NCBI RefSeq assembly: GCF_010669225.1 | Contig: NZ_CP048627.1 | Location: 868,001 to 932,000, forward strand | DNA length: 64,000 bases | Origin: Megamonas funiformis | GTDB taxonomy: Bacteria > Bacillota > Negativicutes > Selenomonadales > Selenomonadaceae | Direction of reading: 5' to 3' | In this document: positions 1-64,000 of the stretch, in pieces | Numbering within the stretch: position 1 is the first letter of the stretch | Layout of the letters: each line of letters opens with the position of its first letter | Translations under genes and position numbers: made by a program | The notes under the pieces: model-generated | What the model was told of the DNA's origin: nothing | What the model saw: the letters and a program-made list of their open reading frames with translations, nothing else | Databases searched by the model: none

Positions 1-1
1 A

Positions 2-610
2 GATGAAGCAGATAGAGGTTTTTCTTATATGCAAGATGCACCACTTGATATGCGCATGGATAAAACACAAGATTTTTCTGCATATAATGTGGTTAATGAA
101 TATGATGAGGAACAATTAAATCATATTTTTAAAACATATGGTGAAGAACGTTGGAGCAAACGTATAGCTGAGTTTATTGTAAAATATCGTCAAGAAAAGA
201 AAATAGAAACTACAGGCGAATTAGTGGATATTATTCGCCGTGCTATACCAGCCGCTGTGCGAAAAAAAGCAACGGGTCATCCAGCAAAACGCATTTTTCA
301 GGCTATTCGTATAGAAGTAAATAATGAATTAGGAATTTTAGAAAATACTTTTAAAACAGCAGTAAAACATTTAAATAAGGGTGGGAAAATAGCAGTAATA
401 ACTTTTCACTCTTTAGAAGATCGCATAACAAAGAATGTTTTTAAAGAGTTATCTCGTGGGTGCATTTGTCCACCGCATTTACCAATTTGTGTATGTAATC
501 ATAAGCCTGAGATAAAGCTTTGCAGTAAAGCTATAAAGCCATCAAAATATGAGATGGACGATAATTCACGTTCTAAAAGTGCAAAATTAAGAGTAGCAGA
601 GAAGTTATAA
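2..610 (+). CDS. rsmH: 16S rRNA (cytosine(1402)-N(4))-methyltransferase RsmH, 5'-truncated by the window
   Basis: This is the C-terminal part of the SAM-dependent enzyme that N4-methylates C1402 of 16S rRNA. The reading frame is open back to base 2, and the residues before the first internal ATG (ending RGFSY just before [11 protein letters not shown]) match the conserved RsmH core, so the gene starts upstream of the window. Other family hallmarks are the [15 protein letters not shown] block and the late [11 protein letters not shown] block. It sits first in the dcw cluster here, 18 bases before ftsL, as in most Firmicutes. The identity is secure; only the N-terminal SAM motif is missing. Confidence 0.95.
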
Positions 611-628
611 TCTTAGGAGGATTTTATT

Positions 629-1000
629 ATGTTAGCGCAACGCAAAATTGTTTATGACGAAAGTCAAAAAAATTATAAACAGATGAAAACTAAAAAATTA
701 GTAAAAGTAGAACAGGCAAAAAATGTAAATGTAAATAATGCGTTGCGTTCAAGATGTATTATTTTATTTGTGGTTGTTATAGCTTTAGCAGGATTTTTTA
801 TATTGCGTAGTGGTGTAGCTGCTAGCAATGCTTATTATTTAAATCAATTAAAAAATCAATCTACAGTATTAGAAGCAGAAAATTCTCGTCTTCATTTAGA
901 AATAGCACATTTAAAATCACCAGAAAGAATACAATCTATTGCTACACAAGAATTAGGAATGATAGTACCGGATAAGTTTTTCTTTTCAACTAAAAATTGA
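629..1000 (+). CDS. ftsL: Cell division protein FtsL (septum formation initiator type)
   Basis: A 123-residue bitopic membrane protein: a basic cytoplasmic N-terminus of about 42 residues, one hydrophobic segment (about 43-60), then a short leucine-zipper-like coiled coil (about 70-100) ending in an ELGMIVPDK-like tail. This is the standard FtsL/DivIC layout. Such proteins bind FtsQ/DivIB and FtsB/DivIC at the septum and help activate the FtsWI synthase. Sequence conservation in the family is low, so the call rests on topology, length and position directly after rsmH. A good AGGAGG site precedes the ATG. The usual next gene, ftsI/pbpB, is missing and replaced by a terminator. Confidence 0.8.
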   Translation: MLAQRKIVYDESQKNYKQMKTKKLVKVEQAKNVNVNNALRSRCIILFVVVIALAGFFILRSGVAASNAYYLNQLKNQSTVLEAENSRLHLEIAHLKSPERIQSIATQELGMIVPDKFFFSTKN

Positions 1001-1005
1001 TTATC

Positions 1006-1065
1006 AATTAAGCCATAAATTTCTTAAACAAATTTTTATTTTAAGATTTTATGGCTTAATTTTTT
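1006..1065 (+). terminator. Intrinsic terminator between ftsL and murE
   Basis: Inverted repeat with arms around 1006-1018 and 1048-1061 (AATTAAGCCATAA against its complement) followed by a run of T. It ends the rsmH-ftsL unit and separates it from murE, where many relatives have a continuous operon with ftsI in between. Confidence 0.75.
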
Positions 1066-1069
1066 GTAG

Positions 1070-1098
1070 TATACATATATAAATAAGTGAGCTATAAT
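1070..1098 (+). promoter_or_regulatory. Putative sigma-A promoter for murE
   Basis: A perfect TATAAT (1093-1098) lies 17 bases after a weak -35 (TATACA, 1070-1075), just after the terminator and 57 bases before the murE start. The weak -35 makes this tentative. Confidence 0.4.
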
Positions 1099-1154
1099 AT
1101 AGTTTGATTTTAGATTGCTAAAAGATATAAAAAGCAAATTCAGGAGGGTTTCCA

Positions 1155-2645
1155 ATGACCATTGAACAACTAGTGTCAGTATTAAATAATGTAGAAGTAA
1201 AAGGAGATGTGAATAAAGAAATTGAGTTTATAACTCATGATTCACGTCGTGTGAGAAAAAACACTTTATTCGTATGTATCTGTGGTACTAGGGTAGATGG
1301 TAATAAATTTATTCCTCAAGCTATAGAAGCTGGAGCTTGTGCGATTATGACTGAAAAAGATGTAGAAGTTCCTGCAGATATTACAGTTATAAAAGTGCCA
1401 AATATGCGTGAAGCAATGGAACTTGCTGTACCATATTTTTATGATTATCCAGGTAAAAAAATGCGTATGATTGGTGTTACAGGAACAAATGGTAAAACAA
1501 GTAGCACATATATGCTTCGCGATATTTTGCGTAAAGCAGGATATAAAGTGGGCGTCATTGGCACAATTAAAATCATGATTGAAGATGAAGAGATGCCAAT
1601 TCATAATACAACACCAGATGTGATTGACCTTCAAGAAATCTTAGATAAAATGTATAAGCAAAATATCGATTATGTAGTTATGGAAGTATCTTCACATGCT
1701 TTAGATATGAATCGTATTGCAGGTTGTGAATATGATACTGCAATGTTTACAAATCTTACTCAAGACCATTTAGATTATCATAAAACTATGGAAAATTATG
1801 CCCTAGCTAAGGCAAAATTATTTGATAGTTTATCTGCACCAAATTTAGTGAAGTCTAATAAAAATGCTGTAATTAATTTAGATGATGAACTTGGCAGTAA
1901 AACAATGATTGAGCATACAAAATGCAATTTAATAACTTATGGTATTAAAAATGATGCTGTATTAAAAGCTGAAAATGTAGAAATAAAAGCATCTGGTGCT
2001 TCTTTTGATGTAAAATACAAAGATGATTGCGTTCATTTTGATTTAAAAGTTACAGGTATGTTCAATGTTTATAATATTTTAGGTGTAATTGGCGTAGCTT
2101 TAGCTGAAAAAATTTCTTTTGATTTAATCAAAGAAACTCTTGAAGCATTTGAAGCTGTAGCAGGACGCTTTGAACTTGTACGTCAAGGTCAAGATTTCAG
2201 TGTAATTGTCGATTATGCACATACTCCAGATGGTTTAGAAAACGTTTTAAAAACAGCACGTGAAATCGCTAAAAAACGTTTGATTGTAGTATTTGGTTGT
2301 GGTGGTGATCGTGATAGAACAAAACGTCCTATTATGGGTCGTATTGCAGCACAGCTTGCTGATGTGGTAATTGCAACTTCTGATAATCCAAGAACAGAAG
2401 ATCCAGAATTTATTTTATCTGAAGTAGAAGCTGGTGTACTTCCTGCGCTTCATGGCAATTTCCATGAAAAAATCACAGATAGAAGAACAGCTATTTTCAG
2501 AGCTATTGAACTTGCGCAAAAAGATGATATCGTACTTATTGCGGGTAAAGGTCATGAAAATTATCAGATTTTGAAAACAGGAACTATTCATTTTGATGAT
2601 AAAGAAGTAGCTATTGAAGCAATTAGGGGGAAGATTAATGGCTAA
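1155..2645 (+). CDS. murE: UDP-N-acetylmuramoyl-L-alanyl-D-glutamate--2,6-diaminopimelate ligase MurE
   Basis: ATP-dependent cytoplasmic ligase that adds the third residue of the peptidoglycan stem peptide. At 496 residues it has the usual family length. It has the Mur-ligase P-loop GTNGKTS (about 110-116), the central MEVSSHALDMNR motif, and the DNPR motif (410-413), which in characterised MurE enzymes marks meso-diaminopimelate rather than lysine specificity. An AGGAGG site sits upstream of the ATG. It opens the second part of the dcw cluster and overlaps murF by 8 bases. The DAP specificity is inferred from the motif but fits a Negativicute. Confidence 0.96.
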   Translation: MTIEQLVSVLNNVEVKGDVNKEIEFITHDSRRVRKNTLFVCICGTRVDGNKFIPQAIEAGACAIMTEKDVEVPADITVIKVPNMREAMELAVPYFYDYPGKKMRMIGVTGTNGKTSSTYMLRDILRKAGYKVGVIGTIKIMIEDEEMPIHNTTPDVIDLQEILDKMYKQNIDYVVMEVSSHALDMNRIAGCEYDTAMFTNLTQDHLDYHKTMENYALAKAKLFDSLSAPNLVKSNKNAVINLDDELGSKTMIEHTKCNLITYGIKNDAVLKAENVEIKASGASFDVKYKDDCVHFDLKVTGMFNVYNILGVIGVALAEKISFDLIKETLEAFEAVAGRFELVRQGQDFSVIVDYAHTPDGLENVLKTAREIAKKRLIVVFGCGGDRDRTKRPIMGRIAAQLADVVIATSDNPRTEDPEFILSEVEAGVLPALHGNFHEKITDRRTAIFRAIELAQKDDIVLIAGKGHENYQILKTGTIHFDDKEVAIEAIRGKING

Positions 2646-4029
2646 TTATCAATTTTCATTAACACAAGTAATGCAAGCTACAAATGCTATCTTAAAAAAA
2701 TTGACTTCAGCTTCAGTTTTTGGCGGTGTAACAACTGATACTAGAAAAATTGAAGAAGGAATGTTATTTATTGCCTTAAAAGGTGAAAATTTTGATGGGC
2801 ATGATTTTATTGCTGATGCTGCTAAAAAAGGAGCAATTGGGGCTATTGTAAATAAAGATTATGATATTTCCTTGATTGAAGATATTGATATAGATATTTT
2901 AGCTGTAGATGATACATTAAAAGCATATCAAGATTTAGCTCATTTTTGGCGTAAGAAATTCAATATTCCTGTAATAGCAATAACTGGTTCTAATGGTAAA
3001 ACTACTACAAAAGATTTAACAGCTGCTGTATTATCAGGAAAATATAATGTATTGAAAACACAGGCTAATTTTAATAATGAAATTGGACTTCCTATGACTT
3101 TATTGCAATTAGATGGAAGTTATGATGTAGCTGTTGTGGAAATGGGTATGCGAGGATTAGGTCAAATTAAAGAATTGACTGATATCGCTAAACCTACAAT
3201 GGGTGTAATCACTAATGTAGGCGAAACTCATATGGAACTTTTAGGCTCTATGGAAAATATAGCTAAGGCTAAAGGTGAAATGGCACAAGCTATTGAAATC
3301 AATGGAAATGTTATTTTAAATGCTGATGATGAATTTGTTTCTAAAATGAATAGATTGACAAAAGCTCACGCAATTTATTTTGGTATCAATCATGCAGGCG
3401 ATATCAAGGCTTTTGATATTAAAACTGTAAATGATGGCAAAACAGAATTTGATGCAATTGTTGGCGATAAAGTAGCTCATTTCACATTGAATATGATAGG
3501 CATACACAATGTTTATGATTGTTTAGCTGCTTTAGCTGTAGGTTATGCTTGTGGACTTACTGTTGAGGAAATGCAAAAAGGATTAGCTACATTTAAACCA
3601 ACTGCTATGCGTTTTGAATATAAAAGATTAGCTGATTTTAATTTAATAAATGATGCGTATAATGCAAGTCCAATGTCTACAAAAGCAGCTTTAGAAAATT
3701 TAACTAAAGTAGCTAAGAAACGTAAAATTTTAGTAATGGGTGATATGTTTGAATTAGGTAGTGTAGAACAAAAAGCTCATGAAGATATTGGTTTATTAGC
3801 TGGTAAATTAGGTGTGGATATTGTAATCACTAGAGGCACATTGACAAAATTCACAGCTGAAGCTGCCAAAAAAGCAGGGGTAGCAAAAGTTTTTGAATGT
3901 GCAAGTCATGAAGAAGCAGTAGATGTATTGAAAAAAGAATTACAAAAAGAAGATACTGTTTTATTTAAAGGCTCTCATGGTATGCATATGGAAAAAATAA
4001 TTGAGTTATTGGAGAAAGAATATAAATGA
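2638..4029 (+). CDS. murF: UDP-N-acetylmuramoyl-tripeptide--D-alanyl-D-alanine ligase MurF
   Basis: Adds D-Ala-D-Ala to the UDP-MurNAc tripeptide, completing the cytoplasmic stem peptide. It carries the P-loop GSNGKTT (from about residue 117) and the later NDAYNASPMS motif typical of MurF. A longer frame opens at 2614, but the ATG at 2638 has an AGGGGG ribosome-binding site 7 bases upstream and starts with a normal MurF N-terminus, so 2638 is preferred. The stop overlaps the mraY start as ATGA, which suggests translational coupling. Confidence 0.95.
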   Translation: MANYQFSLTQVMQATNAILKKLTSASVFGGVTTDTRKIEEGMLFIALKGENFDGHDFIADAAKKGAIGAIVNKDYDISLIEDIDIDILAVDDTLKAYQDLAHFWRKKFNIPVIAITGSNGKTTTKDLTAAVLSGKYNVLKTQANFNNEIGLPMTLLQLDGSYDVAVVEMGMRGLGQIKELTDIAKPTMGVITNVGETHMELLGSMENIAKAKGEMAQAIEINGNVILNADDEFVSKMNRLTKAHAIYFGINHAGDIKAFDIKTVNDGKTEFDAIVGDKVAHFTLNMIGIHNVYDCLAALAVGYACGLTVEEMQKGLATFKPTAMRFEYKRLADFNLINDAYNASPMSTKAALENLTKVAKKRKILVMGDMFELGSVEQKAHEDIGLLAGKLGVDIVITRGTLTKFTAEAAKKAGVAKVFECASHEEAVDVLKKELQKEDTVLFKGSHGMHMEKIIELLEKEYK

Positions 4030-5000
4030 TAGAAGCATTTAATTTAAATATGATATGGGCAGCAGTAGCTGCTGCCCTTGTAGTTTTGGCAGTAGGACCA
4101 TTTTTAATTCCAGAACTACATAAATTAAAATTTGGTCAAAGCATTCGTGAAGAAGGACCAAAAAGTCATCAAGCAAAATCAGGAACACCAACTATGGGCG
4201 GTATTATGATTGTTGGTGGTATTACTATTGCAACTTTAATTTTTGCAGATTTTACTATAGAAGTGGCTTTAGCTTTATTTGTAATGTTAGGTCATTTTGT
4301 TTTAGGATTTTTAGATGATTATATAAAAGTTGTTTTAAAACGTAATTTAGGTTTAAAAGCTAAACAAAAATTACTAGGACAATTTATTATTGCAATTATT
4401 GTAACTTATATTGGTATAAATTATACAGGACTTACTCAAGATGTTTGGATACCATTTATTGGACAAACTTATGATATTGGTTGGTTTTATTATGTTTTAG
4501 TAATTGGTGTGCTTATTGGTACTACAAATGCTGTAAATTTAACTGATGGTTTAGATGGTTTAGCATCTGGTGCTATGGCTGTAGCTTCATTAGGTTTTGC
4601 TGCTGTTTGTTTATATTTCAATAAAGCAAATTTAGCGATTTATAGTTTTGCTTGTTTCGGTGCATGTGTAGCCTTTTTGAAATTCAATTACCATCCAGCA
4701 AAAGTATTCATGGGTGATACTGGTTCCCTTGCTCTAGGTGGTGTTTTAGCTGGTCTTGGAATTTTGACAAAGACAGAATTATTATTGATTATCTTAGGTG
4801 GTTTATTTGTAATCGAAACTTTATCTGTAATCATTCAGGTAACATCTTTTAAAACTACAGGTAAACGCGTATTTTTAATGAGTCCAATTCATCATCATTT
4901 TGAATTAAAAGGTTGGTCAGAAACTCGTGTAGTTATGACTTTTTGGTTTGCTGAATTTGTTTTTTGTATTTTAGCTTTATTGACTTTACATTATAGTTAA
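4026..5000 (+). CDS. mraY: Phospho-N-acetylmuramoyl-pentapeptide-transferase MraY
   Basis: Polytopic membrane enzyme (324 residues, about ten hydrophobic segments) that transfers phospho-MurNAc-pentapeptide to undecaprenyl phosphate to make lipid I. Family hallmarks visible: LGFLDDYIK with the Asp pair, NLTDGLDGLA, FMGDTGSLALG, and the C-terminal SPIHHHFELKG histidine motif. It overlaps murF by 4 bases. About 90 bases separate it from murD, with a fresh ribosome-binding site. Confidence 0.97.
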   Translation: MIEAFNLNMIWAAVAAALVVLAVGPFLIPELHKLKFGQSIREEGPKSHQAKSGTPTMGGIMIVGGITIATLIFADFTIEVALALFVMLGHFVLGFLDDYIKVVLKRNLGLKAKQKLLGQFIIAIIVTYIGINYTGLTQDVWIPFIGQTYDIGWFYYVLVIGVLIGTTNAVNLTDGLDGLASGAMAVASLGFAAVCLYFNKANLAIYSFACFGACVAFLKFNYHPAKVFMGDTGSLALGGVLAGLGILTKTELLLIILGGLFVIETLSVIIQVTSFKTTGKRVFLMSPIHHHFELKGWSETRVVMTFWFAEFVFCILALLTLHYS

Positions 5001-5091
5001 TACTGATTAATATTTAGATAGAGCTAGGTTTCTTTCATTTATTTCTTATGTATAAAAGAAATAAATTTAAAGATTTTAGGAGGTTTTTTTA

Positions 5092-6456
5092 ATGGATTTG
5101 AGCAATAAGAAGGTTATTGTAATCGGTGCAGGCATTAGCGGTTTTGCAGCAGCTAAACTTGCTAAAAAACTAGGAGCAGATGTTATTTTAAGTGATGCTA
5201 ATGAAAAACTAGGTGAAAAGCACGATTTAACTGAGCTTACTGCTTTAGATATAAAAGTAGTTTTAGGAAAACAAACAGAAGCTTTATTTGAAGGTGCAGA
5301 TTTAGTGATTATTTCTCCAGCTGTACCAAGACATTTACCACTTTTTGAAAAAGTAGCTGAAAAAGTAAAAATTATTAGTGAGGTAGAGTTTGCTTATAAA
5401 TTAGCTAAAGCTCCTATTTTTGCTGTTACAGGTACAAATGGTAAGACTACAACTACTATGCTTTTAGGCGAATTGATGAAGACTATTTATGGTGAAGATA
5501 ATGTTGGTGTGGGTGGTAATATTGGTACACCACTTTGTGAAGAATGTTATCGTATTGGCGAAAATGGTTGTATTGTAGCAGAAATATCCAGTTATCAGAT
5601 GGAAGCTTCTAGTGATTTTGCAACAAAAGGTGCAGCTATATTAAATGTAACTCCTGACCATTTGGCTCGTCATAAAACTATGGAAGTTTATCAAGCTGAA
5701 AAAGAAAAAGTATTTGCTCATCATACTGAAGAAAATTTCTTAGTTTTAAATTATGATGATGTACATACTCGTGATATGGCAAATAGAGCCAAAAGTACAA
5801 TCTGCTTTTTCAGTAGTTCCCAAGAATTAGAAGAAGGGGCTTTTGTAAAAGATAATCAACTTGTTATTCGTTGGAAAGGTTTAATGCATGTTATTTGTAA
5901 TGTAGATGATATGCAAATCAAAGGTAGCCATAATATAGAAAATGCTTTAGCAGCTTTAAGTTTAGCCTTTTTGGCAGGTGGCGATACTATAAAAATGGCA
6001 GAAGCTTTGAAAGCTTTTGCTCCAGTAGAACATCGCATTGAACCTGTTAAAACTATTGATGGGGTAACTTATTATAATGACTCTAAAGCAACAAATCCAG
6101 AAGCTGCCAATAAAGCAATTGCAACATTCCCACATATAATTTTGATAGCAGGTGGCGATGATAAAAATACTCCACTTGATGAATTTTATGCTTTAGTAAA
6201 TGAACGTGTGGATAATTTAATTTTAGTTGGCGATGCTACAAAACGTTTTAAAGAAGAAGCTTTAAAACATAATTATCCAGAAGATAAAATTTATGAAGCA
6301 GGATATTCTATGCAAGAAGCAGTAAATTATGCTCATAAAATAGTCAAAGCTCCACAAGTAGTATTATTATCACCAGCATGTGCAAGTTTTGATATGTATG
6401 AAGGTTATGAAGCTCGTGGTCGTGATTTTAAACGTTTAGTTAATGAATTGAAATAA
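5092..6456 (+). CDS. murD: UDP-N-acetylmuramoyl-L-alanine--D-glutamate ligase MurD
   Basis: Cytoplasmic ligase adding D-Glu to UDP-MurNAc-L-Ala. The N-terminal Rossmann-like segment (VIVIGAGISG) is followed by the P-loop GTNGKTT (about 114-120), NVTPDHLARH in the central domain, and the C-terminal YNDSKATNP and LLSPACASFDMY blocks characteristic of MurD. The 454-residue length is normal, and an AGGAGG site precedes the ATG. ftsW, often found next, is absent: murG begins 28 bases downstream. Confidence 0.96.
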   Translation: MDLSNKKVIVIGAGISGFAAAKLAKKLGADVILSDANEKLGEKHDLTELTALDIKVVLGKQTEALFEGADLVIISPAVPRHLPLFEKVAEKVKIISEVEFAYKLAKAPIFAVTGTNGKTTTTMLLGELMKTIYGEDNVGVGGNIGTPLCEECYRIGENGCIVAEISSYQMEASSDFATKGAAILNVTPDHLARHKTMEVYQAEKEKVFAHHTEENFLVLNYDDVHTRDMANRAKSTICFFSSSQELEEGAFVKDNQLVIRWKGLMHVICNVDDMQIKGSHNIENALAALSLAFLAGGDTIKMAEALKAFAPVEHRIEPVKTIDGVTYYNDSKATNPEAANKAIATFPHIILIAGGDDKNTPLDEFYALVNERVDNLILVGDATKRFKEEALKHNYPEDKIYEAGYSMQEAVNYAHKIVKAPQVVLLSPACASFDMYEGYEARGRDFKRLVNELK

Positions 6457-6484
6457 GTTTAAATAGAGAAAGTGAGAAAATAGT

Positions 6485-7603
6485 ATGAGGATAATTGTAT
6501 CTGGCGGTGGCACAGGAGGACATATTTATCCAGCAATTACATTGATAAATAATATAAAAAAATTAGTGCCAAATGCAGAATTTCTCTATGTAGGTACTAA
6601 AAAGGGTTTGGAAGCGGATATTATTCCACGTGAACAAATTCCTTTTGTTACCTTAGATATAAGTGGTTTTGAACGTCATTTGACTATGAAAAATTTTGTA
6701 GTAGCAGGTAAGGCGTTAAAAGCTGTAATGAAGGCTAGAAATATAGTTAAAAACTTTAAACCAGATGTGGCTATTGGAACGGGTGGATATGTATGTGGAC
6801 CTATTTTGATGGCTGCAAGTTTGATGGGAATACCAGCTTTGATACAAGAACAAAATGCTATTCCAGGTGTTACTAATAAAATTTTAGCAAGATTTGTAGA
6901 TAAAATAGCAGTAGGATATAAACGAGCTTTAAGTTATTTCCCTGAAAATAAAGTAGTATTCACAGGCAATCCTATTCGTGATGACATTTTGTTGAGTACA
7001 AGAAATGAAGGTTTAATGGAATTTTCATTAGATACTACGAAAAAAACTATTTTAATATCTGGTGGAAGTCGTGGTGCGCATAGCATTAATAAAGCTATGC
7101 TTGAAGTTCATAAACATTTTGCCAATAATTATCGTGTGCAGATTATGCATGTTACAGGTAAAAATGAATATGATTTTGTAAAAAATGGCTTAGCTGATTT
7201 AGGTGTTAATTTAGATAAAGTAGATAATTTAGCTGTTTATCCATATTTGTATGATATGCCAAAAGCATTAGCAGCTACAGATATAGCTGTTTTTAGAGCT
7301 GGGGCTACAAGTTTAGCAGAGCTTACAGCAAGAGGTGTACCAGCAGTATTAATACCATATCCATTTGCAGCAGAAAATCATCAAGAATTTAATGCTCGTG
7401 AATTAGAAAAAAATGGAGCTGCTAAAGTTATCTTAAATCGTGAACTTACAGGCGAAAAATTGATAAATGTATTAGAAGAAATGCTTGCTAGTGAAAATCG
7501 TCTACAAGAAATGGTAGAAGCTAGCCGTAATATGGGAAAACCTAGTGCTGCTTTAGCTATTGCTGAAATGGTAGTGGATTTGGCTAAAAAAACAAATTAT
7601 TGA
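6485..7603 (+). CDS. murG: UDP-GlcNAc:lipid I GlcNAc transferase MurG
   Basis: Peripheral membrane glycosyltransferase (GT28) that converts lipid I to lipid II. The N-terminal GGGTGGH loop (about 7-13) and the downstream GTGGYV, QEQNAIPG and FRAGATSLAEL motifs (UDP-GlcNAc site) are all present. At 372 residues it is of normal length. It lies in the middle of the mur operon, 22 bases before murC. Confidence 0.96.
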   Translation: MRIIVSGGGTGGHIYPAITLINNIKKLVPNAEFLYVGTKKGLEADIIPREQIPFVTLDISGFERHLTMKNFVVAGKALKAVMKARNIVKNFKPDVAIGTGGYVCGPILMAASLMGIPALIQEQNAIPGVTNKILARFVDKIAVGYKRALSYFPENKVVFTGNPIRDDILLSTRNEGLMEFSLDTTKKTILISGGSRGAHSINKAMLEVHKHFANNYRVQIMHVTGKNEYDFVKNGLADLGVNLDKVDNLAVYPYLYDMPKALAATDIAVFRAGATSLAELTARGVPAVLIPYPFAAENHQEFNARELEKNGAAKVILNRELTGEKLINVLEEMLASENRLQEMVEASRNMGKPSAALAIAEMVVDLAKKTNY

Positions 7604-7625
7604 TTGTGAGAGGTGTACTTGAAAA

Positions 7626-8993
7626 GTGCTTGAAGGTATAAAAAAATTACATTTTGTTGGCATTGGTGGCGTAGGTATGAGTGCCATTGCTGAAGTAATG
7701 TTAGATAAAGGATATGAAATATCTGGTTCTGATTTGAGTGAATCAGCGGTAGTAAAACATTTAAAAGCAAAAGGTGCTACAATTTATAAAGGTCATGATG
7801 CTTTGAATGTAGAAGGTAAAGAAGCATTAGTTTTATCTTCTGCAATACATCAAGATAATCCTGAACTTGTAGCTGCTAAAGCTAAAGGTTTAAAATTATT
7901 TCATCGTTCCGATATTTTAGCTTATCTATTAAATGATGCTAAAGGAATAGCAGTAGCAGGTGCTCATGGAAAAACAACTACATCTTCTATGATCAGTGTA
8001 GTTTTAGAACATGCAAAAGTTGACCCTACAATTTTAATTGGTGGTTTTGTAGATTATTTAAAAGGCAATGCAAAACTTGGTAAATCTGATTATTTAGTAG
8101 CTGAAGCTGATGAAAGTGATGGCTCTTTCTTGAAGTTCTATCCTAAAATTGCAGTTGTTACTAATATTGAAGATGACCATATGGATCATTATGGTTCTAT
8201 GGAAAATATCATCAAAGCATTTATCCAATTTGTACAGAATTTAGATAAAGAAACAGGTCTTGCTGTATTATGCTTTGATAATGAAAATATTAGAAATATA
8301 GCAGATAAAGTGGATAGAAAATATATTTCTTATGCTTTAGATCATGATGCTGATTATATGGCAAAAGATATTAAAATAGATGGACCACATACAAGCTTTA
8401 CTGTTATTTATAAAGGTGAAGTTTTAGGAGATGTAGCTCTTAATATTCCAGGCAAACATAATGTATTAAATGCATTAGCTACAATTGCTGTATGTCATCA
8501 TATGGGATTGAGCATAGAAGAAATAGCAGAAGGATTTAAAGTTTTTTCTGGTACAAAACGTCGTTTCCAAACAAAATTTAGAAATGAAAATGTTTGGATT
8601 GTAGATGATTATGCACATCATCCAACTGAAATTCAAACAACTATAAAAGCTGCTAAACAGACAAATCCAAAACGTTTAATAGTAGCTTTCCAGCCACATC
8701 GTTATAGCAGAACACAATTATTACAAAAAGAATTTGGTTCTTGTTTTGTAGGTGCAGATGTATTGGTATTAACTGATATTTATGCAGCAAGTGAAGACCC
8801 TATCGAAGGAATTTCAGGTAAAACTATTGTAGATGAAGTAAAAAAACAAACAGGTGTAGATGCTGTTTACATTGAAAAATTAGAAGATATTGCACCATGG
8901 CTTAAAGAAAATATTCAAGCTGGAGATTTAATCATTACTATGGGTGCAGGTAATATCTATACTGTTGGTGAAAATTTAGCTCAAAGTTTATAA
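7626..8993 (+). CDS. murC: UDP-N-acetylmuramate--L-alanine ligase MurC
   Basis: Adds L-Ala to UDP-MurNAc, the first amino acid of the stem peptide. N-terminal HFVGIGGVGMS, P-loop GAHGKTTT (about 112-119), EADESDGSF and DDYAHHPTEI are classic MurC motifs. The start is GTG at 7626 with a GAGAGG-type site about 12 bases upstream; no nearby in-frame ATG gives a better N-terminus. No murB follows, although murB is often adjacent in relatives. Confidence 0.96.
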   Translation: MLEGIKKLHFVGIGGVGMSAIAEVMLDKGYEISGSDLSESAVVKHLKAKGATIYKGHDALNVEGKEALVLSSAIHQDNPELVAAKAKGLKLFHRSDILAYLLNDAKGIAVAGAHGKTTTSSMISVVLEHAKVDPTILIGGFVDYLKGNAKLGKSDYLVAEADESDGSFLKFYPKIAVVTNIEDDHMDHYGSMENIIKAFIQFVQNLDKETGLAVLCFDNENIRNIADKVDRKYISYALDHDADYMAKDIKIDGPHTSFTVIYKGEVLGDVALNIPGKHNVLNALATIAVCHHMGLSIEEIAEGFKVFSGTKRRFQTKFRNENVWIVDDYAHHPTEIQTTIKAAKQTNPKRLIVAFQPHRYSRTQLLQKEFGSCFVGADVLVLTDIYAASEDPIEGISGKTIVDEVKKQTGVDAVYIEKLEDIAPWLKENIQAGDLIITMGAGNIYTVGENLAQSL

Positions 8994-9009
8994 TTGTGAG
9001 GAATAGAAA

Positions 9010-9945
9010 ATGAATTTTAAAAAGATTGTTGTCTTGATGGGTGGCCCATCTAGTGAAGCAGAAATTTCTAGATTAACTGGTACAGCTATTTTAAATGCTT
9101 TACAAGAAAAAGGTTATAATGTAGTAGGCATGGAATTTGTGCCAAAAACATTAGTGGAAGATATCAAAGAAAGTGGCTGTGATATTGTATTTAATGCTGT
9201 TCATGGTAAATATGGTGAAGATGGCAGAATTGCAGCAGTACTTGAAATGATTGATATGCCATATACAAGTTGTAGCGTTTTATCCAGTGCGATAACAATG
9301 GATAAAGTAGCAAGTAAACATCTTTTCCGTTCTACAGGAATTTCTACACCAAATTGCCTTATTTATCGTAAAACAGATACTGATAGAAATTTAGTAGAAG
9401 AAATTGCTGGTAAATTCTCTATGCCAGTAGTTGTAAAAGCAGCATCTCAGGGCTCTAGTATTGGAGTAGAGATTGTAGAGAAAAAAGAAGATTTACAAAA
9501 AGCAATTGATGCATGTTTTGAATATGATGATGCTATTCTAGTTGAAGAATTCATCAAAGGTAGAGAATTATCTATTCCTGTTTATGGAAATAAAGAAAAG
9601 AAAGCTTTACCAATTATCGAAATAACTACTAATTCTGGTAGATATGATTATAAGAGCAAATATACAAAAGGTGAATCTTTCCACATTATTCCAGCACCAC
9701 TTAGCGAAGAATTAACAGCTAAAATTCAAAAATTATGTATTGATGCATGTACAGTAGCTGATTGCCGTGGTGTTGTACGTGTAGATGTTATGCTCAGCGA
9801 AGAAAATATTCCATATGTATTGGAAATAAATTCAGTTCCAGGTATGACACAGACATCTTTAGTTCCAGATGCAGCAAATCATGTAGGCATCTCTTTTGGT
9901 GAATTATGTGAAATGATTTTGCAGATGGCTATAGAAGAAAAATAA
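9010..9945 (+). CDS. ddl: D-alanine--D-alanine ligase
   Basis: ATP-grasp enzyme that makes the D-Ala-D-Ala dipeptide used by MurF. It has the N-terminal MGGPSSEAEIS, the VVKAASQGSSIGV ATP-binding region, EEFIKGRE, and the C-terminal VLEINSVPGMTQTSLVP metal/ATP site. The 311-residue length fits the short DdlB form. It sits between murC and ftsQ in tight operon spacing (16 and 10 bases). Confidence 0.95.
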   Translation: MNFKKIVVLMGGPSSEAEISRLTGTAILNALQEKGYNVVGMEFVPKTLVEDIKESGCDIVFNAVHGKYGEDGRIAAVLEMIDMPYTSCSVLSSAITMDKVASKHLFRSTGISTPNCLIYRKTDTDRNLVEEIAGKFSMPVVVKAASQGSSIGVEIVEKKEDLQKAIDACFEYDDAILVEEFIKGRELSIPVYGNKEKKALPIIEITTNSGRYDYKSKYTKGESFHIIPAPLSEELTAKIQKLCIDACTVADCRGVVRVDVMLSEENIPYVLEINSVPGMTQTSLVPDAANHVGISFGELCEMILQMAIEEK

Positions 9946-9955
9946 GGAATAATTT

Positions 9956-10696
9956 ATGACAAAAAAGCAAGTTAAATCAAAAAGATTAATTGCAGCTAAA
10001 AATTTAAAAAGAGGCCTAATAGGCCTCTTTGCTATACTAGCAATTATATTTATAATTAACTCGCCTATATTGAAAATAGGTTATGTAAAAGTTACAGGTA
10101 ATTCTTATTTACCTAGAGAAGATGTTTTGCAAATTGCACGAATAACAGAACCTATAAATATTTTTTCTGTACAAACAGATGTTATTCAAAATTATTTACA
10201 AAACGATTTACGCATAGATACAGCTAAAGTTTGGCGAGATTTTCCGAACTGTTTAAATATAGAAATTGTAGAAAGATTACCACTTGCAGTTATGAATTGC
10301 AGTTATGGTTATGTTGATTTAGATAAAAATAGTGTGATAATTGACACATATAAAGATCCTAAAAAGATACAAAAGCCAGTGATAGTAGGCATTTCTTTAG
10401 ATGATGTATATACTGGTGATAAAGTTGAAAATGAAGTAGTAAATAAGGTTTTAAGCTATTTAGGTTATTTAAAACCAGAAGTATTACAACAGATTATACA
10501 AATAAATATTGCTGATGCAAATACTATTGAAGCTTATACCCTAAAAGGAACAAAAATTATTTTAGGTAATATAGAAGATCCAGAGGATTTAGCAAATAAA
10601 ACAAATGAATTTTTTTATGATGTAAAGACAACAACTATACCAGTTGAATACATTGATTTTAGTTATGCTCGACCAGTATTAAAAATAAAGCAATGA
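9956..10696 (+). CDS. ftsQ: Cell division protein FtsQ/DivIB
   Basis: Bitopic division protein: a basic cytoplasmic tail (1-19), a membrane segment (about 20-36), then an extracytoplasmic POTRA domain (about 41-108, beginning IGYVKVTGNSYLPREDVLQI) and the FtsQ/DivIB beta domain. It scaffolds FtsL and FtsB/DivIC at the septum. At 246 residues it is normal. A perfect 10-bp stem hairpin (10008-10030) lies inside codons about 18-25, across the start of the membrane segment; see the findings. Confidence 0.88.
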   Translation: MTKKQVKSKRLIAAKNLKRGLIGLFAILAIIFIINSPILKIGYVKVTGNSYLPREDVLQIARITEPINIFSVQTDVIQNYLQNDLRIDTAKVWRDFPNCLNIEIVERLPLAVMNCSYGYVDLDKNSVIIDTYKDPKKIQKPVIVGISLDDVYTGDKVENEVVNKVLSYLGYLKPEVLQQIIQINIADANTIEAYTLKGTKIILGNIEDPEDLANKTNEFFYDVKTTTIPVEYIDFSYARPVLKIKQ

Positions 10697-10705
10697 GGCT
10701 AAATA

Positions 10706-11383
10706 ATGATTAGAGATAAAAAATTTTATTCGATAATTTTTATATGCTTTTTATTGGGATTTATGATATCTGTTCAAGTAAGGACGGCTCAAGAGAATGT
10801 GAAGACATCTACTCAATATCAACGAATAGAAAAATTATCTGATATGTTATTGCGTACGGAACAAGAACGTGATGAATTAAAAGCAGAAATTGTTAGATTG
10901 AAAGAAGATGGAAATTTGCGAAAAGAATTTCCTGAAAGGATAAATTTTTTAGCAGGAACAACAGCAGTCAAAGGCCCAGGTGTAATAGTATCTATTGAAG
11001 ATAGCAAAAAAATCATATCAAATTCAGATAATACGAATTTATATATAATTCATGATGAAGATATCTTAAAAGTAATTAATGAATTAAGAGCTGCGGGGGC
11101 AGAAGCAATCTCATTGAATGATCAAAGACTGATATCAACTTCAGAAATTCGCTGTGCAGGTCCTACTATTTCAGTAAATAACACAAGAGTAGCAGCTCCA
11201 TTTGTAATAAAGGCTATAGGTAATGCCAAAAGTATGGAAGATGCTATAAAAATGCGTGGTGGAGTAGCTGAAACTTTGAGTGTATGGGGAATACAAGTGG
11301 ATATAAAAAAGGATAATAATATAGTTATTCTTGCATATAAGGGTGCAACAGAATTTAAATATGTAACAGCTATATCTCAATGA
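10706..11383 (+). CDS. DUF881 family protein (YlxW-like)
   Basis: A 225-residue protein with an N-terminal membrane anchor (about 8-23), a coiled coil (about 35-67), then the DUF881 globular domain with VKGPGVIVSIEDS, LRAAGAEAISLNDQRL and RCAGPTISVN blocks. Genes of this family sit between ftsQ/divIB and ftsZ or sbp in many Firmicutes dcw clusters; their molecular role is not established, though the position suggests a link to division. Spacing to ftsQ (9 bases) and to the next gene (20 bases) supports one operon. Confidence 0.85.
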   Translation: MIRDKKFYSIIFICFLLGFMISVQVRTAQENVKTSTQYQRIEKLSDMLLRTEQERDELKAEIVRLKEDGNLRKEFPERINFLAGTTAVKGPGVIVSIEDSKKIISNSDNTNLYIIHDEDILKVINELRAAGAEAISLNDQRLISTSEIRCAGPTISVNNTRVAAPFVIKAIGNAKSMEDAIKMRGGVAETLSVWGIQVDIKKDNNIVILAYKGATEFKYVTAISQ

Positions 11384-11403
11384 GTTTTATGTAGGGGATT
11401 TTT

Positions 11404-11745
11404 ATGAAAAATGTAGTTATTTTATGTGTGATAGCAGGTTTATTAGGTGGCAGTATAGGATACATAGTGCCAGTTGTTATTCCTACAGAATATAATAAAT
11501 TATTTTCAGTGGCTATATTAGCTGGGATAGAATCTGTTTGTAGTGCTATTAAATTAATAATGAGAGATAAATTTAAAGGCAATATTTTTATTATAACTTT
11601 TTTTGCAAATGTAATTATTGCTGTATTATTTGTGTTTATTGGAGATAGTTTAGGATTAGATTTATATTATGTAATTTTATTAGCATTAGGTTTTAAATTA
11701 TTACAGGATTTAGATGTAGTTAAAACATATATATTTACTAAATGA
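11404..11745 (+). CDS. sbp: Small basic protein (DUF1290, Sbp-like) membrane protein
   Basis: A 113-residue protein, almost entirely hydrophobic segments (about 3-24, 30-50, 60-80, 84-102), matching the Firmicutes small basic protein family in length and position (after DUF881, before ftsZ). LLGGSIGYIVP, ILAGIESVCSAIK and FKLLQDLDVVKTYIF are typical. Its function is unknown. It is the last gene before a terminator. Confidence 0.82.
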   Translation: MKNVVILCVIAGLLGGSIGYIVPVVIPTEYNKLFSVAILAGIESVCSAIKLIMRDKFKGNIFIITFFANVIIAVLFVFIGDSLGLDLYYVILLALGFKLLQDLDVVKTYIFTK

Positions 11746-11752
11746 AATAAGT

Positions 11753-11822
11753 CTCTTGATACAAGATAATAGTTAAATAAAATACTTAAGCTATTAAACT
11801 GTTGTATTGAGAGCTTTTTTAT
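11753..11822 (+). terminator. Terminator after the mur-ftsQ-sbp operon
   Basis: Arms 11753-11764 and 11802-11813 (12 bp with wobble pairs) followed by CTTTTTT. The rest of the 317-base gap to ftsZ holds only the candidate ftsZ promoter and AT-rich sequence; no gene (including ftsA) is visible in it. Confidence 0.6.
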
Positions 11823-11887
11823 TATATATTAGAATATATTGGTAAGGTTTTAATAAAGCGATTATTGACAAAATAACAAATAAGATA

Positions 11888-11916
11888 TTGGCTAAACATG
11901 TTTTTTGTTATATAAT
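11888..11916 (+). promoter_or_regulatory. Putative ftsZ promoter
   Basis: TATAAT (11911-11916) preceded by TTGGCT at a 17-base spacing. A perfect TTGACA also lies at 11865-11870 but has no -10 at normal distance. This leaves ftsZ with its own transcription start about 140 bases upstream of its GTG codon. Confidence 0.45.
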
Positions 11917-12062
11917 TAGTTATTAAGTGTAATATTTTTTAATTTTATAAGAAATTGAAAGAATAATTAACACATAAAATTACAGGATTGTAAATATAAA
12001 ATTTTAGTAGAACTAATTTAAAATTAAAAAAAGCTTATGAGAATAGAGAACTGGGGGTTACA

Positions 12063-13136
12063 GTGGTGTTTGAGTTTGATCAGGAACAAGAAATGGAGCC
12101 GATTGCGAAAATAAAAGTAGTTGGTGTTGGTGGTGGCGGTAATAATGCCGTAAATAGAATGATTGCTTCTGGTTTAAAGGGAGTAGAATTTATTGCGATA
12201 AATACGGATGCACAAGCATTAGTACATGCTATGGCACAAAATCGCATGCAGATTGGTGAAAAATTAACTCGTGGTTTAGGTGCGGGTGCTAGACCAGAGA
12301 TTGGCGAAAAAGCTGCTCAAGAAAATCGCGATGATATCATAAAAGCATTACAAGGTGCAGATATGATTTTCGTAACTGCTGGTATGGGCGGTGGTACAGG
12401 TACAGGTGGTGCTCCAATTGTAGCTGAATGTGCTAGAGAAGTTGGCGCTCTTACTGTAGGTGTAGTTACTAGACCATTTACTTTTGAAGGTAAAAAACGT
12501 TTGAAACAAGCAGAAGCTGGTATTGCAAATTTAAAAGCAAATGTAGATACTTTGATTACAATTCCAAATGATAGATTGTTGGATATTATTGATAAGAAAA
12601 CTTCAATGGTAGACGCTTTCCGTATAGCAGACGATGTTCTTCGTCAAGGTGTACAAGGTATTTCCGACTTGATTGCTGTTCCAGGTCTTATCAATCTTGA
12701 CTTTGCTGATGTAAAAACAATTATGAGTAACGCAGGTTCTGCACTCATGGGTATAGGTGAAGGTCAAGGTGATAATGCAGCTATTGATGCAGCTAAAATT
12801 GCAGTAAATAGCCCATTGTTAGAAACTTCCATTCAGGGCGCAAAAGGTGTGTTATATAATATTACTGGTGGTCCAAATTTAGGCTTAGCACAAGTAAATG
12901 AAGCTTCAAGAATTATCTCTGAAGCTGCTCATGAAGATGCAAATATTATTTTTGGTACAGCAATAGATGAAACTCTTGATGATACTGTAAGAATAACTGT
13001 TATAGCTACAGGATTTGACGAAAATGCTGATGAAGGTGTACCTGAATTTCCTTCAGTACCAAAACAGCCAGCAGTAGAAGAAGTGGGAATGGGCTTCCCA
13101 GATCTTCCACCATGGATGAGACATAGTAGTAAATAA
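12063..13136 (+). CDS. ftsZ: Cell division GTPase FtsZ
   Basis: Tubulin-like GTPase forming the Z ring. N-terminal [15 protein letters not shown], tubulin signature GGGTGTG (about 109-115), the T7-loop region [13 protein letters not shown], and a C-terminal conserved peptide (DLPPWMR) for binding partner proteins. The start is GTG (GTGGTG, residues MV) behind a GGGGG site. At 357 residues the C-terminal linker is short. No ftsA precedes it, so the membrane tether encoded nearby, if any, is not in this cluster. Confidence 0.97.
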
Positions 13137-13143
13137 GGTTATT

Positions 13144-13178
13144 AACAGGCAATCATGACATTGATTGCCTGTTTTTTG
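13144..13178 (+). terminator. Strong intrinsic terminator after ftsZ
   Basis: Perfect 12-bp arms 13144-13155 and 13162-13173 (AACAGGCAATCA and complement) with a 6-base loop and a T run. It overlaps an upstream in-frame ATG (13155) of the next gene, one reason to reject that start. Confidence 0.85.
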
Positions 13179-13214
13179 CTCAACAAAGAAATAATTTCAA
13201 CAGGAAGTGAAAGT

Positions 13215-14258
13215 ATGCGACGATATATACCTTTATTGATAATTGGGTTATGTATTGTATTTATGGTATTAGCGACTTTACTTTATACAACACAAAGTGT
13301 TGGCAAAAAAGAACAAGCCAATAAATTTATACCTGTAACTAAAACTTTAACAGTATATACTACAATTCCTGTAGAGATGGCTTCGATTATTGCTAGTGAA
13401 TATCAAAAAGATGCTAATATTCAAGTTAATTTTATTCCTATAGCAAAAGAGGATTTAATAAATAATTTTCAACATAATAATATAAAAGATGTTGATATGG
13501 TCTTAGCAGATTCAACAGTTTTAGAAGAATTAAAAAGTTTAAATGCATTGACAAGCAATATATCTGAAGAAGAAGATATTGTAAAAGAGCGATTTAAAGA
13601 TAATAATAATTCTTGGATTGGTGTATGGTATGACCCTATTGTTTTTTGTTATAATTTAGATTATGTGAAAAATAATTGGCAAATTCCTTTGACTTGGAAT
13701 GATTTAGCACAGAATAATAATATAAAAATAGCTATGACAGATTTTATGGTGGCTTCAGCTGCTGCAAATGTATTGTATTCGTTAAGTCAAGATAAAAATA
13801 TAGATAATACTATGTTGTTGATGCAACAAATTCATGCTAAAGTAGTGCGTTATGCTAAATATTTATCCACTCCAGTGCGTATGGTTGGTATGGGAGAGGC
13901 TGATGTTGCTATAGCAGTACAAAGTGAAACGTTGCGATATATAAATGATAATTATCCTATAAGCATCATTTATCCAAAAGACGGAACTGCATACCAATTG
14001 ACAGCTGTAGGCATTGTTAAAGATAGTAATCAACAAGTAGAGGCAAATAATTTTATCAAATGGTTATTAAGTGATGATATTCAAATCAGCTTACAAAAAA
14101 ATCGTTATTATTATGTACCAACAAATTACACATCTTTAACTTATAAAGAATTTGCAGGGAAAAATATAAGATTTTTAGAAAAGAATAATATTTTTGATGA
14201 AAATGCCAAAAAAGCTATTTTAGATGAATGGGTAACAAATGTGCGTTTAAAAAATTAA
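13215..14258 (+). CDS. Extracellular solute-binding protein (iron/anion-type, PBP2-like), orphan
   Basis: A 347-residue periplasmic-binding-protein-like sequence: N-terminal hydrophobic signal/anchor (about 5-24), then VYTTIPVEMASIIASEYQK and GVWYDPIVFCYNLDYV...PLTWNDLAQ, patterns seen in family 1 and ferric-iron or sulfonate-type binding proteins. No lipobox cysteine is visible, so it may stay anchored by an uncleaved signal or be secreted. No permease or ATPase gene is adjacent. The start at 13215 has an AGGAAGTG site; the longer frame from 13155 begins inside the ftsZ terminator. The ligand cannot be told from sequence. Confidence 0.72.
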   Translation: MRRYIPLLIIGLCIVFMVLATLLYTTQSVGKKEQANKFIPVTKTLTVYTTIPVEMASIIASEYQKDANIQVNFIPIAKEDLINNFQHNNIKDVDMVLADSTVLEELKSLNALTSNISEEEDIVKERFKDNNNSWIGVWYDPIVFCYNLDYVKNNWQIPLTWNDLAQNNNIKIAMTDFMVASAAANVLYSLSQDKNIDNTMLLMQQIHAKVVRYAKYLSTPVRMVGMGEADVAIAVQSETLRYINDNYPISIIYPKDGTAYQLTAVGIVKDSNQQVEANNFIKWLLSDDIQISLQKNRYYYVPTNYTSLTYKEFAGKNIRFLEKNNIFDENAKKAILDEWVTNVRLKN

Positions 14259-14291
14259 AGTAATTGGAGTTTAAACTCAGGAGGAGAAATT

Positions 14292-15632
14292 ATGTTAAAA
14301 GCCGGTTTTATAAGTTTAGGTTGTTCTAAAAACCTAGTAGATACAGAAGTTATGCTAGGTATTTTAGCCAAAAATAATATTGAGATCACAGCTGAACCAG
14401 CAAAGGCAGATATTTTAATTGTAAATACATGTACTTTTATTCAATCTGCTAAAGAAGAATCTATCACAACTATTTTGAATATGGCAGAATATAAACAAGA
14501 AGGCAAAGGAAAATGTCGTTCTTTGATTATTGCTGGTTGTATGGGTCAGCGTTATGGTCAGGAATTATTAGAAGAATTTCCAGAAGTAGATGCTATCGTT
14601 GGCACTGGTGCATGGAGCCGTATTATGGAAGCTGTTGAAGCTACTATTCAAGAAAGAAAACGTGTATTGATTACAGGTGAATCTAAAGAAATTTACACTG
14701 CTTCAACACCACGTATTTTTACTACTCCATTTTATAGTGCATATATTAAAATTGCCGAAGGTTGTAATCATCGTTGCGCATATTGTGCTATTCCATATGT
14801 ACGTGGTAATTATCGCAGCCGTACTATTGAGGATATTAAGCAGGAAGTTGAAGCTTTAGCTGAAAAAGGTGTAAAAGAATTTAATATTATTGCGCAAGAT
14901 ACAACTTATTATGGTAGAGATATCTATGGAAAACCATCTTTAGTGGAATTATTAAAAGAATTAGTTAAAATTGAGAAAGTAAAATGGTTGCGTATACAAT
15001 ACGCTTATCCACATACATTTACAGATGAATTAATCGATTTGATTGCTAGTGAAGATAAAATCTGTAATTATGTAGATTTACCATTACAACATGCTCATAA
15101 TGATGTATTAAAACGTATGCGTCGCAGTGATACAAAAGAAAGTGTAGAAGCCTTATTAGCTAAATTGCGTGAACGTATTCCAGGTGTTGTAATTCGTTCT
15201 AGCTTTATTGTTGGTTTCCCTGGAGAAACAGATTCTCAATATACTACACTTCGCAATTTTGTAGAAAAACAACGTTTTGATAAAGTAGGTATTTTCTCTT
15301 ATTCTCGTGAAGAAGGAACACCTGCTTATGATATGCCAAATCAAGTTGATGAAAATATCATGCAGGAACGCTATCATGATTTAATGAGTCTTCAAAGTAA
15401 AATTTCTGAAACTATCAATATTGAGATGGAAGGTAAAGTTCTTGATGTGTTGATTGAAGGTCGCGATGATGAACAACATATGGCATATGGTCGTTCTTAT
15501 CGTGAAGCTCCAGATGTAGATGGTCAAGTATTTATCGAAGGTGATGATATCAGTCAGCCAGGCGATATTGTTAAAGTTAGAATTTTACAAGGCTTTGATT
15601 ATGATGTAGTGGGTGAACGCGTAGACGCGTAA
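14292..15632 (+). CDS. rimO: Ribosomal protein S12 methylthiotransferase RimO
   Basis: Radical SAM methylthiotransferase modifying an aspartate of ribosomal protein S12. UPF0004 domain cysteines at about 11, 47 and 83 bind one 4Fe-4S cluster; the radical SAM CxxxCxxC is at C158, C162 and C165 (EGCNHRCAYC); a C-terminal TRAM domain follows. FISLGCSKNLVDTE at the N-terminus separates RimO from the tRNA enzyme MiaB. AGGAGG precedes the ATG. It is followed 26 bases later by cinA. Confidence 0.95.
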   Translation: MLKAGFISLGCSKNLVDTEVMLGILAKNNIEITAEPAKADILIVNTCTFIQSAKEESITTILNMAEYKQEGKGKCRSLIIAGCMGQRYGQELLEEFPEVDAIVGTGAWSRIMEAVEATIQERKRVLITGESKEIYTASTPRIFTTPFYSAYIKIAEGCNHRCAYCAIPYVRGNYRSRTIEDIKQEVEALAEKGVKEFNIIAQDTTYYGRDIYGKPSLVELLKELVKIEKVKWLRIQYAYPHTFTDELIDLIASEDKICNYVDLPLQHAHNDVLKRMRRSDTKESVEALLAKLRERIPGVVIRSSFIVGFPGETDSQYTTLRNFVEKQRFDKVGIFSYSREEGTPAYDMPNQVDENIMQERYHDLMSLQSKISETINIEMEGKVLDVLIEGRDDEQHMAYGRSYREAPDVDGQVFIEGDDISQPGDIVKVRILQGFDYDVVGERVDA

Positions 15633-15658
15633 ATAATTTAATTGGAGATGAGTTTTAG

Positions 15659-16900
15659 ATGATAGTAGAAATCGTAACTACAGGTAGTGAATTGTTATTA
15701 GGTCAAGTAATCAATACAAATGTAGCTTATATGTCAGCTCGTCTTAATGAATTAGGTTTTGATGTAGTATATCAAACAACTGTTGGTGATAATCATGATC
15801 GCATGAAAGCAGTGTTAGAGCATGCATTATCTAGAGCAGATATTGTCATAACTTCTGGTGGTTTGGGACCAACACAGGGCGATATAACAAAAGAAGTGTC
15901 AGCAGAAATTTTTGGACGTAAATTAAAAATCCATGCTGAAAGTAAACGACGCATGGACGAACATTTTGCTCAAAGACATGTTGTCTGGACTGAAAATAAT
16001 TTACGTCAAGTAACACTTCCAGAAGGTGCTGAAGTATTTTTAAATTATAATGGCATAGCTTCTGGTGTTGTCTTAGAAAATAATGGTAAATATTTAATTA
16101 ATTTACCAGGTCCACCAAGTGAAATGAAAGATATGTTTGAACGTAGTTTAAAGCCATTTTTACAAAGAAAATTTGGCTTTAAACATGTGATTGTATCTAA
16201 AGTATTAAACACTTGTGGTATAGGTGAGTCTTTATTAGAAACAAAGATAAAAGATTTGATTTTAGCACAATCTAATCCAACTTTAGCATTACTCATTCGA
16301 CCAGAAGGCGTAATTATTCGCATTACAGCTAAAGCATCAACTCATAGTGAAGCAGAAAAAATGATTGAAGTAGTAGAAGCTCAAGTAAAAGCTCGCGTTG
16401 GTGAATATATTTATGCTGTTGATGATGAGAATATGGAAGAAGTTGTAGCTAAATTATTGAAAGATAATTGCTTGACTGTAGCTTGTGCTGAATCCTGTAC
16501 TGGTGGAATGCTAGCTAGTAGATTGACATCTATTTCAGGAAGTTCTATGTATATTAAAGGCAGTATTGTAACTTATAGCAATGAAGCTAAGATGAAATTT
16601 CTTGATGTAGATAAAGAAATTTTAGATACAAAGGGTGCAGTATCACCAGAAGTAGCTAAACAAATGGCTGAAGGTGTAAGAAAAGTCGTAGGTTCTGATA
16701 TTGGTGTAGGCATAACTGGTATAGCAGGCCCTACTGGAGGAACAGATAAAAAGCCTGTAGGTTTAGTTTATATTGCTGTAGCTGGTAAAGATAATATAGT
16801 AGTAAAAGAAAATATTTTTTCTGGTGATAGAGCACGTGTAAGATATCGCTCTACTCAGCAAGCATTAGAAATGATAAGACAATATATTAAGAATAAATAA
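15659..16900 (+). CDS. cinA: CinA family protein (competence/damage-inducible; nicotinamide-nucleotide amidase domain)
   Basis: A 413-residue two-domain protein. The N-terminal MoeA/MogA-like domain opens VEIVTTGSELLLGQVINTN with TSGGLGPTQGD; the C-terminal domain contains CAESCTGGMLASRLTSISGSS, the NMN deamidase (PncC) signature. Members recycle NMN and ADP-ribose-type metabolites; the competence link comes from streptococci. It lies between rimO and the helicase in close spacing. Confidence 0.93.
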   Translation: MIVEIVTTGSELLLGQVINTNVAYMSARLNELGFDVVYQTTVGDNHDRMKAVLEHALSRADIVITSGGLGPTQGDITKEVSAEIFGRKLKIHAESKRRMDEHFAQRHVVWTENNLRQVTLPEGAEVFLNYNGIASGVVLENNGKYLINLPGPPSEMKDMFERSLKPFLQRKFGFKHVIVSKVLNTCGIGESLLETKIKDLILAQSNPTLALLIRPEGVIIRITAKASTHSEAEKMIEVVEAQVKARVGEYIYAVDDENMEEVVAKLLKDNCLTVACAESCTGGMLASRLTSISGSSMYIKGSIVTYSNEAKMKFLDVDKEILDTKGAVSPEVAKQMAEGVRKVVGSDIGVGITGIAGPTGGTDKKPVGLVYIAVAGKDNIVVKENIFSGDRARVRYRSTQQALEMIRQYIKNK

Positions 16901-16952
16901 TGGATTATATTTCTTTGATATGAAGAAATAAAGTAAATAGGAGGACTATTTT

Positions 16953-18542
16953 TTGGAAGAAAAAATTATTAAATTTGAAGATATGCAATTAAGTAAAAAG
17001 GTATTAAATGCTGTTCGTGATATGGGATTTGAAGAACCATCTCCAATTCAAGCACAGACTATACCTTTAGCGTTAGAAGGTCATGATGTTATAGGACAAG
17101 CCCAAACTGGTACAGGCAAAACAGCAGCGTTTGGTATTCCAACTATTGAACAAATTGATGAAAAAAATAAATACATTCAAGCTTTAGTATTGACTCCAAC
17201 ACGTGAGCTTGCTATTCAGATTGCAGAAGAATTTAATAAAATTGGTAAATACAAACGCGTAAAAACTTTACCTGTATATGGCGGTCAAATGATAGATCGT
17301 CAAATTAGAGCTCTTCGCTTTGGGGTTAAAGTAGTAGTAGGTACTCCAGGTAGACTCATCGACCATATTCGTCGCAATACTATAAAACTTGACCATGTAA
17401 AAATGCTCATTTTAGATGAAGCTGATGAAATGCTCGATATGGGCTTTATTGAAGATATTGAAGAAATCATGTCAAATGTGGCACAAGGTGAAAATCGTCA
17501 GACTTTATTATTCTCTGCTACAATGCCAGCACCAATTGAAAAATTAGCGCGTAGCTATATGCATAATCCGCAAAAAGTAATGATTAGTCGTGAACAACTT
17601 ACAGTGCCATCAGTTGACCAATTATATTTTGAAACTCGTGATAAATTCGAAGGTCTTTGTCGTGTACTTGATATAGAAGATAGCGGTAAATATATTATTT
17701 TCTGCCGTACAAAGAAAAATGTTGATGACCTTCAAGCTTCACTACAAGTTCGTGGTTATATGGCTGGTAGCTTACATGGTGATATGAGCCAAGCACAGCG
17801 CGACCGTGTTATGCGTCGTTTCCGTGAAGGAAAACTTGAAATTTTAATTGCAACAGATGTGGCTGCTCGTGGTATTGATATAGATGATATCAGCCATGTA
17901 ATCAATTTTGATATTCCACAAGACCATGAATCTTATGTACATCGTATCGGTCGTACTGGTCGTGCTGGTCGTACAGGTATCGCTGTTACATTCATTGAAC
18001 CAAAAGAATATCGTCAATTAAAATTAATTGAACGCATGACAAAATCTCGCATGATACGAGGAGAACTTCCAACACCTGCTGATGTTATTGAACGTCAAAG
18101 AGAAGCAATCAAAGAACGTTTGTTAAAAACATTAAATAATAATACGTATGCAGATTATCATTTAATTATTTCTGATATCGCTAATGAAGGTTTTGATTAT
18201 GTAGATATCGCAGCAGCAGCGTTACAACTTTCTATTGAAGGCGTGAAAGAAAAAGACGATAAAGTTTTAGATGAACGTTTTGAAAACACAGGTGGAGCAC
18301 CTGGTATGGTACGTTTATTCTTAAATATTGGTCGTAAACAAGGTATTCGTCCACAAGATATCGTGCGCACATTTGCTTCAGAAGTTGATATTCCAGGTAG
18401 CATAATTGGTGTAATCAATATTTATGACAAATTTACTTTTGTGGAAGTGCCAAAAGATATAGCTGAAAAAGTAATATCTGTAATGCACAGAAATACTATT
18501 AAAGGCTATAAATTAAATATCGAACCTGCAAAAGGCAAATAA
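16953..18542 (+). CDS. DEAD-box ATP-dependent RNA helicase with DbpA-type RNA-binding domain
   Basis: A 529-residue RNA helicase: Q motif near residues 8-35, Walker A AQTGTGKT (50-57), DEAD (155-158), SAT, and HRIGRTGRAGR in RecA domain 2, then a linker and a C-terminal DbpA-like RNA-binding domain (about 450-525, RLFLNIGRKQGIRPQDIV). This layout matches CshA/DeaD/DbpA-type helicases in ribosome assembly and mRNA decay. The start is TTG with AGGAGG 8 bases upstream (16939-16944). Confidence 0.93.
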   Translation: MEEKIIKFEDMQLSKKVLNAVRDMGFEEPSPIQAQTIPLALEGHDVIGQAQTGTGKTAAFGIPTIEQIDEKNKYIQALVLTPTRELAIQIAEEFNKIGKYKRVKTLPVYGGQMIDRQIRALRFGVKVVVGTPGRLIDHIRRNTIKLDHVKMLILDEADEMLDMGFIEDIEEIMSNVAQGENRQTLLFSATMPAPIEKLARSYMHNPQKVMISREQLTVPSVDQLYFETRDKFEGLCRVLDIEDSGKYIIFCRTKKNVDDLQASLQVRGYMAGSLHGDMSQAQRDRVMRRFREGKLEILIATDVAARGIDIDDISHVINFDIPQDHESYVHRIGRTGRAGRTGIAVTFIEPKEYRQLKLIERMTKSRMIRGELPTPADVIERQREAIKERLLKTLNNNTYADYHLIISDIANEGFDYVDIAAAALQLSIEGVKEKDDKVLDERFENTGGAPGMVRLFLNIGRKQGIRPQDIVRTFASEVDIPGSIIGVINIYDKFTFVEVPKDIAEKVISVMHRNTIKGYKLNIEPAKGK

Positions 18543-18565
18543 AAATAAATAGATCATTTAATAAT

Positions 18566-18605
18566 AAAAATAGCATTATCTTTAGGGATAATGCTATTTT
18601 TGTTT
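18566..18605. terminator. Bidirectional terminator between the helicase and the RHH gene
   Basis: Arms 18566-18580 and 18587-18601 (AAAAATAGCATTATC and complement), loop of 6, T-rich on both strands. It serves convergent transcription. Confidence 0.85.
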
Positions 18606-19009
18606 TATTTTATATTTTTGTCTGTTGAAGAATTATCATAATTGAAATTTAAGTTTTTTATTTTTTCATCAATTTTATGAGCGATTTCTGGATTATCTGC
18701 AAATAATTCATGAGTTAGGAAATAAAGATAAGAGGAATTATAATAAACTTGTTTGCGCATTTCTAATTGATTTTGTTGAAGTACTTTTATTTCATTGAAT
18801 AAAACTATAAGATTTTTATTTAATGTTGTTAATTTCTTATCTATATCTGCACTGTGGATAAAATCAGTAGATTTTTCAGAAGGTATCTGTTTATGAGGAT
18901 TTAAAATGCGTTCACGACAAAATTCAGATAGGGATTTCTTTTGTTTTTTAGCTTCTTTTTTTAGAGTTAATTTATCATTATCAGTTAAATTAATAGAAAT
19001 TTGTCCCAT
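18605..19009 (-). CDS. Ribbon-helix-helix / coiled-coil protein of unknown function
   Basis: A 134-residue protein whose N-terminus (GQISINLTDNDKLTLKKEA, then KSLSEFCRERIL) fits a ribbon-helix-helix DNA-binding fold as in CopG/Arc or plasmid mobilisation (MobC-like) proteins. Residues about 55-85 are coiled-coil-like, and the rest has no recognised fold. No toxin, relaxase or plasmid gene is adjacent, so this is an orphan and no function is assigned. Its leader contains an 11-bp inverted repeat that includes its own ribosome-binding site (see 19017-19070). Confidence 0.65.
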   Translation of the reverse strand: MGQISINLTDNDKLTLKKEAKKQKKSLSEFCRERILNPHKQIPSEKSTDFIHSADIDKKLTTLNKNLIVLFNEIKVLQQNQLEMRKQVYYNSSYLYFLTHELFADNPEIAHKIDEKIKNLNFNYDNSSTDKNIK

Positions 19010-19016
19010 ATAAAAT

Positions 19017-19070
19017 AACCACCTTCATAATCATAATAAATTAATTATATCATATAATCTGAAGGTGGTT
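19017..19070 (-). promoter_or_regulatory. Inverted repeat spanning the promoter/leader and Shine-Dalgarno of the RHH gene
   Basis: Perfect 11-bp arms 19017-19027 and 19060-19070 (AACCACCTTCA / TGAAGGTGGTT) separated by 32 bases. On the minus strand the downstream arm is the ribosome-binding site AAGGTGG of the RHH gene, and the spacer holds TATAAT-like sequence. It could be a paired operator for autoregulation or an RNA stem hiding the ribosome-binding site. Confidence 0.5.
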
Positions 19071-19096
19071 GGTCTTTGTTAAATTTAGTAGAGATT

Positions 19097-19849
19097 TTAA
19101 GAAATTATAACTTGAATATGTTTACTTTCTAGCTCAGCTTTGATGATATCTGTAATATGATTATCTGTTATTACCATTTTTACACTATCTTTTAAATTTA
19201 AAGGAACAACGCTATGCTTAGAAAATTTTTCACTTTCAGTCAAAACGATTACTTGTTCTGCCTGAAGAGCCATATCACGCACAGCTTGAGCTCTCATTTG
19301 GTCTTTATTGGTAAAACCTATCTTTGAAGAATAGCCATCAGTGCCAATGAAAAAGAAATTTACAAAAAAATTCTCTGCACCTTGGCGAACCATAGGGCCT
19401 ACCATGACTTGAGAATCAGGCTGATAAATTCCACCGAGGAGAATGATTTGAAAATTAGCTTTACCGCGAATATAGTCGGCAATAAATGCACTATTAGTGA
19501 TGATGGTTAAATCTTTTTTAGACAAGGTTAAGTTTTCAGCTAAAAGAGCACAACAACTGCCATTTTCAATCATGATAGTATCGCCATCTTTTATGAGTTC
19601 GGTAGCTTTTTGAGCGATTTTGCGTTTTTCTTCATAATGATAAGCTATTCTGCCATTGATGTCATCGGTGCTACATAAAAGAGCAATACCATGTTCTCGT
19701 TTGATAATACCTTTATTTTCTAAAGCATCTAAATCTTTGCGGATAGTTACTTGAGAGACTTGTAATTTTTCTGCAAGTGCAGTTACTTCCATTTTATTTT
19801 CAGGTGAGAGTGTAAGCAATTCTAAGATTTTATTTGCTCTATTTTTCAT
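19097..19849 (-). CDS. DeoR-family transcriptional regulator
   Basis: A 250-residue regulator: N-terminal DeoR winged helix-turn-helix (LAEKLQVSQVTIRKDLDALENKGIIKREHG), then a sugar-phosphate-isomerase-like effector domain (IMIENGSCCALLAENL, IGTDGYSSKIGF). A frame extends four codons upstream to a TTG, but GGAG lies 6 bases before the ATG at 19849, so that start is chosen. It sits 67 bases after the activase on the same strand and probably controls the divergent glycyl radical enzyme locus. Confidence 0.88.
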   Translation of the reverse strand: MKNRANKILELLTLSPENKMEVTALAEKLQVSQVTIRKDLDALENKGIIKREHGIALLCSTDDINGRIAYHYEEKRKIAQKATELIKDGDTIMIENGSCCALLAENLTLSKKDLTIITNSAFIADYIRGKANFQIILLGGIYQPDSQVMVGPMVRQGAENFFVNFFFIGTDGYSSKIGFTNKDQMRAQAVRDMALQAEQVIVLTESEKFSKHSVVPLNLKDSVKMVITDNHITDIIKAELESKHIQVIIS

Positions 19850-19916
19850 TATAGACTCCAATCTTTAATAGAAATATTATCTATTAGTATAACACAAGCT
19901 TAAACGATTATAAAAA

Positions 19917-20831
19917 TTAGAAAAAGGCATGGATATCATTATCTAAAAATATTTGCAAATACTCTTGTAAGTCTTCACAATGAAGTGCAGGTTGATTTTC
20001 ATAAGCGTATTTTTTATTTAAAAGATAATATTTATTTTCGCCAAATTGATGAAATGGTAATAATTGACATTGATTACTACCTACATCATGTAAAACTTCA
20101 CAAAATCTTTTAGCGTCTTCTAAAGAGTCGTTGAATTTTGGTATTACAGGAATTCTAGGAAGAACTTTCTTGCCAGTGGAGATGGCATATTTCATATTAG
20201 TTAAAATCAATTTATTATCTACGCCAGTACCTTCGAGATGTTTTTGGCTATTCCAGTGTTTTAAATCAAATAAAATATAATCTATATATTGTATGATGTG
20301 CTGAAATTTTTCAGGAGTGCAAAAGCCAGTCGTTTCACAGCATGTATGTAGATTTTTTTCTTTAGCTGCGATTAATAATTCTTTGGCAAATTGAGTTTGC
20401 ATGAGAAATTCTCCGCCAGATAGAGTGATACCGCCATCACTTTCTTCATAAAAGACTTCATCTTGAAGCACTATATCTAAAACTTGTTGTACAGTTTTAA
20501 TTTCTCCTTCACTTGTTAATGCTTTTTGCGGACATGTATTTATACATTGTTTGCATAGAGTGCATTTATTAGTATCGATAAAAATATTATCGTTTTTTAA
20601 GGAAATAGCTTTTTGTAGACAAATTTCTAAGCAATGATGGCAATGAAGGCATTTTTTCTTATCCCAGAGAATTTGGATTTTAGCTAGTTGACTTTCGGGA
20701 TTAGCACACCATTTACAATGCAAAGGACAACCCTTGAAAAAAACTACAGTGCGGATACCAGGGCCATCATTTATACTGAATTTTTGAATATTAAAAATTA
20801 CACCTGTTTGCATATAATTAGCTTTACGCAT
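19917..20831 (-). CDS. Glycyl-radical enzyme activating protein (radical SAM, with two extra ferredoxin clusters)
   Basis: Uses SAM to install the glycyl radical on its partner enzyme. The radical SAM motif is C35-x3-C39-x2-C42 (KGCPLHCKWC). Two ferredoxin-like CxxCxxCxxxC motifs follow (C61-C71 and C90-C100), an insert seen in activases of dehydratase-type glycyl radical enzymes (glycerol, choline, hydroxyproline types) but not in classical PflA. GGITLSGGEFLMQ is also typical. The length of 304 residues is normal. It is divergent from its likely substrate enzyme across a 208-base regulatory gap. Confidence 0.93.
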   Translation of the reverse strand: MRKANYMQTGVIFNIQKFSINDGPGIRTVVFFKGCPLHCKWCANPESQLAKIQILWDKKKCLHCHHCLEICLQKAISLKNDNIFIDTNKCTLCKQCINTCPQKALTSEGEIKTVQQVLDIVLQDEVFYEESDGGITLSGGEFLMQTQFAKELLIAAKEKNLHTCCETTGFCTPEKFQHIIQYIDYILFDLKHWNSQKHLEGTGVDNKLILTNMKYAISTGKKVLPRIPVIPKFNDSLEDAKRFCEVLHDVGSNQCQLLPFHQFGENKYYLLNKKYAYENQPALHCEDLQEYLQIFLDNDIHAFF

Positions 20832-20900
20832 GATAACTTCCTCGCTTAATTTTACTTTATATAAATTATATCATTTTCTTTAATAAAAATAAATTACAAA

Positions 20901-20916
20901 ACTTTCATTTGAAAGT
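20901..20916. promoter_or_regulatory. Candidate DeoR operator
   Basis: Perfect palindrome ACTTTCA-TT-TGAAAGT in the divergent gap between the activase and the glycyl radical enzyme, upstream of the -35 of the latter. CTTTC-type half sites are known for several DeoR-family regulators. Binding by the adjacent DeoR protein is inferred. Confidence 0.35.
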
Positions 20917-20942
20917 AAATTTATTTATTAAGATAAAAAATA

Positions 20943-20971
20943 TTGACATATAAGTTTAAATAAGTTATTTT
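20943..20971 (+). promoter_or_regulatory. Putative promoter of the glycyl radical enzyme gene
   Basis: TTGACA (20943-20948), 17-base spacer, TATTTT (20966-20971). The -35 is perfect and the -10 weak, which would suit a regulated promoter. Confidence 0.45.
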
Positions 20972-21039
20972 AATTATAGATGAAATTGAAAATATTTACG
21001 AATTAAAATAATTTTTTATACTTGTTGGAGGTATTGATT

Positions 21040-23454
21040 ATGGAAAATAAAGCATATTTTGGCTCATTAACTGATAGAATGAAAGCTTTTCGTGAGGAAG
21101 TTTTAGATGAAAAGCCATATATTGATGCTCAAAGAGCTGTATTAGCTACACAAGTATATAGAGAAAATCAAAATCAGCCACGTGTAATGGTAAGAGCACT
21201 CATGCTACAAAAAATTTTAGAAAACATGAGCATTTATATTGAAGATAAAACTTTGATTGTAGGTAATCAGGCTACAAAAAATAAAAATGCCCCAATTTTT
21301 CCAGAATATACTATGGAGTTTGTATTAAACGAATTAGACCTTTTTGAAAAAAGAGATGGTGATGTTTTTTATATCACAGAAGAAACAAAACAGCAATTGA
21401 GAGATATAGCTCCATTTTGGGAAAATAATAATCTTCGTGCTAGAGGAGAAGCTCTTTTACCAGAAGAAGTTAGCGTATTTATGGAAACTGGCGTCTTTGG
21501 CATGGAAGGAAAATTAAATGCAGGAGATGCCCATTTAGCTGTCAATTATGAAAAAATCTTAGCTTTTGGTTTAAAAGGCTATGAAGAAAGAGTAAAAGAT
21601 TTAAAAGCAAAGCTTGACCTTACTGATCCAGATAGTATTGATAAAAATATATTTTATAAAGCTGTGTTAATCGTTATTGAAGCCGTTCATCAATTTGCAC
21701 AACGTTATAGTAAATTAGCTCAAGAATTAGCCGATAAAGAAAAAGATAGTAAACGAAAAGCTGAATTATTAGAGATAAGCAGAATTTGTGCTAAAGTTCC
21801 ATATGAACCAGCAACTTCTTTTTATGAAGCAGTGCAATCTGTATGGTTTATTCAATTGATTTTACAGATTGAATCCAATGGTCATTCCTTGAGTTATGGC
21901 AGATTTGACCAATATATGTATCCTTACTATATAAAAGATATTCAAGAAAAAGTCATCACCAAAGATGAAGCTTTAGAACTTTTGACTTGTTTATGGATAA
22001 AAACTTTAACTATTAATAAAGTGCGTTCCCAAGCTCATACTTTAAGTTCAGCAGGTTCACCAATGTATCAAAATGTTACTATCGGTGGGCAAACTCCAGA
22101 CAAAAAAGATGCTGTTAATGAATTGAGTTTTGTGGTATTGCAATCTGTAGCGCAGACTAGACTTACACAGCCAAATTTAACAGTTCGTTATCATAAAAAT
22201 ATCAATAAAGCATTCTTTGATGATTGTATTGAAGTTATGAAATTAGGCTTTGGTATGCCTGCTTTAAATAATGATGAAATCATCATTCCATCTTTTATCA
22301 ATTGGGGTGTAAAAGAAGAAGACGCTTATAATTATAGTGCTATTGGTTGTGTAGAAACTGCTGTTCCAGGAAAATGGGGCTATCGTTGTACTGGTATGTC
22401 TTATATAAATTTCCCAAGAGTACTTCTTTGTGCTATGAATGATGGTGTGGATTTAACTACAGGAAAACGCTTCACTAAAGGCTATGGCTATTTCAAAGAT
22501 ATGAAGAGCTATGAAGAATTATTATCTGCATGGGATAAAACTGTACGTGAAATGACTCGTTATAGTGTTATTGTCGAAAATGCTATTGATAAAGCTTCTG
22601 AGCGAGATGTGCCAGATATTTTATGTTCTGCACTTACTGATGATTGTATTGGTAGAGGAAAAACTATCAAAGAAGGCGGTGCAGTATATGATTTCATATC
22701 TGGACTTCAAGTCGGTATTGCCAATATGGCAGACTCTTTAGCTGCAATTAAAAAATTAGTTTTTGAAGAAAAGAAAATCACACCAATTCAACTTTGGAAT
22801 GCTATTTTAGATGATTTCCAATCTGATGAAAATAAAAAAATTCAGGCAATGTTGATTGATGAAGTGCCAAAATATGGTAATGATATTGATTATGTAGATA
22901 ATCTTGTAGTTGAAGCTTATGATTCTTATTTAGATGAAATCAAAAAATATCCAAATACTCGTTATCATAGAGGCCCAATCGGTGGTATTCGCTATGGTGG
23001 TACATCTTCAATCAGTGCCAATGTAGGTCAAGGTATGGGAACAATGGCGACACCTGATGGAAGAAATGCTTATGAACCACTTGCAGAAGGTTGTAGCCCT
23101 GCACATAATGCAGATAAAAATGGGCCAACAGCTGTATTTAAATCTGTTGCTAAATTGCCAACAGAAAAAATAACTGGTGGAGTGTTATTAAATCAAAAAA
23201 TGACACCGCAAATGCTTTCTACAGAAGAAAATAAACAAAAATTAGAAATGTTAATTCGTGCTTTCTTCAATAGATTGCATGGATATCATGTTCAATATAA
23301 TATCGTATCGAGAGAGACTTTGATTGATGCACAAAAATATCCAGAAAAACATAAAGATTTAATCGTACGCGTAGCAGGTTATAGTGCCTTTTTCAATGTT
23401 TTATCTAAGAAAACTCAAGATGATATCATCGGTAGAACTGAACAATGTTTATAA
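21040..23454 (+). CDS. Glycyl radical enzyme, PFL2/dehydratase-like subgroup, substrate unassigned
   Basis: An 804-residue glycyl radical enzyme. The radical glycine lies in RVAGYSAFF (Gly780); the thiyl cysteine is C437 in GCVE with catalytic Glu439. H165 and the GHS pair (H282, S283) align with the B12-independent glycerol dehydratase active site, but the position equal to its Asp447 is T451 here (CTGMSYINF), as in hydroxyproline-dehydratase-type enzymes. It is therefore neither classical pyruvate formate-lyase nor a canonical diol dehydratase. The ATG at 21040 has TTGGAGGT upstream; a longer TTG frame from 21022 includes that site and is rejected. Partners are the divergent activase and DeoR regulator. 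Confidence 0.9.
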   Translation: MENKAYFGSLTDRMKAFREEVLDEKPYIDAQRAVLATQVYRENQNQPRVMVRALMLQKILENMSIYIEDKTLIVGNQATKNKNAPIFPEYTMEFVLNELDLFEKRDGDVFYITEETKQQLRDIAPFWENNNLRARGEALLPEEVSVFMETGVFGMEGKLNAGDAHLAVNYEKILAFGLKGYEERVKDLKAKLDLTDPDSIDKNIFYKAVLIVIEAVHQFAQRYSKLAQELADKEKDSKRKAELLEISRICAKVPYEPATSFYEAVQSVWFIQLILQIESNGHSLSYGRFDQYMYPYYIKDIQEKVITKDEALELLTCLWIKTLTINKVRSQAHTLSSAGSPMYQNVTIGGQTPDKKDAVNELSFVVLQSVAQTRLTQPNLTVRYHKNINKAFFDDCIEVMKLGFGMPALNNDEIIIPSFINWGVKEEDAYNYSAIGCVETAVPGKWGYRCTGMSYINFPRVLLCAMNDGVDLTTGKRFTKGYGYFKDMKSYEELLSAWDKTVREMTRYSVIVENAIDKASERDVPDILCSALTDDCIGRGKTIKEGGAVYDFISGLQVGIANMADSLAAIKKLVFEEKKITPIQLWNAILDDFQSDENKKIQAMLIDEVPKYGNDIDYVDNLVVEAYDSYLDEIKKYPNTRYHRGPIGGIRYGGTSSISANVGQGMGTMATPDGRNAYEPLAEGCSPAHNADKNGPTAVFKSVAKLPTEKITGGVLLNQKMTPQMLSTEENKQKLEMLIRAFFNRLHGYHVQYNIVSRETLIDAQKYPEKHKDLIVRVAGYSAFFNVLSKKTQDDIIGRTEQCL

Positions 23455-23486
23455 TTTTAAATTGAATTTTTATTGAAATATATATA

Positions 23487-23525
23487 AGACTCAAATTAGT
23501 GTAAATGCTGATTTGAGTCTTTTTG
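23487..23525 (+). terminator. Terminator after the glycyl radical enzyme gene
   Basis: Arms 23487-23497 and 23511-23521 (AAGACTCAAAT and complement) followed by a T run. It separates the enzyme gene from the peptide transporter operon. Confidence 0.8.
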
Positions 23526-23567
23526 TTTATAAATTTATAGATATAGAATTTTGATGATATAATAAAT

Positions 23568-23596
23568 TTGCAGTTTAGATGATTAAATTTTATAAT
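23568..23596 (+). promoter_or_regulatory. Promoter of the peptide ABC transporter operon
   Basis: TTGCAG (23568-23573), 17-base spacer, TATAAT (23591-23596). A dyad AATATAG/CTATATT (23594-23600 and 23607-23613) overlaps the -10 and start region and could be an operator. Confidence 0.6.
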
Positions 23597-23629
23597 ATAG
23601 TTTAATCTATATTGGAGGTTAGATGAGAT

Positions 23630-24559
23630 ATGGGATATATAATTAAGCGAATTTTTAATGCATTTATTGTTTTATGGATAGTTATAACTATAACTTTTTT
23701 TCTAATGCATGCTATACCAGGAGGGCCTTTTACGGCAGAAAAATCTTTGCCTCCATATGTATTACATAGTATAGAAGAAAGATATAAATTAAATGACCCT
23801 TTATATAAACAGTATGGTGATTATTTATGCAATTTAGTACAAGGTGATTTAGGACCATCATTTAAATATCCAGGTCGTAGTGTAAATGATATCATCAAAG
23901 ACGGTTTTCCAGTATCTTTTAAATTGGGTATAGAAGCAATTTTAATAGCAATTATCATCGGCATACCAGCGGGAATATTAGCAGGTGTGAAAAAAGATAA
24001 ATGGCAAGATAGGGCAGTTAATTTTTTTACGACTTTAGGAGTTGCTGTGCCTAGTTTTGTTGTGGCGGCATTACTTATATATGTATTATCGACAAAATTG
24101 CATTTATTGCCAGCTGCTATGTGGAATGGTTGGCGATATGAAATCATGCCAGCTTTGGCTTTATCAGGAATGCCGATGTCATTTATCGCTAGATTGACGC
24201 GTTCTAGTATGCTGGATATTTTATCACAAGATTATATAAAAACAGCGAGAGCCAAAGGTTTATCATGGAGCAAAGTTTTGATAAAACACGCTTTGCCTAA
24301 TTCATTAATTCCTGTAGTAACTTATTTAGGCCCTATGACAGCTAGTATTTTGACAGGTAGTTTTGTCATTGAAACTATTTTTGCGATACCAGGATTGGGG
24401 CAATATTTTGTAACTAGTATTTATAATCGAGATTATACTGTAATTTTAGGTGTAACAATTTTTTATAGTGTGATTGTAATTGTTTTAAATATGGTAGTGG
24501 ATTTACTTTATCCGTTATTAGACCCACGCATTAAAATCGGTGAAGAAAAAGGTGAATGA
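23630..24559 (+). CDS. Peptide/nickel-type ABC transporter permease (DppB/OppB family)
   Basis: A 309-residue inner-membrane permease with six predicted hydrophobic segments. It opens with the family's YIIKRIFNAFIVLWIVITITF segment (split here by the ORF's own composition), has VPSFVVAALLIY, and the cytoplasmic EAA loop ARAKGLSWSKVLIKHALPNS that contacts the ATPases. It is first of four cotranscribed genes (B-C-D-F order). The operon lacks a substrate-binding protein, so the substrate cannot be assigned beyond oligopeptide- or nickel-like. Confidence 0.92.
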   Translation: MGYIIKRIFNAFIVLWIVITITFFLMHAIPGGPFTAEKSLPPYVLHSIEERYKLNDPLYKQYGDYLCNLVQGDLGPSFKYPGRSVNDIIKDGFPVSFKLGIEAILIAIIIGIPAGILAGVKKDKWQDRAVNFFTTLGVAVPSFVVAALLIYVLSTKLHLLPAAMWNGWRYEIMPALALSGMPMSFIARLTRSSMLDILSQDYIKTARAKGLSWSKVLIKHALPNSLIPVVTYLGPMTASILTGSFVIETIFAIPGLGQYFVTSIYNRDYTVILGVTIFYSVIVIVLNMVVDLLYPLLDPRIKIGEEKGE

Positions 24560-25470
24560 AGATGATAAATAAAGATTTATTTGTGCCTTTAGAGCGAGAA
24601 ATTTTGCAGGTGCAAAAAAAAGAAGAAACTTTGGGATATTGGCAAGATGCGTGGATTAGGTTAAAGAAAAATAAAATGGCTTTGCTGGGATTAATCATTA
24701 TCGTATGTTTGATAGTTGTAGCTATTTTCGGTCCTATTTTTTCTAGCCATACTTATGATGAACAGAATTTGATGATGACGAATAGTTCTCCTAGTTGGGA
24801 GCATTGGTTTGGTACGGATAATTTAGGTAGAGATATTTTTATTCGCGTGTTATATGGTGCGAGAATTTCTTTAGCTATTGGTATAGTGGCTAGTTTATTA
24901 AATCTTTTTATTGGTGTAATCTATGGCGGAATAGCAGGTTTTTGCGGTGGCAAGATTGACCGCATAATGATGAATATTGTTGATATTTTATATAGTGTAC
25001 CGACTTTATTATATGTGATTTTATTGATGGTAATTTTAAAGCCAGGGCTTATCAATATTTTTATTGCTTTAGGTATTGGTTATTGGTTACAAATGGCAAG
25101 AATTGTGCGTGGTCAGATATTATCAATGAAGGAACAAGAATTTATTTTGGCAGCCAAAACAATAGGTGTATCGAAAAAAAGAATTTTATTTAGACATTTA
25201 TTGCCAAATGCCATGGGGGCAATTATTGTAACAATGACATTAGCTATTCCTGATGCGATATTTACAGAAGCTTTTTTGAGTTTTATTGGACTAGGAGTTT
25301 CTGCACCGATGGCTAGTTGGGGCGTTTTAGCGTCAGAAGGTGTAAATAATTTACGTGCATATCCTTTTCAATTATTTTTTCCAGCAGTAGCTATCAGTGT
25401 CACTATGTTGGCTTTTAACTTTTTAGGTGATGGTCTGCGAGATGTTTTAGACCCTAAGATGCGTCGTTAA
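24556..25470 (+). CDS. Peptide/nickel-type ABC transporter permease (DppC/OppC family)
   Basis: A 304-residue second permease of the same importer: cytoplasmic N-terminus, first membrane segment near 40-62 (GLIIIVCLIVVAIFGP), the HWFGTDNLGRDIFIRVLYGARISL motif region typical of DppC, and EAA loop AAKTIGVSKKRILFRHLLPN. It overlaps dppB by 4 bases; an in-frame ATG at 24562 has better spacing to AGGTGA and may be the true start. Confidence 0.92.
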   Translation: MKMINKDLFVPLEREILQVQKKEETLGYWQDAWIRLKKNKMALLGLIIIVCLIVVAIFGPIFSSHTYDEQNLMMTNSSPSWEHWFGTDNLGRDIFIRVLYGARISLAIGIVASLLNLFIGVIYGGIAGFCGGKIDRIMMNIVDILYSVPTLLYVILLMVILKPGLINIFIALGIGYWLQMARIVRGQILSMKEQEFILAAKTIGVSKKRILFRHLLPNAMGAIIVTMTLAIPDAIFTEAFLSFIGLGVSAPMASWGVLASEGVNNLRAYPFQLFFPAVAISVTMLAFNFLGDGLRDVLDPKMRR

Positions 25471-25495
25471 AATAGTGAAGAAATGAGTGTTTACC

Positions 25496-26506
25496 ATGGA
25501 AGAAAATAAAGAAATTTTACAAGTAAAAGATTTAGCAGTTGCTTTTCAGACTTATCGAGGAAAAGTAAAAGCAGTACGCAATGTCAGTTTTGCTTTAAAA
25601 AGAGGACAAGCTTTGGGCATAGTGGGCGAGTCAGGCTGTGGAAAATCAGTAACGGCTCATGCTATCATGGGTTTATTGCCTAAAGAAAATAGCATAATTG
25701 AAAATGGTCAGATTTTATGGCAAGGTCAGGATTTAGTTAATTTTCAAGATGAAGATTTAGCCAAAATTCGTGGCAATAAAATTGCGATGATATTCCAAGA
25801 TCCAATGACATCTTTAAATCCTGTACTTACAATTGGTACGCAGATAAAAGAAGTTTTATTTTTGCATAAACAATTATCGGATAAAGAAGCGACAGAAAAA
25901 GCTGTAGAATTATTAAATTTAGTAGGGATACCATTTGCCCCAAAAAGATTGAAAGATTATCCCCATCAATTCAGTGGCGGTATGCGTCAACGTGTGATGA
26001 TTGCAATGGCACTTGCCTGTGAACCAGAATTATTGATAGCAGATGAGCCGACAACAGCTCTTGATGTAACTGTGCAGGCACAAATTTTAGATTTATTGAA
26101 ATCTTTACAAGAAAAATTAAATATGTCCATCATTATGATATCGCATGATTTAGGAGTTATTGCCAATATTTGCGATGAAGTAGCAGTTATGTATGCAGGT
26201 CAAATCGTAGAAAAAGCAAATGTTGATGATTTGTTTTATCATGCACATCACCCTTATACGCGAGGTTTATTAAAATCTTTGCCTCATTTAAATTTAAATA
26301 AAGAAGATAAATTATATGTGATCGATGGACAGCCACCAGATTTAAAAGAAAGTATTGATTATTGTCCATTTGTCAAACGATGTACAAAAGCAATGAAAAT
26401 CTGTATGCAATTGATGCCAGAAAAGACACAATTAAATAAAGATCATTATGTAAAATGTTGGTTGGAGCATGAATTTGCACCCAAAGAGAATAAGGAGGAA
26501 TTTTGA
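25496..26506 (+). CDS. Peptide ABC transporter ATP-binding protein (DppD/OppD family)
   Basis: ATPase subunit with Walker A GESGCGKS, signature FSGGMRQRVMIAMAL, Walker B LLIADEPTTALD and H-loop SHD. The C-terminal Oligo_HPY extension carries four cysteines (CPFVKRC, KIC, VKCW), typical of DppD/OppD. The ATG at 25496 is preferred over a GTG at 25487, but the ribosome-binding site is weak for both. Confidence 0.93.
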   Translation: MEENKEILQVKDLAVAFQTYRGKVKAVRNVSFALKRGQALGIVGESGCGKSVTAHAIMGLLPKENSIIENGQILWQGQDLVNFQDEDLAKIRGNKIAMIFQDPMTSLNPVLTIGTQIKEVLFLHKQLSDKEATEKAVELLNLVGIPFAPKRLKDYPHQFSGGMRQRVMIAMALACEPELLIADEPTTALDVTVQAQILDLLKSLQEKLNMSIIMISHDLGVIANICDEVAVMYAGQIVEKANVDDLFYHAHHPYTRGLLKSLPHLNLNKEDKLYVIDGQPPDLKESIDYCPFVKRCTKAMKICMQLMPEKTQLNKDHYVKCWLEHEFAPKENKEEF

Positions 26507-27462
26507 TGAATTTATTAGAAGTCAAAAATCTACATAAAGATTTTGTAGTGAAGCGTTCTTTTTGGGGAAGACCAAAACAGATTTTGAGAGCAGTAAATGA
26601 TGTCAGTTTTTCCATAGAAGAGGGAAAAACATTAGGTCTTGTAGGTGAGTCAGGCTGTGGAAAATCAACTACAGGTAGAACTATTATCGGTTTATATAAA
26701 CCGACAAAAGGCAAAATCATATTTGCAGGCAAAGATATTTCACAAAATAAAGAGATGACAAAAGATATTCAAATGATATTTCAAGATCCATATGCTTCAT
26801 TAAATCCAAGAATGACAGTGGCAGATATCATTGAAGAGCCTTTGCTTGTGCATAATTTATATACAGATAAAAAACAAAGACAAGAGCGTATCTATGAATT
26901 ATTGGAATTAGTGGGATTGAGTAAAGAGCAGGCAAACCGTTTTCCTCATGAATTTAGTGGCGGACAAAGACAGCGTATCGGTATAGCTAGAGCACTTGCT
27001 TGTGAACCTAAACTGATTATCTGCGATGAACCGATTTCGGCACTTGATGTATCTATTCAAGCACAAGTCGTAAATTTACTAGAAAAATTACAACATGAAT
27101 TAGGTCTGACATATTTATTTATCGCTCATGATTTAGCTATGGTACGTTATATCAGCCAAAAAGTAGCAGTTATGTATCTAGGGCAAATTGTAGAGCTTGC
27201 CGATACAGAAGATTTATATACAAATCCTCTACACCCATATACGAAAGCATTGTTATCTTCAATTCCATTGCCAGACCCACAAAAAGAAAAACATAAACAG
27301 CGAATTATCTTGCAAGGTGAATTGCCAGGTCCATTAAATCCGCCAAAAGGTTGTCCGTTCAATACACGTTGCCCAAAAGCTAAAGAATTTTGCAGACAGA
27401 AATTACCTGAAATGAAAATGATAAATAATAGATATGTACGTTGTCATCTTTATGATGAATAA
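26506..27462 (+). CDS. Peptide ABC transporter ATP-binding protein (DppF/OppF family)
   Basis: Second ATPase of the importer: Walker A GESGCGKST, Q-loop FQDPYASLNPRMTV (OppF hallmark), signature FSGGQRQRIGIARALA, Walker B LIICDEPISALD, and a cysteine-rich C-terminus (GCPFNTRCPKAKEFC, VRCH). AAGGAGGA (26492-26499) fits an ATG at 26506, which overlaps the dppD stop. Last gene of the operon, followed by a strong terminator. Confidence 0.94.
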   Translation: MNLLEVKNLHKDFVVKRSFWGRPKQILRAVNDVSFSIEEGKTLGLVGESGCGKSTTGRTIIGLYKPTKGKIIFAGKDISQNKEMTKDIQMIFQDPYASLNPRMTVADIIEEPLLVHNLYTDKKQRQERIYELLELVGLSKEQANRFPHEFSGGQRQRIGIARALACEPKLIICDEPISALDVSIQAQVVNLLEKLQHELGLTYLFIAHDLAMVRYISQKVAVMYLGQIVELADTEDLYTNPLHPYTKALLSSIPLPDPQKEKHKQRIILQGELPGPLNPPKGCPFNTRCPKAKEFCRQKLPEMKMINNRYVRCHLYDE

Positions 27463-27464
27463 GT

Positions 27465-27500
27465 AAAAGCACTATAGTTTTCATGCTATAGTGCTTTTTT
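27465..27500. terminator. Bidirectional terminator between dppF-like and uvrB
   Basis: Perfect 13-bp arms 27465-27477 and 27486-27498 (AAAAGCACTATAG and complement) with T-rich ends both ways; the genes converge here. Confidence 0.88.
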
Positions 27501-27509
27501 ATAAATAAA

Positions 27510-29534
27510 TTATTTTTTTTCGTTTAATTCAAAGATGATATCGCGAATTTGAGCAGCTCGTTCAAACTCTAAGTTGCGAGAAGCTTCTTGCATTTCTTTA
27601 GTTAAAGAAAGAATTAATTTTTTCTTTTCTTTAACAGTCATTTTCAATTTTTTCTTTGGTTTTTCAGCATCATAACTTGCTTTTTCTTCTGCAACCATAG
27701 TAGTTTCAATGAGATTTTTTATTTTCTTTTGAATTGTTTTCGGTGTTATATGATGATCTTGATTGTATTTATCTTGGACTTCTCGACGACGCATAGTTTC
27801 ATCAATGGCTTTTTGCATAGAATCGGTGATGCGGTCGGCGTACATGATTACTTTACCATGAGCATTTCTAGCAGCACGACCAATTGTCTGAATGAGAGAT
27901 GTCTCTGAACGCAAGAAGCCTTCTTTATCAGCGTCTAAGATAGCTACTAAAGAGACTTCTGGCATATCCAAGCCTTCACGTAATAAGTTAATCCCTACGA
28001 GTACATCAAATTTTCCTAGACGTAAATCGCGAATGATTTCCGCTCTTTCAATAGTGGCAATATCAGAATGAAGATAACGGACTTTGATACCCATTTCTTT
28101 TAAATAATCAGTGAGATTTTCAGCCATTTTTTTAGTCAAAGTAGTGATGAGCACACGTTCATTTTTCTTAGTGCGAATTTTGATTTCTCCAAGTAAATCG
28201 TCCATTTGCCCTTCAAGTGGGCGAATTTCTATTTCAGGGTCTAATAGACCAGTTGGACGGATTATCTGTTCTACTACTTGATTTGCTTGTGCTAATTCAA
28301 ATGGTGCTGGTGTAGCAGAAACATAGATTATCTGATTGATATGATCGAGAAATTCTTCAAAGCGCAAAGGACGATTATCAAAGGCAGAAGGCAAACGAAA
28401 ACCGTTATCTACAAGTGATTCTTTGCGTGAGCGGTCGCCTGCATACATAGCTTTTATCTGTGGTATAGTAACATGAGATTCATCAATGACGATTAAAAAA
28501 TCATCAGGGAAATAATCAAGAAGTGTATACGGAGCTTCGCCAGCTTTTCTGCCTGTTAAATGGCGTGAATAATTTTCGATGCCAGAGCAATATCCCATCT
28601 CTTCCATAGTTTCTAAATCATAATTTGTGCGTTGTTTCAAACGTTGAGCTTCTAAGAGTTTATTATCATCTTCAAGGATTTTTAATTGCTGTTGAAGTTC
28701 TTCTTGTATGGAGTCGATAGCTTCTTTCATATGTTCTTTAGAAGTTACATAGTGAGAAGCAGGATAAATTAAAATGTGTTTGCGTTGACCATAGACTTCG
28801 CCAGTCAATGTATCTACTTCTAAAATGCGGTCAACCTCATCACCAAAAAGTTCAATGCGGATAGCTCTATCACTATAGCCAGCAGGAAAAATTTCAATGA
28901 CATCACCACGAACGCGAAATTTACCACGGTCAAAATTTATATCATTGCGTTCATATTGGATAGAAACTAATTTTCGCAAAATATCATCACGAGGATATTC
29001 TTGACCTTCACGTACAGATAAGACTAAATCATAATAATCTTCTGGTGAACCTAAACCATAGATACAAGATACGCTAGCAACAATGATGACATCACGACGT
29101 TCGAATAAAGAACAAGTTGCAGAATGGCGAAGCTTATCAATTTCATCATTGATGGAAGAATCTTTTTCGATATAAGTATCTGTTTGGGCAATATAGGCTT
29201 CTGGTTGGTAATAATCATAGTAGCTGACAAAATATTCTACAGCGTTATGCGGAAAAAATTCTTTAAACTCACTAGCTAATTGTGCAGCTAGCGTTTTATT
29301 ATGAGCGATAACAAGTGTAGGTTTTTGGATTTTTTCAATTAATTTAGCGATAGTAAAAGTCTTTCCTGTACCTGTAGCACCTAATAAAACTTGTGATGTT
29401 TGACCATTTTGAATGCCTTGAGCTAAAGCTTCAATCGCTTGAGGTTGGTCGCCTGTAGGTTCAAAAGGTGCTTCTACTTTAAAGGGAATTTTATTTTCAG
29501 TTTGTAATGTATTTAATTTTGGTATGTGTACCAT
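27510..29534 (-). CDS. uvrB: UvrABC excision nuclease subunit B
   Basis: DNA-damage verification helicase-like subunit of nucleotide excision repair. At 674 residues it is full length. Walker A GATGTGKT (about 52-59), beta-hairpin region [43 protein letters not shown], and a C-terminal UVR domain ([22 protein letters not shown]) that binds UvrC. uvrA and uvrC are not adjacent. Confidence 0.97.
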
Positions 29535-29647
29535 AAAATCATCTCACTTATAATATTAATATTTAGCTTTAATGATAAATGGAGAAGAATATTTTTTCAA
29601 TATCATGATATAATTATTTTAATAAACTAAGAAAAGAGGTTATAAAC

Positions 29648-30100
29648 ATGATTTTTGGCAATCTTAAATACGCAGATAAGTATGATTTTTTGACAGAAAA
29701 AATTAAAGCTTGTTTTACTTATGCAAAAGAACATGATTTAACTGCATATGAAAAAGGTAGTTATAAAATAAATGGCGATGAGTTTTTTGTTAATATCGAA
29801 AACTATGCTACAGTAAAACGTGAAGAGCGCTTTTGGGAAGCACATAAAAAATATATTGATGTGCATATGATTATTGAAGGCAAAGAAAGTATTGATGTGA
29901 GCTTTTGCGATGATATGCAAATAAAATCATTTGACGAAAATCGCGATTTTGTGGAATTAATAGGTGAAGAAAAAGCTAATGTTAACTTAATTAACAAAGG
30001 TGATTTTCTAATTTGTTATCCAGAAGATGCTCATCGTACTGCTATTATCTGTCAACAAAGTCAAACTATAAAAAAAGCTATCTTTAAAATTAAATTATAA
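29648..30100 (+). CDS. YhcH/YjgK/YiaL family protein
   Basis: A 150-residue beta-sandwich protein of the DUF386 family (related to EbgC and NanQ, linked to sugar and sialic-acid anomer handling). Hallmarks are WEAHKKYIDVHMIIEGKE and the C-terminal YPEDAHRTAI with the conserved histidine. No sugar catabolic genes adjoin, so a specific substrate cannot be given. AAGAGG precedes the ATG. Confidence 0.85.
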   Translation: MIFGNLKYADKYDFLTEKIKACFTYAKEHDLTAYEKGSYKINGDEFFVNIENYATVKREERFWEAHKKYIDVHMIIEGKESIDVSFCDDMQIKSFDENRDFVELIGEEKANVNLINKGDFLICYPEDAHRTAIICQQSQTIKKAIFKIKL

Positions 30101-30108
30101 GAAAAAAA

Positions 30109-30140
30109 TAGCATGCTTAGGATAATACTTAAGCATGCTA
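30109..30140 (-). terminator. Minus-strand terminator downstream of the orphan riboswitch RNA
   Basis: Perfect 11-bp arms 30109-30119 and 30130-30140 (TAGCATGCTTA and complement). The T run exists only on the minus strand (the A-rich stretch 30102-30108), so it stops leftward transcripts before they run antisense into the YhcH gene. It may also stabilise the 3' end of that gene's mRNA. Confidence 0.6.
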
Positions 30141-30232
30141 TAAGCATAATAATACAACAATATAATGATTAGTTTGGAATTTTGAGCAATGATTACTTTA
30201 TGTTTGCTGAAGACATAAAGTAAAACCGATAA

Positions 30233-30263
30233 ATAAAAAACCCCTTTTCGCTTTGAAAAGAGG
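30233..30263 (-). terminator. Riboswitch expression-platform terminator, minus strand
   Basis: On the minus strand a 9-bp stem (CCTCTTTTC / GAAAAGGGG, one wobble pair) is followed directly by a run of T. It lies about 45 bases after the end of the minus-strand cobalamin aptamer, the usual place for a riboswitch-controlled terminator. Confidence 0.75.
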
Positions 30264-30305
30264 TGAATAGACACATTGAGTAAATTCTAAAATTTACTGT
30301 CTAAT

Positions 30306-30530
30306 CTCCTCCCCATCGCTCGCAGGTATGGCAATTAAAATAAATTAATTGCACACGGTGATTGTTAATCAGGCAGTTCTCCTGACTCGAGTTCATTACT
30401 ATATCCAAGCCTTCCCAGTTTCCCAGTGACATAAATTTGGATAAGTTCCCTCATACAGTGGCGGGACCGTTTCAGCTTAATAATAAATTACGTACTGAAT
30501 TCCCTATTAAGTCCAAATGGACACCTGATT
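30306..30530 (-). promoter_or_regulatory. Cobalamin (AdoCbl-type) riboswitch aptamer, minus strand, no downstream gene
   Basis: Read on the minus strand it has the B12-box architecture in order: GGTGTCC then TTAATAGGGAA, the core CGGTCCCGCCACTGTA, CACTGGGAAACTGGGAAGG, the AGTCAGGAGAACTGCCT arm, and a closing ACCTGCGAGCGATGGGGAGG. Every conserved element of the plus-strand copy is matched. Downstream (leftwards) there are only two terminators, and the next minus-strand gene is uvrB more than 700 bases away with an opposite-strand gene in between. It is either a decayed leader or a regulator of a non-coding RNA. Confidence 0.88.
30409..30432. repeat. 24-base inverted copy shared by the two riboswitches (left arm)
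   Basis: Exact reverse complement of 30771-30794 (core CACTGGGAAACTGGGAAGG). The identity extends beyond the strictly conserved aptamer bases, suggesting that one aptamer arose by duplication or conversion from the other. Confidence 0.8.
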
Positions 30531-30556
30531 CATTGAACTATATTCAGTTCTTTTTT

Positions 30557-30585
30557 AGAATATCACTATATAGAATTTGTGTCAA
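30557..30585 (-). promoter_or_regulatory. Minus-strand promoter of the orphan riboswitch
   Basis: On the minus strand: TTGACA (plus coordinates 30580-30585), 17-base spacer, TATTCT (30557-30562). The start would be near 30550, just before the aptamer. Confidence 0.6.
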
Positions 30586-30629
30586 TACTCTATATAAAAT
30601 AATTATCTTAAAAGTATTTTAATTTATCG

Positions 30630-30659
30630 TTGACAAATATATAAAATAAAAAGTATAAT
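30630..30659 (+). promoter_or_regulatory. Promoter of the plus-strand cobalamin riboswitch leader
   Basis: Perfect TTGACA (30630-30635) and perfect TATAAT (30654-30659) at an 18-base spacing. It is divergent from the minus-strand promoter, with the two -35 boxes about 45 bases apart. Confidence 0.8.
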
Positions 30660-30684
30660 AAAGGCGACAAGTTGATAATGAAAC

Positions 30685-30874
30685 CTTATAGGTGCATATT
30701 TATGCTTAATAGGGAAGACGGTTAAAATCCGGCACGGTCCCGCCGCTGTAAAGAGGAGCAAACTTCATGAATGTCACTGGGAAACTGGGAAGGCGAAGTG
30801 AGCAATGATACTGAGTCAGAAGAACTGCCTATAAGAAGCATCGTCGTTTGACCTGCGAGAGACGGGGAGAGATG
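30685..30874 (+). promoter_or_regulatory. Cobalamin (AdoCbl-type) riboswitch aptamer upstream of mutA
   Basis: Ordered conserved elements: AGGTGC, TTAATAGGGAAGACGGT with its partner CCGGCAC, core GGTCCCGCCGCTGTA, CACTGGGAAACTGGGAAGG, AGTCAGAAGAACTGCCT, and closing GACCTGCGAGAGACGGGGAG. It points at mutA-mutB-meaB, whose mutase uses adenosylcobalamin. A terminator follows at 30926-30963. Confidence 0.95.
30771..30794. repeat. 24-base inverted copy shared by the two riboswitches (right arm)
   Basis: Partner of 30409-30432, inside the plus-strand aptamer; the copies are about 340 bases apart in opposite orientation. Confidence 0.8.
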
Positions 30875-30925
30875 TAGTAGAATGTATATGTTTTTTATAC
30901 ATGTAAATTCTAATTATAATTTTCT

Positions 30926-30963
30926 ACCGTTTTTCATATATTGTTTATGAAAAGCGGTTTTTC
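30926..30963 (+). terminator. Riboswitch expression-platform terminator, plus strand
   Basis: 12-bp stem (arms 30927-30938 and 30946-30957, CCGTTTTTCATA against TATGAAAAGCGG with one wobble) followed by TTTTT, about 50 bases after the aptamer. Confidence 0.8.
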
Positions 30964-31153
30964 TGTTTATAGAGATAATCCATGAAGATGGCTCATGATT
31001 ATCTTAAGCAAGTGCCATCGATGTATCATATTAATTTGTTGTAAATTATGTTTAATTTACTGAAAAATTTAATCATTATTATGATTAGCATAAATACTTG
31101 AATAATTTAATAAAAATGGTAAATAATATTTGGGGAATATATATTACCAATCC

Positions 31154-31184
31154 AGCCATCACTAAATTTAGTGATGGCTTTTTT
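31154..31184 (+). terminator. Second strong terminator between the riboswitch and mutA
   Basis: Perfect 26-base palindrome (arms 31154-31166 and 31167-31179, AGCCATCACTAAA and complement) followed by TTTTTT. It lies about 190 bases beyond the riboswitch terminator and 143 bases before mutA. The stretch between the two terminators holds only a possible 20-codon frame (30982-31044) with a poor ribosome-binding site; 31185-31326 is AT-rich with no clear promoter. Confidence 0.85.
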
Positions 31185-31326
31185 ATAAATTTTATATTTA
31201 ATATCTAGGTAGGAGGAACTCGAACCATTTATTAGATATATAAGAGTATTTATTAACTATTCAATAATAGTATTAAATTATCCCCTTAAATGAAAATGCA
31301 GAAGTAGAGAAGGGAAATTATTATAT

Positions 31327-33519
31327 ATGGAACAAGATAAAACACTTGGCGAAGAAATTCGACAAGAAGAACAACAAGAACAAGATATTCCTGCTGTTAC
31401 TTTTGATGAGTTTGAAATTCCTTCATATGAAGAATGGAAAGAAGCTGTAGTGGCATTATTAAAGGGAAAACCTTTTGAAAAAAGTATGTTTACTAAAACT
31501 TATGAAGGTATTACATTAAACCCTATTTATCGTATGGAAGATTTAGAAGGGTTAACTCATAATAAGACTTATCCAGGAATGGAAAGTAATTTACGTGGAG
31601 CTAATGCTAGTGGTTATATACATAAACCATGGACAATAGCTCAAGAGTGTGATGCTAAAACTCCTAGTGAAGCCAATGAAATGGTAAAATATGAATTATT
31701 AAAAGGTTCAACAGCTGCAAGTGTAGTTTTGGATACAGCAACACGTAAAGGTTATGATGTAGATACAGCTAATAAAGAAGAAATCGCAGATATTGGTGTT
31801 TCTTTATCGACTTTATCAGATGTAAATAAATTATTAGATGATGTTGATTTAGAAAAATTTGAAATTGATATTTATGCAGGTGCTTCTAATATAGCATTAC
31901 TTTCTGCTGTTGCAGTGGTGTGTGAACAGAAAAAATTATCACTAAAAAAACTTCATGGTGCTATTACAGCAGATCCTATTGGAGAATTAGCTTTAGATGG
32001 AAAGCTTACACGACCTCTTGATGAATATTATGATGAAATGGCTCATAGTATTTGTTGGGCAGAAAAATTTGCACCAGAATTAAAGACTGTAGTAGTAAAT
32101 ACAGATGTTTATCACAATGGTGGTGCAAATGATATCCAAGAAGTAGCATATGCCATGAATGAAGCTGTAACATATATGAAATCTATGGAACGACGTGGCA
32201 TTGATGTGAATACTTTTTGTCGTCATTTACGTTTTCATTTTAGTATAGGTGCAAATTTTTTTATGGAAATTGCTAAATTACGCAGTGTGAAAATGATTTG
32301 GGCTCAAATTGTTAAAAATTGTGGTGGAGATGATATAGCTCAAAAAATTAATATATATGTAAGTACATCGTCTTTTTGTCAAACAGTATATGATCCTTAT
32401 GTAAATTTACTTCGTGCAGCTACACAATCATTTTCTGCTGTTGTTGGTGGTATGGATGGTATGTTTGTAAAACCATTTGACCATTGTATACGTCCTAGTG
32501 ATGAATTTTCTCGTCGTATTGCACGAAATATTCAAATTATGGAGCAACATGAATTTAATTTTATTCAACCAATAGACCCTGCTGGTGGTAGTTGGTATCT
32601 TGAACCATTGACAGAAGAGTTTACTCAAAAGGCTTGGGCAAAATTTCAAGAAATTGAAGCTCATGGTGGTTTAATAAAAGCTTTAGAAAATAATACTGTG
32701 CAGATAGCTATTAATGAAGTATTACAAGCTCGTTTTAAAAATTTAGCAACAAGAAAAGATCGTGCTGTTGGTAATAATATGTATCCAAATATGACTGAAA
32801 AATTATTGGAAGTACCAGAAATTAATTTTGATAAAATTATAGCAGATAGAAAAATGGCAATTAAAGTTAATGTAAAAGTACGTGACAATGATTATGTTAA
32901 ATTATTATTATCGGAAATTGGTAAACGTGATTTTAGTGAACATGGTTCATTAATAAATACAGTTAAACAGACTATTAAAGCGGGTGCCACTTTAGGTGAA
33001 ATATCTACAGCACTTACAGGAGAGGCGACAGGTGAAGTTATAGAAGCTATTTTGCCACATCGCTGGACTGAAAGATATGAACAACTTCGTCATCGCACAG
33101 AAAAGTATCTAGAAAAAACAGGGGAAAATGTAAATATTTTCCTTGCTAATATGGGACCTATTCCACAGCATAAAGCACGTGCAGATTTTGTTACTTCATT
33201 TATGCAAGTAGCAGCATTTAATGTACTTACTAATAATGGTTTTCCAACAGTAGAAGAAGCTGTACAAGCAGCTATTGATTCAAATGCTGATGTAGCTATT
33301 GTTTGTTCTACAGATTCAACTTATCCAGAACTCGCGCCAGCTGTTACTTCTGGTATTAAGGCTGTAAAACCTAGTATGAAAGTTTTTTTAGCAGGTGCAC
33401 CAACACCAGAATTAAAAAAAGCATGCGATGAAGCGGGTATGGACGATTATATAAGTGTTCGTTCTAATTGCTATGAAACTTTACTTCGTATGCAAAAAGA
33501 AAAGGGGATGATTGAATAA
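31327..33519 (+). CDS. mutA: Methylmalonyl-CoA mutase small (beta) subunit
   Basis: Non-catalytic partner of the AdoCbl-dependent mutase that interconverts succinyl-CoA and methylmalonyl-CoA in propionate formation. At 730 residues it has a TIM-barrel domain (about 35-560; [33 protein letters not shown]) and a degenerate C-terminal B12-like domain (about 600-730) in which the cobalamin-binding DxHxxG is absent: the equivalent stretch reads [12 protein letters not shown]. This loss is typical of the small subunit. It overlaps mutB by one base (TAATG). It lies downstream of the plus-strand riboswitch. Confidence 0.94.
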
Positions 33520-35702
33520 TGTCTAAAATACCAGATTTTACACAAATTCCTTTTCAGCAAGCAATACAGAGTGAGGTCGCTTTTGCTAAATGGAAAGAAA
33601 GTTTAAAAGCAGAAACTGGAAAATCTTTTGAGGAAAATTTTTATCGCACTATGGAGCAAATAGATGTAGCACCACTTTATGATGAAAATGTTTATAAAGA
33701 TTGTAATCATTTAGATTTTGTAGCAGGTATTCCACCATTTTTGCGTGGTCCATATGCAACTATGTATGTAACAAGACCATGGACAGTACGACAATATGCA
33801 GGTTTTTCTACAGCAGAAGAATCAAATGCTTTTTATCGTAGAAATCTTGCAGCTGGGCAAAAAGGTTTATCTATTGCTTTTGACTTAGCAACACATAGAG
33901 GCTATGATTCAGACCATCCTCGTGTAGTAGGAGATGTTGGTAAAGCAGGAGTAGCAGTTGACTCTATTTTAGATATGGAAATATTATTTAAAGGCATTCC
34001 ACTTGATCAGATGTCAGTATCCATGACTATGAATGGTGCAGTACTTCCTATCATGGCTTTTTATATTTTGGCTGGTGAAGAACAAGGTGTAGATAAAGCT
34101 GTTATGGCAGGTACTATTCAAAATGATATTTTAAAAGAGTTCATGGTACGTAATACTTATATTTATCCACCAGCAGCTTCAATGAGAATTATTGGTGATA
34201 TTTTTGAGTATACTTCTAAATATATGCCTAAATTTAATAGTATATCTATTTCTGGTTATCATATGCAAGAAGCAGGTGCAACAGCAGATATTGAATTAGG
34301 TTATACATTAGCTGATGGTCTTGAATATTTGCGTACAGGTACAGAACATGGATTAACCATTGACCAATTTGCACCACGATTATCTTTCTTTTGGGCTATG
34401 GGGAAAAATTATTTCATGGAAATTGCTAAAATGCGTGCTGGTCGTATGCTTTGGGCTAAAATTGTCAATTCTTTTCATCCTAAAAAGACAAAATCTATGG
34501 CTTTACGTACACATTCTCAGACTTCTGGTTGGAGTCTTACAGAACAAGATCCATTTAATAATATTACTCGAACTTGTATTGAAGCTATGGCAGCAGCTCT
34601 TGGTCATACACAATCTTTACACACAAATGCACTAGATGAAGCTATAGCTCTTCCTACAGACTTTTCAGCTCGTATTGCTCGTAATACGCAATTATATATT
34701 CAAGATGAAACTAAAGTATGTAAGGTAATTGACCCATGGGGTGGTTCGTATTATGTAGAATTTTTAACAAATCAACTCATAAAAAAAGCTTGGGCACATA
34801 TTCAAGAAATTGAAGCTCTCGGTGGTATGTCTAAAGCAATTGATACAGGTCTGCCTAAAATGCGTATAGAAGAAGCAGCAGCACGTCGTCAAGCTCATAT
34901 TGATTCTGGTAGTGAAAAAATTGTTGGCGTAAATTATCTTCGCTTAGATAAAGAAGATCCACTTGATATTTTAGAAGTTGATAATACAGCAGTTCGTTTA
35001 GCTCAGATTGAGAGACTTAAAAAATTACGTGCAAATCGTGATAATGACAAAGTTCGTTCTTGTCTTGAAGCTATCACTCGTTCTATGGAAACAGGTGAAG
35101 GTAATTTATTAGAATTAGCTGTAGAAGCAGCAAGAGCACGTGCATCTAAAGGTGAAATTTCTGATGCAGTAGAAAAAGTTTGTGGTAGACATAAAGCAAT
35201 TATTCGTTCTATATCTGGTGTATATAGTAGTGAATTTAGTGATGATGATGTTATTAAAGAAGTTCGTGATATGACAGATAAGTTTGAAGTGGAATATGGT
35301 CGTCGTCCTCGTATCTATATTGCTAAAATGGGACAAGATGGTCATGATCGTGGAGCAAAAGTAATTGCTACTGCTTTTGCTGATATGGGTTATGATGTTG
35401 ATATTGGTCCATTATTCCAAACACCAGAAGAAGCTGCTCAAGATGCTGTTGATAATGATGTGCATATTGTAGGTATGAGTTCCTTGGCAGCTGGTCATAA
35501 AACTTTAATGCCACAACTCATTGAAGAATTGAAAAAACGTGGTCGTGAAGATATTATGGTAGTAATTGGTGGGGTAATACCTGCTCAAGATTATGATTTC
35601 TTATATGAACATGGTGCTGCTGCCATTTTTGGACCAGGTACGATAATTCCTGTTTGTGCAAAAAAAGTATTGGAGCTTCTTAACAAACGTCTGGAGGACT
35701 AA
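33519..35702 (+). CDS. mutB: Methylmalonyl-CoA mutase large (alpha) subunit
   Basis: Catalytic AdoCbl-binding subunit, 727 residues. N-terminal substrate barrel with [25 protein letters not shown] (family block, shown here in part), [16 protein letters not shown], and a C-terminal cobalamin domain with intact DxHxxG (D607, H609, G612 in [10 protein letters not shown]) supplying the lower axial histidine, followed by [12 protein letters not shown] and [11 protein letters not shown]. Coupled to mutA and followed by meaB. Confidence 0.97.
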
Positions 35703-35706
35703 TGTT

Positions 35707-36891
35707 ATGACTGATACGTATAAGCCTTCATGGAGACCTGATAATAATGATGATAAATTTGCCTGTAGAGTTATGCGAGGTGTAGAAGGTGGACATGATG
35801 GTATGAGTGAGCAAAATAAAACTGAACATCATGTAAATAAACCCAAAATAGTTAAACAAGTAAAATTAACAGTAGATGATTATGTTAAAGGTATTTTAGC
35901 TGGAAATCGTATGATTTTATCAAGAGCTATTACTTTAATTGAAAGTAATGCAAGTGTACATTTTGCTATGGCACAAGAAGTAATTCAAAAAATTTTACCA
36001 TATACTGGAAAATCTATGCGAATTGGAATTACAGGTGTACCAGGTGCAGGTAAATCTACTTTAATTGAAGCTTTAGGAACTAAATTATGTCAACAAGGGC
36101 ATAAAGTAGCAGTATTGGCAGTAGACCCATCTAGTACAGTTACACGTGGTAGTATCTTAGGGGATAAAACTAGAATGGAGCAGTTATCAAGAGAGCCAAA
36201 TGCTTTTATTCGACCATCACCATCTGGAGGTACTTTGGGAGGATTAACACGTAAAAGTAGAGAAACATTACTTTTATGTGAAGCTGCTGGTTATGATACA
36301 ATCTTAGTGGAAACGGTAGGCGTAGGACAAAGTGAAACGACAGTACGTTCTATGGTAGATTTTTTCCTTTTAGTTGTATTAACAGGTGCTGGTGATGAAT
36401 TACAGGGCATGAAAAAAGGTGTTATGGAATTAGCTGACGCTATTTTAGTAAATAAAGCTGATGGAGATAATAAGCAAAGAGCATTGGTGACTCGTGCAGA
36501 ATATGAACGTATTTTGCAATTTTTGCGACAAGCAACAGAGCACTGGACTACACATGCTTATACTTGTTCAGCATATACAGGTGAAGGAATTATGGATTTT
36601 TGGCAAAATGTTGTGAAAGTTTTTATGAAACAAGGTTTTGCTAATGGTGTTTTGAAGGAACGTCGAAAACAACAAACGATTTCTTGGGTGTATACTATGA
36701 TAGAAGAACATTTGCATAATTTATTTTATCGTTGTCCAGAGATTATAAAAAGTAAAGGAGAAATTGAAGAAGATGTAATTAATGGAAAATTATCTGCAAC
36801 ACTAGCAGTGCAACAGTTGATAGATAAATTTGCTAATGCTGATATTAATGAAAACAGTTTAAGAAACTTATCTCCATTTGATTTAAAATGA
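35707..36891 (+). CDS. meaB: Methylmalonyl-CoA mutase-associated GTPase MeaB (ArgK family)
   Basis: G-protein chaperone that protects and reloads the mutase with cobalamin. 394 residues from the ATG at 35707, which has GGAGG upstream; a longer frame from 35656 inside mutB is rejected. The P-loop GVPGAGKST is at 110-118, then DPSSTVTRGSILGDKTRM, ETVGVGQSE and NKADGD. About 60 residues precede the usual MeaB core (SWRPDNNDDKFACRVMRGVEGGHDG); similar extensions occur in Negativicutes homologues as far as I recall, so it is probably real coding sequence. Confidence 0.94.
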   Translation: MTDTYKPSWRPDNNDDKFACRVMRGVEGGHDGMSEQNKTEHHVNKPKIVKQVKLTVDDYVKGILAGNRMILSRAITLIESNASVHFAMAQEVIQKILPYTGKSMRIGITGVPGAGKSTLIEALGTKLCQQGHKVAVLAVDPSSTVTRGSILGDKTRMEQLSREPNAFIRPSPSGGTLGGLTRKSRETLLLCEAAGYDTILVETVGVGQSETTVRSMVDFFLLVVLTGAGDELQGMKKGVMELADAILVNKADGDNKQRALVTRAEYERILQFLRQATEHWTTHAYTCSAYTGEGIMDFWQNVVKVFMKQGFANGVLKERRKQQTISWVYTMIEEHLHNLFYRCPEIIKSKGEIEEDVINGKLSATLAVQQLIDKFANADINENSLRNLSPFDLK

Positions 36892-36893
36892 AT

Positions 36894-36930
36894 AATAAAG
36901 GCGTATCCTTAGGGATTACGCCTTTATTTA
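36894..36930 (+). terminator. Terminator after mutA-mutB-meaB
   Basis: Arms 36894-36905 and 36917-36928 (AATAAAGGCGTA and complement), loop of 11, T-rich tail. Confidence 0.8.
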
Positions 36931-36955
36931 TAAATGAAGAAAGGATTTTTAAGAT

Positions 36956-37246
36956 ATGGATTATAAATTACCAAAAGGTTATATAGATTTAATTGAGAAA
37001 AAATATAATTTAAAAGTATTAGATAATCATTATATTTTAGTAGATAAAAATTTTCAAAGATATAATATGATGATTGATGTACAGTTTAATGATAAAATGT
37101 TAAAAGTTTTTAAAGAAAAATATGCACAGGAAAAATCAAAAAACCATGTAGCTTGGGAAGAAAGAAAACAAACAAAAAGTATTCGTTTTTATGCAGAAGT
37201 AGGTAATAATATTTTATTATTATGGGATTCTTTACAAGAAAAATAA
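36956..37246 (+). CDS. Hypothetical protein, 96 residues
   Basis: I do not recognise this protein. It has no signal peptide or membrane segment, and is rich in Lys, Tyr and Asn (starts MDYKLPKGYIDLIEKKYN; contains KNHVAWEERKQTKSIRFYAE). It is flanked by its own upstream AAGGA site and by terminators on both sides, so it is a single-gene unit. Clean terminator framing supports a real gene. Confidence 0.6.
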   Translation: MDYKLPKGYIDLIEKKYNLKVLDNHYILVDKNFQRYNMMIDVQFNDKMLKVFKEKYAQEKSKNHVAWEERKQTKSIRFYAEVGNNILLLWDSLQEK

Positions 37247-37296
37247 AAATAACCACTATCTAGCCCAATTTTTTTATTAGATAGTGGTTATTTTTA
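37245..37296 (+). terminator. Terminator after the 96-residue gene
   Basis: Perfect 18-bp arms 37245-37262 and 37278-37295 flanking a T-rich loop, then TTTTT-like tail. Confidence 0.85.
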
Positions 37297-37318
37297 TATA
37301 ATAAGAAGGTGACTATCT

Positions 37319-37902
37319 ATGATAATTGATATTGAAAATAGGAGAAGTATACATAAGTTTAAGCAGAATAAGTAACAAAAGGATTTAATTAAAAAATTTT
37401 AGAAGCTGGACGATAAGCTCCTTCTGCTAAAAATAGACAACCATGGTATTTTATAGTGGTTATGGATAAATCAAAACAAGAATGTATGCAGATTTTAAAT
37501 TAAGGAATAACTAGGGAATTAATGCAATCATTATTACCTAATTATGTTAACTATATCAATAGTGCTCAAAATAGTTTTAAAATTATGCAAGAAGCTACAG
37601 TACTTATTTTTGTAATAAATACATTATCTAAAGAATATAGAAAATTCTTGAGTTTTGAGGAACATATTGCTGAAATTTGTGATATTCAAGCAATATGTGC
37701 AAGTATTGAAAATATGTTATTAACTGCTAACAATTTAGGATTAGGAAGTTTATGGATAGGAGATATTTTCTTTGTATATCCAGAATTAAAACATTGGTTA
37801 AATAAAAAGGGTGAAATAATAGCTTATATTGCATTATTGGGTTATGCTGATGAAAAACTTGTAGTTAGACCACGAAAAGATTTTGATAAAATTGTTCAAT
37901 GA
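37319..37902 (+). pseudogene. Decayed nitroreductase-family gene
   Basis: The frame from ATG 37319 starts like a nitroreductase (MIIDIENRRSIHKF) but stops at 37373-37375. After a frameshift near 37390 the homology continues in another frame (KILEAGR*APSAKNRQPWYFIVV), with in-frame stops at 37414-37416 and 37501-37503. The open C-terminal part (37522-37902, 126 residues) contains ICASIENMLLTANNLGLGSLWIGD, the FMN-binding C-terminal half. At least one frameshift and three stops, so no full enzyme can be made. It retains an AAGGTG ribosome-binding site. Confidence 0.85.
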
Positions 37903-37910
37903 CGTGAATA

Positions 37911-37976
37911 AATAAAACCACTATTATAGTATAATTTTAAAGATATAATTTCATACTAAATAGTGGTTTTATTTAT
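37911..37976. terminator. Convergent terminator between the nitroreductase pseudogene and mdtI-like
   Basis: 13-bp arms 37911-37923 and 37961-37973 (AATAAAACCACTA and complement), T-rich on both strands. Confidence 0.75.
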
Positions 37977-38318
37977 TTAAATCATTTTTATTAAAACAAT
38001 ACCAGTAATCATCGTCATTAAGCCAATAATTCCCAAAGGCTTGATGCGTAGACCGAAAAATAATTTATCAATAATTGTAGTTAAAAGTAAACCACAAGCA
38101 CCAAATAAGGCATAAGCAATGCTTAAATCCATGATGCTAATAGCGTAAGCTAAACATAAAAAGGCAAATCCAACTAAACTGATTGCCAAAAATCCATATA
38201 ATTTATATTTAAATCCTTGAGATTTTTTTAGACAAATATTAGCCAATACATCGAAAAATACAGAACCAATAATCAATAAAGTACCAATCGTACCATCTGA
38301 CATAATATTCAACTCCAT
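37977..38318 (-). CDS. mdtI: SMR-family efflux subunit, MdtI-like
   Basis: A 113-residue four-helix small multidrug resistance protein, partner of the next gene. In E. coli MdtJI exports spermidine as a hetero-oligomer. LANICLKKSQGFKYKLYGFLAI and DLSIAYALFGACGLLLTTIID resemble MdtI closely. The essential TM1 acid, Glu in most SMR proteins, is Asp23 here (FFDVLANI). The start overlaps the mdtJ-like stop (TAATG). Substrate inferred from homology only. Confidence 0.82.
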   Translation of the reverse strand: MELNIMSDGTIGTLLIIGSVFFDVLANICLKKSQGFKYKLYGFLAISLVGFAFLCLAYAISIMDLSIAYALFGACGLLLTTIIDKLFFGLRIKPLGIIGLMTMITGIVLIKMI

Positions 38319-38665
38319 TATTTATTTGAAACAGTATAAGTTCCTTTTTTTATCATGATTAAACCACTTAAGATTACCATAAAAGCTAAAACTTTTAATA
38401 AAGATAAATCTTCATTAAAAATAAAATAAGCCACAGTAGCTGTGCCGATTAATCCTATACCTTCCCAAATAGCATAAGCAGTACTGATGGGAATTTTTAC
38501 AATGGCTTTACTTAATGCAAAATAGGAACAAAATATAAATAAAAGCATTAAGATATAACCTTCCATACCACCTTTTATGGCAAAAAATTTCATTAAAGCT
38601 GTACCTGTTATTTCCAAAATAATTGCTAGCAATAACATTAACCAGCAATATTTTTTCGTAACCAT
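38318..38665 (-). CDS. mdtJ: SMR-family efflux subunit, MdtJ-like
   Basis: A 115-residue four-helix protein with the canonical TM1 glutamate (Glu18, ILEITGTALMK), AYAIWEGIGLIG in TM3 and a C-terminal MIKKGT tail, closely following MdtJ. It is first gene of a two-gene operon with MdtI-like, behind a MerR-type promoter (38713-38743). Confidence 0.84.
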   Translation of the reverse strand: MVTKKYCWLMLLLAIILEITGTALMKFFAIKGGMEGYILMLLFIFCSYFALSKAIVKIPISTAYAIWEGIGLIGTATVAYFIFNEDLSLLKVLAFMVILSGLIMIKKGTYTVSNK

Positions 38666-38712
38666 AATAACAAATCCTTTCTTAAAATAGAAATATATTA
38701 CTTCTTATTTCA

Positions 38713-38743
38713 AGTATAAACTATGGTATAACACCATAGTCAA
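38713..38743 (-). promoter_or_regulatory. MerR-type promoter and operator of mdtJI-like operon
   Basis: On the minus strand: -35 TTGACT (38738-38743), a 19-base spacer, -10 TATACT (38713-38718). The spacer holds the dyad CTATGGT-N5-ACCATAG (38721-38739). An over-long spacer with a central dyad is the defining layout of promoters activated by MerR-family regulators such as BmrR. Confidence 0.7.
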
Positions 38744-38934
38744 TAGCTCTTTGTTCAATTTTATTAATGTATTTTAGTTATAGATTGAATAACAAAGCTG
38801 TATTTGAATTTAATATTACTTTGCATAATAATATAAATATAGTAGATTATGAAGGAGATATAATTATAAAATCATCATATTTATGCTATTTAGTAATAGA
38901 AAATTGAATAATAGAGTTATAGAGGTTAGGGAAA

Positions 38935-40263
38935 ATGAATAATTATTTAGAACATAATAATTTAAAAAATTTGAAAGAAGATAAGGAGATTGAACGAAAA
39001 ATACAATTGATTTTGCGTGTGGGCAAAGTCTTAATGGAAAGTGGAGCTGATGCAAATCGTATTGTACGCAATATGAAACGCGTAGGCGTATTTATGAAAA
39101 TACCAGAGCGAAGATTGCAAATTCATATTACTTTTACAACAATAATGGTTAATATTAATACAGGGGACAAATCTATTACTAATTTCCAAAAATGTTATAG
39201 ACATGGAGTAGATATGACAGCAATTTCTGGAGTTAGTAAATTATCATGGCGAGCTATTGAGCAAGATTATTCTTTAAATGAATTTGAAAAAGAGTTGAGA
39301 TTTATTTGTTTGCGTAAAAGATATTATAAAAAGCCTTTAGTGATGATTAGTGCAGGGCTGGCTTGTGGTGGCTTTAGCTTATTATTTGGTGGTGATTTTT
39401 TTGCATTTATCTACACTTCTATTTGTGCAATGATAGGTTATTGGACGAGAATGAAATGCAATTTATTAAAATTTAATCCATATGCATCAATAGCTATTTC
39501 TGCTTTTGTAGCCACTATTTGTGCATACTTTATACATTTTATGCCAACTAATACGCCATGGCATCCACTCATTGCTTGTAGTTTATTTATCGTGCCGGGA
39601 ATTCCTTTGATTAATGCGATAGATGATTTTGTAGATAATTATATTACAGCAGGAATGACAAGGGCGATGAATACTTTATTGATGATAGGAAGTATGACTT
39701 TTGGCATAGCTTTTGCCATAAAATTATGTGTAGTTCAAGATTTTACAAGCTTAAGTATTTCTTCTAATTCATTTGTAGTTTGTGCTGTTGCAGCCTCAGT
39801 AGCTGCTATAGGTTTTGCAACTATTTTTAATATGCCACCTAGATTGTTAATTGTAGTTGCCTGTGGAGCGATAATTTCAGTGGGAGTACGCAACTTTTTA
39901 ATGTTAGAATATGATTGTTCACAAGCAACGGCTTCGCTTGCAGGTGCTGTCATAGTCAGTTTATTATCTTTGAAAGCTGTACATATAGTACATGCACCTA
40001 GTCATGTATTGACTATTCCGTCTGTAATCCCTTTAATTCCAGGTGTTTTTATGTATCGTTTACTATTTAGTATTATTAATTTAGAAAATGTGGATAATAT
40101 GAATTATCATCATGTTTTAAATAATGGTGTTAATACAACTTTGATATTATTGGCGATAGCTGTTGGTGTGGCAATTCCTAATATCTTTTTCCGCAATTAT
40201 ATTAATAAGTTAAAAGAAGATAAATTGATGTTTTTGGTGAGAACTAAATCAAAAAGAGCATAG
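38935..40263 (+). CDS. ThrE-family threonine/serine exporter, paralogue 1
   Basis: A 442-residue protein with the ThrE layout: N-terminal cytoplasmic DUF1212 region (VLMESGADANRIVRNMKRVG; WRAIEQDYSLNEFE) and about ten membrane segments (from about 140). CSLFIVPGIPLINAIDDF, TAGMTRAMNTLLMIGSMTFG and HVLTIPSVIPLIPGVFMYR are core motifs. ThrE exports L-threonine and L-serine in Corynebacterium; the substrate here is inferred. It is clearly paralogous to the gene at 46020-47402. Confidence 0.85.
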   Translation: MNNYLEHNNLKNLKEDKEIERKIQLILRVGKVLMESGADANRIVRNMKRVGVFMKIPERRLQIHITFTTIMVNINTGDKSITNFQKCYRHGVDMTAISGVSKLSWRAIEQDYSLNEFEKELRFICLRKRYYKKPLVMISAGLACGGFSLLFGGDFFAFIYTSICAMIGYWTRMKCNLLKFNPYASIAISAFVATICAYFIHFMPTNTPWHPLIACSLFIVPGIPLINAIDDFVDNYITAGMTRAMNTLLMIGSMTFGIAFAIKLCVVQDFTSLSISSNSFVVCAVAASVAAIGFATIFNMPPRLLIVVACGAIISVGVRNFLMLEYDCSQATASLAGAVIVSLLSLKAVHIVHAPSHVLTIPSVIPLIPGVFMYRLLFSIINLENVDNMNYHHVLNNGVNTTLILLAIAVGVAIPNIFFRNYINKLKEDKLMFLVRTKSKRA

Positions 40264-40272
40264 ATAAAATAG

Positions 40273-40318
40273 AAAAAACTGTACTAAAATCATAAATTGT
40301 TTAGTACAGTTTTTTCGT
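40273..40318. terminator. Bidirectional terminator between thrE-like 1 and the DUF4132 gene
   Basis: Arms around 40273-40288 and 40300-40315 (AAAAAACTGTACTAA and complement). Convergent genes share it. Confidence 0.8.
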
Positions 40319-40319
40319 T

Positions 40320-43300
40320 TTATTTAACTAATTTTATTTGATTTAAAATAAATGGGTCTTTGATATCATTGTCTTTGGCAAAGAGCAATACTTTGGTGAT
40401 GATTTCGGTTGTTTTAGGGTCCTCATCAACAAAAGGTAAAAATAAGCGACCACGATGTTGGGAAGGAACAACAGAAATAGCGATTTCAGCTCCTGCCATT
40501 TGATGAACAAGACCGCTACCTAAATGAATGGAATAATCTGCTAAATTTCCTTTGATGATAGCAAAATTATCATTTAAGGAAACATTATTCAATTTAAAGA
40601 GTGGTAAAGTAAATTCTAAGATAGCTTTGCGCATCTGTATTGTAGAATGGCTTGTTTCAGGGTCTACGCCACCTACATGAGCAATGCTGATAGCTAAATC
40701 TACATCACGCATAACTTCAGAGAAAACAATATCAGGAATATATTTAATTAAAATATCTTTGAAAGTTTTGCGATCATAAAATGATACATATTCAAGTATA
40801 GGAGCTTCAATATCGGCAGGAGTAAACCAATCAACAGCAGCGTAAATAGTAGCAATAATATTTTCTTGATAATATACTTTTTGTAGACCTTCATAATAGC
40901 TAGCAATCCAATTGCGAGTTTTTAAAACAGCTTGCGTTTTTTGTGGTTGGATTTGATAACCATCATAACGATGAGATTGAGCAGAATTTAACTCATCATC
41001 TATTTTTAAATATAATTCACGGAAAATTTGTTTGAATGGCTGTTTAATTTGACGTGTAAATAAATCTTGCTGATATATATGCCATAGATTGCTTTTATAT
41101 AAATCTATAGGGTGAGCGATACGAATTTTATCATCAGCATTTAATTTGATGATATTTTTTGTAGGTGAGATTAAGCTATTATTTTGGAAATAGCCTATAT
41201 CATTATCATGAATAAATACTAGATTTTGAAGCAATGGTTTTAATATAGGATTTTGATTGAGCAAAGTGATTTCATCTGCCAAAAATAAAGTGGAATTTTC
41301 CATAGCTTGTTCAAACATAATTTTTGAACGGCGATATTGGTCAATAAATTCATTTTTGGCTTGTTTTAAAGCAAGATAATATGGTTCTTTTTTGATTTTA
41401 CTAGGTACAGATTTTAATTGTTTATTTTGTTTTTGACAAATAATAGAAGTTTTACCATATTCATCTACTTGTAAATAAATAGAAACATTTTCTAGCTCTT
41501 TAGGCTCAAAATATTGTTGTTGATTTTTGATTAATTGTGTTTCCATATTTAAAATAAAGCGGAAAGTATTAGAAAAATGAGCATTTCTTGCTAAATTATT
41601 TAGAGCAATTTTACAAGCTAAGTTTTCACTAGATTGTCTTTGTGAGCCAAATTTTTTACTTTCTTTGTGAAATTGCTGAATGAATATATAACGCTTGAGC
41701 ATTTCTTTTTGTGCAGTCTTAGTGATTTTACCGCTCTTAGAAAGTGGTATTAATCCGTAAGCCATCAATAAATCTTTGTTGCGTTTTGCAATTATTTGTG
41801 CTTTGACTTCATCAGCGGAGAATAAACCGTTAGTAGCGTCAGCGTATTTTCTAGCACGTGTATGAGCATTTCCTTCAGAGATATATTTAGCAGCATCATA
41901 TAAAATAGCAAAACGTTCTTTACCTAATTGTTTATAGCATGATTTAAACCAATCCAAATCAAAAGCTCCATCACGTAAATCTTCAATGGAAATCGGCGTG
42001 TATTTAGCAAATGTAGCAGCTAATTTTTTATCAGCATAACGCATATGTGCTAAGAAATAATAGCAACCGCTGACAAATCCTTTCCATTTCAAAATTTTAT
42101 CCACTAATGGTATCCATGAAGGTGAGAACATACAAGCTTCGATTAAACGAATATTAGAGATAGATTTATCTTTTAGATACGCTTTTAAATCTTTAGCTGT
42201 TTCATCTTTTTTAGGTTTGCAAATACTTAATAGATAAGAAAAGATGCTATCTTTATTAGTTATTTCAGACCAAAGATAAGAGATATTTTTTAATTTACTT
42301 TTGCCTAATGCTGTTAAAATATCAACAAAATAATGAATGCCTTTTATTTGTTTGATATTATTTATTAATTTAGTGTATTTAGTAGGCAAATCACCACGTT
42401 TTAATTCAATGGATAAAATTTGAGATATGATGATATCGGCAAAATTTTGGCTATAAAGTAGTAAATCTTGTTTTATTGTTGGTCTTTCAGCAGAAAAATC
42501 ACTAAAAGCTAAAGTCGAAAAATTTTCTTCAAATAAAGAAGATAATTGATTGAGTTTTGAAGATAATTGTTCTGATGAGCGTTGGAAAATATCGATATAA
42601 AGTTCATCTTCAGCGATTAAATTCATTTGCTTAGCACGAAGGAAATTATATATAGGCAAATAAATTTCATATTTGTATTTTGTGTAGAGATTATACAGTA
42701 AAATAAAGCTTTCTTTGAAACTAATATCATCATTATAGTTATTTAAAAGTGGCATAAGAATGAAAGTACAACCAACAGATTTACTACCATAATGATATTG
42801 CGTTAAGAAAGAAATAGTCATTTTATTTTGTTTAGCTATGACTTTATTAAAATCAAATTTTTCTAAATGACGTAAAGCCCAGAATTTAGCAACTTCAAAA
42901 CAGTATTTTTGAGGAACATAATATTCATAGAGATTTTCAATAATAGTGGTTAAACTTTCTATACGGGAATAATTATTTAATTTAGTTTGTATATATTTGG
43001 ATTTTAAACAAATTGAATTGTCATTGAATGTATTAGTTATTACATCTTTAAATGGTGAATTTATATCGAAATAATTCAATGATATAAATAGATATAATTG
43101 ATAAAGTTTAGCGGGTGTTTTGATATATTGAGCATAAAAATCTTGCCAAAGATTAGGATAAGGATATTTATATAAATTAAATTTTTCTTCCCAAGAAATG
43201 CGTCTAAAGTCATTATCTAAAAGGATTTCACTGCCATATAAAGGATTATACGAAAGCATTTTATGTTTTTCGTAAAAATTAGATAAATCATCTACTATTT

Positions 43301-45344
43301 GGAATAATTCTTGAAGTGAAAGCGGATAAATATCTGTTATTTTTAAAGAATTGTTTACTTCAGATAGTGCAAGTTGAGTTTTTAATGTAGTATCGTAAGA
43401 TAATTCTTTAATAGTAGGGTCATTATCATAGCTATCATTTATTTGCGAAATTAAGATTTGTTCATTAGTTGTAGGATTAGTAAGTGTACAAAGATATGAT
43501 TTGGCAGTATTAAATAGGGTTTGATTATGAGGATTTTTTTGCAATTGCAATAATATATCTAAACCAGCAAGGCGAATAGAGCCTTTTTTATCGCTCAATA
43601 AAAATTTTAAGGTATTAAGTAATTGTTTTTCAGGCTGTTTTAATAAGAGTCGAATGATATTTTGACGTAAATCACTGTATTTATATTTGAGCATGGATAT
43701 GAGAAGGTCATATTCATCTTTAGAAATGGCGAGTTTATTGATGATGTTATAGCTTTCTTTGCGTGTGGCTTCACTTCTATCAGCTAGTAGGCAAAATACT
43801 AATTGGCGTTGAGTTAGAGTTTTAGGAGTAGTATATAATTTTTTCAAATAATTATCGCGCCAAAAAGTATCAAGTCGAGAAATTTCACTGCAAAAATCAT
43901 CTAATAATTCATCAGAAGCTAGATAATAACTAATATCTGCCATTTCAATCAAAACATCACTTAAGTTTAGAATTTCAGTATGCCATGGAAAAACGCAAGG
44001 CGAGAAAATTTTTTCTTTAGGTAAATTTTGCGATAAAGCTTTTAATTTATAATAATAATCTGTTAGATGTGTGGAGCTGAAATTATGCTCAAGGAAATTT
44101 TTATAAACTGTATCTTTTAATTTTAGACGGAATAATATAGCTATTAAGGAGAGATTATCTTCTGTTAAATTGTATTGGGTAACTAATTCATAACGCAATT
44201 TAAAAATTATTTGATTATCATTGATTACATTTAAGAAATAACCAGCGACTAGTTTTTGATGTTTTTGACCATTTTTAAATAAATCAAGGATAAATGGTAT
44301 AGTTGTTTCTACATTATAAAAAGCATATGACCATAGAGCTAAATAAATTTCCACAGGATTTTGGCTATTGAGTGATTGATGGCGAAGCTGTTCGTTCGTT
44401 AAAAATTTAGAGAAAGAAGCGATTTCTTTTTTTGTGATTTTATCAGCATTATCAATATCAATTAGACTTGTCCATGTGGCTATAGCTCTTTTTACAGATG
44501 CATAGCGAATTAAATTATTTTCTTCGATTACTTTTAATAGGGTTAAAAAAGCTTCTACTGTGCCATTATCCATATTTTCAGTGATGGATTGGCGCAATCC
44601 TTCTTGCAATCGTCCAGCTAAGAGTAAATCACCTAATAATTTATGCAGATGCTGATTATGACTTTTTACTATGGAATTGATTAAACCATAAGAAAGAAAA
44701 GCAACTTGATTATCACCTAAGATGATATCTTCAATTAATTTTATTGTTTGTGTATTATTGTTATCGATTTCAGCGGCTAGAACATAAATACCAAAACTTT
44801 GCAAATAAATATAATCTTGTAGTGGTAAATTATTTTCATCGATAGGTTTACAAGATAGTTTTAATTTTTCTAGAGGTGTTAATTGAGTATTGCGATAGAT
44901 TAAAAATTCATTTAATACATCGAACATGCGACTTAAATATAGATGTGATTGGTGAGAACGTAGTGTGCGTCTATACCAGTTAGTTTGATAAGGGTAATCC
45001 ATTAAATTATCTAGGGCTAAGAAAAATAAATTTACTTTGTCTTTGCCTAAGATGGTCTGCAATACAATTTTTTCATCATCAGAAAAATAAGAAGATATAG
45101 GCTTTGTTAATACTTCAGGTAAAATTTTTTGCCAATGTAGATATAAAGGGTGATTAGAGAGCCTTTCTTCTAAGGAAAAAGAAGCGTAATAATAATTATA
45201 TCTAGTTTTTACTTGTAATTCAGTTAAATAAATATCATAAATATTTTGTTGCGTTGTAGAAAGTTTATTTTTTAACTTTGCAAGTTCAGCTATTATTTTA
45301 TTTTTAAATTCTTTATTATTATTGAACCATCTATCTAAACACAT
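40320..45344 (-). CDS. Giant DUF4132-family protein (helical-repeat N-terminus, MolR/YehI-like C-terminal domain)
   Basis: A 1,674-residue cytoplasmic protein with no signal or membrane segments. Most of it is helical, with HEAT-like stretches around 540-660 (LSDKKGSIRLAGLDILLQL). The C-terminal about 250 residues match DUF4132: HVGGVD (1556-1561), YSIHLGSGLVH (His1607, His1614) and PSQHRGRLFLPF (His1630). E. coli YehI/MolR carry this domain and lie beside MoxR AAA+ and VWA genes in predicted conflict systems; here no MoxR, VWA or WGR is visible. The start at 45344 has AAAGGA upstream; a longer frame to 45383 overlaps the previous gene. It follows the 144-residue partner by 32 bases. Biochemical function unknown. 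Confidence 0.8.
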   Translation of the reverse strand: MCLDRWFNNNKEFKNKIIAELAKLKNKLSTTQQNIYDIYLTELQVKTRYNYYYASFSLEERLSNHPLYLHWQKILPEVLTKPISSYFSDDEKIVLQTILGKDKVNLFFLALDNLMDYPYQTNWYRRTLRSHQSHLYLSRMFDVLNEFLIYRNTQLTPLEKLKLSCKPIDENNLPLQDYIYLQSFGIYVLAAEIDNNNTQTIKLIEDIILGDNQVAFLSYGLINSIVKSHNQHLHKLLGDLLLAGRLQEGLRQSITENMDNGTVEAFLTLLKVIEENNLIRYASVKRAIATWTSLIDIDNADKITKKEIASFSKFLTNEQLRHQSLNSQNPVEIYLALWSYAFYNVETTIPFILDLFKNGQKHQKLVAGYFLNVINDNQIIFKLRYELVTQYNLTEDNLSLIAILFRLKLKDTVYKNFLEHNFSSTHLTDYYYKLKALSQNLPKEKIFSPCVFPWHTEILNLSDVLIEMADISYYLASDELLDDFCSEISRLDTFWRDNYLKKLYTTPKTLTQRQLVFCLLADRSEATRKESYNIINKLAISKDEYDLLISMLKYKYSDLRQNIIRLLLKQPEKQLLNTLKFLLSDKKGSIRLAGLDILLQLQKNPHNQTLFNTAKSYLCTLTNPTTNEQILISQINDSYDNDPTIKELSYDTTLKTQLALSEVNNSLKITDIYPLSLQELFQIVDDLSNFYEKHKMLSYNPLYGSEILLDNDFRRISWEEKFNLYKYPYPNLWQDFYAQYIKTPAKLYQLYLFISLNYFDINSPFKDVITNTFNDNSICLKSKYIQTKLNNYSRIESLTTIIENLYEYYVPQKYCFEVAKFWALRHLEKFDFNKVIAKQNKMTISFLTQYHYGSKSVGCTFILMPLLNNYNDDISFKESFILLYNLYTKYKYEIYLPIYNFLRAKQMNLIAEDELYIDIFQRSSEQLSSKLNQLSSLFEENFSTLAFSDFSAERPTIKQDLLLYSQNFADIIISQILSIELKRGDLPTKYTKLINNIKQIKGIHYFVDILTALGKSKLKNISYLWSEITNKDSIFSYLLSICKPKKDETAKDLKAYLKDKSISNIRLIEACMFSPSWIPLVDKILKWKGFVSGCYYFLAHMRYADKKLAATFAKYTPISIEDLRDGAFDLDWFKSCYKQLGKERFAILYDAAKYISEGNAHTRARKYADATNGLFSADEVKAQIIAKRNKDLLMAYGLIPLSKSGKITKTAQKEMLKRYIFIQQFHKESKKFGSQRQSSENLACKIALNNLARNAHFSNTFRFILNMETQLIKNQQQYFEPKELENVSIYLQVDEYGKTSIICQKQNKQLKSVPSKIKKEPYYLALKQAKNEFIDQYRRSKIMFEQAMENSTLFLADEITLLNQNPILKPLLQNLVFIHDNDIGYFQNNSLISPTKNIIKLNADDKIRIAHPIDLYKSNLWHIYQQDLFTRQIKQPFKQIFRELYLKIDDELNSAQSHRYDGYQIQPQKTQAVLKTRNWIASYYEGLQKVYYQENIIATIYAAVDWFTPADIEAPILEYVSFYDRKTFKDILIKYIPDIVFSEVMRDVDLAISIAHVGGVDPETSHSTIQMRKAILEFTLPLFKLNNVSLNDNFAIIKGNLADYSIHLGSGLVHQMAGAEIAISVVPSQHRGRLFLPFVDEDPKTTEIITKVLLFAKDNDIKDPFILNQIKLVK

Positions 45345-45376
45345 AATAAAAATCCTTTCTAATTTTACGAAAAAGT

Positions 45377-45811
45377 TTACCAAATTCTTCCTGATAACAT
45401 GGTTAAGCGGATAAAAGTTAATTTGTCATTTTCTTGTAAATTGATTTTTTCTTCTAGGGAAGATAGTTCGTTATCGTTTAAAAATATACGAAATAATCCA
45501 TCATTAAAAGCCATAATAACATTATCAAAAGCCGATTGAATGTCTTGTTTTTGTTGGCGGTAATCTAGATTAAAGGATATTTTTCCAGAAGGCGATTGAT
45601 TTTCTATTTGAGTTAACGATAAATAATTTAATAAGGTAGGTTCATCATCTATATTGCCAATAGCACGATGATTGAATTTATCTACTTGTTTAGTTACGAT
45701 GTCATAAAGTAAATCATGTACAGTAAAAAGGGAGTCTTTGATAATAAATTTTTGTGCTTCAATACTATCTTTGCGTTTGCCGAGTTGTTTTACTTGAATG
45801 TAGATTTGCAT
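45377..45811 (-). CDS. Small partner protein of the DUF4132 module, unknown function
   Basis: A 144-residue soluble protein: a beta-rich N-terminus (MQIYIQVKQLGKRKDSI), FTVHDLLYDIVTKQVDKFN, and a C-terminus DNELSSLEEKINLQENDKLTFIR ending LTMLSGRIW. The alternating strand-like ends around a helix, and a tail resembling the end of small beta-grasp-like proteins, suggest a compact alpha/beta fold, but I assign no family. The start at ATG 45811 (GAGGGA upstream) is preferred over a TTG at 45844. First in a two-gene operon with the giant protein, so the two probably act together. Confidence 0.65.
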   Translation of the reverse strand: MQIYIQVKQLGKRKDSIEAQKFIIKDSLFTVHDLLYDIVTKQVDKFNHRAIGNIDDEPTLLNYLSLTQIENQSPSGKISFNLDYRQQKQDIQSAFDNVIMAFNDGLFRIFLNDNELSSLEEKINLQENDKLTFIRLTMLSGRIW

Positions 45812-46019
45812 ATAATCCCTCTTTTCTAAATTTAAAATAAACAATATCGTTTAGTATATAATTCGCTGAATTTAAATAAAATCCTTGCAATTTCTTGAGG
45901 TCTTATGTTAATTTGAGTGATATTTGAAATAAATATAATTTTGTATGTACTATTATCTTAGATTGATATTATAATAGAATAGGATATTTATTTTATGATT
46001 AAGAAGGGCATTTATACTG

Positions 46020-47402
46020 ATGAAGAACGTACCAATTTCTAAAAGCATACCATATAATATAGATGAAAATTATTTAGAACTGACAAGAAAAGTTCATTTG
46101 ATTTTGCATGTAGGTCGTTTGATGATGGAAAATTCAGCAGATACGAGCAGGATTGTGCGAACTATGCAACGAACAGCTGCTTATGCAGGGATTTTTGGCG
46201 ACCAATTGCATATTCATGTTACGTATACTACTTTGATGGTCAGTGTGAGCGTTGGCAATTATCATATGACGAAATTGCAAAAATGTTATCAGCATAATGT
46301 TGATATGAATGTGATTTTAGAAGTTAGTAAAATGACATGGGAGGCAATCGAAAGAGATTATACTATTGAGCAATTTGAAGCTGAATTGAAGAAAGTAGAA
46401 AGCAAGAAAAGCAAATATGCGACTTTTATTATTAATCTTGGAGCAGCGCTGGCTTGTGGCGGTGTAGGTAAAATGTTTGGCTGTGATATCATGGCATCAT
46501 TATATACTGCAATAGCAGCATTTATTGGCTTTTTTGTGCGCAGTCAATGTTTAAAAATTGGTATAAATCCTTATATGGCGATTGTAGTATCTTCATTTAC
46601 AGCTACAGTGATAGCATATTTTACACATTTTTTGCCGTTTACAGATACTTCATGGTACACTATGTTGGCATGTGCTATTTTTATCGTTCCAGGTGTGCCT
46701 ATGGTCAATGCTTTAGAAGATATGCTCGATTGTTATATTACAGCTGGCATAACAAGAGCGATGAATACTCTGCTGATGGTTGGTAGTATGACTTTTGGTA
46801 TAATTTTTGCCATAAAATTATTCAGTGTAGAAGATTTTACGCATTTATCGACAGTAAATCATCAAGCATATATTGTTTATGTAATATCAGCTTTTATAGC
46901 AGCTGCTGGTTTTTCTACCATGTTTAATGTTCCGCCACGTTTATTATGGGTAGTCGGTCTAGGTGGAGTGATTTCTGTCTGTGTACGTACTTTGTCTATG
47001 GATTTTTTAGGTGTTGGTTTGCCGATTGGAACATTGCTAGGAGCAATGGTGGTAAGTATTATTGCTTTGAGGGCTGTGCATTGGTTTCATGTGCCTAGCC
47101 ATGTGCTTACGATACCATCAGTTATTCCGTTGATGCCAGGTATTTTGATGTATCGTTTGTTATTTAATATAATTGATATTGATACTTTAGATGTAAGTAA
47201 TTTTTTACAAGCGTTTCAAAGTGGTGTAAATGCTACTTTGATAATTCTAGCAATAGCTGTAGGTGTGGCATTGCCAAATATTTTTGCCCAGAAATATATT
47301 AGAATTTATGATAGTAAAAGATTGAGCAGGGCTTTATCCGAACGAAAATATCGTCAATATCATTTTAAAGAGATAAAACAATTAGAACTGTTTAAAGAAT
47401 AG
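46020..47402 (+). CDS. ThrE-family threonine/serine exporter, paralogue 2
   Basis: A 460-residue paralogue of 38935-40263 with the same motifs in the same order: RLMMENSADTSRIVRTMQR, IFIVPGVPMVNALEDM, TAGITRAMNTLLMVGSMTFG, HVLTIPSVIPLMPGILMYR. N-terminal DUF1212 region then about ten membrane segments. AAGAAGGG lies about 11 bases upstream. The two copies, same strand and 5.7 kb apart, flank the DUF4132 module. Confidence 0.85.
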   Translation: MKNVPISKSIPYNIDENYLELTRKVHLILHVGRLMMENSADTSRIVRTMQRTAAYAGIFGDQLHIHVTYTTLMVSVSVGNYHMTKLQKCYQHNVDMNVILEVSKMTWEAIERDYTIEQFEAELKKVESKKSKYATFIINLGAALACGGVGKMFGCDIMASLYTAIAAFIGFFVRSQCLKIGINPYMAIVVSSFTATVIAYFTHFLPFTDTSWYTMLACAIFIVPGVPMVNALEDMLDCYITAGITRAMNTLLMVGSMTFGIIFAIKLFSVEDFTHLSTVNHQAYIVYVISAFIAAAGFSTMFNVPPRLLWVVGLGGVISVCVRTLSMDFLGVGLPIGTLLGAMVVSIIALRAVHWFHVPSHVLTIPSVIPLMPGILMYRLLFNIIDIDTLDVSNFLQAFQSGVNATLIILAIAVGVALPNIFAQKYIRIYDSKRLSRALSERKYRQYHFKEIKQLELFKE

Positions 47403-47455
47403 AAAAAAGACCTAAGATATATGGGAAAATCCATATAAGCTTAGGTCTTTTATAT
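47403..47455. terminator. Bidirectional terminator
   Basis: Arms AAAAGACCTAAG (about 47406-47417) and complement (47440-47451), with further pairing inside, T-rich tails on both strands; between thrE-like 2 and the RsmJ-like gene. Confidence 0.8.
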
Positions 47456-47457
47456 TT

Positions 47458-48246
47458 TTAGTTTAAATCAATAACTCCATAGTGAATAGGAGCGTATTTA
47501 CCACCACAGATTTTAGTAAAACCAAGGCGAGAAAATTCAAGACTGCGACTATTTTCTTTGAAGACTATGCGATATTTAGCGACGCGTTTAGCTTCATTTA
47601 ATGCTTCGTGGCTAACAGCTCTCATATCTGCTAATTGGCGAAGTGGATTTAGACTTTTACTGTCCGTGAGTGCATGGCGAAACATAGGGTCAAAATAGAT
47701 GATATCAAAACTATTATCTTCTTGTTCTTTAAGAAAACTTAAATAATCTTGATTGATAACAGTGATATTATCCATAGCAGATTTTAAATCGTAATTAGTA
47801 GGTAGATAAGTCTTTAGTCCATCTTTGACGATGAGAGCGATTAAAGGGTTAACTTCAAGGCCGATGACTTTACCTTTAGGGCCTACACCATATGAGCTGA
47901 TAATTGCATCAGAGGCAAAACCTAAAGTGCAATCTAAAACAGTTTTATTTTGTAAAAATTCTCGTCCTCCCATAGCTTCAAGCATATTATCAATATCACC
48001 ACAGCGTAAACGTTTCATGCGAACTTGAGCCATATTAGGGTGAAAAAACATTTCGCCTGTAGGTAAATCTAAGACTAATTTATCTTTTTTTACAATGATT
48101 ACAGTATCTGCATTTTCTTGTTGTTTTATTTTATCAATGCCGAGATTATTTCTTGTAACATAAGAAATGGATAAATCTTTAGCAATTTGTTTAGCTTTAT
48201 TTTCTAAATCAATTGTTACTTTGCGAATAGTAGTAATTACAGTCAA
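47458..48246 (-). CDS. Class I SAM-dependent methyltransferase, RsmJ-like
   Basis: A 262-residue protein: N-terminal extra domain (about 1-90), then SAM-binding motif I DCTLGFASDAIISSYG, a motif II acid (GLEVNPLIALIVKDGL), and YFDPMFRHA, resembling the LDPMYP motif of RsmJ (16S rRNA m2G1516 methyltransferase). Relatedness to RsmJ is inferred from this order; the true substrate is not shown. It lies 14 bases after ribU on the same strand. Confidence 0.72.
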   Translation of the reverse strand: MTVITTIRKVTIDLENKAKQIAKDLSISYVTRNNLGIDKIKQQENADTVIIVKKDKLVLDLPTGEMFFHPNMAQVRMKRLRCGDIDNMLEAMGGREFLQNKTVLDCTLGFASDAIISSYGVGPKGKVIGLEVNPLIALIVKDGLKTYLPTNYDLKSAMDNITVINQDYLSFLKEQEDNSFDIIYFDPMFRHALTDSKSLNPLRQLADMRAVSHEALNEAKRVAKYRIVFKENSRSLEFSRLGFTKICGGKYAPIHYGVIDLN

Positions 48247-48260
48247 ATTTAAAGCTCCTT

Positions 48261-48797
48261 TTAAATATTGCGATGTACAAAATTTGATATAGGTTTATAA
48301 ATGAAATAAGTTATTAAAGCATTTATACTTGCTTTAATCAAATTAAAAGGTATGATGGCAGGTAAAAGTAGTTCAATAACTTTTTCCATAGGTGCACCTA
48401 AGAAAATAGGTGTTAATAGTAAATTACAAATGACCATAACACAAGTCATACTTAAAGCTCCGCAGATTAAACCGACAACAGCAGAGCGTTTTGTTTTTGT
48501 ACGTTGATAAATAAATCCGGCAATAAAAGCAAAAGTACCTGTAGCTAAAAAATGCATGACGATACCGATTGGACCACCATCACCACTGATGAATAAACCT
48601 TGTAAAATAGAAACAATTGCTGTCAGGATTACACCACCCATAGGGCCAAAGAGAAAACTGCCAATGAGAATAGGAATATCAGCAGGGTCATATTTCATAA
48701 ATGGAATAGCAGGCAAAATCGGGAAATTAATCAACATTACTAAAATCAAAGACAAAGCTACAAGCATTGCCATATTTGTCAATATTTTTATTTTCAA
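48261..48797 (-). CDS. ribU: Riboflavin ECF transporter substrate-binding subunit RibU
   Basis: A 178-residue membrane S component with about six hydrophobic segments. KYDPADIPILIGSFLFGP is the RibU hallmark, with GGPIGIVMHFLATGTFAF following. It needs the shared EcfAAT module, not in this window. The start is TTG at 48797 with GAGAGGG upstream. No FMN riboswitch is visible in the 50 bases before it. Confidence 0.85.
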   Translation of the reverse strand: MKIKILTNMAMLVALSLILVMLINFPILPAIPFMKYDPADIPILIGSFLFGPMGGVILTAIVSILQGLFISGDGGPIGIVMHFLATGTFAFIAGFIYQRTKTKRSAVVGLICGALSMTCVMVICNLLLTPIFLGAPMEKVIELLLPAIIPFNLIKASINALITYFIYKPISNFVHRNI

Positions 48798-48847
48798 TAT
48801 ACTAACCCTCTCTATATTTAATCTTGTATAGTATTATAGCGTTTATT

Positions 48848-49747
48848 TTATTTTTTTGCATAGAATTTTTGTACAAATTTTATAAAAGATAAGATATGTT
48901 CTTTTAAGATATAGTCTTTATGATAAGCAAAATATAAACTGCGAGTTAAGTTATTTTCAGGTAATTTTATAGTGAGCAAATTATCTGCATCAGTGATTGC
49001 TTTAGCAGAAATAAACGAGATGCCAAGTCCACTAGCTACTAATTTTTTGATGGATTCTTGGTCATTTAATCTAGCTATGATATTTAAGGATTTTTCGGAT
49101 AGATTGATTTGCTCAAAGTAACTTTCTAAACGTTTTTTACTGCCACTACCTTGTTCACGCAAAATAATAGTTTCTTTTTTCAATAAAGAGATTAAATCAT
49201 CTTGATTAAATGCTTTTTGGGAAAAATGTAAAAATTTTTCTTGTTTAGGAGTAATCATCACGATTTCATCATGAAAAAAAGGAACAAAATCAAGCTCTTT
49301 TTCAAAAGATTTCATACCTACCATACCAATGGTGAATTTGCCATTCAAAATAGATTGTAAGATATTACCACTGTCATTTTGATGAATATGCAATTGGATA
49401 TCGGGATATTTTTGACAAAATAACGGTAATACTTCAGGTAATATATAATCGGCAGGAATGGTAGAAGCACCGATACGAATGATTTTTTTATTTTCTTCAG
49501 ACCATTTTTGAATTAAATCATTTTTTAATGTGAAGATTTTTTGAGCACATGCAAATAATTCTTTTCCATGTGGTGTGATTTCAATATTTTTAGTAGTGCG
49601 AATGATTAAGCGAGAATTGAATTCTTGTTCAAGCATACGAATATGAGTGCTGATTGTAGGTTGCGAAATATATAATTTTTCTGCAGCTTTAGTAAAACTT
49701 TGATAACGAACAACAGCACAAAAAGATTCTAATTGTCTAAATTCCAT
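48848..49747 (-). CDS. LysR-family transcriptional regulator (CysL-like)
   Basis: A 299-residue LTTR: N-terminal winged HTH (FRQLESFCAVVRYQSFTKAAEKL, in part; ISQPTISTHIRMLEQEF) and a periplasmic-binding-like effector domain (about 90-295; VPFFHDEIVMITP, REQGSGSKKRLE). CysL-type members control sulfur assimilation. It lies 10 bases after the cysteine desulfurase gene and faces the divergent yedE cluster, so it probably regulates Se/S handling genes. Confidence 0.85.
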   Translation of the reverse strand: MEFRQLESFCAVVRYQSFTKAAEKLYISQPTISTHIRMLEQEFNSRLIIRTTKNIEITPHGKELFACAQKIFTLKNDLIQKWSEENKKIIRIGASTIPADYILPEVLPLFCQKYPDIQLHIHQNDSGNILQSILNGKFTIGMVGMKSFEKELDFVPFFHDEIVMITPKQEKFLHFSQKAFNQDDLISLLKKETIILREQGSGSKKRLESYFEQINLSEKSLNIIARLNDQESIKKLVASGLGISFISAKAITDADNLLTIKLPENNLTRSLYFAYHKDYILKEHILSFIKFVQKFYAKK

Positions 49748-49757
49748 AATTAATATC

Positions 49758-50939
49758 CTATATATTTTGTATATCTTTATTTAAAATGAGTTTAGTTAAG
49801 GCTTCTATAGTTAAATCTATCTCTTTTAATGTATTGAAATAACCAAAGGAAAAACGGATTGTGCCTGTAGGAAAAGTACCTAAAGTTTTATGTGCTTGTG
49901 GGGCGCAATGAAGACCTACTCTAGTCATAATTTGAAATTTATCATCTAAATCATAGGCAATTTGTGATAATTCATGATTTAAAACTTGAATAGAAACTAC
50001 GCCTGTACGCATAAGAGTATCTTTTTTGCCAATAAGGCGAATATATTTTTCATCAGGGTCTAATTGTTGTATCTGTTGCAAAAAATAATTTGTCAACATA
50101 TTTTCATGTTCATGGATTTTGGCAATAGTAATTTTTTTTAACCATTGTAAGCTCGCATGTAGTCCAATAATACCAGGAAGATTTAAAGTACCAGCTTCAA
50201 ATCTATCGGGCATAAATTGAGGTATTTCTTCTGTATGACTGATACTACCTGTGCCACCGCTGATTAAAGGTTCAATTTGTTTAATCATATCTTCAGATAG
50301 AATAAAGCCACCTATTCCTTGTGGACCTAATAAACCTTTATGACCTGTGAAAGCTAGAGCATCAATATGCATTTTTTGCATATCAATGGGCAAAATACCA
50401 GCAGTTTGAGCGCAATCTACCATGAATTTTAAATTATGTTTGACACAAAATTCACCAATTTGTTCAATAGGTAAGATTGTTCCACATACATTACTAGCAT
50501 GAGTTACAATGATAAGCTTAGTGTTTTCTTGTAGACAATCAGATAATTTTGCTAAAGGAAATGTTCCATCTATATGGCAAGGGACTTGAGTATAACTGAT
50601 ATTTTGTTTAGTTAATTGAGTCAAAGGTCGCATAATAGCATTATGTTCCATAGAAGAAATTATTACATGATCATTTGGTTTTAAAAAGCCTTTTAATAAT
50701 ATATTTAAACTTTCTGTTATATTTTTAGTGAAGACTACATTTTTACTATCTGTAGCATGAAATAGATCTTTTAATAATTCTCTTGTTTCAAAAACTATTT
50801 CTTCAACAGAATAAGCATTATTATAAGAACCTCTATTGATATTCACTGCATTATGAGCAAGAAAATTATAGACTTCTTTAGCTACTGAAGGTGGTTTGGG
50901 AAATGATGTACTAGCATTATCTAGATAAATTTTGTGCAT
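49758..50939 (-). CDS. Cysteine desulfurase-like PLP enzyme (EF2568 family, Se/S metabolism)
   Basis: A 393-residue class-V aminotransferase fold: [15 protein letters not shown] at the N-terminus, [23 protein letters not shown] lysine K201 in [12 protein letters not shown], and the catalytic-type cysteine in the [16 protein letters not shown] block. This C-terminal block is typical of the NifS-like family found with selenium-dependent hydroxylase and SelD loci. It could also supply sulfur. Cotranscribed with LysR, divergent from yedE. Confidence 0.85.
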
Positions 50940-51004
50940 GATAAAAACCTCATTTATTATGATTTTTGATAAATAGATGAAAAATATTAATAAATTAAAT
51001 TAGA

Positions 51005-51028
51005 CATAGCTTAAGTTTAGATGCTATG
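51005..51028. promoter_or_regulatory. Dyad in the divergent desulfurase/yedE gap, candidate LysR site
   Basis: CATAGC (51005-51010) and GCTATG (51023-51028) separated by 12 bases, centred in the 131-base gap between divergent genes. Spaced dyads of this kind suit LysR-type regulators. TATGAT (51025-51030) could be the yedE -10. Confidence 0.35.
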
Positions 51029-51070
51029 ATAAACGCATTGTGCATATACATAGAAAGGGAGGCATATATT

Positions 51071-52156
51071 ATGCAAAAGAATGAAAGTATGATGATTATA
51101 CTTTCAGGGGGAATTATAGGTATTATAGCATCTTGTTTAGTTTATTTTGGTAATCCTATGAATATGGGCTTTTGTATTGCTTGTTTTTTACGTGATACAG
51201 CAGGCGGTTTAGGTTTACATTCCACAGCAACAGTTCAATATATTCGACCAGAAATTATCGGTTTGATTTTAGGTAGTTTTATAATTGCTGTGGCTAAAAA
51301 TGAATTTAATGCTAAAGGTGGCAGTTCTCCATTAACACGTTTTATATTGGCATTTTTCGTGATGATTGGCTGTTTGATGTTCTTAGGTTGTCCTTTTAGA
51401 ATGATATTGCGTTTAGCAGGTGGAGATTTAAATGCTATTTTTGGCTTAGTAGGATTTATCGCTGGTATTATGGCAGGAGTATTTTTCTTAAATAAAGGAT
51501 ATAGTTTAAAAAGAACATATAAATTGCCTAAATTAGAAGGTAGTATTTTACCAATTATCGCTGTAGTTTTATTAGTGTTTTTACTTACAGCACCAGTATT
51601 TATTCATTTTACGGAAAGTGCTTCAGCTCCAGGTGGTAAACATGCAGCTTTAGCTATTAGTTTAGTTGCAGGTATTATTGTAGGTATGTTGGCTCAACGT
51701 ACGCGTTTATGTATGGTTGGTGGCATAAGAGATATAATTTTATTTGGTCAATCAAGATTATTATTAGGCTTTATTGCTATTTTAGTGAGTGCGTTTATTT
51801 GCAATTTAATACTTACAAATATCACAGATGTATCATATTTTAATTTAAGTTTTGATAAACAACCAATAGCTCATACAGATGGAATTTGGAATTTCTTAGG
51901 TATGTTATTAGCTGGTTTTGGCTGTGTATTACTTGGCGGTTGTCCATTGCGTCAATTAGTCTTAGCAGGTGAAGGTAATTCTGATAGTGCTATCACTGTT
52001 CTAGGGTTAATTATCGGAGCTGCTTTTGCCCATAATTTTGGTTTGGCTTCTAGTGGCAATGGTCCAACAGTAAATGGTCAAATTGCAGTAGTTATCGGTT
52101 TAATTGTAACGATATTCATAGCATATTTTAACACATTTAGTATTAAATCAAAATAA
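51071..52156 (+). CDS. yedE: YedE/FdhT-family membrane transporter linked to selenium/sulfur metabolism
   Basis: A 361-residue polytopic protein made of two repeated YeeE/YedE halves with cysteines in helices: GNPMNMGFCIACFLRDTAGG and LGCPFRMILRLAGG in the first, TRLCMVGGIRDI and LGGCPLRQLVLAGEG in the second. YeeE relatives import thiosulfate; the YedE/FdhT subgroup with this first motif tracks with selenium use. The start at 51071 has AAAGGGAGG upstream; the frame from 51026 is rejected. It leads an operon with the TusA-like and DUF3343 genes. Confidence 0.88.
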   Translation: MQKNESMMIILSGGIIGIIASCLVYFGNPMNMGFCIACFLRDTAGGLGLHSTATVQYIRPEIIGLILGSFIIAVAKNEFNAKGGSSPLTRFILAFFVMIGCLMFLGCPFRMILRLAGGDLNAIFGLVGFIAGIMAGVFFLNKGYSLKRTYKLPKLEGSILPIIAVVLLVFLLTAPVFIHFTESASAPGGKHAALAISLVAGIIVGMLAQRTRLCMVGGIRDIILFGQSRLLLGFIAILVSAFICNLILTNITDVSYFNLSFDKQPIAHTDGIWNFLGMLLAGFGCVLLGGCPLRQLVLAGEGNSDSAITVLGLIIGAAFAHNFGLASSGNGPTVNGQIAVVIGLIVTIFIAYFNTFSIKSK

Positions 52157-52174
52157 TGAGGGAGTTTTAGATTT

Positions 52175-52381
52175 ATGGAAATTTTAGATGCAAGAGGACT
52201 TTCTTGTCCAGAACCTGTGATTATGCTTAGCAAAGCAATGATGAGCAAAGAAAATAAATATCAAATGGTAGTAGATAGCCCTACAGCTAAAGAAAACGTG
52301 AGCAATTATGGTAAAAAGCAAGGCTATAATGTCAATATTACTGAACAAAATGGAGAATATACTTTGACTTTTACAAAGTAA
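52175..52381 (+). CDS. TusA/YedF-like sulfur (selenium) carrier protein
   Basis: A 68-residue single-domain protein with the TusA signature LDARGLSCPEPV; C11 in CPxP would carry persulfide or selenide. Full YedF proteins add a C-terminal DsrE-like domain, which is absent here. 18 bases after yedE, 19 before DUF3343. Confidence 0.87.
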   Translation: MEILDARGLSCPEPVIMLSKAMMSKENKYQMVVDSPTAKENVSNYGKKQGYNVNITEQNGEYTLTFTK

Positions 52382-52400
52382 AAGTTAAATATAAAATACA

Positions 52401-52646
52401 ATGAAATATATAGTAACTTTTTATGCACATTTTGGTGCTATTCGCTTTAAAAAATTATGCGAACAAATGAATATAAAAGCTAAAATTATGCCTGTACCAC
52501 GAGATTTGAGCAGTAGTTGTGGGACTTGTGTCTTATGTGAAGGTGAATTGATTGATGAACAGCAAATTCATCAAGATGAAGTCGAACAAATTGTAGAGCT
52601 TAAAGAAAATAAGTATCATCTTATCTACAGGGCAGAAAATAGTTAA
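52401..52646 (+). CDS. DUF3343 putative Se/S carrier-like protein
   Basis: An 81-residue protein with YIVTFYAHFGAIRFKKLCEQ and the cysteine-rich SSSCGTCVLCEGE (C40, C43, C46), matching the DUF3343 family, found with YedE and selenium-linked desulfurases. The role as a carrier is a family-level proposal, not proven. It has a poor ribosome-binding site and is probably translationally linked to the gene before it. Confidence 0.82.
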   Translation: MKYIVTFYAHFGAIRFKKLCEQMNIKAKIMPVPRDLSSSCGTCVLCEGELIDEQQIHQDEVEQIVELKENKYHLIYRAENS

Positions 52647-52654
52647 AAGAAAGT

Positions 52655-52693
52655 AAAAGCTATTAATAGTAATATCTATTAATAGCTTTTTTG
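52655..52693. terminator. Bidirectional terminator
   Basis: Perfect 15-bp arms 52655-52669 and 52676-52690 (AAAAGCTATTAATAG and complement), loop of 6, T-rich both ways; ends the yedE operon and the MerR gene. Confidence 0.88.
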
Positions 52694-53503
52694 TTAAAGA
52701 ATACGAGCTTCTATTCTCATTAAATAATAGTTGAAATCCGTTTCAGAAAGATAATTGAGCATATCTTCTTCATATAAAGCACCTATGACATTGTAATTCA
52801 TATTATGTAGTTCTTCTACGAATTGAGCATAAGCTTTGATTAAATCATCATAAGAACCACGAATATATTTTATGGCATATAATCCAGCAGGTTTTATCAA
52901 TAATTGTTTATTGTTTACTTTGCGATTTATTTTCGTGCAAAAATACGTAGTTTGGAAAGTTTTGTCTTGAATATGTTCAGCAGAAATGATTTCACCTAAG
53001 GAAAAAGTATAATAAAAATTATGCTTATTACAATAATTGACATGTTGAGAAATAGCTGAAAAAACAGCTTTATCATCAGGGGTTTTAGGCCCTTCAGTTA
53101 CAATAAAATACTCTTCTTCTTTATGAGTGAAAGTAATTTTATCAATTTCCACATTGAAAGAATCAAGTGTGATATTCATTGTATTTTTTAATAAGCTACG
53201 CAATCTTTTTAACCGTTCTATTTCTTGATGGATTTTTTTATCCTTTTCTTTTAACATGGATAAAAAAGTTTTAGCGTCGCGATTATCCATATATATTTTG
53301 ATTTCTTCTAAGCTAAGACCTACTTCTTTTAATAAGGAAATCATATCAAATAAAAATGCTTGATTAGCTGAATAATATCTATAGCCATTAGGGGCTATTT
53401 TGGCAGGTTTTAATAAATTAATATCATCATAGTGAAATAATGTATCTTTTGTTGTATTGCAAAATTTAGCAAATTCGCCACTGGTGAATAATTTTTGTCC
53501 CAT
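52694..53503 (-). CDS. MerR-family regulator with GyrI-like effector domain (BmrR-like)
   Basis: A 269-residue protein: N-terminal MerR HTH (FTSGEFAKFCNTTKDTLFHY, then GYRYYSANQAFLFDMI), a dimerisation coiled coil (about 85-115), and a C-terminal domain of about 150 residues resembling GyrI-like/BmrR multidrug-binding domains (KPAGLYAIKYIRGSYDDL). Such proteins activate efflux genes on binding hydrophobic cations. It lies 20 bases after scpB and may share its transcript. The mdtJI-like promoter at 38.7 kb has the MerR layout, but a link between the two is a guess. Confidence 0.82.
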   Translation of the reverse strand: MGQKLFTSGEFAKFCNTTKDTLFHYDDINLLKPAKIAPNGYRYYSANQAFLFDMISLLKEVGLSLEEIKIYMDNRDAKTFLSMLKEKDKKIHQEIERLKRLRSLLKNTMNITLDSFNVEIDKITFTHKEEEYFIVTEGPKTPDDKAVFSAISQHVNYCNKHNFYYTFSLGEIISAEHIQDKTFQTTYFCTKINRKVNNKQLLIKPAGLYAIKYIRGSYDDLIKAYAQFVEELHNMNYNVIGALYEEDMLNYLSETDFNYYLMRIEARIL

Positions 53504-53523
53504 GATAAAATACCTTAATTGTT

Positions 53524-54132
53524 TTAATCAGTTTTTAAATCTTCATTAGAAAATAAATTTGCTTCTTGATAGAGTTTTTCTCGTTCTTCATAACTCATAT
53601 TTGGCAATTCTGGTAAATCTTTTATATCATTTAAGCCGAAACATTGTAAAAATGTAGAAGTAGTACCATATAATATAGGTCTGCCGATGACCTTTTTACG
53701 ACCAACTTCTTGAATTAAATCTCTTTCAAGTAAACGACGTAAGATTTTATCTGTATTTACACCGCGAATTTCTTCGATTTCTTGTTTAGTAACAGGTTGT
53801 TTAAAAGCAATGATAGATAATGTTTCCATTATAGGTTGAGAGAGCTTTTTATCAACAACTTGAGTGAATTTTTCAAGATAAGGAGCTATTTTTATTTTTG
53901 TGCATAATCGATAGCCACCAGCAATTTTGACTAATGCTAATCCACGATGTTTAGCTTGTAAATCTTCTTGTAAGGACATGATGAGTTCATCTAATTCGTC
54001 GCTTGTAATATTTAAAGTATTTGCTAAGCGAAAATGAGATACTGCTTCACCGGATATAAATAAAATTGCTTCTAGTGCAGCTTTTAACTCATCTTTATCT
54101 TTAGAAATTATAGGAGTTTTTTCTGTTTGCAT
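53524..54132 (-). CDS. scpB: Segregation and condensation protein B
   Basis: A 202-residue kleisin-interacting subunit of the SMC-ScpAB condensin. Tandem winged helices are visible: ALEAILFISGEAVSHFRLA near the N-terminus and ETLSIIAFKQPVTKQEIEEIRGV, then GRPILYGTTSTFLQCFGL. Usually cotranscribed with scpA; here no scpA is adjacent and the upstream gene galK is closed by its own terminator. Confidence 0.92.
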   Translation of the reverse strand: MQTEKTPIISKDKDELKAALEAILFISGEAVSHFRLANTLNITSDELDELIMSLQEDLQAKHRGLALVKIAGGYRLCTKIKIAPYLEKFTQVVDKKLSQPIMETLSIIAFKQPVTKQEIEEIRGVNTDKILRRLLERDLIQEVGRKKVIGRPILYGTTSTFLQCFGLNDIKDLPELPNMSYEEREKLYQEANLFSNEDLKTD

Positions 54133-54250
54133 AAATTATCCCTCCTTTTTTAGTTATTAAATATAAGAAATATATTTGAGGAAATAGTTGTATTTTATTT
54201 TATCAAAAAAGCTGTGATTTGCCTATTAAATATCAATATAATCGTAAAAT

Positions 54251-54288
54251 AAATAGCAGGCAACACAAAAATATGTTGCCTGCTATTT
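54251..54288 (-). terminator. Terminator after galK
   Basis: Perfect 15-bp arms 54251-54265 and 54274-54288 (AAATAGCAGGCAACA and complement), loop of 8, A-rich plus-strand flank giving T on the minus strand. Confidence 0.85.
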
Positions 54289-54324
54289 GGAGATTGTATA
54301 TTAAGAGAATTAGAGAGAGCTAAA

Positions 54325-55593
54325 TTAGAAAACTTTAACGCTACCTGCATCACGCATATGAATTTCATAATATTCATTTTTAAGAACATCTTTGAGGAAT
54401 GCTCTAAATGCAGGAGATTCTTCTTTTGGAATAACAGAAAGGATAGAACCAGCAAAACCGCCACCATGAACACGGCATACACCTTTATGATTCTGGAAGT
54501 AAATTTCGTTCATAGCGAGGAAGAGTGCAATACCCTGATGTTTAGGGTCTGGTGTTGCACAGTTCTGTAAAAATCTCCAAGAAGAAAGACCAGAATCAGT
54601 AACAGCTTTTTCAAAGTTAGTGTAATCATGTTCTTTAACTTCTGCAGCTAATTTGCGAACACGTTCTGTTTCTGTAATGAAGTGGATAGCACGAAGAACT
54701 GCACGGTCGCCAGCTTTTTCACGAAGAGCTGGAAGATTTGCCATGATATCGTCCATGCTAACATCTTTTAAGTATTCTTTACCAAAGAATTGGGAGATAG
54801 CTTTCATTTCTACAGTGATAGCAGTGTATTCGCCATCAAGAGCGGAGTGATCTTCGCCTGTAGGAGTGATGAAAAAGTCATATTTATCTTGAATAACTTT
54901 ACTATCTAATTTTACAACTTCAGGGTTTTCATAGTTAGCAAAGTCAATAGTAATCATACCACCAGTAGCACATGCTAATTGGTCTAAAAGTCCGGATTTT
55001 TTATCCCATTTATTATTTTCAGCCCATTGACCAGCTTTAGCACATTCTAAAGTAGAGATTTCGTTATTGTTGTAGAGGTCATTTAAAATTGCGCAGATAA
55101 GCATTTCAAAAGAAGCAGAGGAGCTAACACCAGCAGCACTTAATACTGTAGTTGTCATGAATGTAGTGAAGCCACCAATTTTTCTGCCATTTTGAACGAA
55201 ACGTTCGAGAATACCTTTGATTAATTTAACAGTACGAGAGTCATCTTCTTTAACAGCTAAATCATTAACATCAATAGTGAATTCATCATATTCTAAGCTT
55301 TTTACATGAATTTTGCCGTCAGCATTAGGAGTAACAATTGCGATTGTATCCATGTCGATACTTGCAGCTACGATACGACCAAGTTGATGGTCTGTATGGT
55401 TACCAATGATTTCAATACGACCAGAAGAACTGAAGAAAGATGCATTATCAACAGGATAAACTTCAGCAAAAGCATCAGCTAATTTTTGATAACGTTTAAC
55501 TTGAGTATCTACAGCTTGTTCATCAAGATTGTAAAGGCTCATAAGTTTTTCTTTAGCTTCTTGAGATTTTAAGAATTCGATAATATTAGACAT
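54325..55593 (-). CDS. galK: Galactokinase family (GHMP kinase)
   Basis: A 422-residue GHMP kinase; phosphorylates galactose at C1 in the Leloir pathway. Galactokinase signature GRIEIIGNHTDHQLGR (from residue 58), ATP loop LSAAGVSSSASFE, and C-terminal GGGFAGSILSVIP. The ATG at 55593 has GGAGGT upstream; the longer frame to 55719 runs through the promoter and is rejected. galT, galE or a galactose transporter are not adjacent, so its regulation is by its own promoter and a possible cre/GalR-type site. Confidence 0.88.
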   Translation of the reverse strand: MSNIIEFLKSQEAKEKLMSLYNLDEQAVDTQVKRYQKLADAFAEVYPVDNASFFSSSGRIEIIGNHTDHQLGRIVAASIDMDTIAIVTPNADGKIHVKSLEYDEFTIDVNDLAVKEDDSRTVKLIKGILERFVQNGRKIGGFTTFMTTTVLSAAGVSSSASFEMLICAILNDLYNNNEISTLECAKAGQWAENNKWDKKSGLLDQLACATGGMITIDFANYENPEVVKLDSKVIQDKYDFFITPTGEDHSALDGEYTAITVEMKAISQFFGKEYLKDVSMDDIMANLPALREKAGDRAVLRAIHFITETERVRKLAAEVKEHDYTNFEKAVTDSGLSSWRFLQNCATPDPKHQGIALFLAMNEIYFQNHKGVCRVHGGGFAGSILSVIPKEESPAFRAFLKDVLKNEYYEIHMRDAGSVKVF

Positions 55594-55611
55594 TTTTATA
55601 CCTCCATTTTG

Positions 55612-55623
55612 GTAAACGTTTTC
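55612..55623 (-). promoter_or_regulatory. Candidate LacI/CcpA-type operator in the galK leader
   Basis: Minus-strand GAAAACGTTTAC, a CG-centred near-palindrome matching the core of cre and GalR/LacI-family sites, just upstream of the galK ribosome-binding site. Confidence 0.35.
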
Positions 55624-55690
55624 TTTAAATAGCAAAATAAAAAAGGGAAAAAGCCCAATCCCTATACCACAGTTGTATCTTATGTAATAT

Positions 55691-55719
55691 ATTATGCAGC
55701 TTTTGTGGTTGATTGTCAA
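55691..55719 (-). promoter_or_regulatory. galK promoter
   Basis: Minus strand: TTGACA (55714-55719), 17-base spacer, CATAAT (55691-55696). Confidence 0.65.
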
Positions 55720-55767
55720 GTATAATTTTTAAATTTAATTTTTTTGTATATTTTCTGAAAAATGCAA

Positions 55768-55797
55768 GATAGACCTACAAAAAATGTAGGCTATCTC
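55768..55797 (-). terminator. Terminator after the EF-G paralogue
   Basis: Arms GATAGACCTACA (55768-55779) and TGTAGGCTATC (55785-55795), near-perfect pairing with one mismatch or bulge. Confidence 0.7.
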
Positions 55798-55822
55798 ACA
55801 TTTCATTTATTATTTTGAGATT

Positions 55823-57880
55823 TTATTTATTATTTTCAGCAATTATTTGTTCACTGATTTTAGCAGGAACTTCTTCATAATGTGAAAATTCCATAGTGTA
55901 ACTGCCACGACCTTGAGTTGCTGAACGTAAATCAGTAGCATATTTATATAATTCAGCTAAAGGAACTTGAGCTTCAATGATGCTGACATCGTGAGATGGG
56001 CTTTCAGTATTGATGATGCGACCACGTTTTGTATTGATACCACTGATTACATCACCCATATAATATTCTGGAATTGTGATTTTTAGAGTATAATATGGTT
56101 CTAAGAGTACAGGTTTGGCTTCAGGAATACCTTTTTTTATAGCAAGAGCTGCTGCTGTTTTGAAAGCCATTTCTGAAGAGTCAACAGTATGGTAAGAACC
56201 ATCAAAGAGATTAACTTTGATATCAACCATTGGATAACCAGCTAAAATACCTGTTTGAAGTGTTTCACGAACACCTTTTTCTACAGCAGGAATATATTGA
56301 CGAGGAACAGCACCACCTACAATAGTTTCAGTGAAAGTAACGCCACTGCCTAATTCACCAGGGCTAAATTCTAACCAAACATCGCCATATTGACCATGTC
56401 CACCACTTTGTTTTTTATGTTTTCCTTCAACTTTGCTAGTGCCACGGAGAGTTTCACGATAAGCGATAGCAGGCTGATAAAGTTTAGCTGTAACGCCAAA
56501 TTTATTTAAGAGTTTTTCAATAGCTACATCAAGATGTAATTCACCTACACCACTGATAGTTAAATCGCCAGTTTCTGTATTTTTATAGATTGTTAAAGTA
56601 GGGTCTTCATCTACTAGACGAGTTAATGCATTACCAATTTTATCTTCGTCAGCTTTTTTATCTGCTTTGATTGCCATAGTAAACATAGAAGCAGGATGAG
56701 TAACAGGTTCATATTTGATAGGTTCTTCTTCATTACATAAAGTATCACCTGTTTTTGTTGCTTGAAGTTTGGTGATGATTACGATATCACCAGCATGAGC
56801 AATTTTTTGAGCTTGTTGGTTTTTACCACAAGCACTATAAAGACTGCTAATACGTTCAGTTTTTTCGCTAACGCTATTATATACAGAACTGTTTTCAATT
56901 AAAGTGCCAGATAAGATTTTTAAGTAACTAACTCTGCCGATGAACTGGTCAACAACTGTTTTAAATACATATCCGGAGAAAGCATCTTCTGTACGGCGTT
57001 CAATGAGTTCATTATTTTTTGGATTAATACCCATAGAAGCACGGAAATAAGGAGTTGGCATATATTCAATGATACTGTTCATTAATTGTCTAAAGCCAAT
57101 ACCTTTAGTAGCACTACCGCAAAGTACAGGGAAAATTTTAGCATTTACGATACCTTCAATGAGAGCAGCTGCTACTTCTGTTTCAGTGATTTCTTCGCCT
57201 TCAAGATATTTTTCTAATAATTCATCATTGAATTCAGCGCAAGTTTCCATGAGCATATGACGAGCAGTATCTACTTCATCTTTCATATATTCAGGAATTT
57301 CATAAATCAAATCTTTATTTTTGATTAAGACTTTTGTATTCATAGTGATAAGGTCAGCTACGCCTTGGAAACTAGCTTCGCTACCAATAGGAATTTGAAT
57401 AGGAACAATTCCTTTACCAAAATGAGCACGTAATTCTTCTACTACTTTATAAAAATCAGCATGTTCACGGTCCATTTTATTGATGAAAATAGCACGTGGT
57501 AGAGATAATTCTTCAGCATATTTCCATGCTCTATCTGTTTCAATTTCGATACCAGATGTAGCAGAAACTACTACGATTGCTGATTCACAAGCAGTAAAAG
57601 CAGATTTTACTTCTCCTGTAAAATCAGGATACCCTGGAGTATCTATGAAATTAATTTTGTAACCTTGCCATTCACAAGAAGCTAGACTAGAATCAATAGT
57701 CATTTTGCGTTTTACTTCTTCTGGTTCATAATCAAGTATGGAAGTGCCATCATCTGTTTTGCCTACACGATTAGTAGTACCACATTTGAAAAGGCAGTTT
57801 TCTGCTATTGATGTTTTACCAGATTTGCCATGTCCTACTAATGCTAAGTTTCTTAATTGTGTACTATTAAATTCTGTCAT
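55823..57880 (-). CDS. Elongation factor G-like GTPase (EF-G paralogue)
   Basis: A 685-residue translational GTPase with G1 GHGKSGKT (16-23), G3 DTPGYPDF, G4 NKMD, domain II (about 295-375), and domains III-V (SGVGELHLDVAIEKL, GHGQYGDVW). The G1 and effector regions (GKTDDGTSILDYEPEEVKRKMTI, in part) match the second EF-G class common in Firmicutes rather than the canonical str-operon fusA. Canonical EF-G has GHIDAGKT in G1. Its role (translocation under stress, recycling) is not clear. AGGAGGG precedes the ATG; monocistronic. Confidence 0.88.
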   Translation of the reverse strand: MTEFNSTQLRNLALVGHGKSGKTSIAENCLFKCGTTNRVGKTDDGTSILDYEPEEVKRKMTIDSSLASCEWQGYKINFIDTPGYPDFTGEVKSAFTACESAIVVVSATSGIEIETDRAWKYAEELSLPRAIFINKMDREHADFYKVVEELRAHFGKGIVPIQIPIGSEASFQGVADLITMNTKVLIKNKDLIYEIPEYMKDEVDTARHMLMETCAEFNDELLEKYLEGEEITETEVAAALIEGIVNAKIFPVLCGSATKGIGFRQLMNSIIEYMPTPYFRASMGINPKNNELIERRTEDAFSGYVFKTVVDQFIGRVSYLKILSGTLIENSSVYNSVSEKTERISSLYSACGKNQQAQKIAHAGDIVIITKLQATKTGDTLCNEEEPIKYEPVTHPASMFTMAIKADKKADEDKIGNALTRLVDEDPTLTIYKNTETGDLTISGVGELHLDVAIEKLLNKFGVTAKLYQPAIAYRETLRGTSKVEGKHKKQSGGHGQYGDVWLEFSPGELGSGVTFTETIVGGAVPRQYIPAVEKGVRETLQTGILAGYPMVDIKVNLFDGSYHTVDSSEMAFKTAAALAIKKGIPEAKPVLLEPYYTLKITIPEYYMGDVISGINTKRGRIINTESPSHDVSIIEAQVPLAELYKYATDLRSATQGRGSYTMEFSHYEEVPAKISEQIIAENNK

Positions 57881-57967
57881 ATTAAAATCCCTCCTGGGTG
57901 TAAAATCTTAAAAATCTATATTTAATATATTCTCTGAAAATTTTTAAAATCCTTTTATAATTTTAGA

Positions 57968-58013
57968 AAAAAATAAAAGACTATCACTAATATTTTTTAT
58001 TTTTTAGTGATAG
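57968..58013 (-). terminator. Terminator after ctpA
   Basis: 10-bp arms 57981-57990 and 58004-58013 (CTATCACTAA and complement), with T-rich minus-strand tail (plus 57968-57980). Confidence 0.75.
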
Positions 58014-58027
58014 CCTAAATAAAATAT

Positions 58028-59179
58028 TTAATTATTATTTAATTGAGCTTTTAAAACTTCCAATGCTTTGTCTAATTGTGTATCTAAAGTAGCATTTTCA
58101 TCTAAATTTATTTCAATATCAGGTGTGATACCTGTGCCATCTATAGAACGTCCGCTTGGTGTATAGTACTTAGCAATAGTTAATTTTACAGCATCATCTT
58201 CAAACATAGGTAAGATTGTTTGCACAGAGCCTTTACCATAAGAAGTATTACCGATTATTGTACCTGATTTTGTATCTTGAATAGCGCCAGAAAGTATTTC
58301 AGATGCACTAGCACTGTTTTTATTGATTAAGACAACAAGAGGATATTCAGGAGCTTCTAAAGATGAAGAGTATGTTTCTTTATTTCCTTGTTTATCAACA
58401 ATAGAAACAATTTCTCCTTTAGGTACAAGTTTTTTAGCAATTTCAACACAAGTTGTCAAAAGTCCGCCAGGATTGTTGCGCAAATCTAATACAAGTGCCT
58501 TCATACCTTGATTTTTTAAATCATTGTAAGCTTCATTAAATTCATTGGCAGTGTCTTCAGAGAAAGATACTATTTGAATATAACCGATATTGTTATCTAA
58601 CATTTTATGACCGACAGTTTTTAATTTTATATTGTCGCGTGTAATTGTTATATCTTGATTTGCATTATCGCGCATAATGGTTAAAACTACATCGGTACCA
58701 GCTTGTCCACGAACATGGGCAGCTACTTCATCAAATGCCATTTGAGTTACTGGTACCCCATCAACGGCTAAAATTTCATCACCTTCTTGAAGACCTGCTT
58801 TTTGCCCTGGAGAATTTTCCATGATGCCGACTATATGAATTTTTTGTTCATTATCCATACCCATGACAACACCGATACCAGCAAAAGAGCCTTCTGTTTG
58901 TTCCATTAAGGTTTTATACATTTTAGGTGATAGGTAATTGGAATGAGGGTCATTTAAGGATTTTACCATGCCATCAATCGCACCATCAATTAGTTTTACA
59001 TCATCAGTATCGTTGACATATTTTGTTTCAATGAAGCGATAAGCTGTAATAAAACGCATTAGATTGCTAAATCCTTGCTCATTAAAACCGAGAGCATAAT
59101 AAATTAAACCTAAGGTAGAAATTGAGGAGATAATTGCTATGAGTAATACTGCAATTATAGTTTTTAAAATTTTATTCAT
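58028..59179 (-). CDS. ctpA: C-terminal processing peptidase, S41 family
   Basis: A 383-residue periplasmic-facing serine protease anchored by an N-terminal membrane segment (about 6-28). PDZ domain about 100-180 (GIGVVMG; ENSPGQKAGLQEGDEILAVDG in part), S41 domain with the Ser-Lys dyad S291 (in SASASEI) and K316 (TSYGKGS). Such proteases trim cell-wall enzymes or signalling proteins; here it is the last gene of the ftsEX operon. Confidence 0.94.
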   Translation of the reverse strand: MNKILKTIIAVLLIAIISSISTLGLIYYALGFNEQGFSNLMRFITAYRFIETKYVNDTDDVKLIDGAIDGMVKSLNDPHSNYLSPKMYKTLMEQTEGSFAGIGVVMGMDNEQKIHIVGIMENSPGQKAGLQEGDEILAVDGVPVTQMAFDEVAAHVRGQAGTDVVLTIMRDNANQDITITRDNIKLKTVGHKMLDNNIGYIQIVSFSEDTANEFNEAYNDLKNQGMKALVLDLRNNPGGLLTTCVEIAKKLVPKGEIVSIVDKQGNKETYSSSLEAPEYPLVVLINKNSASASEILSGAIQDTKSGTIIGNTSYGKGSVQTILPMFEDDAVKLTIAKYYTPSGRSIDGTGITPDIEINLDENATLDTQLDKALEVLKAQLNNN

Positions 59180-59199
59180 AAAATATCACCACTTAGTAT

Positions 59200-60303
59200 T
59201 TATAAATAGTCATATGGATTAGTAGGTTCACCATTGACACGAACTTCAAAATGACAATGAGGGCCTGTGGAATTTCCTGTAGAGCCACAATGAGCTATGA
59301 CATCGCCTTGAGAGATATTTTGACCGACACTTACAGTGAGTGATTGATTATGACCATAAAGTGTAGAAACACCATTTCCATGGTCGATAATGACAGTATT
59401 GCCATAACCGCTAATCCAGCCTGAATATGTTACAGTACCAGAGTCAGCAGCATAGATATTCATGCCATAATCACCACCAATATCAATACCGCTATGATAG
59501 CGAGCATTGCCATAAATAGGGTGAGTTCGCCAGCCATATTCAGAAGTTATAGGGCCACCTAAAGGCCAAATCATTTGCCCTGTGCCGACATATGCCGAAG
59601 AGCCTCGTCTTTGTATCATTAAAGCAATTTGTTCAGATGCATTCATGAGTTCTTTATATGCTTTTTCTGATGTTTCTTTGTCATATTTTATTCTATCTAT
59701 CATTTTATCAAGAGCGGATTTTTTATCATCAAGAGCAAATTTTTTAGTTTTAGCTTCATCATATAATTTTTCTGTAGCAGTTTTTTCTTTTTCTAATTCT
59801 GCTTTAGTTTGTATAATGCTATTGCGTTCTTGATGAATTTTAGTGATTAAATCATAATCATAGCGTAAAATTCTTTTGATTAAATCCATTCTAGTCAAAA
59901 AATCTGAAAAATCTTTTGCACCAAATAAAATATCTAGATAAGAAATTTGTCCATGTATATAGATATCACGTACACGTTTTTGTAAATATTTCTGGTTCTT
60001 TTTCAATGATTGTTCAGTATCTGCTAATTGTTTTTCCTTTTGAGCAATCTGTTCATTAGCATTGTCTAATTTAGCTTTTATTTCCTTATAAGCTGTATTT
60101 GCTTCATCTAATTCTGCTTGCAAGATACGCATTTTTTCAGAAACCTCGTTTAATTTATCAGTGGCTTCTTGTATTTTATTTTTTTCTTCTTGGGCTTGTT
60201 GTTCAATGCGTTCTTGTTTTTCAGAAAGGCTTTCGGCAAAAACAAGAGGTGTATTTGTCATAAAAAAGCATAATAATAAAGATAAAATAAGAAATTTTTT
60301 CAT
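59200..60303 (-). CDS. EnvC-like murein hydrolase activator / M23 peptidase
   Basis: A 367-residue secreted protein: signal peptide (about 1-23, ending VFA), a long coiled coil (about 25-230) and a C-terminal LytM/M23 domain (about 245-367). Zinc ligands H270 and D274 (YHSGIDIGG) and the HCH pair H349/H351 (GPHCHFEV) are all intact, so unlike E. coli EnvC this one could be an active endopeptidase. Adjacent to ftsX, as for FtsEX-controlled hydrolases (EnvC, PcsB, CwlO). Confidence 0.9.
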   Translation of the reverse strand: MKKFLILSLLLCFFMTNTPLVFAESLSEKQERIEQQAQEEKNKIQEATDKLNEVSEKMRILQAELDEANTAYKEIKAKLDNANEQIAQKEKQLADTEQSLKKNQKYLQKRVRDIYIHGQISYLDILFGAKDFSDFLTRMDLIKRILRYDYDLITKIHQERNSIIQTKAELEKEKTATEKLYDEAKTKKFALDDKKSALDKMIDRIKYDKETSEKAYKELMNASEQIALMIQRRGSSAYVGTGQMIWPLGGPITSEYGWRTHPIYGNARYHSGIDIGGDYGMNIYAADSGTVTYSGWISGYGNTVIIDHGNGVSTLYGHNQSLTVSVGQNISQGDVIAHCGSTGNSTGPHCHFEVRVNGEPTNPYDYL

Positions 60304-60316
60304 TAAAATATGCTCC

Positions 60317-61204
60317 TTAAACTTTTAGAAATCTTTTTAAAGAAATGGTACTGCCCAAAGCACCAATGATAATTCCTGCAACTAAGATAGCAAGGCTGAT
60401 ATAATCAATGAATGGGTGTTGCGGAATGAGTGGGAAAAATGCCATAGCTTCATAGATTTCCTGAGTAACTTGATTGTAGACTATATAAAGAAATATAGTA
60501 GCTAAACCCCCACCGATAAAGCCAAGACAAATGCCTTCAAGAAGGAAAGGCCAGCGAATAAACCAGTCAGTTGCACCAACATATTTCATGATGGCTATTT
60601 CTTTTCTGCGAGCAAATACAGTGAGGCGTATTGTATTTGAAATGATAAAAATAGCAGCACCAGTCAATAGGATTATTAAAGCTACACCAATTAAACGAAT
60701 TAAGTGAGTCAGATTGAATAGATGATTGATGATATCCTGACTATAGGAAGCAGATTCTACACTATCGAGAGCAGCTGCTGTATCAGCTATAGTTTTTACT
60801 TGCTGAGGAGAAGTAACAGTCAAAGAAAAAGAATTAGGTAGAGGATTCGTATCGTCTAAAGCATCTAATAAAAATTGTTGGTCGCCTAGACGTTCTTTGA
60901 AATTTTTCATAGCTTCTTCACGAGTAGTGAATTTAATATCTTGTAATCCTTCTATTTTACTCAAAGTTTCTTTAGTTTCATCGATTTCTTCTTGGGATAA
61001 ATCATCTTTCAAATATACGCTTATTTGTACTTGTGATTCTAATGTGTCTGCCATTTTATTTAAATTTAAAATGACGATAGAGAAAAAACCTAAGATAAAT
61101 AAAGAAAGAACTACGGTAAAAATGGAAGCTAAAGTCATCCAAATGTTGCGTTTAAAAGAGGTATAGACTTCTTTGATAAAATATTCACTTGTACTAAGCT
61201 TCAT
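60317..61204 (-). CDS. ftsX: Cell division ABC transporter permease FtsX
   Basis: A 295-residue membrane protein with an N-terminal cytoplasmic stretch (YFIKEVYTSFKRNIWMT), TM1 (about 25-47), a large extracytoplasmic loop (about 50-155) and three more helices (LLTGAAIFIISNTIRL; ARRKEIAIMKYVGATDWFIRWPF motif, in part). It signals to the downstream hydrolase activator. The ATG at 61204 with AAGGAGG upstream is preferred; it overlaps ftsE by 11 bases. Confidence 0.93.
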   Translation of the reverse strand: MKLSTSEYFIKEVYTSFKRNIWMTLASIFTVVLSLFILGFFSIVILNLNKMADTLESQVQISVYLKDDLSQEEIDETKETLSKIEGLQDIKFTTREEAMKNFKERLGDQQFLLDALDDTNPLPNSFSLTVTSPQQVKTIADTAAALDSVESASYSQDIINHLFNLTHLIRLIGVALIILLTGAAIFIISNTIRLTVFARRKEIAIMKYVGATDWFIRWPFLLEGICLGFIGGGLATIFLYIVYNQVTQEIYEAMAFFPLIPQHPFIDYISLAILVAGIIIGALGSTISLKRFLKV

Positions 61205-61895
61205 CACTATAACCTCCTTGAGCAACATCGCGAATAATTTGACCGTTTTCAATAGTTAATACGCGTCGTTGCATAGTGTCTACAATTTCTTTATTATGAG
61301 TAGCCATGACGATTGTAGTACCAGCTTTATTGATGCGATAAAATATTTCCATGATGCCCCATGTAGTTTCTGGGTCAAGATTTCCTGTTGGCTCGTCAGC
61401 AATGACGATAGCAGGTTGATTGACAATAGCTCTAGCTATAGCTACACGTTGCTGTTCACCACCGGATAATTGATGAGGAAAACAATTATATTTATCTTTC
61501 AAACCTACGACATCTAAAACACTATTTACGCTGTGTTGTATTAGACGGCGAGGTGCTTCGATAACTCGCATAGCAAAGGCAACATTTTCATAAACCGTTT
61601 TATCTGGTAAAAGGCGATAATCTTGGAAAACAATACCTAGACTACGACGTAAATAAGGAATATCTTGTCGTTTCATTTTAGTGATATTATATCCATTGAT
61701 GATAACTGTTCCAGAAGTAGGCAAGGTTTCATGTAAAAGCATGCGCATAAAGGTGGATTTACCAGCTCCACTTGGACCTACGATAAAAACAAATTCCCCT
61801 TTATGAATTTCTACATTTATATCATTTAGAGCTAGAGCATTATTTTCATATTTTTTAAATATTTTTTCCATACTAATAATTGGTTTATTAGTCAT
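61194..61895 (-). CDS. ftsE: Cell division ATP-binding protein FtsE
   Basis: A 233-residue ABC ATPase: Walker A GPSGAGKST (40-48), signature LSGGEQQRVAIARAI, Walker B VIADEPTGNLD, H-loop ATHN. KMKRQDIPYLRRSLGIVFQDYRLL is diagnostic for FtsE (shown only as family context). First gene of ftsE-ftsX-envC-like-ctpA. Confidence 0.95.
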   Translation of the reverse strand: MTNKPIISMEKIFKKYENNALALNDINVEIHKGEFVFIVGPSGAGKSTFMRMLLHETLPTSGTVIINGYNITKMKRQDIPYLRRSLGIVFQDYRLLPDKTVYENVAFAMRVIEAPRRLIQHSVNSVLDVVGLKDKYNCFPHQLSGGEQQRVAIARAIVNQPAIVIADEPTGNLDPETTWGIMEIFYRINKAGTTIVMATHNKEIVDTMQRRVLTIENGQIIRDVAQGGYSDEA

Positions 61896-61931
61896 TACAA
61901 AACCCCTTTAATAAAATTTAAGCAATATTAC

Positions 61932-61966
61932 AAAATGCTTCCTGTATTTGTAGCAGGAAGCATTTT
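61932..61966 (-). terminator. Terminator after map
   Basis: Perfect 13-bp arms 61932-61944 and 61954-61966 (AAAATGCTTCCTG and complement), T-rich minus-strand end; separates map from ftsE. Confidence 0.82.
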
Positions 61967-61985
61967 TAGTTTAATAATTTGAGTA

Positions 61986-62858
61986 TTAATCAGCAAGTAT
62001 TTCTGTACCAGTTTCAGTGATTAATACAGTTTTTTCCCATTGTGCAGATAAAGAACCGTCTTTTGTATAGATTGTCCATTCATCTACTGGGTCTAAGACT
62101 ACATGACGAGCACCCATATTAATCATTGGTTCAACAGTTAAAACCATACCAGGAACGAGAAGCATACCTGTATTTTTTTTACCAAAATGAGCTACGAATG
62201 GTTCTTCATGGAACTTTTTACCAACACCATGACCACCTAAATCTTCAACTACAGAATAACCGTGTTTATGTGCATGATGTTCAACAACAGCTCCGATATC
62301 ACCAACAAAGCCCCATGGTTTAATAGCTTTAATACCGATTTCCATACATTCTTTAGTAACTTCTACTAACTTTCTTGCTTTATCAGAAACATTACCTATC
62401 ATAAACATACGAGAAGCATCAGCATAATATCCATCAAGAATAGTAGTTACATCTACATTTACAATATCGCCATCTTTTAAAACGATATCACGACTAGGAA
62501 TACCATGACAAACTACATTATTAATAGATACGCAGATACTTTTTGGATAGCCTTCATAATTTAAGCAAGCAGGAATACCGCCATGTTCAACGATATAATT
62601 ATGTGCTAATAAATTGATAGTTTCTGTATCCATGCCAGCACAAATTTTAGAAGCTATTAAATCAAGAGCACCATTATTTATAATGCCACTTTTGCGAATA
62701 CCTTCAATATCTTTTTCATTTTTTATAATATTGCGAGGTGGTCTTTTTTGACCTTTGAATGCCTTTAATTTAATGGAATTTAAGTGTTCGTCAAATTGTT
62801 TATGGCAGTCTTTATATGCTTTATTACTGCCACACCAACATAAATCAGTATCTAACAT
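61986..62858 (-). CDS. map: Methionine aminopeptidase type I with N-terminal SEC-C zinc motif
   Basis: Removes the initiator methionine. 290 residues: an N-terminal SEC-C motif (C7, C9, C18, H19 in CWCGSNKAYKDCH), as in several Firmicutes and actinobacterial enzymes that dock to the ribosome, then the pita-bread domain. Metal ligands lie in VNVDVTTILDGYYADASRM (two Asp), GGHGVGKKFHE (His), TVEPMI (Glu) and WEKTVLIT (Glu). Monocistronic with its own terminator. Confidence 0.95.
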   Translation of the reverse strand: MLDTDLCWCGSNKAYKDCHKQFDEHLNSIKLKAFKGQKRPPRNIIKNEKDIEGIRKSGIINNGALDLIASKICAGMDTETINLLAHNYIVEHGGIPACLNYEGYPKSICVSINNVVCHGIPSRDIVLKDGDIVNVDVTTILDGYYADASRMFMIGNVSDKARKLVEVTKECMEIGIKAIKPWGFVGDIGAVVEHHAHKHGYSVVEDLGGHGVGKKFHEEPFVAHFGKKNTGMLLVPGMVLTVEPMINMGARHVVLDPVDEWTIYTKDGSLSAQWEKTVLITETGTEILAD

Positions 62859-62994
62859 ATTTTTATCTCTCCTATTCTATAGCATATTATAAAGCTTTTT
62901 AGTTAATTTGAACAGAATAAAATTAGGTATAAATTATTATCTTGTGATGTATAATAAAATTTATCGAAAATAATCAAAATGGAGTATTTATAAG

Positions 62995-63578
62995 ATGAAA
63001 GAAGTAAAACCTATAAATATATTAAAGGCTAAAAATAGAGAAGAATTAAGACTGTGGCTAGAAAATAATTATGAAACACAAAAAGAATGTTGGGTGATAG
63101 TAAAACGAGGTAAGTCACAAAATGATGATACATTTTGGTATATAGATGCTGTGGAGGAAGCTTTGTGCTTTGGTTGGATAGATAGTACGGTAAAAAACTT
63201 GATAATGGAATAACAATACAAAGATTATCTCCACGAAAAAAAGGCTCTATCTGGTCGGAATTGAATAAAGAACGTTGTCGAAGAATGGAAAAGTTAGGAA
63301 AAATGACATAAGCAGGTAAAAAAGTATTACCAGATATGTCGGAAAAGGGATTTAATATTGATATAGATATATTAGAAGCATTGAAAAAAGATGAGATAGT
63401 TTGGGCAAATTTCCATAAGTTTCCATCATTATATCAACGTGTACGCATAGATACTATTCAAATAAAAAAGAAAAATCCTCAATTATTTCAAAAAAGATTA
63501 GAAAAATTAATTGAAAATACAAAGAATGGTATTGTGTATGGAGAATGGAATGATAATGGAAGATTATTAAATTATTAG
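62995..63578 (+). pseudogene. Decayed YdeI/OmdA-family gene
   Basis: The frame from 62995 (WLENNYETQKECWVIVKRG; EALCFGWIDSTV) matches YdeI-family proteins but shifts at a run of six A (63192-63197) and stops at 63211-63213. In the next frame the family sequence continues (KLDNGITIQRLSPRKKGSIW, then SELNKERCRRMEKLGKMT), hits a stop at 63309-63311 (probably a former GAA), and resumes to 63578. One frameshift and one nonsense mutation. Confidence 0.85.
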
Positions 63579-63735
63579 GCGAAAATACTGAGATATATAG
63601 ATAATTAATTAGTATAAATTAATAATGCATAAAATTTGTAAAAATTTTTTAAAATTTTTATAAAAAATAGAAGGAATAGAAATAGTAGTTGTAGAATATA
63701 TATAATCAAAGATACAGAAAAGGGGATGAATGCAT

Positions 63736-64000
63736 ATGGCAACATTCACTATTAGAGGCAAAAACATTGAAGTCACTCCAGCACTTCGCGATTATGTAGA
63801 AAAGAAAGTAGGAAAAGTAACAAAATACTTCGATAATGTTGGAGAAATTACCGTCCTTCTTACAGTATCAAAAGACCGTCATATTGTAGAAGTTACTGTA
63901 CCTGTTCAGGGAATTTTATTACGCGGACAGGAAGCAACAATGGATATGTATACATCTATTGATTTAGTTATCGAAAAAATTGAACGTCAGATTCGTAAAT
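63736..64000 (+). CDS. hpf: Ribosome hibernation promoting factor (long-form HPF/RaiA family), 3'-truncated by the window
   Basis: The first 88 codons are visible: MATFTIRGKNIEVTPALRDY, VEKKVGKVTKYFDNVGEITV and VPVQGILLRGQEATMDMYTSI are characteristic of the HPF N-terminal domain that binds the 30S decoding region and, in long forms, drives 100S dimer formation. The frame runs off the window end. The start is ATG 63736; an in-frame ATG at 63730 is too close to the AGGGGA site. TATAAT at 63701-63706 may be its -10; no convincing -35. Confidence 0.9.
   Translation, partial: MATFTIRGKNIEVTPALRDYVEKKVGKVTKYFDNVGEITVLLTVSKDRHIVEVTVPVQGILLRGQEATMDMYTSIDLVIEKIERQIRK

Follow-up and report, generated by a model that had tools for sequence, protein, structure and literature searches.

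A gene-less cobalamin riboswitch in Megamonas funiformis probably gates a small RNA directed against methylmalonyl-CoA mutase mRNA

What does a cobalamin riboswitch control when no gene follows it? The question is raised by a minus-strand element in the stretch of 64,000 nucleotides of Megamonas funiformis DNA that we analysed (the window), in a genome that holds nine cobalamin riboswitches in total. From sequence comparison we conclude that the element is very probably a trans-acting small RNA (sRNA) gated by its own riboswitch, which would be made without B12 and would block translation of a methylmalonyl-CoA mutase (MCM). We computed its anatomy, conservation, riboswitch coupling, complementarity to the target and co-variation.

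The original prediction had described a complete B12 aptamer with its own promoter, an expression-platform terminator, a back-up terminator and no gene on the same strand before yhcH, and all of these features were recovered (Table 1). The covariance search that it had proposed aligned the aptamer with the full RF00174 (Cobalamin) model (positions 1-189, E 3.8e-22), at a score far above the gathering cut-off of 31.5 bits. The promoter-like sequence has 10 of 12 matches and a TG ahead of the -10 hexamer, and in the ortholog of a congeneric species (G001) the equivalent position reads TTGACA-N17-TATTAT. Four terminator-like sites were seen around the element where 0.6 would be expected, and sequence prediction provides the sRNA with both a promoter and an intrinsic terminator. 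From the aptamer to position 30100, where yhcH ends, the minus strand has no open reading frame of at least 60 amino acids. The T2 unit ends at about 30102, so that there is no antisense overlap with this convergent neighbour. A small peptide was considered and rejected, since the sole short reading frame (MSSANIK) has no ATG in the congener. The yhcH gene itself (29648-30100, plus strand) found its best relatives in Clostridia, mostly at 45-59% identity, and none in close kin; G001 has its own yhcH copy (L124, 1979-2443), and horizontal transfer is possible.

Table 1. Features of the sRNA unit and of the divergent mutAB leader, in window coordinates.
Feature	Position	Strand	Remarks
sRNA promoter, sigma-70 type	30557..30585	-	TTGACA-N17-TATTCT; near-identical hexamers and equal spacing in congener
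Cobalamin riboswitch aptamer	30355..30543	-	RF00174, 94.2 bits, full length
Predicted antiterminator, 5' strand GGGGAGGAG	30306..30314	-	Overlaps predicted L13 kissing-loop sequence
T1, expression-platform terminator, predicted B12-dependent	30240..30264	-	-11.6 kcal/mol; hairpin identical in congener
Conserved core hairpin, loop CUUCAGCAA	30193..30223	-	z -4.2; one compensatory pair between two congeners
Seed 1 UCAUUGCUCA	30183..30192	-	Antisense to start codon region UGAGCAAUGA of distant MCM gene
Seed 2 region	30148..30182	-	AAAUUCC/CUAA pair with MCM ribosome-binding region; next stretch pairs upstream
UAUAUUGUUGUAUUAUUAUG	30144..30163	-	20-nt contiguous complement (1 G-U) to 5' UTR of CoA-transferase, first gene of MCM operon
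T2, sRNA terminator	30108..30141	-	Hairpin and T tract; different hairpin in equivalent place in congener
mutAB leader promoter	30630-30659	+	TTGACA-N18-TATAAT, consensus hexamers
Divergent cobalamin riboswitch, mutAB leader	30673..30846	+	RF00174, 92.8 bits; absent from the original prediction
mutAB leader terminators, two successive	30926-30958, 31154-31179	+	
mutA, methylmalonyl-CoA mutase subunit	31327..33519	+	PF01642
mutB, methylmalonyl-CoA mutase with B12-binding domain	33519..35702	+	PF01642 and PF02310

Beyond T1 the locus has a conserved core. The congener G001 carries the unit at 78% identity between a thioredoxin-like (trxA-like) gene upstream and an FGGY sugar kinase downstream, neighbours that differ from those in the window, and retains promoter, aptamer, T1 and a block of about 65 nt after T1; T2 occurs in both species with sequences that are unlike. 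Folding gives a core hairpin of 11 bp with a 9-nt loop as the sole hairpin ahead of T2. Its pairing is preserved between the congeners through a change from G-C to A-U, and its loop motif UUCAG(C) is common to many genera. The hairpin is followed by the unpaired seed 1, identical in both congeners, and cobalamin loci of other genera bear CAUUGCUCAU past their terminators. No Rfam match to the post-T1 core was found (E up to 0.5 and 1). RNAalifold on a MAFFT alignment gave no consensus fold because the hairpin arms differ in length, and the search profile R1 is therefore based on sequence only.

R1 covers the core between T1 and T2 and contains no aptamer sequence. It matched 141 of the 189 genomes of the family and 22 of its 30 genera, with up to six copies in one genome, and a class-level sample yielded matches in four further families. 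Scanning 60 matched regions with cmscan revealed a cobalamin riboswitch in 58 of them (20/20 in a set with none of the R1 training genomes, 20/20 in a set with three of them, and 18/20 in another). Two weak class-level matches (G031 and G332) lack both a nearby riboswitch and a matching MCM start, which indicates that R1 yields some false matches. A strict scanner detected a T1-like terminator in 18 of 24 loci and a T2-like one in 18 of 24. One match to the core (G150) sits in unrelated sequence and was not counted as a homolog, and pattern matches in G113, G180 and G182 were left out of the homolog set. A scan of viral contigs gave no matches, and no description of such an RNA was found among the papers of the literature collection searched. 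Tandem sRNA cores or whole riboswitch-sRNA units were observed in L219, L212, L222, L237, L239 and L260; of the tandem copies in G007, one reads CACUGCUCAU and the next CAUUGCUCAU.

The original prediction had named no target; based on complementarity, we propose the MCM mRNA. The core seed with CAUUGCUCAU is complementary to AUGAGCAAUG at the start codon of this mRNA, and a second block pairs near the Shine-Dalgarno sequence. The gene lies about 1 Mb from the sRNA locus in an operon that encodes a CoA-transferase, the MCM large subunit and a B12-binding small subunit, together with MeaB-like GTPase, epimerase-like and decarboxylase-like genes, the last three named by eye from sequence. The seed 1 complement UGAGCAAUGA occurs 7 times in the genome of the window's species (G000) and 16 times in G001, each count including one match that is the sRNA locus read from the opposite strand. 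In both species just one sense copy falls on a translation start, that of the gene for a 550-aa MCM, AUGAGCAAUGAA. The predicted duplex spans the MCM start codon region and the Shine-Dalgarno sequence, with seed 1 of the window missing the A of AUG. Among gene starts sampled from the retrieved stretches, not genome-wide, MCM took first place in both species (75 starts for G000, 50 for G001). Second in G000 came the CoA-transferase that heads the MCM operon, whose 5' UTR holds a 20-nt contiguous complement to the 3' part of the sRNA, against a mean of 9.7 and a maximum of 16 in shuffles. The equivalent leader of G001 also contains a site, though a weaker one. Across 46 genomes, native sRNA-MCM pairing had a median z of -3.65 against shuffled targets, and exchanging the two congeneric sRNAs changed the predicted energy little in one direction.

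Complementarity at a start codon can have causes other than selection on the target. The MCM start reads AUGAGCAAU, corresponding to the conserved protein sequence MSNE, in most genera, including genomes in which the sRNA was not detected (e.g. G019 and G078), so that the match alone is weak evidence and need not reflect target selection. In some lineages both partners differ. Five species of genus g3 have the MCM start AUGAGCAAC (AAC) and the sRNA seed GUUGCUCAU, and G003 of the same genus has an AAU start and the seed CAUUGCUCAU. The start is AUGAGCACU (ACU) in G183, where both sRNA copies read AGUGCUCAU, and g16 species with an AAU start carry the seed AUUGCUCAU. Where the third codon is ACG or ACA, as in parts of g16 and g44, just the 7-nt UGCUCAU of seed 1 matches, and the co-variation is therefore imperfect. 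The second block is UUUCAUUCAGU across many genera, CUUUUCAGUU for g8 and CUUUUCUUCG for g17; several lineages have matching sequence upstream of the Shine-Dalgarno. For 19 representatives, none of 100,000 permuted sets of pairings was as good as the native total energy, a result uncorrected for relatedness. A conserved unpaired seed thus co-varies with the ribosome-binding site of its target.

The presence of sRNA and target was also compared across genomes. Of the genomes in which MCM was not found, most (G010, G073, G014, G022 and G198-G200) are not R1-positive, while G074, from the same genus as G010 and G073, has both MCM and an R1 match; the genome of G158 is incomplete in this comparison. 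Genus g12 has the sRNA and lacks the 550-aa MCM (MCM550). In this genus the remaining mutase pair is headed by mutA, which starts with AUGAGCAAU (ATGAGCAAT) in four of five genomes and with AUGAGCGAU in the other one. The mutA starts of three other families, AUGAAACAA, AUGCUACAA or AUGAAAGAA, show no match to the seed. In G004 (L257), a 99% complete genome and an exception to this pattern, the riboswitch comes with a weak sRNA core, yet MCM was not detected; its sRNA could be a relic or act on a different target.

The surroundings of the unit vary. In several genera it directly precedes mutA, a CbiK-like (cbiK) or a TonB receptor-like gene, and in others, as in the window, nothing lies close. 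The original prediction had offered, as an alternative, a riboswitch leader abandoned after loss of its B12 gene. Such a history would fit the lack of a following gene on the minus strand and the similar units that stand ahead of mutA, cbiK or a TonB receptor gene elsewhere in the family. However, a second species with different neighbours retains every part of the unit (promoter, aptamer, antiterminator, T1, hairpin, seed and T2), the post-T1 core is conserved in 22 genera, and the seeds co-vary with the MCM start, which makes abandonment extremely improbable. Synteny, which had been suggested as a check, shows different neighbours in the congener; some relatives do have a B12 gene after the unit, but separated from the riboswitch by the hairpin, the seed and, in most cases, T2. 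Since riboswitch, core and T2 directly precede mutA or cbiK in several genera, the core could also be a second cis-acting leader element, a tandem attenuator rather than a separate sRNA. This explanation is very unlikely to be right, as nothing follows closely in the window and G001, the seed has no match at the mutA starts of three other families, and the complementarity is with a distant gene. As a separate observation, the sRNA is followed in four genera by a conserved membrane protein, MDTAIIxxALIGLMYxAYRG... (L211, L215, L226, L227, L320, L323, L336 and L340), possibly a transporter tied to B12 or propionate metabolism.

Divergent from the sRNA unit, the plus-strand riboswitch of the window precedes mutA, mutB and meaB. 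It is unusual for a B12-dependent enzyme to be preceded by a B12 riboswitch, and we counted against the sRNA model that mutAB, likewise B12-dependent, lies behind an OFF riboswitch. The mutAB leader (30630-31327) has a hairpin between its two terminators and so mirrors the sRNA unit minus the seed; a relic core was sought in this plus-strand leader and not found. Its aptamer contains UGAGCAAUGA (30799-30808), a perfect 10-nt complement of the seed, possibly by chance, as GCAAUGA resembles a conserved aptamer motif. Pairing of the seed with its own aptamer through this motif was set aside after inspection by eye, several aptamers fitting only with mismatches. Elsewhere, L125 (5179-5350, 11423-11609 and 11657-11828, minus strand) has two equal-scoring cobalamin riboswitches near TonB-receptor-like genes, one of them followed by a degenerate third copy of 35 bits.

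How the riboswitch would gate the sRNA can be read from its expression platform, for which a terminator and an alternative antiterminator are predicted. In both congeners GGGGAGGAG can form a duplex with the T1 5' arm (-9.3 and -12.6 kcal/mol). It also overlaps the sequence expected to kiss L5 (UCCC), a contact with L13 read from the sequence only, and B12 binding should therefore favour T1. In Bacillus subtilis reporters, corrinoid addition repressed GFP for 38 of the 86 cobalamin riboswitches tested, and the repressing set includes Negativicutes riboswitches, that of Veillonella parvula mutA among them (PMC9600662). For the direction of switching, the transcript ends, the translational repression and its physiological purpose, we infer the following course. 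Minus-strand transcription would start at about 30550. If B12 is bound, the GGGGA of the antiterminator would be hidden by the kissing loop, T1 would form and only a short leader of about 310 nt would result. Without B12, the antiterminator would form and the polymerase would continue to T2, giving about 450 nt and thereby the core with hairpin, seed 1 and seed 2. The full sRNA is thus expected when corrinoid is scarce, with read-through only in the absence of B12. Its seeds would pair with the MCM start codon and Shine-Dalgarno region and block translation, and in the window's species the sRNA may also pair with the 5' UTR of the CoA-transferase, the first gene of the operon. Blocking MCM would spare the scarce cofactor or avoid useless apo-enzyme.

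Parts of this logic are familiar. RyhB-type sRNAs are made on cofactor scarcity, pair at ribosome-binding sites and shut down cofactor-needing enzymes; RyhB is controlled by the protein Fur, whereas here the sensor sits within the same RNA. EutX of Enterococcus is an sRNA gated by a cobalamin riboswitch with the same logic as Rli55 of Listeria. In Rli55, a B12 aptamer with its terminator controls a non-coding RNA that is made at low B12, with the outcome that B12-dependent enzymes are not expressed without their cofactor (PMC8079631). The locus described here likewise places a B12 aptamer and a terminator before a non-coding RNA, but Rli55 and EutX sequester the antiterminator protein EutV via ANTAR elements, in contrast to a hairpin and an antisense seed against an enzyme mRNA. 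An ANTAR dual-hairpin element was not seen in the core by folding, which gave one hairpin before T2. Were the sRNA nevertheless to sequester a regulatory protein as Rli55 and EutX do with EutV, the MCM match would be fortuitous. The gating anatomy is the same as in Rli55 (PMC8079631), and base pairing with MCM does not account for the conserved UUCAGC loop. The single hairpin, the unpaired seed as the most conserved part, tracking changes at the MCM start codon, and the permutation test (0/100,000) leave sequestration only a slight chance.

Other Listeria RNAs resemble the proposed sRNA in different respects. In AspocR, a B12 riboswitch terminates an antisense RNA that is full length without B12 and is believed to work in trans, with base pairing as the probable mechanism (PMC8079631). 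AspocR is cis-encoded antisense to a next-door regulator gene, whereas the sRNA here is short and its target a distant enzyme mRNA. The SAM riboswitches SreA and SreB illustrate how riboswitch RNA can base-pair in trans with an mRNA leader and block translation (PMC8079631). SreA is the ligand-terminated product; here, in contrast, the terminator precedes the active part, which is predicted to be made without ligand. The precedents Rli55/EutX and AspocR therefore hold for parts of the logic and not for target and mechanism, and the same is true of SreA.

The suggestion of a B12-gated small RNA in the original prediction is strongly supported on comparative grounds by conservation beyond T1, riboswitch coupling, the own terminator and seeds that co-vary with one target. 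More tentatively, and with a probability that we would place below even, the element represents a class-wide, undescribed sRNA family of riboswitch-gated antisense RNAs against MCM that may act as an isozyme switch. The idea of a switch arises because the sRNA often lies upstream of, or, as in the window, divergent from, riboswitch-controlled mutAB. Speculatively, corrinoid scarcity would turn MutAB on and the 550+134-aa mutase off; at loci in which one riboswitch stands ahead of both the sRNA core and mutAB, low B12 would induce MutAB and let the sRNA silence the second enzyme.

If the proposed model is true, the locus encodes an all-RNA cofactor-sparing circuit that combines sensor and effector in a single transcript and acts directly on the mRNA of a cofactor-using enzyme. 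The predicted base pairs are exact and testable in dozens of species. The sRNA is widespread in what we take to be the class Negativicutes, producers of propionate via methylmalonyl-CoA mutase, and would link B12 supply to propionate metabolism. It would also explain at least some orphan cobalamin riboswitches, and other orphan riboswitches may hide sRNAs as well.
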